NCBI GenBank assembly: GCA_021432635.1
Contig: MU270015.1
Location: 1,225,762-1,289,761, forward strand
Direction of reading: 5' to 3'
From: Thozetella sp. PMI_491
Taxonomy: Eukaryota; Ascomycota; Sordariomycetes; Chaetosphaeriales; Chaetosphaeriaceae
DNA length: 64,000 bases
A model generated the notes under the pieces. The model saw nothing but the letters and a program-made list of their open reading frames with translations, ran no database searches and was not told the DNA's origin. Of the stretch, positions 1 to 64,000 are shown in pieces. Position 1 is the first letter of the stretch, and the number at the start of each line of letters is the position of its first letter. Made by a program: the position numbers and the translations under genes.

Positions 1-2253
1 AATGGAGAGGATATAACTAGGTTTGTAAACGAGCAAATCACCGAGCACCAGCACTGGAATCGCATGTCTCCCGAGTTGCGGGAGACAATTATCACAACGC
101 TTCTCGAGCGTAGCAATGGAATGTTCCAGTGGGCAAACTTGCAAGTCAAGCAACTTCTCTTGCTCAAGGTAGAGGACGATATCAAAGAACGTCTCGGAAA
201 GCTGCCCAAGGACCTTGGCGAGGCCTATAAGGAGATTTATCACAAGGCAGCCTCGGACCGTCACGCCAAGGCTATCGTGGATAGCGCATGCAAGTGGGTT
301 ATGTGCGCCATACACCCTCTGACGACCATAGAGCTTGTTTCCGCCCTTAGCCTTGACATTGAAGGCGACAAGATCGCCTGGCGCCGCGGTGTGGACGAGG
401 ATCTGATGCGAGACCTCTGCAATAATTTGCTCGTGCTGGACTCGCAGCTTAAGGTTTGGAGGTTCTCCCACCTCTCTGTGACAGAATACTTCGAGGAAAC
501 CCACTGTAATCTCCGTGAAGCCCACTGTTATGCAGCCCAGGTGTGTTTGAGACTTCTCGTCGAGACTTTTGGATACCAGCCCAGCCAGGCCAAGACTGTG
601 ACCTCAAACCAACCTAATATCTACGAGAACGACCACGATAAACAGCACCCGTTCCAGTCTTATTCACAGTGTCATTGGCCACTCCATGTGCAATATTACG
701 ATTCCCATCTCAAGGGAGGAGAACAAGCAGATGCAAGCTTGTCAACCCTTTTGAAAACCTTTCTAGGATCGCCCGAACACAGCAGCGATCAATACCAGGC
801 ATGGTATCGCGCACTCACATTGCCTACCAGAATGAAAAATCGGCGAATACGGCCTGGTTATTCCCTGATGCCATACAACGTTGAGGAATTGGCCCCCGAA
901 ACTGTGTCGGCTTTTGCGATGTGCCGCTTTGCTTTTTACGCCGTTCTGCGTGACTGGTGGGCAAGCTTCAACCTTGAAGTCTCCTTGAACAACACCCGAG
1001 GTGACAATCTCCTCGTACTAGCTATCCGTGGGGGCTGCCTCCCCATCTGCGAGATTCTCTTGCGGAATGGGATCGATGTAAACGCACAGCTCAATAACCT
1101 CTATCCAAGTGCGCTTGTTGCTGCAGTGGTTAGTGGAGAAGTCGATATAGCCAAGTTGCTAATCGACTACGGCGCCCAGGTCGACCTACCTCTCGAGAAT
1201 GGTAAACTCGGCAGTGCGCTTGCTACTGCAGCTTTTAAGGGCAATGTCGGCATGGCTAAACTTTTAATTGACCACGACGCCCAGGTCGACTTACTTCTGA
1301 AGAATGGTCAATTCGGCAGTGCACTTGATGCTGCTGCATCTAGGGGCAAAGTCGACATGGCTAAACTTTTAATTGACCACGGCGCCCAGGTCGACCTACT
1401 TCTCGAGAATGGTCAATTCGGCAGTGCACTTGCTGCTGCTGCAGCTAGGGGCGAAGTCGACATGGCTGAACTTTTAATTGACCACGGCGCCCAGGTCGAC
1501 CTACTTCTCGAGAATGGTCAATTCGGCAGTGCACTTGCTACTGCAGCAGCTAGGGGCGAAGTCGACATGGCTGAACTTTTAATTGACCACGGCGCCCAGG
1601 TCGACCTACTTCTCGAGAATGGTCAATTCGGTAGTGCACTTGCTGCTGCAGTGGTTTGGGGCGAGCTCGGTGTGGCTAAACTTTTAATTGACCACGGCGC
1701 TCAGGTCAACGTAGCAGTTCAGTGTGGCGATTTCGACAGCCCTCTCGCGGCTGCAATATGCAGCAACTACACTTATTTTCAGGAAGATGCTGCTGCTGAG
1801 ATGGTCCAACTGCTTAACAGCCGTGCAGATTTCGACGCGGTGCTCGACAGTGGTCACTTCGGCCGGGCGGTTGTCCTCGCAGCCCAACGGAACCACGAAA
1901 CGATGATTACATGTCTCGTTGAAATTAGCACTCGCACGGCTGACCAAGAACGGCGAGCTGCCGACTGCGCGAAAGCCTTGGCTGTTGCCGCCCGCTGGGG
2001 CTCTGTGGAAGCCACTAGGGCAATGCTACACGCCGACGACAAGTTCAAGTTGAAGCCGAGTGGAGCGCATCTCCAAGCCGCTCTGCGAGCTTCGCGAGAG
2101 AGCTTAGAGATGGCCTTCGGCTCCGAGAGCGAACCTCGGTGGTGGGACTCAGAGGTTGCGTGGGAGAAATGGAAATGTTCGCCTGAAAGGGAGCATGACA
2201 GAAGGATGACAGCGAAGCTTCTCTTGCAGTGTGGTGCAGTTGATGAAATGTGA
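1..2253 (+). CDS. NLR-type protein, C-terminal part with ankyrin repeats (5' end outside window)
   Basis: The reading frame is open from base 1, so the gene starts to the left. The first Met in the window (position 64) is internal. The N-terminal part seen here, with helical segments such as LGEAYKEIYHK and the region around HPLTTIELVSALSLD, is typical of the winged-helix region that follows a NACHT domain in fungal NLRs. The P-loop itself is not in the window. From about 1000 on come ankyrin repeats with a 35-residue unit (core LLIDHGAQVDLLLENGQFGSAL), six of them in exact 105-bp register. Degenerate repeats follow to the stop at 2253. Proteins of this type act as intracellular receptors in heterokaryon incompatibility or innate responses, with repeats as the sensing surface. 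The assignment is by domain pattern; the specific ligand is unknown. The near-identical repeats suggest recent duplication or conversion. Confidence 0.85.
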   Translation, partial: NGEDITRFVNEQITEHQHWNRMSPELRETIITTLLERSNGMFQWANLQVKQLLLLKVEDDIKERLGKLPKDLGEAYKEIYHKAASDRHAKAIVDSACKWVMCAIHPLTTIELVSALSLDIEGDKIAWRRGVDEDLMRDLCNNLLVLDSQLKVWRFSHLSVTEYFEETHCNLREAHCYAAQVCLRLLVETFGYQPSQAKTVTSNQPNIYENDHDKQHPFQSYSQCHWPLHVQYYDSHLKGGEQADASLSTLLKTFLGSPEHSSDQYQAWYRALTLPTRMKNRRIRPGYSLMPYNVEELAPETVSAFAMCRFAFYAVLRDWWASFNLEVSLNNTRGDNLLVLAIRGGCLPICEILLRNGIDVNAQLNNLYPSALVAAVVSGEVDIAKLLIDYGAQVDLPLENGKLGSALATAAFKGNVGMAKLLIDHDAQVDLLLKNGQFGSALDAAASRGKVDMAKLLIDHGAQVDLLLENGQFGSALAAAAARGEVDMAELLIDHGAQVDLLLENGQFGSALATAAARGEVDMAELLIDHGAQVDLLLENGQFGSALAAAVVWGELGVAKLLIDHGAQVNVAVQCGDFDSPLAAAICSNYTYFQEDAAAEMVQLLNSRADFDAVLDSGHFGRAVVLAAQRNHETMITCLVEISTRTADQERRAADCAKALAVAARWGSVEATRAMLHADDKFKLKPSGAHLQAALRASRESLEMAFGSESEPRWWDSEVAWEKWKCSPEREHDRRMTAKLLLQCGAVDEM
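1156..1785 (+). repeat. 105-bp tandem repeats inside the ankyrin domain
   Basis: Units start at 1156, 1261, 1366, 1471, 1576 and 1681, each beginning in the codons for (L)LID(H/Y)xAQV. Spacing is exactly 105 bp (35 codons). The units at 1366 and 1471 differ at only two bases by eye. The unit at 1576 matches for about its first 70 bases and then diverges. The outer units at 1156 and 1681 are more diverged, so the homogenised core is 1261-1680. Confidence 0.95.
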
Positions 2254-5103
2254 ACATGAGTGAAGAAAAACCTCTGCTAGTTAATGAATAGTAGCTGTAG
2301 CCTCACGTACACCGTTAGGCATATAGGTACACTTATCTCAAATGCTTCACTGCTTTACAGCTAGATACAGACCCGATAAAGCAGGTATTCAAGCGCACCC
2401 CACGATCGTCCAAGCAGCTCTCGACGTGTAGCTAGGTGACAAGGTGACAACCATTAATTTCATCGGCTCTTGTAGCGCCTGCAATTCGTGCGAACCGAAA
2501 ATCTGGCAGTTCGAAGGTAGGGTGTTACTAGTATACAAGAATGTGTATGTGCCTGCGAAGAGGCTTCTTTTGGTTTATTGTCGACAATCTAGGCGCGCCC
2601 TGTTTCGTATACTTATCTTGCAAAGGTAGGCAGTAATTATTCAGGACCTCGCTTAGGGATACATAGAGTGCTATGCCCAAAGCTTTCTAATTGTGGCATA
2701 CCGTTCTTTCATTTGTGGGAATAGATAACTGGGTAACTGTCCGTTGAGGTTCTGCAGTCATCGTACTACCTAGCCCTAGCTGATGCAACTCTTGTCTATC
2801 GAGAGATGTGAAAATAGGCTTCCTAGGATGAACTCCCCCACTCTTTCTTGCCTCGTTTTCATTATGGTCCTTTCCCCTCCGCATTAGAATCCTAATGTGG
2901 GCAAGGCCACTGCTAATCGTAACCGAGCCGAAATTGTTAGATAAAGCCTTGGGCGAGACATGTGCGCCTCGATAGTATGGCTGTGCTCTGAAAGCCCGCG
3001 CTACAAGGTACAAACCCATCGGGTCTTGGATCTTCTTCTTGCGCCGGGCCAGAAAGCAGCCGCTTCTGACAGGAAAAGGAAGAAAGCAATGCCCATCTAT
3101 GATTCCACCGCCAACTCTTGCTTAGTTCCGAAAAACTCGTTGAGTCTTGAGCATACATAGCGCACCGCCAATGAGTTCGCCAACAAACGTATGCATCATC
3201 CTAACTTAGGGGGCACTTGATCTAACTTTCCTGGTAGCGCTGGACCTCATCGCCGCCCTGCTTGCCCCTTTTGTTCTCCTGCCCGCCCCCACCCCCGACC
3301 GCTAACTAGCGCTACAGAGCATGTTTAGCTTGTGAACAGAAACCCCGACCTTGCCAAAAGGTGCGAAAAGGAGCCACGCTGCTTGGCAGAGGCTAGGTTA
3401 ACTTATTAAACTAGGGCTAGAAAATTCCTAGGTCATTCGATCACTCGGCGACTAGCTTCTTTAGTGGGCAGCCCCTTTTAAGGCTTTTGCTGTGTTCATG
3501 CCATCGATCGAATTGCAGCTGGCAGTCTCACCCATGCAATATCAGTATCTATACCGTTCCCCTTGCTCTCGAATGCCGACCCATGCAAATCGGACTTGTC
3601 CAGCATGTTCAAAGGGGCTTTCGACCGGTGTGCTCCTCGTACCCTGGCTTGCCATACACACCGAGGGCGGCACTCCCTGTTTCAATCCGACTGGCTCGGT
3701 CAAAATCGACGATGACCCCCGCGTTCTCCAACAGCTCATAGGCGAATAGCGTTGTTTGGCCGTGCCAATCAACCGTTGCGTGTACCTCTAGCGTGACATT
3801 GAGCCGGGGTTTTCGCTTGACCAACGCTGTCAAGCCCAGCACCCCAGTCCGCAACACGCGGCACAGTCCATTCAGCGTTGCTCCTGTCGCTGGTGTTGGA
3901 CCAAGCCACCTAGCCCCCTGCCAGAACTTTTGCTGCCACGCATGCTTTAGTGCAATGTACGGAGTATTACACAGTACGGATTCTAACGTAGTACCACCCG
4001 CATGCCACCACCTCGCCAACCAGTATTTTCGGCAGCCAGTGGCAGGGGAAAGCCCATCTGTAATGCGCTCAGGCACGGTTGGCACCCCTGATAGACCTCT
4101 TCGAAAGGCTAGCCCTGAGGCGTTAGCTCTGACAGACGTACAGTAAGCGGACTGGGAATGGCTGCGGCGCGAAAGCAGTTGGTTGTTAGGCCGACTCGAG
4201 AATTCTGAAGCCGATCAAGTAGGTACTTGGCAAGTCCGCCTCCTTTACCGAGTGCATAGCAACAGTCGTAGCAGCTGTGGCAGACAGGGAGCATACAGAG
4301 CAGGCAATAATCTATCCAAGCTCGCCCCCGACCACATTGGGCGGGTATATCTTCGTATGACGCGCTTGGCCGCTTGCATCCACACAAACTCATCGTATGT
4401 AGCCGAAACATCCGGGTTAGCCGACCGGCACACTACCACTCACATGCAGGCCGGGGATGCACGAGGCGGCACAACCAAGATGTCGGAACCATTGGGAGGT
4501 CACCTCTGCCGGGCCTTCACGAGCAACTCGTGGTCAGCCTCAATAGGCGTAGATCACCAGCTGCACCGGCGCCTGGAGGCTCGAGCGCACAGTCTACTGT
4601 TCTTAGTCGCCTCCCACCCCCCCTCCCAACCCGCTTTTGGTTTCTTGGCGCGATGGTTGCCAGTCGAGCCAGTCCCCTTTCCACAGCCCTGCAGCTTCTG
4701 ATGTGCATTCGAGTTTGCTCGACTTCCAGGGCCCCCAGTTGTCTCGTCCAGGGCAGCCTGTCAGCTGTCAGGTTAGCCTCAAGCCGCGTCGTGTCCCCAT
4801 GCACTCGTGTCAGGCAGCGGTCAGGGATGAGAAGACCCGAGCGACAGACAGCGCGGGGAAGGCTGTGGGTTCTTTAGGAGCCGGCCTCTCCCAAAACACA
4901 ACGCGGGTGGGTCTCTTGTTCAATCTCTGGCCCCCTAAACTGCCATTGTCTCGAACATCACCTTCCTGCACCTTCTTGGTGTGAGGTAGTCGTCGAATAC
5001 CTCTCGTCTGTCTTTGGCTCGAAGTGCCAGACAATACTGACCTGGGCCTTTTCTTCGCCTCAGGTTTCCGGGCCACGGTCCCGGAAGAGGCGAACTGAGC
5101 GCC
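2254..5103. other. Intergenic stretch, no recognisable gene
   Basis: About 2.85 kb between the NLR and the rhodopsin-like gene. The longest open frame (3609-4085, minus, 158 codons) has no recognisable motif or conserved start context. The stretch after about 4900 is the upstream region of the gene at 5104. I see no RNA gene or mobile element with recognisable ends. Confidence 0.5.
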
Positions 5104-6527
5104 ATGGCGTCGAACACAGCCAGTTCCGAAGGGGTTGACCTGACGGAAGACCGGCGATATGTCACCTTCGTTCTCGTCGGCGTATTATTGCCCTTCACAA
5201 CTTTCTTCGTGGCATTGCGGTTCTACTCCCGCGGATACATGAGCCGCAATCTTGGGATTGATGACTGGATGTCGGGATGGTCAATGGTGCATCCTCCCAA
5301 TTGCAGCTGTCCTTTTATCTGTGCCGTCGTCTAATGTGGGAGCTAGATCATGACCATTATTACCGGAGCACTGATGGCGGCGGAGGCCACAACAGGTCTC
5401 GGTCGCCATAGAGCCTCTCTGACGGACGAAGAGTATCGTCAGTACATGAAGGTACGTTGATTCTCGCTCGCCTCTATGTAATAGATCTGTATCCAGATGG
5501 ACAGCCCGAGATTGATGATTAGTGTAGGTATTTTATGTCGACGTCATTTTCTATATTGGTGGCCTCGCCTTTATCAAACTACATGTCCTTCTGCAGTACT
5601 TCAGGCTTTTCTCCGTCAAGATGAGGCGTCTCACGATCTGGGTTACCGTCGTGACCTGCATCTGGGGCGCGGCTAGCACGCTGGCGGTCATATTTGTGTG
5701 CTGGCCTGTTGAGGCCTTCTGGGACAACCGTGTACCGGGAGTGTGCATTCCGCTGGAGCCGCAGTGGTATGCTAACGCAGTTGGTGAGCGGTACTCTGTC
5801 CGTGTTAGGTTCCCCATGGTTTGAGGGCTGACGTGACGTTCAAGGCAACATCATCACAGATCTGATCATTTTTGGCCTTCCGATTCCGATGCTCTGGCGC
5901 CTAAACCTCGAACGTCACCAACGTATCTCCCTCGTCGCCATCTTCGGGTTGGGATTCGTTACATGTTGTATCTCTATTGCCCGAATCGGGTTCCTCCACC
6001 TCGTCGAAGAGGACGAGACGTTCCACAACACGGAAACTTCGGGATGGACAATTGGCGAAATGTGTCTAGCGATGATTGTATCTTGTATTCCCACCCTGCG
6101 GCCCATCCTCCTGCGACTATTCCCAAGCCTAGCGCACAGCCAACACAGCAGCGAACCCCCGGCGCTCCCCACCATCAAAACCTTTGGCGGCGCATTTGTA
6201 CGAAGCTCCCGGCGCGAGAGGAGCCAAAACAGGGACGCCATCTCCAGCGGACGTCGTGGTAGTAGCACAGTTGAGCTCACTAAGCTTGATGACGCGGAGG
6301 TAGGAGTGACGAAGAGCCAGTCTGATAACGAATCTCTTCCCCGAGAGCGCTCGCAGACAGACACTCGAGGCACGGATGAGCTGCTTGGGCTCAAGATTGG
6401 GACTGAGACAAGGGTCCATTCGGCGGCTCCCTCGCGGTTGATGGGCGCCACGTCGCCGACAGCCAGCATACGGCCGGAAATTCGAGTCCAGAGAGACATC
6501 ACGCTGAGCACGAGCTCATCGGCGTAG
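5104..6527 (+). CDS. Fungal rhodopsin-domain integral membrane protein (PTH11/SAT4-like)
   Basis: Four exons by eye: 5104-5286, 5347-5451, 5528-5783 and 5845-6527, giving 408 aa. Introns are 60, 76 and 61 bp with GT-AG ends. The protein shows the family pattern: N-terminal membrane span (FVLVGVLLPFTTFFVALRFY), the LGIDDW motif, TGLGRH after span 2, a Cys-containing loop (PVEAFWDNRVPGVCIP), NIITDLIIFGLPIPMLW, and a last span ending SCIPTLRPIL. A Ser/Thr/Arg-rich cytoplasmic tail of about 130 residues follows. The family is related to PTH11-type putative G-protein-coupled receptors but most members lack proven ligands. There is no CFEM domain before the spans. It sits in the plasma membrane by analogy, and the function is inferred only from the fold. 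Confidence 0.88.
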
Positions 6528-7377
6528 GATAGGACCCGGGGAGTGGGAAGGATGTGTTGAAATACCTAATTAATCTTGATACCCATGTTAGCTGCAGAGC
6601 TCGTAACGACCAGGCGCATTTTATGGCTCGATAGGAAAGGACGCATCCCAATGCGGGGCACTGAATAGCATAGCTATGATGACTAAATAGAGTCAGTGTC
6701 TATAGTAGGAGTTTTGCTTTCTTTAGGGTGTATCCTCGTACTTAGTGATACGTGCCCACGAGTTAGTGTGACTTAGGAGCGAAAAAAACGGGTAAGGAAT
6801 TAGACGAGACGTCACAATTAGGAAGGGCTCGCTGCGTAGCATGTTCTATTCCTGTACGTCTCAATACTAATAGGTAGATCTGATACCCACGGTACCCGCC
6901 TATCCACCTTCTTCAAATACCCCACAACCTAGCCGTTAAGCTTCTGCAGCCCGGTTATCCTGTCCTGGGTCGGTAGATGCTGTTACAGCCTGTGGGTGTG
7001 GAGTGCCATGACTCGAGGGTCGTCCACTAGCGAAACCTTATTTCCAGCTGCAGATCTCAGCGGCACGGATAGTTAAAGAGATTTCAAGTTCAAAATGTTC
7101 AAGTAGAACCCATACTACGGGTATTAGACACTAGGACCCAGTTCCCAGAGCGTCAGAACCGCATAGCGGCTTGTTGATACACTCTCTTCTTGTTCAAAGT
7201 ACTTTCTTAACCGACGCATGATGGTACGATCCAAATAAAATCTCAAGGGATGCTACCAAGGTAGGTAGGTAATATAGCTTTATTCGTCTCTTCCATTGAC
7301 TTAGTAGCGATAACGAAAAAGGTAAGTCTAATGCCAAAGCGGCCTGTTGCTCGGTGACATGTGAGCGCCTCGGAATC
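6528..7377. other. Intergenic stretch between the rhodopsin-like gene and the precursor gene (convergent)
   Basis: Holds the 3' regions of the two convergent genes. The right end contains a decayed extra peptide-repeat unit just after the precursor stop and an AATAAAG poly(A)-like signal on the minus strand. Nothing else is recognisable. Confidence 0.5.
7278..7284 (-). terminator. Poly(A)-type signal of the precursor gene
   Basis: AATAAAG on the minus strand, about 95 nt downstream of the precursor stop codon at 7378-7380. Confidence 0.4.
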
Positions 7378-8141
7378 CTACCACAGGTGGTTACCCTTGT
7401 CAACCACATCAACCACCTCGGAGTCTTTCTATAGATGGACGAGGGTCAGTAGTTTCTTAGATTGGGTGTGTATGGAGCTACCCAGAGCATGTTTTAAGAG
7501 CAGGAGTTTAAGTGGTAGTGATATTTGATGAAAATTGCAATAAAGAACACCAGGAAGACATACCCATAGGTGGTTACCCTTGTCAACCACATCAACCGCC
7601 TCGGAGTCCTTCTGTCCATGGCCGAGCGTTAGTAAATTCCCAAGGTGAATGTTTATATAGCCAGATGGAGCGTTTCTCAAGAGCAGGAGCTCAAATACTC
7701 TCGATATTCGGTGAAAACGGCAAAAAAAGAACAAGAGAGAACGTACCCATAGGTGGTTGCCCTTGTCAACCACATCAACCACTTCGGAGTCCTTCTGTTT
7801 ATGACCGAGTGTTAGTAAATTCCTAAAGTGAAAGTTTATGTACCTAGATATCTAGAGCGCCTCTCAAGAGCAGGAGCAGAAATGTTCCTTATATTCGACG
7901 GAAACGGCAATAGAGAGCAAGGGAGGACGTACCCATAGGTGATTACCCTTGTCAACCACCTAATCTAATCAGCCGATGTTTTTTGAAGTTTGTTAGGATG
8001 GCTATTTACCTCTACTTCGACTGCGTCCTTCGACAGTCTGTTGTGAGCTACCGCCTCCCGAGACTCTGTCAAGCCCGCAGGTAGAGCAGCGACAGCAGCA
8101 GGGACTAGGCAGAGAACCTTTGCGATATCGAAGGCTCTCAT
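7378..8141 (-). CDS. Secreted tandem-repeat peptide precursor, candidate UstYa-associated RiPP precursor
   Basis: Exons on the minus strand: 8141-8010, 7959-7933, 7794-7747, 7611-7564 and 7428-7378 (with stop), giving 101 aa. Exon 1 encodes a clear signal peptide (MRAFDIAKVLCLVPAAVAALP). The mature part has four 16-residue repeats: first KDAVEVEVVDKGNHLW, then three copies of KDSE(V/A)VDVVDKGNHLW. Repeats 2-4 each sit on one phase-0 exon of 48 nt; repeat 1 is split by a short 50-nt intron. Donors are GTAAAT, GTACGT, GTACGT and GTATGT. Acceptors are TAG or CAG, and introns 2 and 3 have TTACTAAC branch points. The design (signal peptide plus identical repeats, with a UstYa gene about 2.1 kb away in divergent orientation) matches fungal dikaritin-type RiPP precursors such as those of ustiloxin or phomopsin. 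That link is inference. Unlike those, there are no KR/RR sites, only single lysines flanking GNHLW. It could instead be a secreted repeat protein that is not cyclised. The gene model is strongly supported by splice signals; the product is not known. Confidence 0.8.
7429..7563 (-). other. Introner-like intron, copy 3 (precursor intron 4)
   Basis: 135 nt, donor GTATGT, acceptor CTATAG. Its start (GTATGTCTTCCTG) and end (AAGAAACTACTGACCCTC) are the best matches to the subtilisin intron (GTTCGTCTTCCTG and AAGAAAGTACTGACACTC). Confidence 0.75.
7612..7746 (-). other. Introner-like intron, copy 2 (precursor intron 3)
   Basis: 135 nt, donor GTACGT, branch point TTACTAAC, 3' end CTCGGCCATGGACAG. It has no stop in the coding frame, so retention would insert 45 residues without a frameshift. 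Its 3' end closely resembles the end of the subtilisin intron at 26313-26445 (CTCAGCCATGGATAG). Confidence 0.75.
7795..7932 (-). other. Introner-like intron, copy 1 (precursor intron 2)
   Basis: 138 nt, donor GTACGT, branch point TTACTAAC, acceptor AACAG. Related along its length to the introns at 7612-7746 and 7429-7563. Contains an in-frame stop, so retention would truncate the protein. Confidence 0.75.
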
Positions 8142-10258
8142 TTTGAAGCAGTTGATGGTTTAAAAGTAGGTATAGCTGCTGTAGGTGTGACTGAGGGTGC
8201 GTTGGTGTATTAGTCTGACTTCTCGCCCAAGGCCAGGAGATTCGATCTTTTTATACCCCGGCGCCGTGAATTGCTTGATCGCCAGATTCCCAAGCGCCAC
8301 AACGGCTTCGTAGCGAGCTGCACTGGCTTGAGGTGTCTCCCGGACCATGTGATTGGAAGGTCTTCCCTCGAGACATTAGCAGTCCATCAACATGGGGCAC
8401 CATGCACCGCTCGATTATCGGGTATGGGCAAGTAGAGTAGATTGTCTGGTTTGGGGAGGTGTTTACATAAACTTTGTTATAGGCAGTGGGTAGTACAAGA
8501 GCAAAACGGGAAGACTTTCCCAAGGCGGAAGGTGTGGAAAATTGCAGCTATGGACACTAGTTCAGCTTTGCTATAAGGGGGAAGCGAAGGTCTTTTTCTT
8601 TTAGGAAAATAGGTAAATAATATTAAATAATCATTAAAACCAGGCCTCACATTCGCTAGTTGCGTTAATAAATATTCGCTTTTTGATGTTCCGGTGTGAA
8701 AAAGTTTAACTCTACTGCAGTACAACTCCCTCTACAGTTGGGATCGATATCCACCGAGCGTGCCGTCGAGGGTTATCCGTCCGAAATGGCGACCTAGCTT
8801 ATTATCCTCCAAGCTACCAAGTTACTCAGCCATAACGTAGCCTTTGTAATCCAGTGGCCTGTGCGACACGTTGCTACTACAGACACATGACTCAGCTGGA
8901 CTACACTAGAAGGCTCAAGGGCGGCTTGTACCGCTAATACACCAACAATGTTGCCAAACGAGTCCAGATATACTAAGCAACATTGCTGATCAGGGAGCCA
9001 GAGCCGATACTTGAAGTTGAAGAACGGGTTGCGGTTCGGCTTGTGGAGAGCATGTCCGTCTTGGGAGTAAGTTGTGCTTCTGCCGTCTGCCGGGACCCAA
9101 CGGTTTGTCTATTGCGGAATGAGTTAAAACCGGAGACGTTGCTGACTGCTTTGAGATGGAGGCTAGCTACGCTGCGTGCCAAGAACATATCCCGTAAGCT
9201 GGGTATTAGAGGTGGGACTCACGGTAACGCGCTCCAATACCCAGCCAAAACGCTATCAGGTAGGTTTCCTATGCTCGCATAGCAAGACATCCGGTAACGC
9301 CCGAAAGTGGGTGATCCAGAAGATGAACTATGTCTATATACAGTCGCATCGCATGTTTAGCCCTTGAGTGTCCCTGCCCTAGCATATCGTGAATTGCCAT
9401 TACAATGGCGGCTGGAGATTGTAGGATTATTACACAAGATGAGCGCAGTACCTGAAATCTCCGACAATCTAGTATTTAGACCATGGAAAGTACCCTGTAT
9501 CTGGACCCCAGGGCAATTGTCAGGGGTGTAGGCCTTGGCCAGATTATAGCCCGCCCCCTAAAGTTTGTTATCCGACCCTTTTGCCACCTATAATTGCCTA
9601 TTTTCTACAAGGGCGTGTTACACACTAATGCGGCTAGTCCGAGAATCAACATTCTTTAGCGCGCCTCGACACTGATATGTAGTCCAGTGAAGCCACCGGG
9701 TGTGCCATAGTCTGATCTCGCCTGTGTAATTCCAAAAAGGGCATATCTATTCATGCGTGTGTGGCGCGTCGGCGCACCGCAAGCGATCCGATGTGGTGTT
9801 CGCCTAGGTTAAGCATTGTTTCGGAAGGTATGTTTCCACGACTTTCCTATTTTTCGTTAACACCTGCCCTTGGCCGGACCCACGCGTGCTCGTATTTGCC
9901 CCTGCGACGCTATTGCACTAGAGAAAGACGGATCTGGAAATATTGCTGCGCGAGGCACGCTCGTTTAATGGCGCGAGTCCATGGCTGAAGGATTGTGGCA
10001 TCAAGAGAGCGCAAAGCTTGCCATATCTCTTGAACTAGTCCCCAGCCTGTCATTGGGTGCGGCTCACCCCAGGCTCAGCTTGATTGGTCCCCATGCGCCG
10101 TCCTGACAACCTTATGGGGTAAGAACTCGCAAAATACCTTGCCCACCTGGCCATGGCTCATGCTCTATATGCGCGTTCTATGCCTTGCTATTCTGGTTTC
10201 TCTTCTCTCGGTGACCTAAGTTCCGCTCGTCTTTCCGTCAACCCCGCTGCTATTCACC
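8142..10258. other. Divergent intergenic region between precursor and UstYa gene
   Basis: About 2.1 kb shared upstream space of two divergently transcribed genes, so a plausible place for joint regulation. No further gene is recognisable; open frames here are short and lack conserved features. Confidence 0.5.
8247..8255 (-). promoter_or_regulatory. TATA box of the precursor gene
   Basis: TATAAAAAG on the minus strand, about 105 bp upstream of the ATG at 8141. This would place the transcription start roughly 75 nt before the ATG. Position and match are good; function is inferred. Confidence 0.5.
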
Positions 10259-11235
10259 ATGGCGCCGACGGAGGCACGCAGATATAGACCACTGAAAGGA
10301 TATGCGGACGACGACGACGATACATCTGCGAGCGATCGTCAACAACCATATTTAGCTTCCCCGTGGAAGAACCGCCGAGTTCAAGTGGCTGTTGCAGTCC
10401 CTTGGGCCGTGGTCGCCTTGCTAGGTGTGCTAGTCGGCGGGTTATGGCGCGGGAGCACACGAAGCTGCCAATCTGCCCAGATTCTCTACTGTGAGGGATT
10501 TCCTAGAATATATGGGTTGAAATGCTGCGATAGAGCTAACGGCGGTGTTCCAGCGCCGGCACAGTCGGTCGTCGAATACAAACCCACGCGGTTCACCCAG
10601 GGCTTCGAAGACGACAAATCACCACTCCAAGGGCCACCGAATGAAATGCGAGATCGTGCCTGGCAGGATCTCTATGGATGTGAGAAATAATATCTATTAT
10701 TCGTGTTTGCCGACTCGCTGACGTCTACAGTTGGCATTTTGGGCGTTTCGAGGGAAGAGGCTGCATTGATGCCGAACAGGACGGGCAGGCTAGCCGGCAC
10801 GACCGACAAATATTTCGCTGAGCTCGATGTATTCCACCAGCTACACTGTCTCGTGAGTTTCCCTTCGTCCTTGCGCTTGGAAAGAACTGATCGGTGGCCT
10901 TCCGGCCCTAACAGAATATCCTGAGAATGTCGCGCTACCCGGAGCACTACCGCCAGCAAAACACGCCCGAGGCGAATGAAATTCTGTCCTACTTCGACGA
11001 TGAACATATTGAGCATTGTATTGACACGATCAGACAGTCTATCATGTGCCATTCTGACATCACGCCGCTAGTGTACCAGTGGGATGAGACGCAGAAGCGG
11101 ATGAGAATACACGGAAATGTGGTCCACAGCTGCCGAGATTTTGACAGCATCAGGGATTGGTCAAGAGAGCGTAGCATCGTGGAGTTGGGGTTAGAGCTGG
11201 ATATGTCGCAAAACCTTATGGATGATACGCTCTAA
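10259..11235 (+). CDS. UstYa-family (DUF3328) oxidase-like protein
   Basis: Three exons: 10259-10679, 10731-10852 and 10915-11235, giving 287 aa. The introns are 51 and 62 bp. The start is in a strong context (TTCACCATGGCG). After an acidic N-terminus there is one membrane span at about residues 41-63 (VAVAVPWAVVALLGVLVGGLW). The two family hallmark HxxHC motifs are both present: HQLHC at 176-180 and HIEHC at 212-216. Proteins of this family act in fungal RiPP pathways (ustiloxin, asperipin, phomopsin), where they catalyse oxidative ring closure of the core peptide; some members act in other pathways. Here it lies divergent to a tandem-repeat secreted peptide gene, which makes peptide modification in the secretory pathway the leading idea. 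No second UstYa gene, tyrosinase or methyltransferase was found beside it. Confidence 0.9.
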
Positions 11236-11577
11236 CCCGGCATCGGGCGTAGCTAAATGTCACGAGGCGACTGGTTATGCCGACTGTCGTGGACGCACGC
11301 GGGTAGCTCCTTTATAGAAAGATCATACCCGATTGTTTCGCAAGTGGAGTGTGCCTAGTTGATCCGACTCATCACCCTGACTCAACGGGCAGTTGAACTG
11401 GATGCAGGTTCGTGAACAGCACAACCGAGGATTGAACGGTCGTCGTTGCTCGTAGTCATTATATATTTTGGGTATCCCTTCCGATCGTGCATAGGTTTCC
11501 AGCGAGCTCTATTTACAACCAAGTCGAGGCAGGAGCTCTGCGCCTGACTGCTAAGCATGTCCTTATCCGTCCCTCTC
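11236..11577. other. Convergent intergenic region
   Basis: 3' regions of the UstYa gene and the membrane-protein gene; nothing else seen. Confidence 0.5.
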
Positions 11578-13271
11578 TCATGCATGGTCGCCGTCTTCCG
11601 TAGAACGGACTGAGCCGGCCCTGGGCGGCTTACTAGCCCGTCGTATCCTGCTCCTACTGCGCGTCTCTTCTCCCCCGTCAATCCAGTCGCCCATCTCGAT
11701 ATCCCTTGACGCATTCAGCGCCGGTCCGTCGTCTCGGTGCGGCTTGCCTAGATCTAGCTCTATCACCCCGGGTGGCAGCGGCGGATGCTTCTGGCCCGAC
11801 GGTGGCGCGACCCCCTGGAGATAGGGGCTTCGCTGGGACGATGGCGTCTGGAGCTGCACGTGGCGGGAGGTTCGGCGCTGTTGGCGGCGCCGGCGCAGAC
11901 AACGAGGCATGAAAGTCTCGTACATGGTCTGGCGCAGCGTCTTGGTGGTGCCAAACACGATAAAGAGAAGAAGCCCTGGGGTCACAGCGGGCATATATCC
12001 CAGGATGGCGTCGCTGGCATAGCCGGAGGTCAGGTTCGGGGCTGGCGCCTGCGCGTCCTTGGTGACGTGGTCCTTCTCTTGGATGTGTGTTATGAGGGTG
12101 ACGAGGATGAAGACCCAGAGCATAAGGGCCAGGATCGACAGGCGCGTCACCAGCCAGCCGTCGTATATGCTGTGCGGGTTGAGCGACATGCGCGCCCAGC
12201 TAACATTGGTCCCGGTGTTAGTCTCGATCGGGCGGCTGCTATCCGGGTCGGGCCGACGCCGACGGCGACGGCGCTCCCGATCTCGACTGCTCTGCAGCCA
12301 GGTGACTATCCCCTTCGCCTTGTACTGCAGCCAACCGCGCCACCGCTCCACGGTCCGCTTGGCCTGCACGTATTGCACGACGATGGCTACGAAGAAGCAG
12401 AAGCTCAGTACGCAGCTGAGCACGCTTAGGCCGTTCGCGATGACCATGTAGGCCGGCCAGTTGCGCTGCACGGCTGGGGCCTGCAGCAGGGCCACCGAGA
12501 TTGCGGCGAGGAGGATGGGGAGGATCTTGGCGTATAGGTTGAAGTGTTTCTCGATGCGCTGGTGCGTTGCCCAGAAGCCGTAGACCGTTCCAGCGATAGA
12601 CATGGAGCTTTGGGGCGCCTAGTCAGCCAGGCCCCGGTAGGAAGGCATACCAGCACGGAGGGAAGGAGGGCTTACAAGGAGAGGGCCATAGCGGCGGTGG
12701 CATTGTTGGTGAAGAGGCCTGGAACCATGCGTCAGTCGAGCGGAAAGCTAGGGAGCTGTCAGGGTGGCGCATACGAATGTTGGACAAGACCAGCCGGAAG
12801 CCAAAGTTGCCGTTGTTGAACCAGGCATTGGCATCGTTCGGGTTCGCTTGAATGTGGTGATGCTGCTCCCACATGAACTCTTCCCAGTGTCTATCGCCCG
12901 GTGCTGTGGTTAGCCGGGACTCGGGTGCGGCTCTCGGTAGACATGGGCCGGGGTGGCGGGATCGGCGCGAGGGGTCAACACTCACTCATATTCGTACATC
13001 TGCTGCACGATGCTGCAAATCGTGCATAGCAACGTGAGGTAGCCGATGAGGGCGATGTCTGCGGGCCAAATCGTTAGTTCCCGGAGGGATGCGGCAGTTC
13101 GCGGGCGGTGCGAGCGAAGGCAGGCGGGGGCGGCGCAAACTCACAGCTCAACCTCTCGTGATGCACCCACGTGAGCCATAGCATCAAGACATTGGCGAAC
13201 AGGCACAGAAAGGTGTACAGAATGGTGATGAGCGCTGAGACCCAGACACCAGGCGGCAGCTGAGCCCACAT
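11578..13271 (-). CDS. Multi-span membrane protein of unknown function (about seven spans)
   Basis: Five exons on the minus strand: 13271-13145, 13058-12986, 12890-12775, 12718-12676 and 12607-11578, giving 462 aa. Frames and GT-AG junctions are consistent throughout. Hydrophobic spans appear near VSALITILYTFLCLFANVL, IALIGYLTLLCTICSIV, the ALSFSMSIAGTVYGFWA segment, ILPILLAAISVALL, VLSCVLSFCFFVAIVV, LSILALMLWVFILVTLI and VTPGLLLFIVFGTT. A basic, Arg-rich cytoplasmic tail of about 110 residues follows (RRRRQQRR after the last span). I do not recognise the family. The topology recalls a receptor-like seven-span protein, but no diagnostic motif is seen. It is convergent with the UstYa gene, about 340 bp apart, so a transport or sensing role in the peptide cluster is possible but unproven. 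Confidence 0.75.
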
Positions 13272-15285
13272 TTTGCTGCGCGGCCGAGGCGCGTCGTGAC
13301 CGTCAGCAGCTGCGCGAGCAAACCTTTAGTTGGTGTCGTCGGCGCATTGGAAGCTGGCGAACAGAGGGAAAAACTCGCAAGGCGGCGAGGGGAAGCCCCG
13401 GCCACCTCCCTACATAGTATAGGCACCACAGGAGCAAGTCCTTAGCGGAAATTTATGTGCCGGGCCAAGTCCAGTAGTTTGATTGTACAGGATACCCCCT
13501 ACCTCGCCCCGCTTTGCTTGCTCGGCACTATGGAGCACTGCTACCCTACCAGCCACTCCTCTCTCGAAGCCGGAGTCCGTGCCTACATTGGGAAAGAGCC
13601 AGCAAAACGGGCGGTGCTGAATTCTGGGACCAAGCAATTGCCAAGTAAGAGAATACCTGCAGCTTGATGGAGGGGCTTACTTGGGTTCGGCCGGCGGGTG
13701 CGACTGTGTAGTTGTGTCTGTTGTTTACTCTGGAAGCAAACGGGGAAGGAAAACAGACGAAGAAAAGGGGCTTGCATGCTGTCTAGGAAAAAAGAAATGG
13801 CAGAAAGCCTCGGCCCTACTGCAAGTCACTAGAGTTTCACATGGCAGGCAAGGAAGAGGAGGTGAGTTGAGGGTGCCTGCTCAGGGCCTCCATTGGCCTG
13901 ACGCGCCGCTATGCTAGTGCAAGGCCCGTGGGGTCCCTGCCAGCCTTACACTACTATATTTAGGCGGCGGTTCGACGCTATTTCTAGGCATTGATGGGGA
14001 ACTGTTATCGACGAACTCTTGGTTGGTAGGGGTCCAGGCATGAAAAGTGCCGTTGTATTAGACTTCGCATTGGAGGCTGCGACGAGTAACACAGCAGCGT
14101 CCCAGACGCCAAGCTGCCACCGAGCATTAGCTTCCAGGTGGAGAATTTACATGGAGGTCGTGATACGAGCAAAACTCGAGCCAGTAGTTTGCTAGCATCA
14201 CAGTCGAGTATCCGTAGGCCATTGAGCCTCGCCTCGTGTGGCTTGCAGTCCACGGCCGTGACGCCTGAACAAAGCTGCCCCTTCGCTGACACCCCAATGT
14301 CCCGGGTAGCTTAAAAGGTTAGTGGCTAGACCTTCCATTCGCGGCCTTGATAAGTCGAGCAGGCCAGACATATATTTTGCAAACGGGATAACCACCTACC
14401 GAGCGCGACAGAGTCTATTGAGGCCACCGACCCTCAAGAAGCTCACGAGGCGAATTTGCAGACTCGCTCTTCATTAATTACGCTAGTGTACGCAATGGCA
14501 TAGACAACGCGCAATGGTCCCAGCGACGAGATACGCTGCACCCAGCTAGCCGGTACATGCCTGTGCACACCCAGCCCCTAACAAAGGGAGTGGGGGGACA
14601 TGAAATTGTCCCCAGCGAAGATTGGTAACAGAGGTAATTTAGGTAAGGTATGGATCCGGCGAGGAACGTAGATATTCAAGGTGGTGGCGTGTATTAGAAG
14701 CCAATTTCCGCTAGTTAGTGGGGGCCCCGCATCTTCAAAGAGAAAAGAAAGGGTAAAAAAAAAACTGTCGCGGGGGAGCCGACTCTAGCGCAAGGAGTAC
14801 ATAAGAAGAATCTCATCTAATGGTACAGAATAGCAAGATGATCTGCTCGCCATTACGTAGTACCTCTTGTGCTCCAACTCCGGGCACGACTGGCCAAGGC
14901 AATCCTTACCTGACACACTTTCATTGACGTATTTCTCAATTGGAAGACCATCCCCTGGCACGCCAGAATACGAGGGTTGTTGAAAACCTTCAGGGGTTCA
15001 ATGGGAGCTGACTATCACGTGCAATAGAGGGGTGCTAGTCTGTCTTAGGAGCCTGGTAGATGACGCGCGGTCTGTGCTTCAACGCCGCACCGCGCCGCTC
15101 GTTGGCGTCTGTAGCCAGGCAGGAAATTGGGAGGCCATGTTGGACCTCACCTCTTCCCTTCGTCACCGACAAAAACGCGCCAAAAGCTGAGTGCTCTCAC
15201 CGACCGACTCTTCGCCGACCGTCCATCGCCAGAACCGCCTCGTTTCCCCTGTCGCTGGGCATCGACCGCCCAACCCGCGCCCGCC
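13272..15285. other. Intergenic stretch, no recognisable gene
   Basis: About 2 kb. Contains an A-rich run at 14755-14765 and only short open frames. The last few hundred bases, C-rich in the sense strand, are the likely promoter and 5' leader of the gene at 15286. Confidence 0.5.
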
Positions 15286-15747
15286 ATGTCGTGCAGCAGC
15301 TGCTGTAACAACAACTACATGGGCTTGAAGCCCAACAACAACCCCCTCCCCATCCCGGCTTACAACCCGCCCCGGCGCGTGCCCACCCACCACGTCGAGG
15401 ATGGCCGGATCGTCCGCCGCGGCGGCTTCGCCGACCAGCAGAAGCGGCGCCTGGCCGCCGTCGCCCGCAACCCGCGCCGCATCACATTCCGCGAGCTCAT
15501 GGGCCTCCTCTTCGTCGCCTGGGCCCTGTGGCGCCTGGTCCCGCTCGTCTCTGAGGGCTACCAGCTCATCACCATGAACGCCGACAGCGTCTGCCGCAAG
15601 GCGAGCTACTTCTGGTGCATGCGAGTGCACAGCCGTATCGTCTGGTGGAAGACCCAGGAGTGGATCGGCCAGTGGATCGTCTGGCTGCCTGTGGTGGTTG
15701 TGGTAACGTTCGCTGCCGAGGCGGTCGGGATCGATCGTCTGTTCTGA
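15286..15747 (+). CDS. Small membrane protein of unknown function
   Basis: A single exon of 153 aa. The ATG at 15286 is chosen because it follows CCCGCC (good fungal context); the frame is open further upstream to 15127, so a longer form is possible. The N-terminus is Cys/Asn-rich (MSCSSCCNNNYMG) and Pro-rich, followed by an Arg-rich stretch. Two membrane spans follow (LMGLLFVAWALWRLVPLV and WIVWLPVVVVVTFAAEAV). The gene is strongly GC-rich at third positions, as expected of a real coding sequence. I do not recognise the family. Confidence 0.65.
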   Translation: MSCSSCCNNNYMGLKPNNNPLPIPAYNPPRRVPTHHVEDGRIVRRGGFADQQKRRLAAVARNPRRITFRELMGLLFVAWALWRLVPLVSEGYQLITMNADSVCRKASYFWCMRVHSRIVWWKTQEWIGQWIVWLPVVVVVTFAAEAVGIDRLF

Positions 15748-16574
15748 GGGTGCTTATTCGAGTCGATTGAGTGAAGCTTGATATAAAAAGGCCTGTGGAG
15801 TCACCTTTGGGAGGAGGGACGCATCCACGCTGGGGGTCCCACCCCCGAGACGACTGGCCTGAGAAGGCATGGTGCGGGGATTTTCGCGGAATATGGTTTG
15901 TGGAGGTAACTGCCAAGGGTAGTGGGCATCGACTTATGCCCGGCGAGGCCGCTGATGGCGGCTTGGGAGTTGGCGCAGCTTGGGTACATCATGAGGGCTA
16001 GCTTTGTGCTTCTGGAGACGACTCCTGTCCCTACAATGTATCTTCTAGATCGCAGACTAATTGACCATTGCGAGCGCGGCTGGGAAATGCCCCCAACTCG
16101 CCCCAAATACCATTCCTGCCCTTTCCACTCACTGATCTGCCCATCCCGTTGACGACTCTGGTTTCCAGGGTCCCCCAATCCAATGCCGAGAGAGCCGAGA
16201 AAGCCGAGAGTTATAAGCTGCTGGTCGACAATGGAGGAACATAGCGCGCGAGGGAGCCAATGTTCAAACGACTGGTCTAATCTGGACTACGACTCACAGG
16301 GTCCGGATCCACACAGCCGCGTACCTTGGATAAAGAAGAGGCAGAATGGAATGGATTATGGGGACTATCATTGGGATGATCGCTGCTGAGCTCTTTAATG
16401 TAGCACGGGAGCTCCGCGCTCTTTATATACAGGAAGGCCCGGCTCGTAATAGAGCTCCCCAAGTAAGCTTGCCAGGATAGCTTGGACTAGTTTGTAGCAC
16501 GCTTTCCGTGACAATAGCCGTCCAACACGATCTCCCTGATATATTGTACATGAGTAAAATAATTAACACCTAGC
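15748..16574. other. Intergenic stretch, nothing seen
   Basis: About 0.8 kb, only short shadow frames. Confidence 0.45.
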
Positions 16575-16950
16575 TTAGGCAATCTTAAGGTGAATGAGGT
16601 CTCCTCCAAAGTTTACAAGATCGTCTATGCTCTCGAAATCATTACTTTCGAAGCGCTTCTTCTCCAACTTGCGCTCTAGGTTCCTGGCATGTCTGTTGTG
16701 CGGCCCCAGGACGAGCAGGGCCAAGCTTAGTGCCCTCGCCACCCAAGGACGGCTTCTCTTCCACGAGGTTCGCTGTTGGTTCTCCGCTGCGAGCTTGAGG
16801 AAGAAGTCAATCACCAAATTCTCCTTAGTATCGTCCGGCATCGTGCCAACTGTGGACTCTAGCTTGTTGGCAATATTTTCCAACAGCCGATCGCATATAG
16901 CCCGATTGCCTTGGTGGATGAAGCCGATGTGTCCCTCGATCAGCGAGCAA
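16575..16950 (-). pseudogene. Fragment of an unrecognised protein gene
   Basis: On the minus strand an open frame without an ATG start runs from about 16950 to a stop at 16575. It begins after an in-frame TAA and encodes a plausible soluble segment (LIEGHIGFIHQGNRAICDRLLE, then a Lys/Glu-rich helix ending ESIDDLVNFGGDLIHLKIA). It looks like the C-terminal part of a helical protein whose 5' part is gone. The family is not recognised. It lies head to head with the AAA+ fragment at 17013. Confidence 0.35.
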
Positions 16951-16989
16951 CGACCAATTTAGAGCATAACGGCCTCGTATCACGTTAGT

Positions 16990-17537
16990 TCAGGGCCTCG
17001 CCATTCCTATATTTGATCCACAGACATGTGCGGCGTGGAATTACTATCCCTGGCCAAAGCTTAAAGTTACTCTTGGCAGTCTTCCTTCGCGTACTCGAAT
17101 ACTACGAAGGCATCCTATTCTTGACTACAAACCGAGTAGGCTGCTTTGACAAAGCATTCAAGTCTCGCATCCATCTTGCGATCCATTATCCAGAGCTCTC
17201 TATAAATTGCCGCAGGAGGCTCTGGCATCTGTTTCTCTGCAAGTTATCGCAAGAAGAAGCGCAGATGTTTGATTCAGATGGAACATTGGATAAGCTCGCC
17301 CAAGAAGACCTCAACGGCCGACAGATAAAGAATATTGTCCGAACAGCTTCTGCGCTCGCTTTTAGCGACATGAAGCCCCTCAGAGCGGATCATATCTTCG
17401 GGGCGGTAAAGTCTATGAAGGATTTTGACGCAACCTTTGATGATCTTAGAAGCAGTAGCCTAAGAAAGTACTCACTACACGATGAGATTGCAAGTACTAG
17501 CTGTCTGAAAAGGAGGAGAATAGAGGTAGTTGACTAG
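16990..17537 (+). pseudogene. C-terminal half of an AAA+ ATPase (truncated)
   Basis: The frame encodes the second half of a fungal AAA+ domain: VFLRVLEYYEGILFLTTNRV (sensor-1 region with TTN), FDKAFKSRIHLAI (SR arginine-finger motif) and a lid with NGRQIKNIVRTASALA. In the intact family this is preceded by the Walker A and Walker B segments (LLLDEAD). Neither is present upstream in any frame. The first in-frame Met is at 17013, within non-family sequence. The rest of the gene is therefore missing and the copy is most likely dead. The intact family is widespread in filamentous fungi with unclear roles. Confidence 0.65.
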
Positions 17538-18080
17538 GAATTCGATACCGTTTGCCTAATATATTTACTGTTTACTACAACATTGCGCCATCACTACAGA
17601 GTAGTAGGTATGGAAGGGGACAACTTGCGCCAGGGTACCTTGGCAAGGCCGCCTTCATCTCCCCTAAGCTGTACTGTAAGACCTGTGCTGCTATCAAGGC
17701 TTCCGGTTTCTCACTGGTTGGTCTCGCTCCACCCCCTTGGCCGTAATCCGCTAGCATGGTTGCAATGCGCCAAGATTTAAAACTGGGGACGGCGTAGTTC
17801 TTGAAACCGGATGCAACGCTAACAGTCCATACTGCAAAATTCGGATTGTTGAACCACGGCTAAGTACGTGGCAACAAGTGCTTTCTTCGCAAGCGCGTCT
17901 CTACGCGTCTCTAGTGGTGATTCCTGGCTCGAATTAGTTTGATACGGCAGCAAAAGCGCAGGCGCGAGCCACCTGAGGTGTGTTCTTCACCGCGCGCCCC
18001 CAGGGTCTCACCTCCCGGCTACGTGCAGATTGCTAGATGCCTAGATCTGACCTACGGTTCACGGTTCGAGCTCGGCAGCG
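17538..18080. other. Upstream region of the Zn2Cys6 gene
   Basis: About 540 bp; no other gene seen. Confidence 0.45.
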
Positions 18081-20072
18081 ATGGAAAAACGCCTACTCAA
18101 ACCGGCTGGTTCTCAGCTAGAAGACGGGCGACGGAGAAAATTCCACACTCGCAGCAGGCTGGGATGCGCTGAATGCAAACGGCGCCACGTCCGATGCGAC
18201 GAGCGACGACCTGCATGGTAGGTATTCTACGCTGCCTAAGTTAAAATGCGTCGTCTCAAGCACGCCGCTGACAAGACTGTCGATTACTCCCAGTCGCAAC
18301 TGTGTCAAGTGGGGAGAGATGTGTGTATATCCCCCTGCTACTGTTCCCATTTGGGTGGCGTATGCACCCCCGATGCAGTCTACTTGCCGACTCGAGGTAC
18401 CACTCGCCGATTCCGCAGTAGACCCGTTTTGTTCTATGCCAATTAGCATGCCATACGGTTCACGCGCTCTATTACACCATTGTATGTACGGCAATTTCTC
18501 TCACCTTGTCTTGGGGGTTTGGCTTACTGGTAAATAGTCGCTCAGACCCATGCACGTCTTGCCAGGTTCCTACCACAACCTAAGGACAATACCCAGTAAG
18601 GCAGAGCGGTGGAAATAACCCATAAATGAAATCTTATGGCAGTTTCGCTAACTCAAAATTTCCGCATAGAATTACTTTTGCCACCGAGGATCCCATCGCC
18701 TTTCGCTGTATCCTTCTGACAGCGGCCGCTCACTATGCAGCGAAAGCAGGTGGCCTTCACCATTACGAAAAGACTTTTCAATTTCATATGGCCGAAACCG
18801 TTCACTTGCTTAGCAAATTGATTACGACGAAAAAGGATATAGTATCCTGCGCCAACCTTGTTACAGCTCTCTGCGTGATCGAGGTAAGTCCTCTACGAGC
18901 CGATGCAATGATGCCCCGGGAGCCAAGGGCGGCTGGCTGATTCGTTTCTGACAGACTCGAATCGGCAATCTTGCCGCCGCAAAAGCTCATCTTCATGGGC
19001 TTCTGGCAATCATGGACCACATAGACGCTCGCACGCAGAGTCGTGATAGTGTTGGTTATGATGATCTTGCGCACCTCGAACGCTGCGTTCTAATGTAAGA
19101 GAAGTATTCGCGCGACTCTCTATGACACCCCCAAAGTTGCCTGGCTACACTCAGAGCTTGATGAAGAGGAACATTAACCGCGCTTCTAATCCATTTACAC
19201 CGTGCATGCTAACCATCAACTCGCTATACAGAGCGGATACCTTCACGAATAGGCTGTGGGACCAAACCTCCCTACCCGGGTTGGAACGAGTGCAGCAGGT
19301 AACCTTCACCAAGGAGCGAGACGAACAGCTACAAGCCTTAGGATTGATATCATATCTTGTCAACAAATCACCTTCATTGATGGGCCCGAACATGATCGAT
19401 GCCGGACTGCTGGCAACAAGCGCACGCTCTAGCACAAAACACATATTAGGCCACCAAGCGCCCTCAGCCTCTACCAGCACATCCCGCTCGCAGAGCCATT
19501 CCACCCCGGTTAGCCAGGAATTAATATCTATGTATATGGCGAGCAGTGCTTCAAGCCTGCTCACCTGGTTCGGCAGTGAGCTCTCGCCTGATACCGAGGA
19601 AGAACAAGCAACCATAGATACGATGGTGGAACCTGTTCCGTTTTACATCGCCGCCAATCAGTATTTTAGACGCATCTTGGGACGCCGGCCTGCCACACCT
19701 GGGGACGAGACCGAAATCCGGATGCAATGGCGGAAACTACGCATTTTGAAGAGGGGTATCCTAAATCTCGAAGCGTCTGCAAGCCAGCACCCCGCTCAAC
19801 GAAACCTGTGGTTCTGGTACGTATTCTGCGGGTTACTCGGAATGGAAGCATTTCAGCGTCAGGTACAGCAGCCACTTCCGGGTGATATGAACAAGGAGCT
19901 TCGATCCTGGTTTGCCGGACGCGTCAGGGCATGGGCAAGGAGCCGTCGTATTACAAGATGGGAAGACGCCCGGGAAAACTTAGTATCCATATTGTGGCCT
20001 GAGTCGCCAGATGGGTTCCGAAATGAGAGTCTCGCTAAAGCGGTATGGGTCGATGCCCTGATTTCGACGTAG
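18081..20072 (+). CDS. Zn2Cys6 transcription factor (paralogue of the gene at 29386-31363)
   Basis: Six exons by eye: 18081-18217, 18294-18481, 18566-18608, 18670-18883, 18955-19094 and 19232-20072, giving 520 aa with all frames closing. The N-terminal binuclear zinc cluster uses Cys29, 32, 39, 46, 49 and 56 (AECKRRHVRCDERRPACRNC). The rest matches the fungal-specific transcription-factor region shared with its paralogue: DPIAFRCILLTAAAHYAAK aligns with DPIELRTSLLIAALHYAWK, and GNLAAAKAHLHGLLAIMD with GNLLAAKTHLDGLMTVLD. Introns are 76, 84, 61, 71 and 137 bp. The third has a weak donor (GTGGAA). If it is not spliced, an in-frame TAA would truncate the protein, so activity depends on that junction. 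Targets are unknown. Confidence 0.75.
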
Positions 20073-20788
20073 ATGTATATAGACTCTTGATAGGCAGTCT
20101 AATACATTCTGTAGCATAGTCAGCGTAAACTCCACCAAGTCTGAACAGCCAAGCTGCCGCAATTGCAGGAAGAAGTAGGGATCATCTTCAATTTTGACGG
20201 TGTCATACCGCTCAGCCACTTCATAAATATCTCTTCTTCGTCGGATTGGCTGCGTTATGCCAGTTGGATCCCCCCCTATTCGTTCTGAGTCGACTGTGCC
20301 AGGAGGCATTCAATCACCAACCTGCCGGGGTTATTTGTCATTTAAGGATCCATTTTTTCTTACACTAGCCTACTATGTAGAAGTTCTAGTTTGTGTTTAA
20401 TTACCAGTACCTAATCTCCCAGCAAGATTCATAGTCAAATCGACCCTGCATTCTTCCCATGGATGTAACAAACAATCTTGCTGTCGACACTGGCTAATGG
20501 TAACGTTCTTGTCTGTGCGGAGTACCAGGAGTAACTGGGACCCCATCACTGGATAAAATGGATTGCTGAACAGTCTTACATGGAGCAACAAATCAACTTG
20601 ACACGGCTCTTACGATGCCACACATACCACCTATATCTACACAGCTCGCACCGCGCGCCTCTTTGATTCCGGCACATACCTTATACGTCGAACGAATAGA
20701 ACCCACAAACAGCCCGCATCTCTGGGCTTAAAAACCATGGTACGATCAGGCCTCGCCTTTTGAGGCCGCGCAGTGCAGCGGAGCATAG
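20073..20788. other. Intergenic stretch, possible remnants of the CHAT gene's 5' part
   Basis: About 0.7 kb between the regulator and the CHAT remnant. No conserved protein segment is recognisable. Confidence 0.4.
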
Positions 20789-21366
20789 ATAGACGTCCTC
20801 ATACCGGAAACACCAGGACACGCTAATCTACCCGGCGTCAATGTGGAGGCAGACGAGATACGTCGTGCAGTGCAGGCACAGTGGCCGGTCGAGCTTTTGC
20901 ACCGACCAAGCAAGCAAGACGTTCTGGAAAGACTCGGGAGCTTCACGATTGCTCACTTCGCCTGCCACGGATCGTCAGACCAGAATGATCCCTCCGAGAG
21001 CTGTCTTGCGCTAAAAGGAGCGTCTGAATCGGAACCGGAAAGACTGAGCGTCCAAGATATGCTTAGTTTGAGCATCGGCCAAGCCTGGCTAGTCTATCTC
21101 TCGGCCTGCTCGACAGCGAAGAACGAATTCTCGCTGCTGATGGACGAGAACCTTCACCTAGCCAGCGCTTTCCAAGCTGCGGGATTCGGACATGTCATCG
21201 CATCCAGAGGGAGGGCCAAGGTACTGTTTGCGCGCAAGTGGCGGGGATATTTTACCGTCGACTAATGGCCGGCGCGTCTTCTATTAGTGGCCGGGCCGTG
21301 GCCGAGGCATTGCAAACTGCGGTTTGGGCAGTTCGCTCGCAAAATCTAGAAACACCGCATCTTTGA
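20789..21366 (+). pseudogene. CHAT-domain peptidase remnant with frameshift
   Basis: The first frame (20789-21265) encodes the C-terminal part of a CHAT domain: PGHANLPGVNVEADEIRRAV, the His motif AHFACHGSSD and the Cys motif YLSACSTAKN, i.e. the His-Cys dyad of this caspase-like family. Just after GFGHVIAS (about 21200-21225) the frame is lost. The expected continuation (VAGIFYRRLMAGASSISGRA, then AEALQTAVWAVRSQ) runs in a different frame to a stop at 21366. Upstream, an in-frame TAG at 20786-20788 precedes the remnant and the usual TPR-rich N-terminal part is missing. CHAT proteins are peptidases often linked to programmed cell death. This copy carries a frameshift and a truncation, so it is probably inactive. 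Confidence 0.75.
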
Positions 21367-22023
21367 GCGCAGTACGTCCACTTCGGGTCTTGAGAATGAG
21401 AGATAAGGGCGCGGTTTTGCTAGCCGAGTATTGCTTTCATCCTGAAGTACTTGATGTGATTAGCATCCCTTTGCATAGAAATGCAGCTCTGTTTTGTCAC
21501 CATTACTGGAGAGACAGGCCGAAGGGATCACATAAGAAATGATGAGGGATGGGCTATGTCTACTCTCTGAAAGCTGTAGCCATTGCAGCTGATCTCTGCT
21601 ATCCCTGGAGAGATACTTTTGGCGCTCTCGCCTGAAATCATCATCTAGATTCCATCCTGTGACAGCGGCACGGCTCGCATGCTACTTTCTTGGAAACCAT
21701 TGGTGGTACTTGCTGCTTATTCGTCGTTGTGGTGTGTCGAGGCGAAGAAAGGGTCGGCGAAAGAAGTCGGCGAAACTAATCGGAATATAATCGGCGTAAC
21801 TGGAACACGCCGACCGTCTACCGGAGTAGCGCTGTTCTCCGAGAGGGGGTCTAATTGCCGCGAGTGACACCGCACCCCAGCGTCTTATCACAACGAGCAA
21901 TCCCCGCTCAAAGGCGCCAGCATCTTACCCAGTCAATCCTGGACACATCTTCGTATAGTCAATTGAATCAATTCTTCATTTTCGCGCCAGACTCTGCACA
22001 TTCTATCCGCTGCACATGTCAAT
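21367..22023. other. Upstream region of the pyruvate decarboxylase gene
   Basis: About 650 bp, only short frames; the 3' half is the likely promoter and 5' leader. Confidence 0.45.
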
Positions 22024-23775
22024 ATGCCGTCGTCCTCTGAGCAAGAGATCAAGGTCGGTGACTACGTCTTTCTGAGACTTCACCAGCTCGGGATTCGATC
22101 CGTCTTCGGTGTTCCGGGAGACTACAACCTCAAATTACTAGATTTCGTCGAGCCCGCTGGTCTTCATTGGGTCGGCAACTGCAACGAGCTTAATGCGGCC
22201 TACGCTGCCGATGGATACGCAAGAATCAATGGCATCAGCGCCTTGGTTACTACCTTCGGCGTAGGCGAACTTTCCGCTATCAATGGCATCGCAGGCGCGT
22301 ATGCGGAGAAGGCACCTATTATACACATTGTTGGCACCCCCTCGCGCGAACTTCAGAACAGGCGTGTGCATGTGCATCATACCTTCGCTGACGGGGAATA
22401 TCGGCGTTTCGCTACTGCACATGCATGTGTTACAGTTGCCCAGTCCAACCTCATGGATCCCACCACGGCTCCAGATGAGATCGACCGTGTCTTGGAGCTG
22501 GCACTATTCCACCAGCGGCCGGTATATCTAGAGATTCCTGACGACATGGTTAACGTTAGGGTGTCCCGAGCGAACTTAAATCTCAAGCCCAAGCTGGGAC
22601 TATCGTTTGCGCCAGAAACGGAGAATGAGATCCTTAAAGTCCAAGAAATCGTTGAAGCTCTCCACTCCGCCAAACGGCCAGTGATCCTGGTAGATGGAGA
22701 AAGCAGAGGACTTGGTATTCTAGATCAGATCGACGAATTGATCACGACAACAGCGTGGCCTACCTGGACAACAATCTTTGGCAAAGGTCTGATTGACGAG
22801 AATCGCGACAATGTCCACGGCATTTTCCGAGGAAAATACGGGCCCGAAACGGCATTGGCCTACATCAATTCTGCCGACCTAGTCCTACATTTTGGTCCCC
22901 ACCTCAGTGACACAAACACCTTCAGTTTTACCACAGTTCCCAATGAGACCGTCACGATAGCATTCTCGCAGAATACCGTCAAGAATGGGAGCAATATATA
23001 TCACGATTTCCCTACGCGAAGATTTCTCTCCAAAGTGCTAGAATCGCTTGATCGGAGCCAAATTGTCCATGCCGAGGGACCACTGAAGTACGTCCGACCA
23101 CAGTTGCAGCCCGGCCGTTCTGGACCTCTACTCCAAAAGGAGTTTTGGGGAGTTGTCAACTCGCTCATCCGACCTGGAGACATTGTATTAGCAGAAACAG
23201 GAACTTCCGCGTATGGAAGTCGAACTTTTGAGCTACCACCAAGGACGAGGCTTTTCACCTGCGTTACATGGCTTTCGATCGGGTATATGCTGCCGGCAAC
23301 TCTCGGCGCAGCTCTGGCACAACGAGAGATACTCCAAGCCAAGGCCGATAGCGCAGAGAACAAATCCCCCAGAGAACGCGTGATATTGTTCATCGGTGAT
23401 GGAAGTCTCCAGATGACAGCCCAGGAAATAAGCACCATAATCAGGGAGAAGCTCAATGTCACCATTTTCGTCATCAATAATAATGGCTACACCATCGAAC
23501 GAGTAATTCACGGCCGAAAGCAGGTGTACAACGACATAGCGCCTTGGAACCATCAAGCGGCGCTGAATCTGTTCGGCCAGGATGAAGAGAGCGCGTCCCA
23601 GAACTTCTTCAGGGCAAAGACTTGGGAGGAGCTTGACGCTATATTTGAGTCCCCGCGATTTCAATCTGATGGTGGTATTAAATTGGTGGAAGTCTTTTTG
23701 GGCCAGGAGGATTGCATCGATGCTCTGCTGGACCTTCTAAACAGGCAGATATTGGAGGAAAATAACCACAGCTAG
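22024..23775 (+). CDS. Pyruvate decarboxylase / 2-oxo-acid decarboxylase
   Basis: A single exon of 583 aa, close to the usual 560-580 aa. This is a thiamine-diphosphate enzyme that converts pyruvate to acetaldehyde and CO2 in the cytosol, the first step of ethanol fermentation; related members act on indolepyruvate or branched 2-oxo acids. The N-terminal domain has the cofactor glutamate in NCNELNAAYAADGYAR (Glu55) and the catalytic His pair in VHHT (118-119). The C-terminal domain has the GDGS (458-461) to NNNGYT diphosphate and magnesium motif. Residue 121 onward reads FADGEY where yeast-type enzymes have LGxGDF, so substrate range may differ. No lesion is seen. The neighbours (a dead CHAT gene and a protease) give no pathway hint. 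Confidence 0.93.
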   Translation: MPSSSEQEIKVGDYVFLRLHQLGIRSVFGVPGDYNLKLLDFVEPAGLHWVGNCNELNAAYAADGYARINGISALVTTFGVGELSAINGIAGAYAEKAPIIHIVGTPSRELQNRRVHVHHTFADGEYRRFATAHACVTVAQSNLMDPTTAPDEIDRVLELALFHQRPVYLEIPDDMVNVRVSRANLNLKPKLGLSFAPETENEILKVQEIVEALHSAKRPVILVDGESRGLGILDQIDELITTTAWPTWTTIFGKGLIDENRDNVHGIFRGKYGPETALAYINSADLVLHFGPHLSDTNTFSFTTVPNETVTIAFSQNTVKNGSNIYHDFPTRRFLSKVLESLDRSQIVHAEGPLKYVRPQLQPGRSGPLLQKEFWGVVNSLIRPGDIVLAETGTSAYGSRTFELPPRTRLFTCVTWLSIGYMLPATLGAALAQREILQAKADSAENKSPRERVILFIGDGSLQMTAQEISTIIREKLNVTIFVINNNGYTIERVIHGRKQVYNDIAPWNHQAALNLFGQDEESASQNFFRAKTWEELDAIFESPRFQSDGGIKLVEVFLGQEDCIDALLDLLNRQILEENNHS

Positions 23776-24183
23776 TGGTACTCGTTGTTGTTCATGACTG
23801 ACCGGGTAACTTATCAAGGCACATTTCATACGGTTCTTAGTTCCAAATCCAGTATCCAGATCACCATGTTGTGCTGAAACTATGAGTTTGACCTGCACAG
23901 GTCGGTCTGAAATTGCTCTCCATCCGTAGAAGCCTTAAGAAGCCGGGGTTGGCGATAGGAGGACATTAAGTAACTTATTGACTGATATTTACTGGCCCAT
24001 GTAAATGATTTTTTTGGGGTACTGAGTCAGGACTGAGATTAGAATAGTAACGGTTATTCCTAGTATTGCCGCTTTCCTAGCCTGGATCTGCTACCCTAGA
24101 AGAGTGCTTTCTGTTCTAAGGTCCAAACTGCATCATAGAAGGAAAAGAGATCCAGATATTCTTATTTAGCCCAGTTTTACTTG
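23776..24183. other. Convergent intergenic region
   Basis: 3' regions of the decarboxylase and subtilisin genes; nothing else seen. Confidence 0.45.
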
Positions 24184-27100
24184 CTACGGAGTGTATGGCA
24201 GAATTGTGAGACTAGGTGTCTGCCACACCTGCCAGCCAGAAGAGAGGTTCGGGTCACCATGTGGAAGTAATCCGGCAAACCGCATACTAGAGTTGGTACC
24301 AAAGTCAGCCATCAGCGAATGATACGCGCCGAGACTAAGCCATGAAGCCCTAGCCCGTGGCGGCTAGATGGAAGGAGATATCGGCTTACATGTACGTGCC
24401 AGGGGCAATGTAACTCCCGTTCGCAAGCTTGCCGAACCACATAAACTGCTGCGCATTCTTCAGGCTGGGATAGAAGGTGCGCATTTCATGGTTGAATGGG
24501 AAGCTCGAAGTGCTCTCTTTGTTCATCGTAGAAGGATCAAAGATGCCAGCACTGGTGTCTCCATAGGTAGTGGCTGATCCAACATACTTGTTCTGTCCTA
24601 CGGCAGGAGGGTACTTCCATTCGGATTCCGTCCAGTGGGCGGAAAATATCTGCCAGCAGAAGACAAGACTCGTTAGATAGAAATCTAAAAGAGGGAGGAC
24701 TGGTAGATGATCAAGAGGGCAAGGCAGAGTGACAAGATCCACTTACATCCCAGCGAAGCTCCCTGACACTGTATTTTAGTTGCAGAGAGATATTCGGATA
24801 GCTGGCCACACTCGGTGACAGGTCGAAATTATAGCTAGATGAATATCCAGGTTAGCACGTACAAGCCCGAGAAAACACGGTCGTCCTACTGGAAACAGGA
24901 AACTCACGAGTGATACTGTTGAATGTTCTCGCGGTTTGGCCCACTGATCTGCTTGGGGAATCCCGGGGGGTAAAGATTGCCCGAGATCTGTGCGCGGAGG
25001 TCAAAGGCTGCCCCCAAATACGGTATAGAGAGCTTGTCCCCGTTGCTGCCCTGAATGACGACCTTGCCGTTGTAGATGGGTAGCAACGATGCGGTAACCC
25101 CCGTAGGTGGAGAAAACGTGAAGGTGGCCGTCTTTTGCTGTCCTGCTGCGACGCTGAATGTACCTTTAGGGAGCACCACCGCCGGGACATAGGACTTTGG
25201 CACTAGCTCGGGCAGCGATGCGATGTAGGCAGGGTTAAGCGCCGACTGCATGTTGAAGCCGCCCGCCGGCTCCAGCGTGAAATTGTACGTAACGGTGGAC
25301 GTACCCGTGTTCGCTACCACGACGTTCCACGTACCGTTCAGATGCGCTGTGTCGTTGAGCGCGATGTTGTCGAAGGTCAGCTGAGTCGTCGTGCTCACGA
25401 CGCTCCATGCATCCACTAGACCGGAGCCAACTTGTGCTACTGGTGCAAACGCCCCATAGTTGATCGGGATTGTTCCACCAAGTGGCGTGAGCGTCTGCCA
25501 GGGCAAGGAGCGGCCGCTAGCTACCAGGCGGTGCTTGATCCTGTAAGCCGTCTGGTTCCCCCACACGCTTCTGCCTCCATGCGCCGATATATACAGCGCA
25601 GCGACACCAGCCATCATTGGAGTGGCCATCGAAGTTCCACTCAGGACCGCCCAGCCCTCGTTTAGATAAGTGGAAAAGATGTTGCCTCCGGCAGCGGCCA
25701 CGTCCGGACGCGTGCCCAGGTCGTAGGCAGGACCCCAAGAGGTAAACTCGGACGGCACTCCTCCAGAGATAGAAGGAATACCCTCTCCAGGACGAATGGA
25801 CCAGTCCACAACTGGACTGCCGCCAGCTGCATACGCGCTCACGATTGCCTCGCCGTCGGCCTTGCTGATGGCCAATATGTTGCCGCGGGGTGATGGCACA
25901 ACGGGTGTCTTTACGAGACTGGAGTCGTTGTTGTAGACCAGCAGGATGAAGGCGCCACCGGCTAGGGCGTTATTCATCTGGGTACTGATATCGCACTGCG
26001 CGGCCTGTTTCACCAGGACGATTGTTGGGGCTGAAGGAGCACTGCCAGCGGGGAGGGGTGCGCATGCTTGGGCATCATCCGACGTATTGAGCGATATTGG
26101 AACGACCGGCCAGACTGCGATTATAGCCAGGGGAGCCGGCTGTGAATTCGCGACGAAATAAGAGAAGCCAAAGCTGCTCGTCTGTCCATCTATGGTGGAG
26201 CTGACCGTCCCGCTAGGGAGGATGACCACGGGAGCGTCCATGGATGCAACCGCGATGACGTCCTTGCCAGCAGAGGTGTCGCTGATGCTGATGGGGCCGT
26301 CGTCTCCCGAGTCTATCCATGGCTGAGTGTCAGTACTTTCTTGGAGTGGATGTTTATGTAACTAATCGGAGCAGATCTCAAAGCAGGGGCTTTAATACTC
26401 CGAATGTATGGAGAAAGTGGGAATCAAGAACGCAGGAAGACGAACTCATCGCGGCTACCGTCACAACCACCCCGGCTGCCATATACCGCGCAGACAGCTC
26501 GGCTAGACCGTCATCCGGCCAGCCAGCGCCACCGCCCAGGCTGGCAGTAATGATATCACAGCCTTGGTTATACGCTGCGACGAAGGCGGCGAGAATATTA
26601 TCACCGGTTGCGCCACCAGTCTGTTCACAGTCTCGGTAAGTTCGGGCTACATGCTTCTAATGGCGCTTGAGAGGAGAAACGTACAGCGCCAAAGACTTTG
26701 TATGAGTAGATCGTTGCGTCCGGAGCGATCCCAGTGAATCTACGCTCGAATTAGTCGAGAGTCCTGTTTCGCTTCGCAAGGGACAGATCACGGGAAAACC
26801 TACTCGTCGCTCTTCCCGGCGATGATTCCTGTTACGTGCGTTCCGTGCCCGGCTTGGTCGTTGGGAATCGGATCCGGAGCCGTAGTGGCAGGGTAGTCTA
26901 TACAAGCTTATTAGCTCTAATTCATGCGGCCCAAGAGCCATGTTTGCCAGTTGGAGGGCAAAAGTACTCACCATCTCCCACAAAGTCATAGCCACCCGCG
27001 ATCTTACAGCCAGTACCGAAGCATCCTCCCAGCTATCACTATGTTAACGATGACTGCCCTCAAAATGATTCATCGGCCAGGAAAGCTATAGACTTACAGC

Positions 27101-27618
27101 AGGATGGTTGAAGTCGACACCCGTGTCCACAACGCCGATTTTCACGCCGCTGCCCGTGAACCCGGCGAGATGGACCTTGTCGGCGTTGACAAAAGGGAGG
27201 AACGAATAGTTCGCATAATCGTCCCGTTTGAAGATCATCGACGGAACGGGAGCCTCGACCGTATAGTTCTTGGTGTTCCACGTGTTAACAGCTCCCGCCA
27301 GCTCCTGGACGTCCTGGCGTGTGTGATTCTTCCAGAAAATGCTAAGCCCCGAAAAGACGTCAGATTTAAACGTCCTAAGCACCTCGGCACCTTGGGCTTT
27401 GAGCCGATTTGTAATGTCGTCGATTTCCCCCTAACCTGAATGTTAACTGTGGATCGGCACCACGCTGAGTAGGAGGGGCACTGTACGGAATTCACTTCGA
27501 CAATGTACCGGTGAGGTATAACCGTTGCATTGTGTCTGCTAGACGAGGGTCTCGGCGCCTGAGAGGCAGCAAGACCACCCGCAATGGGTAGAATGGCAAG
27601 GATGCTGGCTAGATGCAT
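24184..27618 (-). CDS. Secreted subtilisin-like serine protease (S8A, Vpr-like with PA domain)
   Basis: Ten exons on the minus strand: 27618-27487, 27430-27098, 27032-26972, 26897-26804, 26739-26685, 26620-26446, 26312-24908, 24834-24747, 24649-24390 and 24286-24184, giving 901 aa with all frames closing. It has a signal peptide (MHLASILAILPIAGGLAA) and an I9-like propeptide starting HRYIVE. The catalytic triad is Asp146 (VVDTGVDFNHPA), His193 (GHGTHV) and Ser511 (LSGTSMATP). A protease-associated insert lies between His and Ser, and a beta-rich Fn3-like C-terminus follows the catalytic domain. It would digest extracellular protein. Intron 6 (133 nt) resembles the repeated introns of the peptide precursor gene. 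It is not a kexin: there is no P domain and no membrane anchor, so a role in processing that precursor is not implied. Confidence 0.9.
26313..26445 (-). other. Introner-like intron, copy 4 (subtilisin intron 6)
   Basis: 133 nt, donor GTTCGT, acceptor GATAG. Blocks shared with the precursor introns: TCTTCCTG after the donor, GAGTATT in the middle, TACATAAAC, AAGAAA-TACTGAC-CTC near the branch point, and CTC-GCCATGGA-AG at the end. Similarity runs the full length in the same orientation relative to splicing. Confidence 0.7.
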
Positions 27619-29385
27619 CTCGAGGAAGGTGTGTGGTTGATAGCACTGTCATGCAACCACCATGACGGTGCCATTCTTGCTTTATAGCCCATCTTTAGCC
27701 ATTCCTCTGAATGCGATGATCGTGAAAGAGAGAAGAACTCAAGGGAAGCGCTCCGACGGTCCGTCTATCCAGAATCCTAGGGATAGCCTCACTAATCATA
27801 TCCTCGGATTTCGAACGTTCAACCACTCGTATTTGCCTGGTGCATAGCGCCACCAGAAGCTTGCTGGGGTCTTCTCTTCATCTAGGTTAACTCATATCCA
27901 GGCTGCTTTTTAACCCTGTCAATGGGACGGGATGGTTCTCATGGCGCTCTAGACTATCGAGCGCCACGCGCGCGGGGTTGTGGCGTGGGATGACCGGTTG
28001 CGAATAGGTAGGCCATGGTTTGTGTGCAGTTTTGGGCGTAAAGGTGGCGAAGGGAAACCAGGATCCTGATATTTGCGCGGGTCAGGTACATAAACGCTCG
28101 CAGTCTGGAGCGAGAACCGCCGCACGGGGAAGAGCGGTATGCCGAATCGAGCTAGCTAGCAGGGCTGGTGCGGCATGATGACCAGAGCACTGGGCCCTGT
28201 TCGGTGTGGTACACAGCGTGGGATATACCTTCAGCGTGAGCAATAGTCTCGAACCCGGTGTGGCTTCGGCCCCTGCTTATAGGCAGCATTATGCGAAGCC
28301 GGCCGTATCCGCGTAACCCGCCGCGTTGTCGTCTAAATCCAGCGCTCGGTACCGCCCACGTGGGAGAACGGGCGGGTCGACCACATGGGCAAGTAAGCTT
28401 ATCATTTCGGCCCGGCGAGCCTTACGCAGGCCCATTACAGCATCCCAGGGGCGGGAAGCAGCTAGAATCCAGATCAAGCCTTGGAGCCCCCACGAGCAAC
28501 GGGATACGGACAGGGAAGTGCACGGACAAGGTGGTGCGGTGAGTGGGATGTGGGTGCACAGGCTGCTTCCGCGATTGGCCACCCGGCATCTCACCAAATG
28601 TGCTCAGCCGCAGGGATGCTCATCCCATCACGGGAGCTGGCATTCATTTGTCCCAAGATCTGAGCTACGGCGCATGGAAGAGCGAACGCCACTAATATTG
28701 TGCAACGGTGAAGGCTGCGGGAGGGTCCAATGGGCCGGCGACGAACAAGATAGAGGCGTACCAGCCCCCGCTTCACGGGACGATGCTCCGGGGATGATGG
28801 CCGTGCGGGCTGCCTAGCTGCAGTCTAAGCCTTGTGGTATAAGGCTCCAATGGGCAGCTTTCCAGCCAGCAAGGCTGAAACATAGGACGGGAAGAGGCAT
28901 CGACCTTTCTTAGCGTGCGTTCCCGGGTTGCGGGTCCATCTGCGATTATAAGGTGCGTCGGTTCCACTTGTGGAACATTAGATGATAGAAAGAGGTGTTG
29001 GTTGTTTACTTGCAGAATAATATCTTCCTGCAGCCTCCCCCTGCTTGACCATAGCCGGTCCTGTTCCGTTTGTAAGCTGTGTCAGCCCTTGTCTCTCGAA
29101 TTGCATAAACGCTGGCAATGATAGAGACTTAAGAAGAAGATCATGTGAACTTTGTTTAGTCAGGCAATGGAACCATGGTCACTTGGGCGACTGAGGGATA
29201 GATCGGTTAGACCTTATTCTCTATTGTTGATATTTGGTCGGCCGTCTCGCAACGGCTACCGTTACTCTTGCACATTACTCCTGACTCCTGTCCTGAAATT
29301 CGAGCCGTATCCTCGGAAGTGCCACCCATCTCCCATATACGAATATTTGACGCAAGTCGCGTCCAGGCCTCGCTCTCCTACTCTC
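27619..29385. other. Intergenic stretch, nothing recognisable
   Basis: About 1.8 kb; the first part is the promoter of the subtilisin gene. A plus-strand open frame at 28326-28817 has no family features. Confidence 0.45.
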
Positions 29386-31363
29386 TCAGTTGTGGTTCAT
29401 AAGAATAGCATCCAGATCGAAACGCGTCACCACGTTCATGTTGCCCCACACCGCTTCTTGCCACAGCTTCTCGGAGAGTCCGGCGCCAGGGGAGTCCTTG
29501 GGCCAATCGATGCGTGTCAACACCTCCTTGGCCTCTTGCCAGTCCGTGACCTGCGCCGCACGGCTCCAAGTCCGGATTCGCTGGCCGAACCAGTGGCGAA
29601 GGGTCCGGAAGGGGCTGGTGTCATCCTCGGGACAGCCGCTGGCCTCCTGAATCGCTATCTGCGTCTTGGCAATAGTATAGGCTCCTGTAAACACCTTCCA
29701 GAGCCAAATCTCGAGGTCACCTCCAATGGATTTGATGGTCCCCTCGGTGTTATCGATGTCCTGCGTCAGTCGAATATACAGCCGGCTGTACACGTCGCAG
29801 TCGTTGATGGGCCGGTCGGCAACGACGTTGTCGACATACAGAGCGCCGCCCGGAGCGATGCGAGACCAGTAGGAATTGCTGAGCGGACGGGACACGACGG
29901 TGGACCAGTGATCGACCATCGGCCTGGACACGAGATCATAATTTTCCTTCACTTCCCTCTTGCTGGCTTCCATGGCGGCCGTCTTGAGGGATTCGACATA
30001 ATCGATGGGCTGGTTCTGGGGGGCTTCGGTCGTGAGGTAGTCATCGATGAAACAGCAGAGGCGGCTGCAGTATCTCTCGCGGGCAAGGGGCGTCAGGATC
30101 TTCAAGCCATCGAGGTCTTGGTGAGCATAGGCTCGTGATTGGATCTCTTTTGCGGTGCTTTTCTTGCCAGTGAAGTAGGGGATCACCCTCAGGCCATCCA
30201 ACCGGACACTTGGATCTTTGTGGGCGTTGAACGCTTCGTAGCCCACGTTTCTTGTCATCTTGGAAAGGCGAGGGTGCAAATAACCTGTTGTCGTGTATAC
30301 AAACTCGTGTGCGCTAGCAGGAGAAGGATCCGTCAGTCGCGTTGCCTATTGCATCGAATCGCTGACTGCGACTTACACCGCAATGTAATTGCCAAGGATC
30401 TTGTTGCGTTCGGCATAAGTGGAGCCATCGGCGTCATCTAGGTCCTCTATGAGGTCCAGAACCGTCATCAGGCCATCGAGATGCGTCTTTGCGGCAAGTA
30501 GGTTGCCGAAACCGCTCTGGGCTCGGGTGTGAGCCCTGTTCTGCGATGCAGAGCAATGAAGAGGGGGGCGGGGAGACGCACCTCCACGACGCAAAGCGTA
30601 GCTATCAGCTTCACAGTTGCCGTCGTCTTCGTCGCGTCGAAGTCGTTTAAGCACTTGTTTGCCAGATTGATGCATTCTATCTTGTGGAACAAGTACGTGG
30701 ACTCGAAGGTCTGGTACTCCCTCGTCTTCCAGGCATAGTGCAGGGCCGCGATGAGCAGGGAAGTCCGCAGCTCAATCGGATCCTGGCCTGCAATGGAGAT
30801 GTTGCTCGCTTCAGCAGCCGACACCTTGCTGCCCCCACAGGCGGAAATAACTTTTGGTCCATTGGTCAGCGTCTGCCGAGCGCCATGAGCCAGCCTGCTG
30901 CGACCAACTTACAGTGGTAGAGCAGCTCTTTCGACCTATAGGCCATCTCGACCTGGAGGCTGTTAAACGGATCTATCACGTCTCCAGCAACCCGCCACGG
31001 AACGTGCACTCCTGGAAGGGTCGACTTGAGGCGTCTCCTATCCCGCAAGGGAAGCACCGGCCCTGGATATTCGCATATTCGTCCCAGTTTGGTGCAGTTG
31101 ATGCTTGAAATGTGTGTGGTTAGCCACGATGTGCACAGTTTTTGATCTTGGTACGCTCGCTAGGCGATACGGTCGCCGACGCGCTTTTCGGATATTTGGT
31201 CCAAGCTGGATAGTCTGTTTGGGCGGCGGCCCGCGGGAGTGGTGGCTTACCACATAGGTCGTCTCTCATCGCAGCGCACGCGCCGTTCCTTGCAGGTGGA
31301 GCAGCCGCTGCGACTACGGTTGACAAAACGGTGTTTTCTATGCTGAGAATCTTTGGGAGCCAT
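29386..31363 (-). CDS. Zn2Cys6 transcription factor (paralogue of the gene at 18081-20072)
   Basis: Five exons on the minus strand: 31363-31251, 31103-30913, 30850-30582, 30516-30377 and 30313-29386, giving 546 aa. The zinc cluster uses Cys21, 24, 31, 38, 41 and 48 (STCKERRVRCDERRPMCINC). The first two introns and the one after the ALCVVE/ALCVIE motif sit at the same places and phases as in the paralogue. Exon 4 has exactly the same length (140 nt) as the matching exon there. The paralogue has one more intron, within the region matching exon 3 here. No lesion is seen. As a nuclear DNA-binding regulator it could act on CGG-type sites; its targets are unknown. Confidence 0.85.
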
Positions 31364-32864
31364 TTTGTTTACACGGAGCAGATGTTAAACTGAGTTAATG
31401 CTGCTTGGTCTCCTGGAATCAGCGTCCGGCGCAGGAGTTGTCGACGAGATCTCGTGCTTGCCCTCGAAGCTGGGCCTGGTCCGAGACACGCAGCAGGTAC
31501 GAAACTCACCCGCAGAATTGGGTCACTCTCGTTCGTCCCACACTGTATTTCAATACCTTGAGCTGTGACTTAGGGGCGCCCCCTTTTTCCTCTCGGCAGT
31601 CGATGGATGGCGAGATCGAAAGGATATAGCATGCCGTCCACTGGTGACGACCTACGCGAAACCATAATCTCTGTCGACGACGGCGACGCGGCGTTAGGTC
31701 TTACGTTTTGGTAACGCATTTGATGTGGGCCTTATCCGACGGCCCAATCACGGCCTTCCTGCGCCACTCCCTGGATGGCGGGACGCGACAGGGGCACTAC
31801 CATTGCCGAGGCTCCCAATCAGCATCCATCGGCACGAGCCCGAGGGGACCGGCCCCACAGCTAAAGCAACGCTAGCTTTTGCTTGTTCCCTAACTTGGCC
31901 CTTTATGCGACGAAGGGGGTCGCAGGGGGGTTTGCTTGTATGTGTTATGTCATCCACAGCTCTCGGACCGAGTCTGGTAGGGCGAGGTGTAGTTAATAGT
32001 GAGTGGCTGTTCTTGCTGCCGAGAGGGCCGTCCGAATCTCGCCCAAATCTCGGCGCCTAGGATCAAGCGCGCCGCGCTATCTACACATATTAGGTAGTAT
32101 TAGCCGCTCACCTGAGCTGTTTCACACCTTGTTGCCCAATCGAGTGCGCCGCTCCGAACAAGGGTCTACAAGAGTCTATAATTCAAGCCTGACACCCTTG
32201 CCACCACCTGCTGTGTCACCTGGTATTGGGGGCTTTCCATGTGCTTTATAACTCGTCTAGTAAATCCAGAATTGGTTAGCGCCATCAGGTTCGTGGAGAT
32301 TGCAGCTTCATTGGATCTATAGGTATGCTGCCTGACTGCTACCTACATGACCTACATGACTAGCTCAGTCTGCCTTGGCCTGGTGTTGCAACTGCTCGTC
32401 CCGTGCTTCACTCGTCCCCTAAAATCATGCGGTCAGATTAGTACCTTACTAACTGCACTAACAAAGCCAAAAATATGTGTTAGGTGTTCTTGCCCTAAAT
32501 CCGGCCATATATACGCAATTTCCAACGCATACCCTACAGTATAGGGTGGTAAGACGGTCACTGGACCACGCCCTTGCCCTTGTCAACTAGGCGACAGCCG
32601 TGACGCGGATTGGCAATGCCGATTATGAAAGCCGGAACAAACGGCTCCGGCCAGAGGTGTGGTATCTCACGCTGTGTTGTTGAAGCGAACCCCGCGTTGC
32701 AGCCATAGCAAGACACCCAATTACAAAAGTTAGGATGTAAATAGCTCCCTTACCTAACCTACCAAACCTACCCAGCTTCGCGGAGCTGAAAATTGAAACT
32801 CATTGCCACACCAACCTCCTGGAGATACTCTGGATTTAGACCCCACGCTGTCGTGCAAGTTCAA
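31364..32864. other. Intergenic stretch, nothing recognisable
   Basis: About 1.5 kb between divergent genes. Small direct repeat CTACATGAC CTACATGAC near 32345-32360. Confidence 0.45.
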
Positions 32865-34658
32865 ATGGAGCCACCAAAGCTCTTCTATTTGCCCGCTGCT
32901 GCCTACGCAGTTTCACTCTTGTACTTGTGGCTCTTCGGGGTGATAACCTATCGTCTCTTCTTCCACCCCCTTGCCAGGGTCCCCGGGCCTTTCTAGGCGC
33001 GCGTGACCACTCTGTATGCCTTTTACTACAACTCTGTCAAGGATGGTACTTTTTTATCTTCAGCTCGAGAAGTTGCACAAAACTTATGGTACGGCGAGGC
33101 CTCCTACCCCCTGCAACTTGCGCTGATCGCGGCACGGGAATATATGCCAGCGGATACTAGGCCCTATAGTTCGCATCTCGCCAAATGAGATCCATCTCAG
33201 GGATCCTGACTACTATGACAAAGTATACACTAAGGGAAGCAAATATGACAAGGACTCCGGCTTTTACAGCTTGCCGGGCGGCAACGATACCTCTGCTATC
33301 TCGTCTAACGTTCTGCACCGCCAAAAGCGGGCCCCGCTCACCTCCTTCTTCTCCCAGCGCGCCATCTTCGACCCGGAGGGCATGATACATGAAAAAGTAG
33401 AAAGTCTTTCCCGAACTCTGGACGAAAACAACGCGAGGGGAATTCCTGTAGATCTCCACGATGGTTACCGGGCGCTGGCCATCGATGTCACGACTGAGTA
33501 CGCCTTCGACGACTGCCGGGACCACCTTGAGAACCCGACTTCGGACGCTGGTTCGGGGAGATGATTAAAAATAGCGGCCGGTCATTCTGGATTCTTCAGG
33601 AGTGTCCGCTCTTGCGGAAGGCCATGATGGCGCTGCCGTACTAGATGGCACGCCGCATGAGCCCTGCTATTTCGGATATGCTAGATGTGAAACTGGGAGG
33701 TTGGTCGTCAAACTCTCTTTATTCACACCGGCTCTGGATCCTATCTGGGAGCTCGCCTGCCATTGAAGAAATCTAGGAAAAATGTCCAAGCAACACAGTA
33801 CAAGATCGACCAGGGAGTCAAGCCGATCCGTCGCACTATCTTTCATAATCTCCTCGACCCGCCGCTAAACACTGGCCCCGGATTACTCACTGTGGACGAC
33901 ATGGAAAGTCATGCATTTTCACTTTGCGTGGCGGCCTCAGACACCGTGGGGAATGCGCTGACGGTGGCGTCGTATTCCTTGATGCGGAACACAGAGATCC
34001 ACGAGCTGCTGAAGCGAGAGCTGCGCCACACATTCCCCGACCCCACCCAACGGCTTTCATACGCAAAGCTCGAAAAGCTGCCCTGCCTGTCAGGATTATT
34101 GAAGGAAGCGCAGAGGTAGCCCTTCCAGTTTTAGTCCTGATACGTAATCCCTTCCTACTGACTGGCCTTCTTTAGACTTGCCTATGGTGTGGTAAGCAGA
34201 CTGCCCAGACTTGTGCCTCCGGAAAGAGCTACATTCAACGGGTATTTTGTACCCGGTGGCGTTAGTGCCCCTGTTACTAAGCCTTGGATGACTCAAGCTT
34301 ACCGTCGAGCCATGAAAAGACCATTGTCAGCATGTCCAACTACTTAATGCACCGCAGCCCAGAGGCATTTCCCGATCCAGACACATTTGATCCATCTATG
34401 TGGATCAAACAGCCAGCCGATATCGCTTGTGCCAGAGAGAGCTGCTTTGTTCCTTTCGGTAGAGGCTCTAGGGCATGCCTGGGTCAAATCCTGGCGCTAT
34501 ATGAGCTCTACCTTGTGCTGGGCACCATGGTTCGACGGTATGAGAAAGTGCAGTCCAGGGATGTTGGGCCTTTGGTTTGCGTGGACTACTTCAAAATTTG
34601 TTCGCCAGACGATGCTAAGCCACTAGATGCGGTCACAGTTGAGCGTGCAGCAAGTTAG
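32865..34658 (+). pseudogene. Cytochrome P450, degenerate
   Basis: Conserved P450 segments occur in order but in different frames. There is an N-terminal anchor (LPAAAYAVSLLYLWLFGVI) with FHPLARVPGP, then RISPNEIHLRDPDYYDKVY, then SNVLHRQKRAPLTSFFS. An I-helix-like stretch follows (HAFSLCVAASDTVGNALTVAS), then HRSPEAFPDPDTFDPSMW, and the haem-binding motif FVPFGRGSRACLGQ near the end. Lesions by eye: a TAG right after VPGPF (32994-32996), a frame change near 33540 (between HLENP and DFGRWFGEM), a TAG at 33642-33644, and a lost frame around 33690-33770. Some frame changes can be explained by introns (for example about 33093-33160, and two near 34120-34310), but the stops cannot. The intact enzyme would be a membrane-bound monooxygenase, probably of secondary metabolism. 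Confidence 0.75.
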
Positions 34659-34817
34659 TGGAAGATGGCGACTAAGGGCCCAGACATTCCGCAATTATCG
34701 TGTGTAAGCTACGCTAAACATACTTGGAGTGCCCGGCGTATGGTCAACTCTGTTTTATTACAGCCTTGAAGATGGATTCATAGATTCCCCGTTCCTCCCT
34801 GGCTTTCCCAGCGATGG

Positions 34818-35768
34818 TTATGCCTGCAGTTCTGCAAGCGCCTTTTCTAATTCGCTGACGATCAGCTCTGGCTCTGTCAAATGGACATCATGCCCGCTAT
34901 TATTGGCCTGGATGAATCGGCTCCATGACGACAAGGTAAGCTGCTCCTTCTGGTGGTTCTCTCTGATCGCCTCGCTAGTTTCCAGGTACTCTCGGATCAT
35001 TCTCTGCTGCTCCGGCGTCCCGTTGCCAGCTGCGATGCCCGCCTCGCAGATCTGCTTCATGCCTCTCGTGGCATTCCCCTTGATCACAACGACAAGGCGA
35101 GACCCAAGCGCTTGCTTCTCAAACTGCCTTTTCGTTTCCAGCACATTTCCGCTCTCTTCTGCGGATTCCATTTCCTTCTGTGCTGTCGCGCTTCCGTTTG
35201 GACTCTCGCCCTTTACTACCACCCAGTCGTCTGGGTCGAGCTTGTGGCCCGTGTTGAGACCCGTAGCCTCGTATGGATTTACCCCTTTGCTAATCGCCCC
35301 GAACGCTTCTAGCGGCGGGATCCCGCCTTGGAACATCCTCTCCGATACGGTGTCGACGAAAATGAGGCCTGCAACGTCGGCTTCCCGCACTGCGAAGAAC
35401 TCCCGTGCAAGCACACCTCCCCAGGAGTGACACAGCATCAAGTACGGCCCATCAACCTGGGCAGCTGTAAGCAAGGCGGAGAGCTCAGCGGCGATAGCAG
35501 ATGCCGTGCGTGGACTCGGCCCAGGCGGGCTGTGGCCGTAGCCCGCGCGGTCGTAGAGGTAGACGCGCGCGAAGGACGCGGCCCGTTTCTGTACTCCTAG
35601 CCAGCACGCGCCGCTGCATCCATGGCCCGCTTCACATATGACGACCGGCTGGCCAGGGGTACGCGAGGGTCCTCGAACCTCCAGAAAGAGCTCGCGCTCG
35701 CCGATAGAGACGAGGCCGGATGCATGCTCGTCCTTATTCCAATCAATAGCCGCAGTTGGCGTGGTCAT
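34818..35768 (-). CDS. Alpha/beta hydrolase
   Basis: A single exon of 316 aa, starting at the ATG at 35768. It has the alpha/beta-hydrolase fold pattern: oxyanion region EAGHGCSG, VYLYDRAGYGHSPP, and nucleophile elbow LCHSWGG (Ser115). The likely acid is in GLIFVDTVS and the likely catalytic His is near SGHDVHL (His293 or His296). The elbow has Cys instead of the usual Gly before His-Ser. There is no signal peptide, so it is probably cytosolic. The substrate cannot be told; esterase, epoxide-hydrolase-like and haloperoxidase-like relatives share this architecture. It is convergent with the decayed P450, about 160 bp away, which could mean a former metabolic pair. Confidence 0.85.
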   Translation of the reverse strand: MTTPTAAIDWNKDEHASGLVSIGERELFLEVRGPSRTPGQPVVICEAGHGCSGACWLGVQKRAASFARVYLYDRAGYGHSPPGPSPRTASAIAAELSALLTAAQVDGPYLMLCHSWGGVLAREFFAVREADVAGLIFVDTVSERMFQGGIPPLEAFGAISKGVNPYEATGLNTGHKLDPDDWVVVKGESPNGSATAQKEMESAEESGNVLETKRQFEKQALGSRLVVVIKGNATRGMKQICEAGIAAGNGTPEQQRMIREYLETSEAIRENHQKEQLTLSSWSRFIQANNSGHDVHLTEPELIVSELEKALAELQA

Positions 35769-36881
35769 GATGCTCTTCGAAGGGCGCAGGTAAAATGTGG
35801 GCTCAGCACTTGGCTTACAGGACGGCCTGGCATTTGCATTGTAAGAGGAAAACTAGTAATGAGGGGCGGGATAGGGCGCGGAGATCAAAAATTCCGACAC
35901 GTGGGCGCGTTATACGAACCTAGCTACCTACCTAACTAGGACTCGCTTACCCGCGCCGTACGCGTATTCCCGAGATAACATTACCGTGACTCCACCTACT
36001 TAGAGGTAACTAAGTCGCATCTCGCCGTGCCCTTCGCGATGCCCTGAGCCTCTATTAAAGAATAGCTAGCACATCCGTGGCTGCGGGCATACACTGCGAC
36101 GAGCTGACAAAATAGAATCTGTAGTTAAGATAGACTTGGTGGTAGGAGAATAGAATGATAGACAAGTGAACTAGTTGATAGCGGGCAAGTACTTAGACAC
36201 GATCCCACCTTATGTGAGGGTCTATCCGGATGTGATCCCAGTGGAGCAAGATGCTTCTTGCTGTCAGAAGAGGACTTAATCATCAATGCGTATTTAACAG
36301 CTGCAGACAGATTATATACTCATTGCAGTAGTAAGCTGAAAATCTTTTGGTTTACCAACTCTACAACTCTAAGTGGGCCTGTTTCAGGTACATTGCGATC
36401 TAGGGGGCTCATGATTCGGAATCACTCCGCTAATCCTGACGATTTCATCTATAAGCCGCTTGGCAGGGCTAGTAGGTAACAGAAAGACTACGACCAAGGG
36501 GTTGTGAGCAGATCATCGTCCTTTTTATCCGCCACTCATTCTGTACGCCAACCCCTAGGCTGCTTAGATGAACTACGACTGGTAGACCTGACATACGAGG
36601 AGCGGCAATGGCCAAGACTTTGTCACGCCTACGGAACCAATTTCGACGCCGTGCCTATTTGCCGTTAACTTGGTGTTGGCCAGTACGATGCCAAGCCGAA
36701 CTAACTCGTTCCTTAATCTTACCAATTCGACGCATCCCTCTAGCAATAAACATGTTCACTCGTAGAGCTGAGATACCGCAGCAACATATAAATATATATC
36801 ACTAAGACTTGCCGCATCTTACAGGGTTAGTTGGCTTCAAGCAGGAGGCCAAAACACGCTCTTCATTCTTCTTCTTTCAAT
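35769..36881. other. Divergent intergenic region
   Basis: About 1.1 kb between the hydrolase and the metallopeptidase; contains their promoters, no other gene seen. Confidence 0.45.
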
Positions 36882-38272
36882 ATGCATCCACTTCTTGTAT
36901 CCGTTGCCGCCTTTGCGCTGGCTGGGCCGGCAGCTGGCCACGCTGGATCTGCACAGTCGGCTGATCTCGATGGCAGTGTATGGAAATCGCTGTCCAAGGC
37001 GTCTGCACGATCTACGTATAAGGCCATGTCGAATCGACCTGCCAAGAGGCAGGAAGGCTGGAGTCCGCCGTCTGGCTTGGTCACACCGCTCAAGGAAGTG
37101 TGGGACCACTGTGACGCGACGTACAGCGACATCTTCGGGTTCAAAAATTATGGCGTATGTTACTCTTAATCAATCTGCAGCCCCACCAATGGGAGCTGCT
37201 AGATGCAAATTTCGGGCCGAAAGTCGCCTCTTTCTAGAAGGAGTATACTGACGATTTCTTCGCACCAGTGGGACCAGATCATGGCTACCCAAGGCAGTAT
37301 AAATGCATGCGTGAGGTGGGACTCCAACGCCACCGTCACGGAGGCACAACGGACCCAGATCGCCAGCGTTCTGAGCACTCAGTACCAAAAGTGGTTCACG
37401 TGGCTATACGGCTTTGACAATTTCCCCTTTGCAGATATAAGCGTCAATGTTGTAGGTTGGGCCGTACATGATAAGTCGCTTCTGGAGGGATCCACCACCG
37501 GGATCACTGTCTGCACGGACGTTGACGCGAGTGGCGTCCCGGAGTGCGCTCCAGCTTGCGGGCGTTACTATCATACAGACGGCGATTACAGCACTTGTGC
37601 CGCCGGGAATGAAGGACATTATGACCAGTCTTTGTGGCTTACTGACGGCCTTGACGGAGGTTTCGGCGGCGACTGGGGCCAGCAAATTGGCCGGGAGTAC
37701 ATGATGGACAACCTCGAGTCGGAGAATATCCACATCCTTCTCCACGAGATGGGGCACACCTTCGGACTAGACGACTGTGAGTTATAATTATCGCGCTTGC
37801 CCATTGAACATGAAAGCTCTCTAACATAAGCTTTGTCGTTTAGTTTATGGTACGTAGCTTAGCCGATCTGGCCACGTTTCTGCACCGTGGAGAAGTATTG
37901 TTGTTAATGGTAGCAGATTGGACACCCACCGGGGTCACAAACTTCATCATGCTAGCGGGCTCATCCACGGTGATCACGGACTTTGACGGCTGGATGCTAA
38001 GGAACTGGTGGTATGAATTGTCCCGACAACGAGGCTGGCAGACGGGTTCTTCCACAGCGGCCACATCGGCGACGGCATCGACAGGTCTCCTACGCAGCGC
38101 GTCGAGCGTGTTAAGTAAGACCACTCTTGCATCTACACGGTCTCAAGCGCCAAGAACAAGCGCAGTGCTTGTGGAAACAGGGGCAAATGCTGTATCAGAA
38201 GGACTTCCGACAAGCGTATCTCCCGGGCCTGGATCGGGACGCCAAGGAAAATGCTCCGTAAGACGTCCCTAG
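36882..38272 (+). CDS. Secreted zinc metallopeptidase-like protein (HExxHxxGxxD)
   Basis: Four exons: 36882-37154, 37269-37776, 37844-37849 and 37917-38272, giving 380 aa. It has a signal peptide (MHPLLVSVAAFALAGPAAGHA). The zinc motif HEMGHTFGLDD lies at 250-260, with H250 and H254 as zinc ligands, E251 catalytic and D260 or a nearby residue as third ligand. Reading on into FYDWTPTG requires a 6-nt microexon (TTTATG) between two introns with good signals; without it the frame after GLDD is lost. The C-terminal about 90 residues are Ser/Thr/Ala-rich and look like a glycosylated linker; no binding domain follows. Related proteins in plant-degrading fungi often carry a cellulose-binding module. 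Role: probably extracellular proteolysis, substrate unknown. Confidence 0.8.
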
Positions 38273-38566
38273 TGAAACAAAACTCTACGGCGGCAGTACC
38301 GCAAATCATTACTAACATATTTAATACCATCAGCAGTGATTAGATCTCTACGTATGTACGTGCGACGAGGCCTAGAATCGGACTGGTGAGTCTCGGTTGT
38401 GAGAAAACTTCTCCTGTGTATATCTCCACTAGTGCCTTCCGATGAGATGAATCTGTATTATGCAACCATAGTGTGATGGCAACTCCGTACCGATATGCTG
38501 ATGGTATGAAGGAGTGGTGCTGCATGGCTTTTTCCTGCTTCTATGGACAAATTATAGCCTGGGGTA

Positions 38567-41500
38567 CTAGGGCATAAGTAAGGACTCAGAATGCACATGT
38601 GCGCTTCGAAAATAAAACTCCCCGCCGCGTAAAACAGCCAGCTCCCCTCTGTAAGGGAATACAATCTCGCCCTTTGGCCCTACCATGGCCTGTACCTGAT
38701 GATTTCCTCCAATATACTCGTGCGGGATGAAAAAATGCTTGCGTCTGATTGACTTGCTCGTCGAGAGCAGGCTGAGATCTACAGTCCGAACCCATAGGTG
38801 TGGGCCTAGATAAACGGCCTTCCCATTGTACAGACCGAGGAACATCCTGATCTGCGTCGATTTAAGGTGACACAGCAGCCGATAGCAGTCGGCAGTTGGT
38901 GTCTCCTGCGTAGAACTGCCTAGAGGTGCCATGCCGGTGGCAAAGGTAGGACTCTCGGGTCGTTCGCCCGTCTTCTCGAGGATGAGCAGTTCTCGCGTCG
39001 ACTTGGCGCCTTCATACTCGACGACAACGAAGCCCGTCTCGGGATCTGCGACGGCTGTACGGATACGGGGCGGCTGGTTCGAGGACCGTTGCCGGAAACT
39101 CTCGGCTGTGGTGCTCCTGTTGAGCCTCCTAGGCTGCGGCGCTTCAGAAGGGATGAACTCGTCTCTCGCTTTATCGAGGAGCTGGAACTTGTTCCGGTCT
39201 TCGACGCAGGGAAAGAAGCGCCAGCAATCACCCGCAGGTGATTCCATCCGATATGGCATGCCAAGGCTTTTCCCATCGGAACTGAGCTGCCACATTTGCG
39301 TCGTTTTGGTTCCCGCGATGAGCAGCTGCTGTCCCGATCCGCTGAATGTTATCTGCCGTACCTGCTCCCCAAAATTCTCGATGGTGACTAGGGCTTTTTC
39401 CAGGTCTAGAGCGCCCTCTTTCTCTCTTTTAACCACAACGATCTTCTTTGTCGCGTCAGCGCCGGCAACTAGAGACCCGGTAGTAGCGATGTGCGTGATG
39501 TCCTGGTCTTTTGTCAAGGCGAAGAGCTCGCCTAACTTATCTCCCGTCTTGAGGTCATACGCACTCACAGTGCCGTCCTCCTTTCCCACGATAGCTTGTT
39601 CCCTATTTAAGAATCGGCAAGTCACCATTGCTGTGATCTCCGTTGGATCGTCGTAGTCAGGAACGACCGAGGCGTTGTAAGCAACCGAGGTGCCGGATGT
39701 CGATAGGTTATCGTCTTCGTCGTATCTACGGATCAGCGCGGCAGGCTCCCAGACGACTGAGTGAGTTTGCCGAATGTCGAACAGCCTCCGCCCGTCGCGG
39801 CTGAACAGCAAGTTTCCTACCGTGGAAGAGTGATAGTTGATCCGATATAGGAGGCTTAGTGTTTCGAAATCCCATAGCTGAATCCCCCCTTTGGCATCTG
39901 CGGTCGCGAGGGTGTGGCCGTCCGGGCTCGAGGACAACGAATGTGGCTCCGCAGGAGTGCTCCGAACCTCTCTCCGGGTCTCGTAGTCGATGAGAGAGAT
40001 TTCACCCTTCTTGTATGCAACAACCAGATATTGAAGCTCGCTGTTCGGGTTGAACAGTATGCTTTCTACCTCGGCATCGCTGCTGCTGTTGTCCGCTCTA
40101 CGGCCGCACCGCCCTAGCAAAACAGGAACATTCTCGCAGCTCCACAATTCGATCGCCTTGCTTGGGTATGCCACTGCGACCATGTCCCCATCTGGCGAGA
40201 AGCTTGCGCATATCGGCTTTGACTTTCCGGACGACCCATCAGCCGTCTCGGGAAGTAATGAAGCCTTAACGACTTCTTCGTCGTCGTCGTCGCCATTTAG
40301 GGATAGGCAGAGCACATGGTTGTCTTCTGTTGCTACCAAGATATTCTCATCGTCGTCTGAGAAGTAGAAGTCAGAGCAACGATGGCCCAATTTCTTGGAC
40401 CACAGTTCCTCGGGACTGGAATCCTCAGACAAATCCCACAACTTTGCCGTGTTGCGTCCCGACGTCACGAGGCGATGTCCGGAATTGTCGAAGGCCATCG
40501 CCGTGACCGCCTCCCCGTGCTGTATGATGCACATCTCCTGGCATGTCTGGGCGCTCAGGATCCGGACCTGGCCTGTCTCTTTGCCGAAAGCCAGATGAAA
40601 GGAGCCGCAGGCCATACTGGTGGGCTTTACTTCTAGATGCTCGACGTACGAGATGGCGTCAGCCCAAGTGGTGTCGCTGAGCCCGACGACATGGAGATCG
40701 GGATTTCTGGAGGCGAACTGTGTGTGCATGCTTGATGTACGGGGGCAGATAGGGGGCACGAGGAGATGCATCTGGCTCGGCGAGTCCAGAATGTGTCGGC
40801 CGAACTTCGAAACAATGCGCAGAAGGTCGGCGCTCCAGCTGCTGACGGTCTCAAAGTCGCTGCCAAACGGGGCCTGGTACTTTGCGCGGCGCTCGAGGAA
40901 GCGCCGAAGGTTCGCCCCAGCCTCTTGGATGTGCTCCAGGCTCTTGAACTTGAGAGCGACGTACTCGATCCAACTGAGGACGTTTGGGCTGCGCAGAAAC
41001 TTAACCAGCAGCTTGAAAATTTCGTCATCGTCGGCTGGACCGCGGACAAGATGGAGGGTGAAGTTCGCGGATGCATATTCGGCAAACGCGTTCACCCTCT
41101 CCACGATGGATTGCTTCAATTTGGCACCGGTCATGAGACGACTTCTTGATCGCATATCAGGTCCGGAGAGGTACTGCAGACACGCTGTACATAATCTTGA
41201 GTTTGCCTCGTCTCTTCTAACCGCGTAGTCGCATGTGGTATTCTTGCTGAGTAGGAACTCTCGGAGGGTGGAGTGGACGAGCTGGACGGCCCCGTGCTTG
41301 TTAATGATCAAGAGTTGCCCGCAGAGAAACTCAATAGTCTTCTGCATGGCCTGACGTCCCTCGATGTTCTCATTGATATCATGGAACAATGCCAGCCGCA
41401 GCTCGTCGACGGAGAGGGGGCGGGCGCCGCAGACGGCCCAGTTTAGGATGGTTTGGATAAGGGGCTTCTTTCGGAGGTGTTTCTTAGACATCTGCCCCAC

Positions 41501-43833
41501 GATTCCCTCGTAGTGCGGAACCATATCCAGCGGCACATCCTCCAGGACTCTCTCACGGTCCTCCTTGCTGAAGGTGTAGGCCATCTCCTTCAGCACGATA
41601 CTGGCCCACAGGAAGGAGCCGTGAGCACCTTTCACGATCTTTGACGCCATTTCGGCTCGGCTGTCGTCATCATGGACCGGTATTTCCAGTTCTTTTACCT
41701 GGAGAAGACGTGAGATATCCGCCTCGGTGTCTTCAGCTGCGACGGTGTCGATTGTGACCCTGATATGTGGACTGCGAAGCTGCTCCACAGACCTGCGGAT
41801 CTCTCCAGATGTCCGGCTGGTGACGAAGATGCGGAGAGGGAAGGCAGAATGCGCACTCTTGATTAGGGGGAACAACCTGGTGAAGTCGGAACATTCGTCC
41901 AGGGCATCGATGATCCAATATTGTGGCTCCAGTTCCATCTTGAGAATGGTGCTCGCGAAAAGCTTCTTCCATATCATCTTCTCATCGGCATCCTCTAAGT
42001 GTGTACCGGCCTTCTGCAGCTCTCTAATGGCGGTGGCCACTTCTTCATGCTTCTGCGCCATCTGGAAGGCGAGGAAGCGAAGCAGTGAGGCAACATCACG
42101 CCGAAACCTGTTGCCATTCGTGAAGAAGAAGTGAGACACATACTCGTCTTGTGAATGTAGTTGGTCTATCACGTGTGCCGAGGTGACAGATTTGCCAGTG
42201 CCAGGGGGGCCGTGTAGCCAGTAGAACCAGACCATGCTGACGCTTTGTTTCCATAGCGGGTAGTCGGGGCGACGCTCAAGCCACGAGCACGTGCCCTCGA
42301 CTTTTGACTCCAGGATAGTCTCCAAGTTTTCGTCCTGCGCTTCCTGGCAGTCTAGATAGACGTCAAGCGGCTCAAGATCGTCCACGTCAGGCTCAACGTC
42401 TAGAAGCTCTATTAGCTTGCTGCCATACGACAAATAAATTGGTACACCGAGGAATGACTAACCGCCTTCTTCCAAGAGACCATCAATAACCGTGATGAGG
42501 TGATCTCGGAGACTCCTATAGTTTGGGTCGCTTTGGTCATCAAACTTGCAAATAGTTCGGTGGTCGGCCTCCATCATCTGTACGATTTCATGCCTTGGGC
42601 CACCTAGGTACAGCGTAGGCAAGTCAGCTGGCGAGGTCATCGAACTGCGTATCCTACACTATAGGGGCTTACCAATGCTGGCCGAGTCCTTGTCCACGAT
42701 TATTCCTCCTAAGGTTGGCTTCGACTCGTAAAATGAGTATAAAAGGTAATTCTCGGCGATATATTTGAACTCGTCGTTCGTCAACTGATTCGATGGGGCT
42801 TCTCGCTTGAGGTCTCTAACGAATTCTGGTCGGCTCATCACTGGGTTGAGCCCGGAGCGCAAAATCTTGTCTAGCTTTTCTGCAGAGTCCGAACCACTGG
42901 AGAAAAGTCAGACGGGGACTCGGAGAATAACACCACGTCTGATTTCTGGCGAGCATCTACTCACTGGTGAGGAGTTCCAAGAAACATGAGGCACTTGATT
43001 CGGTGGGCAAGTTTGGCAGTGTGAGGATCCTCTCCAGCATCCGCTGCCCTCTGGAACATAAGACAAGCCTAACAGTCAAGAAGCATGTGAGCTATGATCC
43101 GGGGCAAGAGTGGCACTACGCACCTTTTTGATCACTAAGCCGCCCATGGAGTGGCCGATGAGAATGATCGACGTCTTCGCTGGGATTAGCGCTCTGCACA
43201 AAGTTTGGGACGACACGGCGGTCCGCGAAGTACCTTCTCTCCTCTTGTCAGATATGGAGATCCGATCATGTTCCCCCGGAGGGAGCTTCCAAAGTCATTG
43301 ACACTCAGCTTGCTGGCTTTGAAATCATCCCAATCGGCGGGGTAGCCGAAAGTATGGATGCGGACACGCTCGAAGCCAGCCTCTTTCGGAAGCCACTCGC
43401 CGGGCCAGAAGTAACCTTCGGCCTCCTTCTTGCGCCATGTCTTATAGGATCCTCCATGGAGACCGTGGACAAAGATCAGATCCACGAGGGGGTCTGGTGG
43501 GTTGTGGACGCACACGAGCCCGTTTTGGCCAGGGCCCTCGTTAAATTTAGGGAAGGAAGGTCGGCGATCCGCTGGGAAGCTGCTCTGCGAGGTCGGACTC
43601 GTGGATAACCTCGCGGAAGTCAGTCGTCGGACGAACTGGTTGCTCAAGAAGCCAGACGTGGTCGATCTTGGCGAAGTGGAGAAGCCGTAGGACCCGCTGG
43701 TTTCGTGAGACTCCCGAGAAGGCTGCAGGGCGTCAATAAGAGTTAGCATCTACAGTTTCCGAACCTCGGCAAATCGACTTACACGTCTCAGTGTCGCAGA
43801 GCGGTGTGCGGGATTTATCGAATAGGTAGCCAT
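38567..43833 (-). CDS. NLR: N-terminal lipase-like domain, NACHT, WD40 repeats (possible frameshift)
   Basis: Minus-strand exons: 43833-43783 (start uncertain; the frame continues upstream without ATG), 43722-about 43234, about 43192-43124, 43068-42965, 42896-42673, 42603-42463 and 42408-38567. The N-terminus is a SesB/GPI-deacylase-like alpha/beta-hydrolase (LIFVHGLHGGSYKTW; nucleophile IGHSMGGLVIKK). The last exon holds the NACHT domain (P-loop WLHGPPGTGKS, Walker B IIDALDE, sensor FVTSRTSGEI), followed by a winged-helix/helical region and a long WD40-like beta-propeller part (for example SFSPDGDMVAVAYP and SSPDGHTLATADAKGGIQLWD). Such proteins are thought to act in incompatibility and cell-death signalling. 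Between 43234 and 43192 the only candidate intron (40 nt, GTACTT...GCAG) leaves the frame one base out before ALIPAKTS, so this allele may be broken or my junction wrong. From exon 4 to the stop all frames close. Confidence 0.8.
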
Positions 43834-46800
43834 GCTTGCCGTGCGTAGCGGACCTCGCGAGAAATCGGAATCCACGGCAGATGTTGACGAAGGACAGGGA
43901 GGTGCCAAGAACGTTCTCCCTGCTTCTGAGTTGGCCAGTCCCTGGCCGTCTCCAACAGGCAGCCTCTCGCCGTTCTCGCCCACCGAGACGGCTGGAGCGG
44001 GGTTGACAGTGCACTGGTGCCCGCCACCAGGTCGCTGATGGAGGGCTCGCCGTCCAATAAGGCCAGCGACTACACGGGGAACGACTCATCCGCCAGACCG
44101 TTGTGAGGCTGCCATTTGCAGGAGCTCGCCCATCTGGAGGGGAGGGGTCGTGCGCTATTGGGCGCCGCGCATCTGTTTGTGCACTTTGGGTTACACAGCA
44201 AGGAGCTTACCCCTGCCCCCCACCCCCACCGGTGACCAAGTTGGGCGAGGGCCTTTTAACCGGGAATATGCCTTCTCAGACATTAATGCGGGGAGCAGAG
44301 CCTTGCTTGCCTAGTCGGGAAGCCGCCCTCAGCTTGCGAGACGAGTTGGGCGACAGGGTTGAGGGAGCCCGTCGGGCATCAACGGGAAGTTGGTGTTGAC
44401 GAGCTCGAGTAAGGCGAGTAAAAGGGCGGAACAGAGGTCATGGGTTGGATGAAGCCACTTTGTGTTCTAAGTTCGTAGTCATAGGCCGTGAGAGACGCAA
44501 AGGCGGGCAAGGGTTTGCCCGACGACATAGCCATCATTACGATCACGAGGTGTCTCTCATGGCCCCCAAATCACCGGCTGTTGCTGACTTGGAATCATGC
44601 CCCAAGTCAGCTTTCCAATGACACGTATGCTGCGGATTCAACACACACATGTTACGGCTTTTTGGGATGCGGGTGCGTTGAAGTTAGGTTGTTGAATATT
44701 GTGGGAATGAAACAGCCACTGTCGTCATTTTTACAACCATAGGTCATAAGAAAATTAATTAGCCCAGATGGTGGGAGCCGAAAGGGCAAAACCAACGCAG
44801 AAGAACTGTTACCTGGCTCTCGGACCCTCGTATCTGGCTGTGGTCTGTTTTGTACTAAGCTAGTAAAGATGCATGGATTTGACTATGTAGACTGGAGCGG
44901 GATCTCCCGGCATGGATTGACGGAGATGTCGTTGAGATTTGATGGAGCACCATTGCTTTTTATCCCCTCCCAGCTCCCCTCCCAGCTCGGAATCCTACGG
45001 CACGGGTCAAACATCAGAGCCTCACTAGCCATGCTAGGCTAGTCGCCCTAGATTTTGCATTCAAGAACCGGACGAGCATGCACGGCGACGTGTAGGGTAG
45101 CGATTTGCACGCAGTGTCGAACGGCAAGAGATCACCACTCCCTAGGTAGAGCCGACCACTAGTAATGGGTTAGAACTTTCCAGGGAAGTCAACGTGTCTA
45201 GCATCCGATCAAGTCCGTAGACAGCGGCCGTCTGCTACCCGTACGCTCGTTTTGTACAATACGGCGCCTGTTTGCTTATTTGTTAGCGTGGGAAGTAGAA
45301 GGCCACTGTCTTCGTAAGAAAAGCGAGTGACCCAGGTACGGGGGAGTTTGCAAGGCTAGTAAGGGGCCGAAGGGCCAATAAAGAGCCAAATGGGCCAAGA
45401 ACAAGCCTATAGGGCTCGTTACTGGGTTTCAAGTTCTTATGCCTGGCCGGCCTTTGTATTGAACCAAGCTAACAACCACATAGGGGGTGAATTGTACATG
45501 TATTTCTGTGACGGAGTTGGCTTGCTGTCTACCGGCAATACAAGGTTATTGTCTTGCGGTATAGAGCCAGTCAAAGCAAAGGCTCATTGGTCATCCGCGC
45601 GTGCTGGCCGAGTACCGCCCCAGCGGTTGGTGGCCACATGGTTGAAACCTTAGGCGATCTCGTATAGCAAGAGCCAATGCCATCCCTGCTCCAAGGGACC
45701 TCCCGTAGCCAGGGAGGGGGGGGAGAGCCAGGGTCAATGTACTTAGCCTCCCGTTTATAGCATCATGCAGGATTCCGTGCATCTTGCGCTAGGGATGGGA
45801 GCACAATCTGCAGCTTGTCTTCCGACTTCTCTGCTGCGGTTGCTATCCGCCAACGATGCCTGCCGAAACTACTTTTGGAGAAGGGCGAAGCACTCGCACT
45901 ATACCTGCCGATAACTTTGTCAGTATGCTCTGGATCTTCTTCAGCTGATGTTATCGCGATGAAAGTTTAGATTACTGTAGCAGTCAGGGTTCTACATCAC
46001 GATTACCTTGTTTGCCCGCTCAAGCCAGATTGTGTCTTTTCTTCATTAATAAAGTAAAATATGTTTGGCAACGAGCCCACAATCGGGAGAACCTGGAACT
46101 AGATTCCCTAGCAATGCCTACTCGGCCGACTTCAAAACAAACATTCTCATCTTGGCATTGCGTGGCGAGGCACGTCCTTTACCCTGAGGATCGGCAGCTC
46201 GGCCTCCACTACTTTGCCGAGGCTGCACAACTAGCCGCTCGCTTAAGCAGGGCTCAGGCTCTTCCCCTGAATTTTAGCCCATAGAAGGGGCATTCTCCTC
46301 GTATCGTCTTCTGCCCCTTCTGGAGCTGCTCGTCTGTGCAACGTTAGGAGTGAGGGGGGTGCTGTCCGAGAAGAGCAAGATGTTGGCCGAGTGCTAATTC
46401 GATCGGCAAGATCTGCGCACCTTTCCGTTTCTCCGATGCCTAGGCATTGCACAATTATGCTTGGCGAGTCTTGGATTAACTCGGTGCCGATCCCCCTTTC
46501 CGGATGCACCTCTTGGTACGCTGACGGGGGCAGAACCGATCGGAATCCGGCTCAAGACGGGGGAGCTTGGCTTTAACTATGTTTTGGCAGGTAATTAAGA
46601 ACGCTCACGTCATTGTAGACGGCGGGAGGACATGACGAGCATCCAAGGATGGAGTCGTCAGTTCTTAGCATACGAGCTTTAGCGACTGGGTCCCATCGGT
46701 CTCTCTTGGCTCTCGGCTGGGACTGGCTGCGATGCGGTCTACCTGAACCAATAGTGGACGCCTTAATTAGTAGCTCTCCGGTTTAACTCTTGCGCCACGG

Positions 46801-47820
46801 GCGTTCGCACTACGCTACTACCGGACGCTAGCTAGTCGCAACGGGCCGAGCGAGAGCGCTGTAGTGGAAGAGAAGAAAATCTCAGTCATACCCAGGGCAA
46901 ACAGCACCGACAAGCAATGACAGAGCAAGATAGTTAATGTAGACACGGGGTAATGGCAGAGATGAGATGATGCAATTCTATTTTATTCCAACTTTTGGGA
47001 TGATATGTGCCAGCTGATCACCACTTTGCTCGCAGGTCCCAACCCTCCACGGTCCGAGCTTGTGGGGGGCTTCGAAACATAGCGCCCAGGCACTAGGTCC
47101 AGCCATGGGATGGTCGCTCGCCTAGCTGTTACTCAACCCCTGAGCCGTGTGGGTGGAAGACTGAGCCAAGGAGCCTTATGATGCTGCCCCAACCTCATGC
47201 TCCAAAGCTAGCATCGTGCAGTACCACTAAAGTAGCCTCACCGTCAGGGCCGCTAGCGTTCACCTGAGAAGTAGCCGAAGATTTCAGCGTCGAAGGAGCC
47301 AACATCGGGCTAGCCAAGTCCAAAAGAAGACAATACGAGCGACTCGGGCTTAGCCACAGACAGGAGGTCTCTTGGATGCCACTACGCTTTGTCGGACCAA
47401 CTGCGCCCATCTGCGTCGATTGCTCGGCTAGCTCCTGCGTTCTTGATTCTTCAACATGCCCAGAAGTCCATAGAAACCACACATACGGGTCGTGAGCCAA
47501 GACTTTCCATGCTGCCCCGAGCTCGAAGGCGGCGACGGAGACAGGCCCCAAGCGCTAGATGTCGAGCGGCTCCTCGTCGAGTCGTTCATCGGGAGCCCTC
47601 TATAAGAAAGCCAGAACCTACCTCTTTCTCTGGAGGAGGATCTCTTGTTTAACTACTGGCGCAGTATCCAGGCATATGCCGACTGTCTTTCGTTTCTTTC
47701 GTTTCTCGCCTCGTTGCCGCTGACATTCGCTTTATTACCGTGGTGTAATTCGCTCCCTCCCATATTCTTTCGTTTGCACCACAAGGTCTTTCTAAGTTGT
47801 CCTATCGAAACGATCCAAAT
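43834..47820. other. Large intergenic stretch, no recognisable gene
   Basis: About 4 kb. Open frames are all under about 100 codons with no family features. The last few hundred bases (pyrimidine-rich, with repeated TTTCGTTTC) are the promoter of the peroxidase gene. No mobile element ends were found. Confidence 0.5.
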
Positions 47821-49131
47821 ATGAAGGTTTCCGCCCTTACTACCGCATGGGCACTCGCCCAGGTTGCTGCCGCTTATCCCGGGATGGGCAAGACCCTAGC
47901 CGCCCTAAAGGCACGGGGTTCCAGCGACAGTCTCGACTCCACAGAGCTCATTGGAGATCTGAACACAGGCACTCTCTCCAAGGTCGGGCAGGATGTCGCT
48001 AGCATCATCACCGGTCGCAAGTCGGGAGAGAGCGATGAGTCGTGGGATGTGTCCCGCCTGCCGAAGAAGGGCACGCCACAATGCAGCAAAGACACATGCT
48101 GCATCTGGCAGTACGTAAGCAACGACATGAAGGCTGCGTTCACGGGCAAGTCTGGTCGCTGCACGGATCTCGCGCGGGGAGCCGTGCGCCTCGGCTTCCA
48201 CGACGCCGCCGGATGGTCTAAGGCGACCGGGCCCGGAGGCGGTGCCGATGGGTCCATCATCCTTGCGGCGGAGGAGATGACGCGTTCCGACAACCTTGGC
48301 CTGCAGGAGACAGTCGACCAATTCAAGATCTGGTATAACCAGTACAAGAGCTACGGTGTGGGAATGGCGGATCTGATCCAGATGGGCGCCAACGTCGCAA
48401 CGGTCGTGTGCCCTCTCGGCCCGCGCATCAAGTCATACGTCGGCCGCAAGGACAGCAGCACGCCTTGCCCGAAGGGTCTTCTCCCTGGTGTAAACCAGGA
48501 CGCCAACACCCTCATCCAGCTGTTCCAGAATAAGACTATCCAGCCCCACGGCCTGACCGCGTTGATCGGTGCGCATACTACTAGCCAGCAGCGCTTCGTC
48601 GACCCCCAGCGTGCTGGAGACCCCCAGGACAGCACCCCGGGTGTCTGGGATGTTGCCTTCTACAAGGAGACTCTCGGCTCCGCTCCGGCTCGTGTCTTTC
48701 GGTTCGCCAGCGACATTGTGCTTGCAAAGGACTCCAGGATCGCGTCTGAGTTCCGCGAATTTGCCGGCCCCGGCGGACAGCAGCACTGGAACGAGGTATG
48801 TTTCTCTAGCAACTAGCTATTATTATGCACAACCGCTGACGTGAGCCGTTATATACAGGACTACGCTCGCGAGTACGTGCGCCTCAGCCTACTGGGCGTC
48901 TTCAATATCAACGACCTGACTGATTGCACGAAAGTGCTCCCGGCTCGCACTTCAGGTTTCAACGCCCCAGATCAGACTGCTATGGACAAGTGGCTGGGAA
49001 GCACCCTCCGCCTGGACACCATAGCGAACTCGCTCCGGGGCGGTGAGAGCATTGCAAGCTTCCTCGATTTTATCACCAAGTCCATCGGCGGCCTCCTGGG
49101 CAAGATTGGGAAGTTCTTCTCGGGGTGGTAA
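47821..49131 (+). CDS. Secreted class II (ligninase-type) haem peroxidase
   Basis: Two exons: 47821-48795 and 48859-49131 (intron 63 bp), giving 415 aa. It has a signal peptide (MKVSALTTAWALAQVAAA). The distal haem site is RLGFHDA (Arg123, His127) and the proximal His252 is in ALIGAHTTSQQRF. There are several cysteines as in fungal secreted peroxidases, and structural motifs GGGADGS, ADLIQMGANVA and PGVNQDAN. The enzyme oxidises phenols or similar substrates with H2O2 outside the cell. It lies tail to tail with the GH1 glucosidase. The manganese-site acidic residues and a surface Trp would decide the subtype; I cannot assign them by eye. Confidence 0.9.
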
Positions 49132-49701
49132 GAGATCGCGGCAGCAGCAGCTCGCCGGATGAGCTCAGAGTGTATATTTATAAAATAAAGACGGAAGACG
49201 GAGAGAAGTGTCACGCGAGGCGTATGACCCGCGAATAATGTAATTCTAGAGACTATTAAACAGATACCTCCTAAATCAATACTTGGTACTTCGCGAATCA
49301 GATGAGCCTACCCGTGAGGTGTATTTACAATGAGATGACGTCCTGACTCGTAACCAACAAGCGTGTCTGGGTGCGCTCACGTTTGCTGCGTCATATTACC
49401 ACATCTGGGATGTGCCAAACAGGCAGTCGGCTTGAAGTTGCCAAGGACCTCTCCAGGGCAGATGATCAGCATTGCCGGTATTCGGCGCCCCGCTAACACA
49501 GGCGGGGCTCGCCCCTGCCGACTCGGGCGGGGGATTAAGCCGAAAATCGCCGGGGTACCCCGCACCTCCGGACACCGAGTACTGCCGGTCGTGGCGTACG
49601 AGGAAATCCGTGATCACATGGTGGCCGCAAAAACGCAGAAAGTGTTTCCACAGTAATTACATAATTATGTAAGATTCTAATTCTAGATACATGTCGGGGG
49701 G
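49132..49701. other. Convergent intergenic region
   Basis: 3' regions of the peroxidase and glucosidase genes; no gene seen. Confidence 0.5.
49184..49189 (+). terminator. Poly(A) signal of the peroxidase gene
   Basis: AATAAA about 50 nt after the stop codon at 49129-49131. Confidence 0.45.
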
Positions 49702-51444
49702 CTAGTTTATACTGTTCGTAAAGAAATCGACGTAGTCGAAGAAGCTCCGCTTGTAAGTGCGAGTGAAATTGCCATCCTGGAAGTCGACGGTCTGGAGGCC
49801 AAAGAGTTTGTCTCCCGCTCCAACCTCGTTGCTCTCGACAAAGCTCCATGCCAGGGTGCCGATTACTTTGACACCGTCCTCGTGCACTGCCTTCAGCATC
49901 TCGTTCAGGAACCCCTGGAAGTACAAGGAGCGGTCCAGGTCGTAGCGCTGCTGGGGTAGTGTCTTGAGCAGGTCGAACTGCTGTGGGAAGCCGAACTCGG
50001 CCACTAGAATTCCACCGGCCGGGTGGAACACGTCCCATATGTACTTGAGCTGCTGGCGTACGTACTGCGGCGCGATGTAAGGATAGTACTGAGACGGACT
50101 GCCTATCAGCCACCCATCGTCCTGCACCGAAGAGAGCTCCGCGCAGAGAGGCCAGCTCGGGTGGGACGAATCGGCCAAACACGCCTCTACGCCGCCGGCT
50201 GGGGCGGCGGCAAATTGTGCAACATATGGGTCGACGGCAAAAAAGTCCGCCGTGCCATTTAGACGTTCGATTTGCTCCTCCGTTAAGCCCGGAAAGTTGG
50301 CGCCCGGCGTGTTCAAAACATCCTCTGGTACCTGACGGCCTAGGAATATCGGGTTCGCCGCAATACCTAGTGCCACGTCTTGATATCGCAGAGCCGCCGC
50401 AACGTCATCCGCATTATCGGGGCCATGGAGTGGATATGCTAGGAGGTTCGCGAGCTTCACAGAGATCTTGGCGGTCCCGTTCAGCTCCTCTTTGTACCAG
50501 TGATAGACCTCGGCATGCGCCTCCAGGATCCGGAGGAGATAGCTGTAATTAAATAAGCCGCTCACCAGGGCGATGTTAGGCTCGTTAAACGTCACCCAGA
50601 AGGGAACGCGGTCCGCAAAGTGAGCCATGACGATCTTGGCGTAATAGCTAAAATTCTCGATGAAGCTATCACTTGTCAAGTCGACCGGCAACGGCGTGTC
50701 GAAATGCCACAGCGTGACGATTGGCGTGATTCCATATTCGAGACAAGAGTTGATCAGGTCGTCGTAGTGTTGAATGGCCTCCTCGTTCACGGGCGAGTTT
50801 GCGATGCCGAAGGGGAGGATGCGGCTCCAAGAGATGGAAAACGAGTAATAGGGCACCCCTAGAGCCGCCAGCCGTGCAAAATCTTGCTTGTACAAGAAAT
50901 AATTCATCGTGTTGGTCACGCCGTCGGTCTGGTTTGCTGCGTTGGGCAACGCTCCGGTGCCGTCCAGGCTCGACGGACCTCTCCCTTCTGCTTGCAGTCC
51001 GCCCTCGACTTGCCATGCGCTGCCCGCGACGCCCCAGATGAAGTCGCGAGGAAGCTTGTAGGAATCAAACTGCACAGGGGTCGGGATGGGGAGCGCGGGC
51101 GGGAATACTAGCTCTGAAGATGCTACTGGCGTTGGGCTCACGGTGGTGCTGAAGGGGAGCCCGCTAGCGTACGACCAGCCGGCCGTCGCCCAGAGCCCGT
51201 TGTAGGCGCTCTGCCCGTAAAGACCATCATCTAATAAAGTAGCTGTGGGCTGGAACGAGTAGGTAGTATACGTCAAATTTGCGGGCAGCAACGAAGACGC
51301 TTGGGAGAAAGCTGGAGCGAACGGTGTTGGGAAAGTGAGGGGGCTGGGCAGTGGGGTGGCATAGCGCTGAGTGCCAACGGCCGTGTAAGTGAACTGCTGG
51401 GCAGATGCTGGCGGCGCGAACAAGAGACCGAGAACCAGTGCCAT
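49702..51444 (-). CDS. Secreted GH1 beta-glucosidase-like enzyme
   Basis: A single exon. The ATG at 51444 gives 580 aa and a signal peptide (MALVLGLLFAPPASAQQ); an in-frame ATG at 51558 would add 38 residues that hide it, so I prefer the shorter form. A Ser/Pro/Thr-rich N-terminal region of about 130 residues precedes the GH1 barrel, which starts at PRDFIWGVAGSAWQVEGG. The acid/base glutamate is in WVTFNEPN (Glu288). The nucleophile position reads VAEFGFP (Glu483) instead of the usual TENG. The C-terminus has the W-S/E-N motif region LAWSFVESNE. The enzyme would hydrolyse beta-glucosides. The altered nucleophile surroundings suggest a different sugar or glycone preference. Confidence 0.9.
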   Translation of the reverse strand: MALVLGLLFAPPASAQQFTYTAVGTQRYATPLPSPLTFPTPFAPAFSQASSLLPANLTYTTYSFQPTATLLDDGLYGQSAYNGLWATAGWSYASGLPFSTTVSPTPVASSELVFPPALPIPTPVQFDSYKLPRDFIWGVAGSAWQVEGGLQAEGRGPSSLDGTGALPNAANQTDGVTNTMNYFLYKQDFARLAALGVPYYSFSISWSRILPFGIANSPVNEEAIQHYDDLINSCLEYGITPIVTLWHFDTPLPVDLTSDSFIENFSYYAKIVMAHFADRVPFWVTFNEPNIALVSGLFNYSYLLRILEAHAEVYHWYKEELNGTAKISVKLANLLAYPLHGPDNADDVAAALRYQDVALGIAANPIFLGRQVPEDVLNTPGANFPGLTEEQIERLNGTADFFAVDPYVAQFAAAPAGGVEACLADSSHPSWPLCAELSSVQDDGWLIGSPSQYYPYIAPQYVRQQLKYIWDVFHPAGGILVAEFGFPQQFDLLKTLPQQRYDLDRSLYFQGFLNEMLKAVHEDGVKVIGTLAWSFVESNEVGAGDKLFGLQTVDFQDGNFTRTYKRSFFDYVDFFTNSIN

Positions 51445-52092
51445 TGTGGCAGCACACCAAACTCGGGGCTGCTGATGCGAACGGACAACCGAGATGGCCA
51501 GAGGCTGGGGATATGAGTTTTTATAACCCCGCAGAGAGCCTATGGTAACAGGGATCACGCCAGTCCAGTATACCTACCTCTGGACAAGGGTCTCTATAAC
51601 TAGCTCGCTAAGCTCGCAAAAAAATCCCTGATCCAATATCACAAACAACTAGTTTGGCTCGTAAAGCAGCTTCGTAGAGCAACTAGCTCACTAAGCTCAA
51701 AAAATCGCAGCCTACCTACGTCGTCTTTCGTCTTACGAAATCCACCGTCATTTCGAATCAGGCGTTATCGAACTCGCTGTCGCGCGGATATTGGAGTTTA
51801 TCTTGCCAGGGGCCTTGCGCCACGCACAAAACTACCTATTTCAGTATTCTTGACCCTGGCGGGGATGCGTAAGCACATGTGTGTCTCGGCAAATTGACAC
51901 CCTCCCCGCACCATGTAACACGAGTCGGAGGGCTAACGCTATAATATCGAGCCGACGGAGACTAGGCATTTCTAAGGGGGAGGAACTAGTCGCATGGAAG
52001 GCAGGGGCCAATGTGCTTATATGTCCCCTCGGACCCTTAAGGGGTCTTCTTTTTGCCATGCAGCAAATGCAAAGCACAATTACGCCAACCCT
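51445..52092. other. Intergenic region with a 27-bp imperfect direct repeat
   Basis: Upstream region of the glucosidase. Two copies of ACTAGCTC(G/A)CTAAGCTC followed by an A-run and ATC, at about 51599-51626 and 51680-51706. Nothing else seen. Confidence 0.5.
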
Positions 52093-54363
52093 TTAGTACA
52101 TGGCTGACCCACTCTCGGGCCAGTAAAACCCGTCAAGCCCGTTCTCTAGTATCGATATGTCCATGTGCTGTAGGTTGGGATCGTTCTGTGCAAGGAAAGC
52201 CTGCAGAGAAGGTTCCGCGAGCGCCATCTCTGCTGTCATGAATGGCATCGGGTAGGCCACTTCAGCGACCTGGGCGGTGATGGTATCGCTGCTGCTGGCG
52301 ACGGGCGTGAACGAGGTGGTGCTGCCTGGATTCTCCGTCCGAGCAGGCAGCGCCCGAATACATGCCTCCGTGGCGACAAGGTGCTGGTGGAACTCGTTCG
52401 CCGCGAAGCTCCCGTTCTGTTTGAGCTCTGCTAGCAGTTGGGTCGCCAGCTGGAAGTCTTCCTCATCTTTGGCAGATCGTGGCCCCTGGAGTAGGCCGGA
52501 TATTGAGAGCACCGTCGCGACGGTAAAGAGGTACTGGGAGTTGAAGTAGTCGAAGGTAGAGAAGGATCCATCGAGCCAGGCTTCCGTTAGGAGACGGTGC
52601 GAGTGCTTCGAGCATCTGATGCAAGCGTCCGCAAGCGCCTGGACATTCTCCGGTATCTGTGGTGCATCTTGCGTCGACGTTGAGCTCTGCCATGCGTCGC
52701 GATGCGCACGGAGAACACTCAGCAAGACCGGTCGGGTCGCGAGAACGACAGACTAGCCTCGAGATAAGTACAAGGAGGTATGACAAGGAGTGAGAAAAAT
52801 ATGATCTCTCAACGGCTCATACCTGGTTAAAAGAGAGGTGAAGATATCGGATTGGATCCGTTGTTGGTTGAGAGCTATGGTGATTGTCCATCTGTAGGTG
52901 ATTCGGTAGATTTTGCACCCAATTCTGGAGATCCTTCAGGACTTGCTGCACCCGCTGTGAGAACGGCTCCTTCTGTGCTTTTCTTCCATACAGAGAGGCA
53001 GTGATCTTTTCACCCAGCTTTGCTAGCTTAATTTGCGCAATGAGATACTCGGCATCTCCAAAGTCTCCCTTCTTGCAATCCTGGAGGCCATCATTCGAGG
53101 GAAAGTCCACGTGAATGTCGTCATCTTGTATCGAGGCCGGCTGGCCCAACCTCGAGGACAACATCCTGTCAAACATGTAGGCACTCCACCAGAGGCGATT
53201 TCGGTGCTCTCGTGTCGCCCTGTCGCTTAGCTGCGCCTCGGGAATGTTCAGGTGCAAACCCATGACGACGCCATAACGCAGTGCAACGCCTGCTAACGAG
53301 AACGCCGAGTGCCGTCTGTTCGAGGCGAGCGAATATAGACACTAATATTGGAATCGTGAGTCCCACCGTATCGCGCTTATTTTGGAACTCAAGACCTACC
53401 AGAAGTAGTATGCTTTCGATCGAGTCTAGGATCGGGCGCTCCTGAACCATGGGCACGAGCCGGCTAGCCTGTGTAAAGTAAGATAGGCCGGGAAATGCAA
53501 ACTCGGACGATGCAGCTCGAACGGAATACACCTCTCCGAGTGCAAGGAGTGCCCAAAACTTGCAAGCGAGTGAGCTCTCGGTCGCCGTTGGGTTCTGCAG
53601 AAACCTGTCCAACCCTTCGAAGACCGCGCTCCTCAGGACAATATGAAAACATTCTGAGACAGTCCGCATGGCCGCCCTGACCAGGAACCGGGCTCTTCCG
53701 GGGCTGGGTAGAGGGCAGTGGCTAGTCTTCAGCGACGAGAGAGTGCCGTCCGAAGGGTAGTTGACCCGCGGAATGTGGCCGGACTGCCCGCCTGAGAGGG
53801 CCTGCCGGACCCGCGTCGCAAACGCCGCATCTGCGGCCTCCCCAATGAGGATAGGGGTATCGGATGCGGTCATGTGGAGAAACCAAGGGCGATCGTCGAA
53901 CAGGGGGTTGCGGGCAGCTCCTTCGTTCTGCTCCTGGGCCGCACCTCCCCGGCCGGTAGTTGTTGACGGCTCGGCGGGGGCCGCGGCGGGTCCTTTTTCA
54001 CCGCCAGCTTGACGTAGGCGTTCGTTCTCCTCCAGCAACGCTTCTATGTAGCTGTAGACTCAACGTTAGCGTGTCGGAGGGATGCGGCGGAAGAGAGCAC
54101 GACCGACCTCTGGCTGACTTTAAGTTGACGATCACGCCTCGGATAGGTGCAATCAGTTTCGCAGCTCGACTGGGTGCACGCTGTGCACGGCTTCCCGCCC
54201 GAGCATTTGATCTTGCGGGCGTGGCATTTCCGACAGCTAGGAAGTTCTCAGACATGCCTCAAGAGCCTCAACTTGATGTTACTTACGCTGTCGGCTTGAT
54301 CTTCTCGGGCAAGGGGCTCCTGCTTGGAGTTGACCCTTCTCTCTGTGCTGCACGCCTCTTCAT
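52093..54363 (-). CDS. Zn2Cys6 transcription factor with fungal-specific (MHR) domain
   Basis: Five exons on the minus strand: 54363-54287, 54236-54108, 54051-53400, 53341-52823 and 52752-52093, giving 678 aa with all frames closing. The zinc cluster starts at ACRKCHARKIKC (Cys27, 30, 37, 43, 46 and 51 or 55), followed by a short coiled coil (YIEALLEENERLRQ). The middle homology region includes GVALRYGVVMGLHLN and RNRLWWSAYMFDRMLS. It is transcribed away from the MFS gene at 55184 and lies next to the glucosidase and peroxidase. A role in regulating these neighbours is possible but only inferred from position. Confidence 0.88.
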
Positions 54364-55183
54364 GACTGGAATTGCAATATTGGTATGGTAGACGGTATGT
54401 CATCTGTCTATCTCGGCAACTTGCGTGCTTTGCCGAGGAGTGGATTTAATTTCGGTCTTGCCGACATCGGAAAACTAAGCCGAATCATAAGCCCGGCGTT
54501 TCGGCGAAAAGTCAGGATGCCGAAAGTCTGCAGAATCCTAGCCAGGACAAGCCCAAGCGCGCATGCACCCGCCACCACTTTATACGTTTATAATACAACC
54601 GCTTAGATTGGAGCCTTGTTAGCTGCAAGAAACTCTGAAACTAACATGGTAAAGAGTTGTGACCTGAACAGGCGCGCCTCCGACATCCTACAGATCTACA
54701 CTAGACTAGTCGCGTGTCAACAGCCCCCTTGTAGGATGTGTTCCCCACATCGACAGAGTTGAGCACGTGCCTCCTCAGTGTAAGCTGTGAGAAGAGTAGA
54801 AACTGCATACCTGGCATTGCTGCTTCACCATTCTCCACGAAGGCTCGCAGGCATCACCAGGACGCGTGCAGGGTGAAGTTTTCATGGAATTCGGCGAGTT
54901 ATTCAACTTCCCGAAGAAAGTCCTCTAACAGGTCCACTTTTACTACCGCACGAACTCTTACTCGGCATGCGGCACGAACGCTACGGCCGGGTTTAAGTGG
55001 GAATGCTACCTACGGGGGATACCACCGGCCGGAGGCGCTCCTGGCAGCTTGTCTTTTAAATCGCCGTGTCCCCCCCCCGGCCGCTGGTCTTGTACTTTGA
55101 CCGACTTTTTATCGCCGACGGCTTCAAGCCTACGCTATTATTCACGACGGCCGACTCCGAGGAGCTCATTCAAAGCAGTAGCC
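54364..55183. other. Divergent intergenic region between regulator and MFS transporter
   Basis: About 0.8 kb shared promoter space; no gene seen. Confidence 0.5.
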
Positions 55184-56892
55184 ATGCCGGACTTGGAATC
55201 ATCTAGAGCTGCAGCTCCGGTGACACCCGGCATAATAGCAGGGCAAGAGCCCGGTGCCACCGACTCTCCCAGAAACGACTTGCCGACTTGGCGGAAGTAC
55301 GTTATTCTCTTCATTATTAGCTGGATGACGTTGGCGGTTACGTTTTCCAGCACATCGCTGCTCGTTGCAACCCCGGAGATTGCCGAAGACTTTTCCACAA
55401 CCGTCGAGCTGCTGAACGTGACCAATGCCGGACTTTTGGTGGCCATGGGGTTCTCGTCCTTTATCTGGTGCCCCTTGGGTGACATGTTCGGGCGCAGATT
55501 GATCTACAACACGGCCATCTTCGTCCTCGTCGTTTGCTCCATCGGGTCGGGGGTTGCACCTACTATGGCCGTATTCACGGCTCTGCGACTTCTAGGTGGA
55601 TTCACCGGCACGTATTTTATGGTGGCTGGGCAGACTATCCTTGCCGATATCTTTGAACCAGTACGTCATCGGTGTCTGTCGCAGATAGCAGCCGCATGCC
55701 TTGGAACACACCAAAGAAGAAATAAACGTTGATATATCTAACCGGTGCACCGTTTTATAGAAGGTCCGCGGCAGAGCGGTTGGATTCTTTATGGCTGGAA
55801 GTGTGGCTGGTCCAGCAATTGGCAAGCCTCCCGGCGCCCTTGTGTTCATTCTATCATCCAAAGCTGACTCGGAGCCCATCGAACAGGACCTTGCATTGCC
55901 GGTATAATCGTCACCTTTAGCGGATGGAGAGTTATCTACTGGGTCCAAACTGCGATGACGGGCCTTGGACTGGCGCTCTCCCTCCTCCTGATTCCTGAGA
56001 TCCACCACGTCCCGGAGCAGGTGCACGGAGAGAAGGACGAGGTTTTGCCGGTCAAGCGTGAATTCCTAGAGGCATTCAATCCGATACGAATCTTCAAGCC
56101 GCTCTTGGTCCCGAGGATTTTCTTGGCGGTACGACCCCCTCGCTTTACACACTGGATAGATATGAGCTGACTGAGCTAGCATGCCACCTGCGGTTTCCTA
56201 GCAGCGACACAGTACGGACTGCTCTCCTCAGTCCGCCACATCGTGAATCCCCGATTCAACCTGACCACTCCGCTGGTCAGTGGGCTGTTTTACATCTCCC
56301 CGGGCATCGGGTTTCTTGTCGGCAGCATCGTGGGGGGTCGCTTGTCGGACCGCGCAGTCAAGCACTACATAGAGAAGCGAAATGGCATCCGGTTACCCAA
56401 AGATCGGCTCAATGGTGGTTTAGTGGGCCTCTTTATCGTGCTTCCCATCTCTATGCTTCTCTTCGGCTGGAGTCTACAGCAGAAACTCGGAGGGCTTGCG
56501 TTGCCTATTGTCGCTGCTTTCTGGATTGGCATCGGCCTGATGGGCACATTTAACGGCCTCAATACCTATGCCGCTGGTGAGACAATATCGCCCGACCATT
56601 AAGGAGGAGGTCGCTGCTGACCAAGCGCAGAGGTTTCTCCGAGCCAACGATCCGAAGTCATATGCGGGAAATACGTCATCCAATATGTAACCGCCGCCGC
56701 AAGTAGCGCTGCCATCGTGCCAATGGTTGACGCCATTGGCGTAGGTTGGGCCTTCACGATCCGTAAGTTTAAAATACCTAACTTTTGATACGGAGTCACC
56801 TCTCATGTACTGACTCTATCCTAGTCTTCGCATTGGATTTGCTAGGTGGTGCCTTTGTTCTTTTGATCACAAGAGCGTCGTTTCTGGCCTAA
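55184..56892 (+). CDS. MFS drug/metabolite transporter (DHA1-like)
   Basis: Six exons: 55184-55660, 55761-55821, 55887-56128, 56180-56576, 56631-56762 and 56825-56892, giving 458 aa. The model uses one GC-AG intron (55822-55886, donor GGCAAGC), which is needed to join AGPAIG to PCIAGIIVTFSGWRVIYW. Family motifs: LGDMFGRR (motif A, loop 2-3), RLLGGFTGTYFMVAGQTILADIF (motif B-like region), AVGFFMAGSVAGPAIGPC (motif C) and GGRLSDR (second-half motif A). About 12 spans are predicted. It is likely a plasma-membrane proton antiporter for small organic molecules; the substrate is unknown. It is tail to tail with the dehydrogenase (about 140 bp). Confidence 0.85.
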
Positions 56893-57033
56893 GTCAGCAG
56901 AGTGCATATTGGAGTAGTTTGAACGGTGCATGGTCTGGATATGTTAGCTTCATGGATTTTCCTTGGGTCACGAGCGCAGTATGAGGGAAATCTGTATATT
57001 TGCCATTGGATGTCGCCAGTAGCTGAATGTTGG

Positions 57034-58081
57034 TTACGATTCTAGCGGTGGCTGCGTTATCAACAGCTTGAAAACATCCGGTACCTCGAAGCCGTCCCGA
57101 TTCGTGTTGACGACATCAGCCTTCCAGGTCTCAACGAGCTTCAGCATCTCCTTACACTTCGTTTCTACGGTATGCACGGCATCGGCGCCTATTGGCAGCC
57201 GCGATGGAAATTTGCGTCCCGCAGCACAGCCCTCCCCTCGGATCACGTCCACCATGAGCTCTACCCCCTTCTTGGGATCTCCGGGGTTGTTGCCGTTGAC
57301 CTTCATCGCAATTTCCGCTGCCGCTTGACGTAGCGGTGCATACGCCTCCAACTCATTGGAGGGGGCTGCCATGAGGATATGGCCGGGACTAGACATCTCT
57401 GTCTGAAAGAATCCGGGTTCGAATAAAACGGTGCGGATGCCAAAAGGCGCAAGCTCAACCTGCAGGCCGTGTGCCAGGCCTATGGATATGAGTCTAGCTG
57501 TATAAAAACCAGGGTCGCGTCGCACTTACCTTCCAGCGCGAATTTGGTTCCTCCGTAAGCTGTGATATTCGGCGGGAGCCACCATCCGTATTGGGAGCCA
57601 ACGATGACGACTGTGCCCGACCCCTGCTTGCGCATGTGCGGCAGCACAGCACGGGTGACCGCCAAGGTGCCGAAATAATTCACATCAAACACCTTGCGGT
57701 AGCCATCGTTGCTTCCACCATCCTGGTCAGCTTCATAAAAGGAAGAAGATCCGCTAGGCAAGGCGAGCGGGGTGTAGGAGTTTGCTTGACTGACTCGAGC
57801 TCCTCAAACGTAGCAAAGCTACTGATGCCAGCATTATTTACCAAGACGTCGATTCTTCCATATATCTTGGCGGCCCGCTCGATGATCTGCTTGATCTCGT
57901 TTTCGGGGAGCGTCACATCCAGGTCGACTATCGCAGCACCCGTTGTCTCCAAATGCTTCAACCTCTCGGCCACCTTGCGACCGGTCGCAATGACCTTGTC
58001 CCCTCGTGCCAGCGCAGAATGAACAAACTGCTCCCCAAATCCGGACGAGCAGCCGGTGATGAGCCAAACTAAGGGGGCCAT
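57034..58081 (-). CDS. Short-chain dehydrogenase/reductase
   Basis: Three exons on the minus strand: 58081-57795, 57753-57530 and 57479-57034, giving 318 aa. Classical SDR motifs: cofactor site TGCSSGFG (residues 9-16), LVNNAG, and the active site YGGTK (Tyr162, Lys166) after a VVIVGSQYG strand with the expected Ser. The intron between exons 1 and 2 is unusually short (41 nt, GTCAGT...CTAG). The enzyme reduces or oxidises a carbonyl/alcohol with NAD(P)(H); the substrate is unknown. Neighbouring the MFS gene and a regulator, it could belong to a small catabolic or detoxification group. Confidence 0.88.
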
Positions 58082-59724
58082 GGTTGAGAGTATGAATGCT
58101 GAGCAGGGAACTGTTCGATAAAATTACGACGAATGCGTCTATAGCCAAGTCCACGCGTACGAGGGAACTGCTGAGCTTTATATACAACAGCACAGCACCG
58201 CCCTGGAGCATCCACAAGGGACTCTAGCCACGAAAGGCGGGTCTGGTGCGTTATGGATCCGACTGTTAACCCAGTACAGATGGTTCGTCCGGGGTCTTAG
58301 GCTTCGAACAATCGACTGCATAGTACCCAGATAACTGCCGTGTGGGTAGCGTGGAGGCAGTCAAACCTGGCGTGTCTTGTATGTCTCCGCTCACGTCACA
58401 GTGCTAGTTGCTTGCACATGCGAGTAGTGGACCTTTACTGGGTGTTCATAGTATAGCGCGCTGAGATCTTACGTACATGGATGACAAGTACCTGGAAATC
58501 CTGCGCAGGGCTAGTAGGCGGTACTCGGATATACGATTGGCTCTTATCGATATCCCCTTTGGCCTCTCGCTCTGGCATAATTTTCGGCAATCGGCTTGGT
58601 GACGCACCTGGCACCCTCTGCCCCGTGTCTCCTAGGTAAAGTACTCACCCCACCCGAGATGCAGGGATACGATTGGCATCAAACTCCAATGGGCTCTCGG
58701 CCGCTCAGCCGATACTCCACCATCACCATAGACATGAAAGCTGTGGGTTCAGCGAGTGACCCAAAAAGAAACAATCGCATGGCCAGCGACGCGGGACCTG
58801 AGATTGCACATACTCAACTTTGAGTGAATTCGAGCTGCTGTCGTAAATCAAGGTGTGCCTGACATCACCTAGCTTCCGGATCTTGGCTCCTCCCTGACAA
58901 CAGGCTACAGTGCGAAGATCATGATCTCCGCCCAGCGCCTAGGCCTATCGTGGGGTGTTTGAGTCAAGCCGAGCGCCGCGTCCGACCTAGGAAGGATTAG
59001 CGTTGCCCGTCTGCGACGGTAGTGCGCCGAAGTTTTTAGGCCCCTGCCTAAGCAGCAAAGCAGCGGCTACCAGGAAAACAGAGTTCCTACCTGACATCTA
59101 GGGAAGGGCGGAAAGAGTGTCGGAAACCAACCGTGCACGCTGAGAAAAGAAATGGCTGGGTGTTATGCTACGCCGTTAGGTCGGCTGGGGTTATCTCTCG
59201 ACGGAGGGAGCCCGCGATATGGATCAAATGCTACCTGGGTGCATAGTGGACGTAATGGTCCGAGGGGAGGGTTACGGTACTAAATGTTACTAAGTATAGT
59301 TAATGTAGTCGAGTCGCTGATATGCTGACATATGTGAGAGCGGACTTGTTACTGTATAGCTCAGGCCGTCTAGGCAGGAGATGCAATAAAGCTTTGTACG
59401 GAATTGTAGCGAATCGGGAAAGGACATTGCCTTCGGAGGATATCAGGGAGGGTAGCAAGGAAATATGAGCAACCTAGGTACCTACCTTAGATACCGAGCC
59501 AATATACCCAACTCAGGCAAGACGTCTGTTTTAAGTAGTTCCAACGGTTGCGAAACCTTTGGTAGTCCAGTGCCTGAGGTACCTATTTGCATGCTAAGAA
59601 TGACCCCGCATTTCAGAGCTGCAGAGGGCAAAACGCTGCCTGCTCGATCTGCGTCCCCACCTACTCTACCCGCAGAGGAACCGAAGAAAAAAGTCCGCCT
59701 TGGCCAACGCGGTCGTGCAGGATG
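58082..59724. other. Intergenic stretch, nothing recognisable
   Basis: About 1.6 kb; promoters of the flanking genes, only short frames otherwise. Confidence 0.45.
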
Positions 59725-60327
59725 ATGCCAAATCTATCGGAAATGACAGCTTCCCAACTACCACCGCTAAGTGCCTTGCCAACGCGCAACCCGTCAAGCT
59801 GCGCGTCGCTCTCCGTGGAACTTCTCGATCTCCTCGACGCGAACCTCCCGGCCCCGCCTGGCGTCACCCTCAGCGTTGGATCCGGCCCCGGCCTGCTCGA
59901 GGCTCTCTTCCTAGAGCGGCATCCATATCGCGCCTCTGGCGGTTCCTTTTTCGGCGTTGAGGTGGCATCGAACCCGCCCGTCAATCGCTTCCTACCACAG
60001 GGGCACACGCTTGTGGTACCTGGGACTTGGGCCATTGCGGACAAGGCACCTACGGCAAAAGCGTTGATCTTCGTCTACCCTCGGGAGACCAAGCTGCTGG
60101 CAGAATATCTCTCACAAGGGACGCAGGTCGAGACCGTGGTCTTGATCGGGCCGCGATGTGATCTCCCGGAGTATGTAGGAATTCTCAAGGTCTGGGGTAA
60201 AGAGGTAGTGACCAGCACCCCGACTGCAGGCGACCTTCTGCAAGACTTTGAAACGGTACAAATCTTCCAACGCAAAGGCCTAGAATCTCTAGATCTGGTT
60301 GAGGAGCTAGACATTTCTACGATCTAG
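59725..60327 (+). CDS. Small conserved-looking protein, possible SAM-binding fold
   Basis: A single exon of 200 aa from the ATG at 59725 (first of the sensible starts; the frame is open upstream to 59587). The protein has VTLSVGSGPGLLEALFLE, which resembles methyltransferase motif I (glycine-rich loop after a beta strand), then a strand-loop FFGVEVASNPPVNRFLP and two more alternating strand/helix units (ALIFVYPRETKLLAEYL and ETVVLIGPRCDLPEYVGIL). The full methyltransferase fold is not completed, so it may be a reduced or non-enzymatic member. No signal peptide. Confidence 0.65.
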   Translation: MPNLSEMTASQLPPLSALPTRNPSSCASLSVELLDLLDANLPAPPGVTLSVGSGPGLLEALFLERHPYRASGGSFFGVEVASNPPVNRFLPQGHTLVVPGTWAIADKAPTAKALIFVYPRETKLLAEYLSQGTQVETVVLIGPRCDLPEYVGILKVWGKEVVTSTPTAGDLLQDFETVQIFQRKGLESLDLVEELDISTI

Positions 60328-60898
60328 CAAACCGGAATTCGGCCTCCGTTAGAAATGCAGCGACCTCACCAGGCTGCCAAGTAGGTAGCCAGGCTGTCGG
60401 GTGCACGACTTTACCCAGTGCGGCCAATGCGATTCATAACCCGGCAATCCGGCAATGCCTCCTTTGACGGTAGCACATCGTACTTTATAGGAGAAATCGA
60501 TGAGATGCAGATCACACGCGACTATGTTTCTACCGAGCGCTGCCTGCCCAACTTTAACGCACCATCGATCCCGCCAAATCGCTATATCCAATTGATTCGG
60601 CCTCGCGAACCACAAAAATGCTGTTTTCGGCGTTGCTGTACCGGTAACCAACGGGCCGTTTGACTGTGGCCGCGCCGTTCTCGTTGTTCTGCCCAACGTC
60701 TGTCCGGATCCGGGCAACTCGCAGGACGGGCCTACGCGTAAAGTGGACCGACCACGGCCCTGAACCTCCGCATTTCGAGACGATACGAGAAGATGAGAAA
60801 ATGCTCCCTTCGCAGGTGGCAAGCCTTTGACCAGGACTTTCCCCCTCTTTGCATCGGCGACCTACCAGCGACCTACCAGCGGCCGACCAGGCTTCACC
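60328..60898. other. Intergenic region upstream of the CAP gene
   Basis: About 570 bp. Just before the CAP start an 11-bp direct repeat (CGACCTACCAG twice, about 60860-60881) occurs. No gene seen. Confidence 0.45.
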
Positions 60899-62008
60899 AT
60901 GAAGTTCACCGGCCCTGTCCTCCTAGCCTTCTTTCCAGTCCTCGTTCCGGGATCGCCGGCGGTGGGCTTCAACGCGAATGCCAACTCTGCGGATGCGGAT
61001 CCGTCGGACGCCATATCTATGATGATGGTACAAGATGCGGTTCCATCGAATGGCGTATCCATGTTGATGGTACAGGACGCGGCCCCATCGGGACCCGTGC
61101 CCATGATGACCATCCTAGCCGCCGCTCCATCGGACGCCGCGTCTAAGACGACGATCCCGCCCGCGGCTCAATCACACGCTGCGTCCATGCTAACGATCCA
61201 AGGCGTCAAAAATCAGCAGAGCTGTATCGATGTATCTCAGTTCTTCAGCGGGCCTCAGACGGCTGCGAACTTGACAGCCACCACTAGCTGGAACCATTCC
61301 TCTTCTACACTCCCTACTTCCTCTGCCGATATGCCTTCCTCTTCCGATATGTCTTTCTTTGAAGATGTGGGACTCCCTACATGGGCCGAAACTCAGGCTA
61401 GCTCTACTAGCTTTCAGACAAGCACGGACAGCGCCAAACCCAATACAAGCCCCCCCGGGACAACGCCACCTCAAACTAAAAGCAAACCTGCCCCTACGAC
61501 ATCTAGTAAGGGTGGCGGTCCGCCTATTGGTATCAAGGCTCCAGCCTCAGACCAACAAAATGCGCTCGCTGCGCATAATGCGGCCCGGGCTCAGTTCGGC
61601 GAGCCACCGTTGAAATGGGATCCCGGCCTGGCAGCGGCTGCCCAAGCCTATTCGGCAGTGCTCGCCGAACTGGGCAAGCTTCAGCACGGAAGCGTCGGCG
61701 AGAATCTATACTCGGCTAGCCCCCCCAACACCCACGAGTTCCTATCTGCTACGAACGCTTGGCTTGCCGAAAAGCCCAATTACGACGGCGAGCCAATCCC
61801 TCAAGGACCATTCTCAACCTACGGCCATTACAGTAAGATCATGTCCCTTGCGACCCACCTGCGGGCAATGAGTTTGGATGCTTGCGCTGACCAGTGTTCG
61901 TTAGCCCAGTGTGTCTGGACCGATACCTTGCGTGTCGGGATGGGTCAGACGAAGATCAACAATACCGTCTATGTAGTTGCCCGATATGACCCCCCTGGGA
62001 ACGTGTGA
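60899..62008 (+). CDS. Secreted CAP-superfamily (SCP/PR-1-like) protein
   Basis: Exons 60899-61832 and 61905-62008, giving 345 aa. It has a signal peptide (MKFTGPVLLAFFPVLVPG). About 65 residues of imperfect repeats follow (DAISMMMVQDA, NGVSMLMVQDA and similar), then a Ser/Thr/Pro-rich linker. The CAP domain starts at ALAAHNAARAQFGEPPLKWD, with GSVGENLY and, after splicing, the canonical GHYTQ motif followed by CVWTDTLRVGMGQ. The 72-nt intron has no stop and is a multiple of 3, so an unspliced reading would give a 369-aa protein with the GHYTQ motif destroyed. CAP proteins bind lipids or sterols or act in host interaction; the role here is unknown. Confidence 0.85.
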   Translation: MKFTGPVLLAFFPVLVPGSPAVGFNANANSADADPSDAISMMMVQDAVPSNGVSMLMVQDAAPSGPVPMMTILAAAPSDAASKTTIPPAAQSHAASMLTIQGVKNQQSCIDVSQFFSGPQTAANLTATTSWNHSSSTLPTSSADMPSSSDMSFFEDVGLPTWAETQASSTSFQTSTDSAKPNTSPPGTTPPQTKSKPAPTTSSKGGGPPIGIKAPASDQQNALAAHNAARAQFGEPPLKWDPGLAAAAQAYSAVLAELGKLQHGSVGENLYSASPPNTHEFLSATNAWLAEKPNYDGEPIPQGPFSTYGHYSKIMSLATHLRAMSLDACADQCSLAQCVWTDTLRVGMGQTKINNTVYVVARYDPPGNV

Positions 62009-62970
62009 GTGGCAACGCTGAGCGTGCAACTACGAGTATCTCGCTAACCGGGATGACAGAGAGGGAGAAACGCCGTATCCGGTGTGAACGCGACCAGAAA
62101 GTAAGCCGCCGGGTCGCATAGTCGCGGTTGTCGGACCAAACTAGTGGAAAGGTGGGGAGGCTGGTTTGCCCACGCACCTTCGGTGATTCCAGGCTACGCC
62201 CCAGGGTCATGCCTATTGTAATAATTATTTATCAAGCTAGATATATTTCTTGTTGCCGAACTTTAGAAGACATTAGCTGCTGTACGTTTTGCTTATACTC
62301 TCCGTCCGGCAAACGACGGTAGTAAGTCCAGTGGCCTACAAGAAAGCGTCGTGCAAGATTCCGGAGGAACAGCATGCCGTGCACGGCATTTCCTTCAGAC
62401 CGAACGAGATGGAAGTATACCGCGCAACAACGCCGACATAGTCAAGGCAGATTCGTCAGCAATGCACGTCTATCTTAAATCAGTATCCATGCACTCGTTA
62501 TCTAGTGCGATTTCTCTCCTCAGCCTTTCCTGGTAGCCATTTCCGAGACACTGTTCGCGGGGTGCGAGTTTAGGGGAGCTTAAGCCTCGCCCGTCGGTAG
62601 TTTTGACGAATCAAGACGCGCCGTCGCTTCGGCCCACCGAGGGATCCCCGTCGACCAGCTCCAGCGCCAACCTAGTCGCGTTCAGGCAAGGTATACTGGT
62701 TGGTCCATCCTGCCGGAGGATCGGTAAAACCAATTAGTGTTCCCCAGGTGATCTCCCGTCTGTCCGGGAGCTAGACAGGCTTGGGGATCGCCGTCGCGAC
62801 GCCTTCGGCGCAGGCGCGATAAGCACTTCTATAAGTACGCTAGGTCGACGGCATTGGCCACTCGACCCTCCCACAAGACACCCAAATCTTGATCCGAGTG
62901 AATTTTCTCCAGAGAAAGATTAACTTTCTTGTCCAACTTCAACGAATGACCGAGGCGCTCAATAGTCACT
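62009..62970. other. Intergenic region upstream of the MFS gene
   Basis: About 1 kb, no gene recognisable. Confidence 0.45.
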
Positions 62971-64000
62971 ATGTCTCATGTTCGGGAGGGCAGCGTGAAG
63001 TCCGGCCACGCCGACAACGAGGAGTTAAAGGAGCCTAACCCCGAGGGAGCCGTCTCCGTCGAGATTCACGACGCACATCTAGTCCGCAAGATCGACAAAC
63101 AGTAAGCCCCTTCCCGGCATTAAACTACATGGCTATGCTTCGTGTCTCTTGCTAACCGGCAACTGTGTGCAGCCTCTTGCCCTTTATGATCATTTCCTAT
63201 CTGCTGCAATATCTCGACAAAACATCCCTGGGCTACGCAGCGGTGACTGGCATCCAGGCCGAAATTGTAAGCTCCTGTTCGCCTTACAACTCGAGATACC
63301 TGGGAGACGGTGGCGGGCTAATACTAGCCACAGGGGCTGGTAGGCCAAGACTACTCCTGGTCCTCCAGCATGTTTTACTTTGGATATCTTGTTGCCAGCT
63401 ATCCGGCATCGTATGGCTTCGTAAAACTTCCGCTTGCGAAGTTTCTCGGAGTTAGCATGTGGGTTGATAACTCTCCTCGGCCGAGAATGTTGTGCTGACT
63501 GATGTTGCCGCAGGATTCTCTGGTCTATCGTCCTCATCTGCCACGGCGCGGTGCAGAATTTTGGCGGTCTCATGGCTCTGCGTTTTCTTCTCGGAGCGAC
63601 TGAAAGCACCATAAGCCCTGGGTTTAGTCTCCTTACAAGCATCTGGTATACTCCAAGCGAGCACACTTCTAGGCATGCTTTGTGGTTTGCAGGCAACAGT
63701 ATCGCACTCGCTTTCGGAAGCCTGCTTGGGTACGGTATCGGGCATGCTCAAGGAACGATAGCCCCGTGGCGCGTAAGTGATTGAGACGGCTCATGTTTCT
63801 CATCTTCGCCGCTAATCGAGTTTACATTAGCTCATATTCATCATATTCGGCGTGATTACCTTGGCCTGGAGCGTTGTCGTCCTCGTATTCCTCCCCGATG
63901 CGCCCGAATCTGCATCGTTCCTCACAGAGGACGAGCGGACTGCTGTGATTGTCCGTTCGCAGCAAGCCCAGGCCACCCACAAGAGCGGGAAATATGTGCG
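62971..64000 (+). CDS. MFS transporter, anion:cation symporter (allantoate permease-like) family, partial
   Basis: Exons so far: 62971-63101, 63173-63266, 63334-63458, 63514-63772 and 63831 to the window edge. The protein starts MSHVREGSVKSG and has the family pattern LLPFMIISYLLQYLDKTSLGYAAV (span 1), QDYSWSSSMFYFGYLVASYP, LRFLLGATESTISPGFSLL, WYTPSEHTSRHALWF and FLPDAPESASFLTEDER at the central loop. Members import allantoate, nicotinate, pantothenate or similar organic anions; the substrate cannot be told. The 3' half lies outside the window. No lesion in the visible part. Confidence 0.85.

Follow-up and report, generated by a model that had tools for sequence, protein, structure and literature searches.

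Can a repeat protein whose repeats hold neither tyrosine nor phenylalanine be the precursor of a peptide natural product made by a UstYa-type oxidase? The question is raised by two neighbouring genes in a 64,000-nucleotide stretch of Thozetella sp. PMI_491 DNA (the window), where in dikaritins the crosslink partner in the core is Tyr, or Phe as in victorin. We think it rather probable that together they encode a minimal dikaritin-like RiPP pathway whose core ends in Trp, the repeat array having grown by duplication of an exon together with an introner-like intron. The precursor would then probably be an atypical member, ending in tryptophan, of a fungal peptide natural product family already described.

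The precursor coding sequence (306 nt including the stop) lies on the minus strand in five predicted exons and encodes 101 aa; its four introns (50, 138, 135 and 135 nt) are all GT-AG and all fall between whole codons (Table 1). Each of the four repeats is 16 residues long and ends in GNHLW. Repeat 1, KDAVEVEVVDKGNHLW, is interrupted by the 50-nt intron 1, repeats 2 and 4 read KDSEVVDVVDKGNHLW and repeat 3 reads KDSEAVDVVDKGNHLW, with repeats 2 to 4 each on an exon of its own and introner-like introns between them. A DNA period of 183, 183 and 186 nt was detected here independently. Only six exon positions vary among the repeat copies, and silent changes account for five of the six, where 24% would be expected (P = 0.0038); because the copies differ almost only at silent sites, the repeat exons are coding. 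The hydrophobic stretch VLCLVPAAVA in exon 1 scores 2.65 on the Kyte-Doolittle scale, inside the 1.80-2.94 range of 11 other precursors, and would thus qualify as a putative signal peptide. The first-pass annotation had described four near-identical GNHLW-ended repeats in a secreted protein of 101 aa, and this observation is confirmed.

Table 1. Features of the divergent gene pair (window positions).
Feature	Positions	Strand	Basis
Precursor exon 1: repeat 1 (first half), preceded by hydrophobic start and leader	8010..8141	-	
Precursor intron 1, 50 nt, no match to dispersed introner family	7960..8009	-	
Precursor exon 2: remainder of repeat 1 (VVDKGNHLW)	7933..7959	-	
Intron 2, 138 nt, introner-like element	7795..7932	-	
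Precursor exon 3: repeat 2, KDSEVVDVVDKGNHLW	7747..7794	-	
Intron 3, 135 nt, introner-like element	7612..7746	-	
Precursor exon 4: repeat 3, KDSEAVDVVDKGNHLW	7564..7611	-	
Intron 4, 135 nt, introner-like element, most diverged of introns 2-4	7429..7563	-	
Precursor exon 5: repeat 4; stop codon immediately past Trp	7378..7428	-	
Spacer between the divergent precursor and UstYa genes	8142..10258	.	
UstYa exon 1	10259..10679	+	PF11807 match, splice model
UstYa exon 2, with HQLHC at 10835-10849	10731..10852	+	PF11807 match, sequence reading, splice model
UstYa exon 3, with HIEHC at 11005-11019	10915..11235	+	PF11807 match, sequence reading, splice model

Head to head with the precursor gene (7378-8141, minus) stands a UstYa gene (10259-11235, plus), and the part of the spacer between 8400 and 10200 is single copy genome-wide and free of repeats. 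On paper the UstYa gene has three exons and a predicted product of 287 aa, a model that is one of six open splice combinations, was picked on splice signals and is supported by matching introns in the relative at locus C14. All three exon products match PF11807: two clear the curated cut-off, and that of the short middle exon, at 24.4 bits, falls just under the required 25. Both HxxHC motifs are intact, so that the claim of a divergent UstYa-family gene with both motifs holds. No typical dikaritin tailoring gene was found among the neighbouring frames scanned, which were part of all neighbouring frames.

Since the genome holds about 100 UstYa loci (149 exon-level matches in 72.3 Mb), a single adjacency is weak evidence. 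We found a repeat precursor at 13 of the 26 other UstYa loci read; counting the window, no fewer than 14 of the 27 loci examined have a UstYa-linked precursor. By comparison, none was present at 39 control loci (90,717 bases), and one of 12 control window tiles (52,800 bases) was positive, this being an ankyrin gene and the sole hit in the 143.5 kb that served as control. It is therefore probable that the pairing in the window is meaningful. The first-pass annotation had called it the hallmark of dikaritin pathways, and our data sustain the enrichment of precursors beside UstYa genes but not the label: the 101-aa protein contains no KR, KK, RR or RK (the repeat boundary reads W-KD) and none of its four repeats contains Tyr or Phe. 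Lacking both the dibasic Kex2 site and Tyr/Phe, the locus is not a clean dikaritin one. The annotation had also expected a His/Trp core in place of a Tyr/Phe-rich one, yet an in silico survey has already described repeats with Trp or His next to UstYa (DUF3328) genes (PMC7329392), so that a Tyr-free core is uncommon and not unprecedented. No paralogue of the precursor was found in the genome, and its repeat was not significantly like any of 13 repeat entries drawn from 12 other loci; C14, which was entered twice, gave the best value (p = 0.05 for its first unit, 0.25 for its regular unit).

What is new at this locus, and had escaped the first-pass annotation, is the introner-like identity of the introns that separate the precursor repeats. 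Introns 2 to 4 are members of a dispersed introner-like family with an element length of about 134 nt, found at no fewer than 42 further genomic places, or at least that many (best 40 of 51 candidates scored). The ends of these copies, counted by hand and unadjusted, are GT in 39/42 and AG in 38/42. In 30/42, 50 or more open codons remain on either side once the element is removed, against 25.6% of 1,223 random removals, and a Pfam family match runs across the junction in all eight copies tested, which were chosen from the 42 for their long frames. Introner copies thus interrupt unrelated genes as introns. A folded structure was not supported in the consensus (z = -1.33) or in the window introns (z = +0.6 to +1.4).

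How the array arose bears on one alternative, namely that the RiPP pathway is as we propose but the introners inserted independently, one per repeat, into an already repeated gene. Such a history would suit the parallel introner gains described in fungi (PMC4457414), as well as the closer identity of each of introns 2 to 4 to one or another dispersed copy (81%, 82% and 75%) than to its two fellows (66-78%) and the position of intron 4 apart from the other two in the intron tree. Three insertions at the identical codon boundary would nevertheless be needed; a test did not reject a single clade for introns 2 to 4 (p = 0.306), the tree pairs 2 with 3, if weakly (94/52), and the silent-site differences between repeat exons (about 2 to 4 of 10, hand count) are of the same order as the divergence of the introns. 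We regard independent insertion as distinctly unlikely.

Two further alternatives concern the product. The protein might give rise to a secreted peptide that stays unmodified, such as a signal or a pheromone-like one, or might itself be a small secreted protein, with a coincidental UstYa neighbour in a UstYa-rich genome. The 149 UstYa matches, the half of the UstYa loci read (13/26) at which no precursor was seen and the repeats devoid of Tyr and Phe all fit this, as does the published figure of 78% of Kex2-processed repeat proteins (KEPs) without a DUF3328 neighbour and 22% with one (PMC7329392). We nonetheless hold it to be unlikely in view of the contrast between UstYa loci and control DNA, and of the same survey, in which a DUF3328 neighbour is very rare for yeast alpha-factor and fungal pheromone types (three exceptions; PMC7329392). 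A decaying locus that has lost its Kex2 sites (KD where KR is expected) and ended peptide production would account for the missing dibasic site and for the divergence of the window introners from their family (66-82% identity), which exceeds that of most member pairs (median 80.6%). Against decay stand a reading frame without frameshift or internal stop, intact splice signals, the silent-site bias and the intact UstYa motifs, and we consider it very improbable.

For the minimal dikaritin-like pathway that we prefer, we infer splicing, secretion, processing sites, chemistry and duplication route as follows. The repeat protein would enter the secretory route, where the UstYa protein may oxidise the repeated core, most likely at the Trp or His of GNHLW, and proteases would cut beside single lysines (DK-GNHLW-K), so that each precursor would supply a short modified peptide in several copies. 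Growth of the array may have come about when an introner-like element, lying between whole codons right after the Trp codon, was duplicated along with the 48-nt exon. We count in favour the silent-site bias, the precursors at other UstYa loci, the HxxHC motifs and PF11807 matches, likenesses to loci C14 and C36, and precedents from asperipin-2a, for which one UstYa is enough (PMC7329392), and from heterologous expression, for which PMC9769878 describes KEX2 products cut after single arginines and one repeat protein giving many products with a lysine end. Counted against it are the absence of a dibasic site, of Tyr/Phe, of a paralogue in the genome and of a typical tailoring gene in the frames scanned, the non-significant repeat likeness and a broad survey in which repeats next to DUF3328 genes are not enriched in Trp (20.5% versus 24.5%; PMC7329392).

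The UstYa on contig C14 of this genome gave the best spliced-alignment score to the window UstYa (372) and is among its nearest kin. Its precursor (L064) resembles ours in its Trp-only repeats (AENWGT) and in having one UstYa gene found nearby, but differs in its seven KR-bordered repeats in a single open frame with no introns between; it has no convincing paralogue (one other match, E = 1.18). One lysine precedes the core in the window (DK-GNHLW-K), C36 (DK-GYQTG-KR) and C14 (LK-AENWGT-KR). The precursor on contig C20, also of this genome (L058, YATG repeats), shares the arrangement of one core per exon, while its 55- and 64-nt introns fall outside the introner family and it has KR sites and a Tyr core. 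None of the three UstYa trees included the fragment C36e. Without C28, C7c and C8, the window UstYa groups with C14 and C36a (87/90), then C7a and C67a, with C3 outside among other long branches. Adding these three and dropping two long rows, C36d and C56, unites the window UstYa, C14, C36a, C67a, C7a, C7c, C3 and C8 in one group (100/99). When C36d and C56 are put back, C56 falls into this group (95/99), and a tree constrained to keep the eight as a unit is not rejected (p = 0.346).

Five loci have both a group-member UstYa and a known precursor (C7 and C67 carry an additional UstYa outside the group), and Trp occurs in 5/5. Among nine other precursors it occurs in the repeat unit of three (C18, C28 and C20, where it precedes the YATG core). 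By our own arithmetic this gives p = 0.028, which means less if C3 is doubted, or p = 0.010 against 2/9 with C20 uncounted, both on the data from which the hypothesis was derived. C28, chosen as near kin, has a precursor with Trp, but its UstYa falls outside the group; at C8 and C7c, chosen on the same grounds, 4 kb of each locus revealed no clear precursor. A Trp subclade among UstYa proteins is thus a lead only. It is doubtful that a UstYa subfamily acts on tryptophan and not tyrosine, with this locus as a stripped-down case in which a His/Trp core is released at lysines without Kex2 sites and copy number is driven by introners; there the introner would make every core a separate exon, open to duplication with the frame intact. 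Were this so, UstYa chemistry would gain a new residue. The link to introners would offer a specific example of how a mobile intron can shape the number of repeats in what a gene encodes, and with its many UstYa-linked precursors this genome is a good test bed.

Compared with known systems, the locus shares with the dikaritins or ust-RiPS (ustiloxins, phomopsins, asperipin-2a) a hydrophobic start, near-identical repeats and an adjoining HxxHC UstYa, and departs from them in having no Kex2 dibasic sites, no Tyr/Phe, a Trp that ends the repeat and one repeat per exon. Like the KEPs, some types of which adjoin DUF3328 genes with HH or W in place of Y (PMC7329392), the precursor is a repeat protein with predicted secretion, but a search defined by Kex2 sites would miss it; because fungal peptide searches lean on Kex2 sites and unbroken repeats, other precursors of this kind should be missed too. 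Fungal introner-like elements (PMC4457414, PMC9860276; related introns, PMC8469720) are, as here, GT-AG introns of nearly the same sequence that recur in unrelated genes within a single genome, whereas the three copies in the window lie between the repeats of one peptide precursor.

Gene structures and a silent-site bias bear out the repeat precursor and divergent UstYa-family (DUF3328) gene with both HxxHC motifs that the first-pass annotation had proposed. The 101-residue precursor product, encoded by five exons, has a hydrophobic N-terminal start and four 16-residue repeats, each ending in GNHLW. Repeat 1 spans two exons with a 50-nt intron between them, each of repeats 2-4 has an exon to itself (48 coding nt), and all introns are placed between whole codons. 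The UstYa gene, which starts 2.1 kb from the precursor and runs in the opposite direction, encodes 287 residues with the motifs HQLHC and HIEHC. At six exon positions the repeat copies differ, and five of these changes are silent where 24% would be expected (P 0.0038), an excess indicating that the repeats are constrained as protein. Intron 3 has a length that is a multiple of three and no stop in the precursor frame, so translation would continue through it were it retained.

Features of the window and of other UstYa loci (L numbers, fetched stretches of the same genome)
Feature	Location	Coordinates	Remark
Ankyrin-repeat frame	window	1150-1689	near-identical 105-nt units; looks recently amplified
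Fungal rhodopsin-domain gene	window	5528-6524	upstream of pair
Repeat precursor	window, minus strand	8141 to 7378
Precursor intron 3	window	7612-7746
UstYa gene	window, plus strand	10259-11235
Frame without Pfam match above cut-off	window	11581-12618	downstream of pair
AAA-lid frame, then CHAT frame, then TPP enzyme	window		beyond the preceding frame
Subtilase	window	24907-26361	conceivable protease, but 13.7 kb away
P450	window	near 34.3 kb
63-nt tandem repeat, five copies	L053	9364-9640	near UstYa gene; separate KR precursor at other end of locus
C20 precursor	L058	6860-7480
C14 precursor	L064	3300-3760
Tandem DNA repeats of 134-141 nt	L079	3395-3862	adjoining UstYa gene

The most unusual point of the locus is that its cores are separated by introners. 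Besides the locus itself, a genome search using the precursor locus as query gave at least 42 further matches (40 of 51 candidates scored), and all 42 fall inside intron 2, 3 or 4, give or take three bases. When the fetched loci were aligned, 42 elements were recovered, which with unadjusted ends start with GT in 39 cases and end with AG in 38, and which are exactly 134 nt long in 26 cases after shifting ends to nearby splice signals. With the element removed, 30 of 42 have 50 or more open codons on either side, versus 25.6% of 1,223 random removals, and for each of eight elements picked for long frames a Pfam match of the spliced product runs across the junction (MFS, tannase, two sugar transporters, an AMP-binding enzyme, two OPT transporters and an amino acid permease). 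These are introner-like elements as portrayed in excerpts of the fungal literature (PMC4457414, PMC9860276), and related introns are described in part of PMC8469720. The family (L014-L052) is dispersed over at least 42 places in transporter, tannase and other genes, with a modal length of 134 nt.

Introns 2-4 share 66-78% identity with one another, and their best identities to dispersed copies are 81%, 82% and 75%, respectively. An intron tree pairs 2 with 3 (94/52) and sets 4 apart, a single clade of all three not being rejected (p 0.306). Introners may have inserted independently in the precursor, but the position and phase common to introns 2-4 argue against this, and because of them we favour an array that arose by duplication of exon plus introner. 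On contig C20 the precursor likewise gives each YATG core its own exon, its introns being 55 and 64 nt long, so such a layout needs no introners. In the portions of the open-licence literature searched on fungal RiPPs, UstYa and introners, no introner-split RiPP precursor is described; neither PMC7329392 nor PMC6339444 uses the words intron or exon in its main text.

In the 72.3-Mb genome, scoring 150 of 203 candidates gave at least 149 exon-level UstYa matches, which we grouped by eye into about 100 loci. We read 26 other loci (152,673 bases in total): eight for holding several matches, five that head the score list, ten hand-picked down that list before their flanks were seen, and three for their closeness to the window UstYa. 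A scan for 5-residue words that recur three or more times flagged 13 of the 26; L079 was dropped, having no clear coding frame, and L081, overlooked by the scan, was added for two ENWNAAAWSN copies with one KR between them at the end of the locus. Repeat precursors thus stand at 13 of 26 loci, and at 4 of the 10 hand-picked with flanks unseen, counts in which precursors beyond the ends of the 3.5 to 9.9 kb stretches may figure as misses. Among 39 introner loci (90,717 bases) none was flagged with two or more words and two carried one chance word each, and among 12 window tiles away from the pair (52,800 bases) one was flagged, the ankyrin gene; most UstYa loci exceed the control loci in length, and the summed lengths are similar.

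Spliced alignments, scored over the alignable part only, place the window UstYa nearest C14 (372), followed by C7a (349), C8 (344), C36a (338) and C7c (320), all UstYa genes named after their contigs; identity is slightly higher to C7a (39.9% over 183 residues) than to C14 (37.1% over 210). The best single-exon matches genome-wide were on C7 (102.5 bits), C28 (83.3) and C14 (76.9). A tree groups the window UstYa with C14, C36a, C7a, C67a, C7c, C8 and C3 (100/99; 95/99 with C56 added), and another gives a smaller, weaker group without C3. Trp occurs in 5/5 known precursors of this group versus 3/9 elsewhere (p about 0.03), a link noticed after the fact that we offer as a lead only. According to parts of a kingdom-wide survey (PMC7329392), repeats beside DUF3328 genes are enriched in Tyr (65.6% vs 38.2% of repeats) and not in Trp (20.5% vs 24.5%). 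The portions of open-licence literature searched on fungal RiPPs, UstYa and dikaritins describe no Trp-modifying UstYa.

The pair would yield a secreted precursor whose core is oxidised by UstYa and whose peptide may be released at lysines. Excerpts of PMC9769878 report, on heterologous expression, KEX2 cleavage of mushroom repeat proteins after single arginines and lysine-ended products from one such protein. No tyrosinase, S41 peptidase or methyltransferase was found among the scanned frames near the pair, which cover part of the window.

The dikaritin-type reading of the first-pass annotation holds in part: the pair likely works in a dikaritin-like manner (background in parts of PMC12048977 and PMC9233826), and strict membership fails on two features, there being no dibasic site and no Tyr or Phe. 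By contig, the other UstYa-linked precursors carry GYQTG-KR (C36), YATG...GKR (C20), DILYNNPAGWG-KR (C7), FGAPKYW-RR (C67), YGVDTFGAI-KR (C84), DYIKEG-KR (C2), SYIWPAG (C18, lacking a dibasic pair within the stretch read), VYGAHQLK (C63), DTAYAILKER (C26), DPLYSDGDLGFYP (C9), AENWGT-KR (C14), GIYWGK...EKR (C3) and ENWNAAAWSN...KR (C28). Most of them conform to the dikaritin plan; the window precursor is set apart by the combined lack of a dibasic site and of Tyr or Phe. The C14 precursor, with seven KR-bordered AENWG repeats, resembles it in containing Trp without Tyr or Phe, but has KR.
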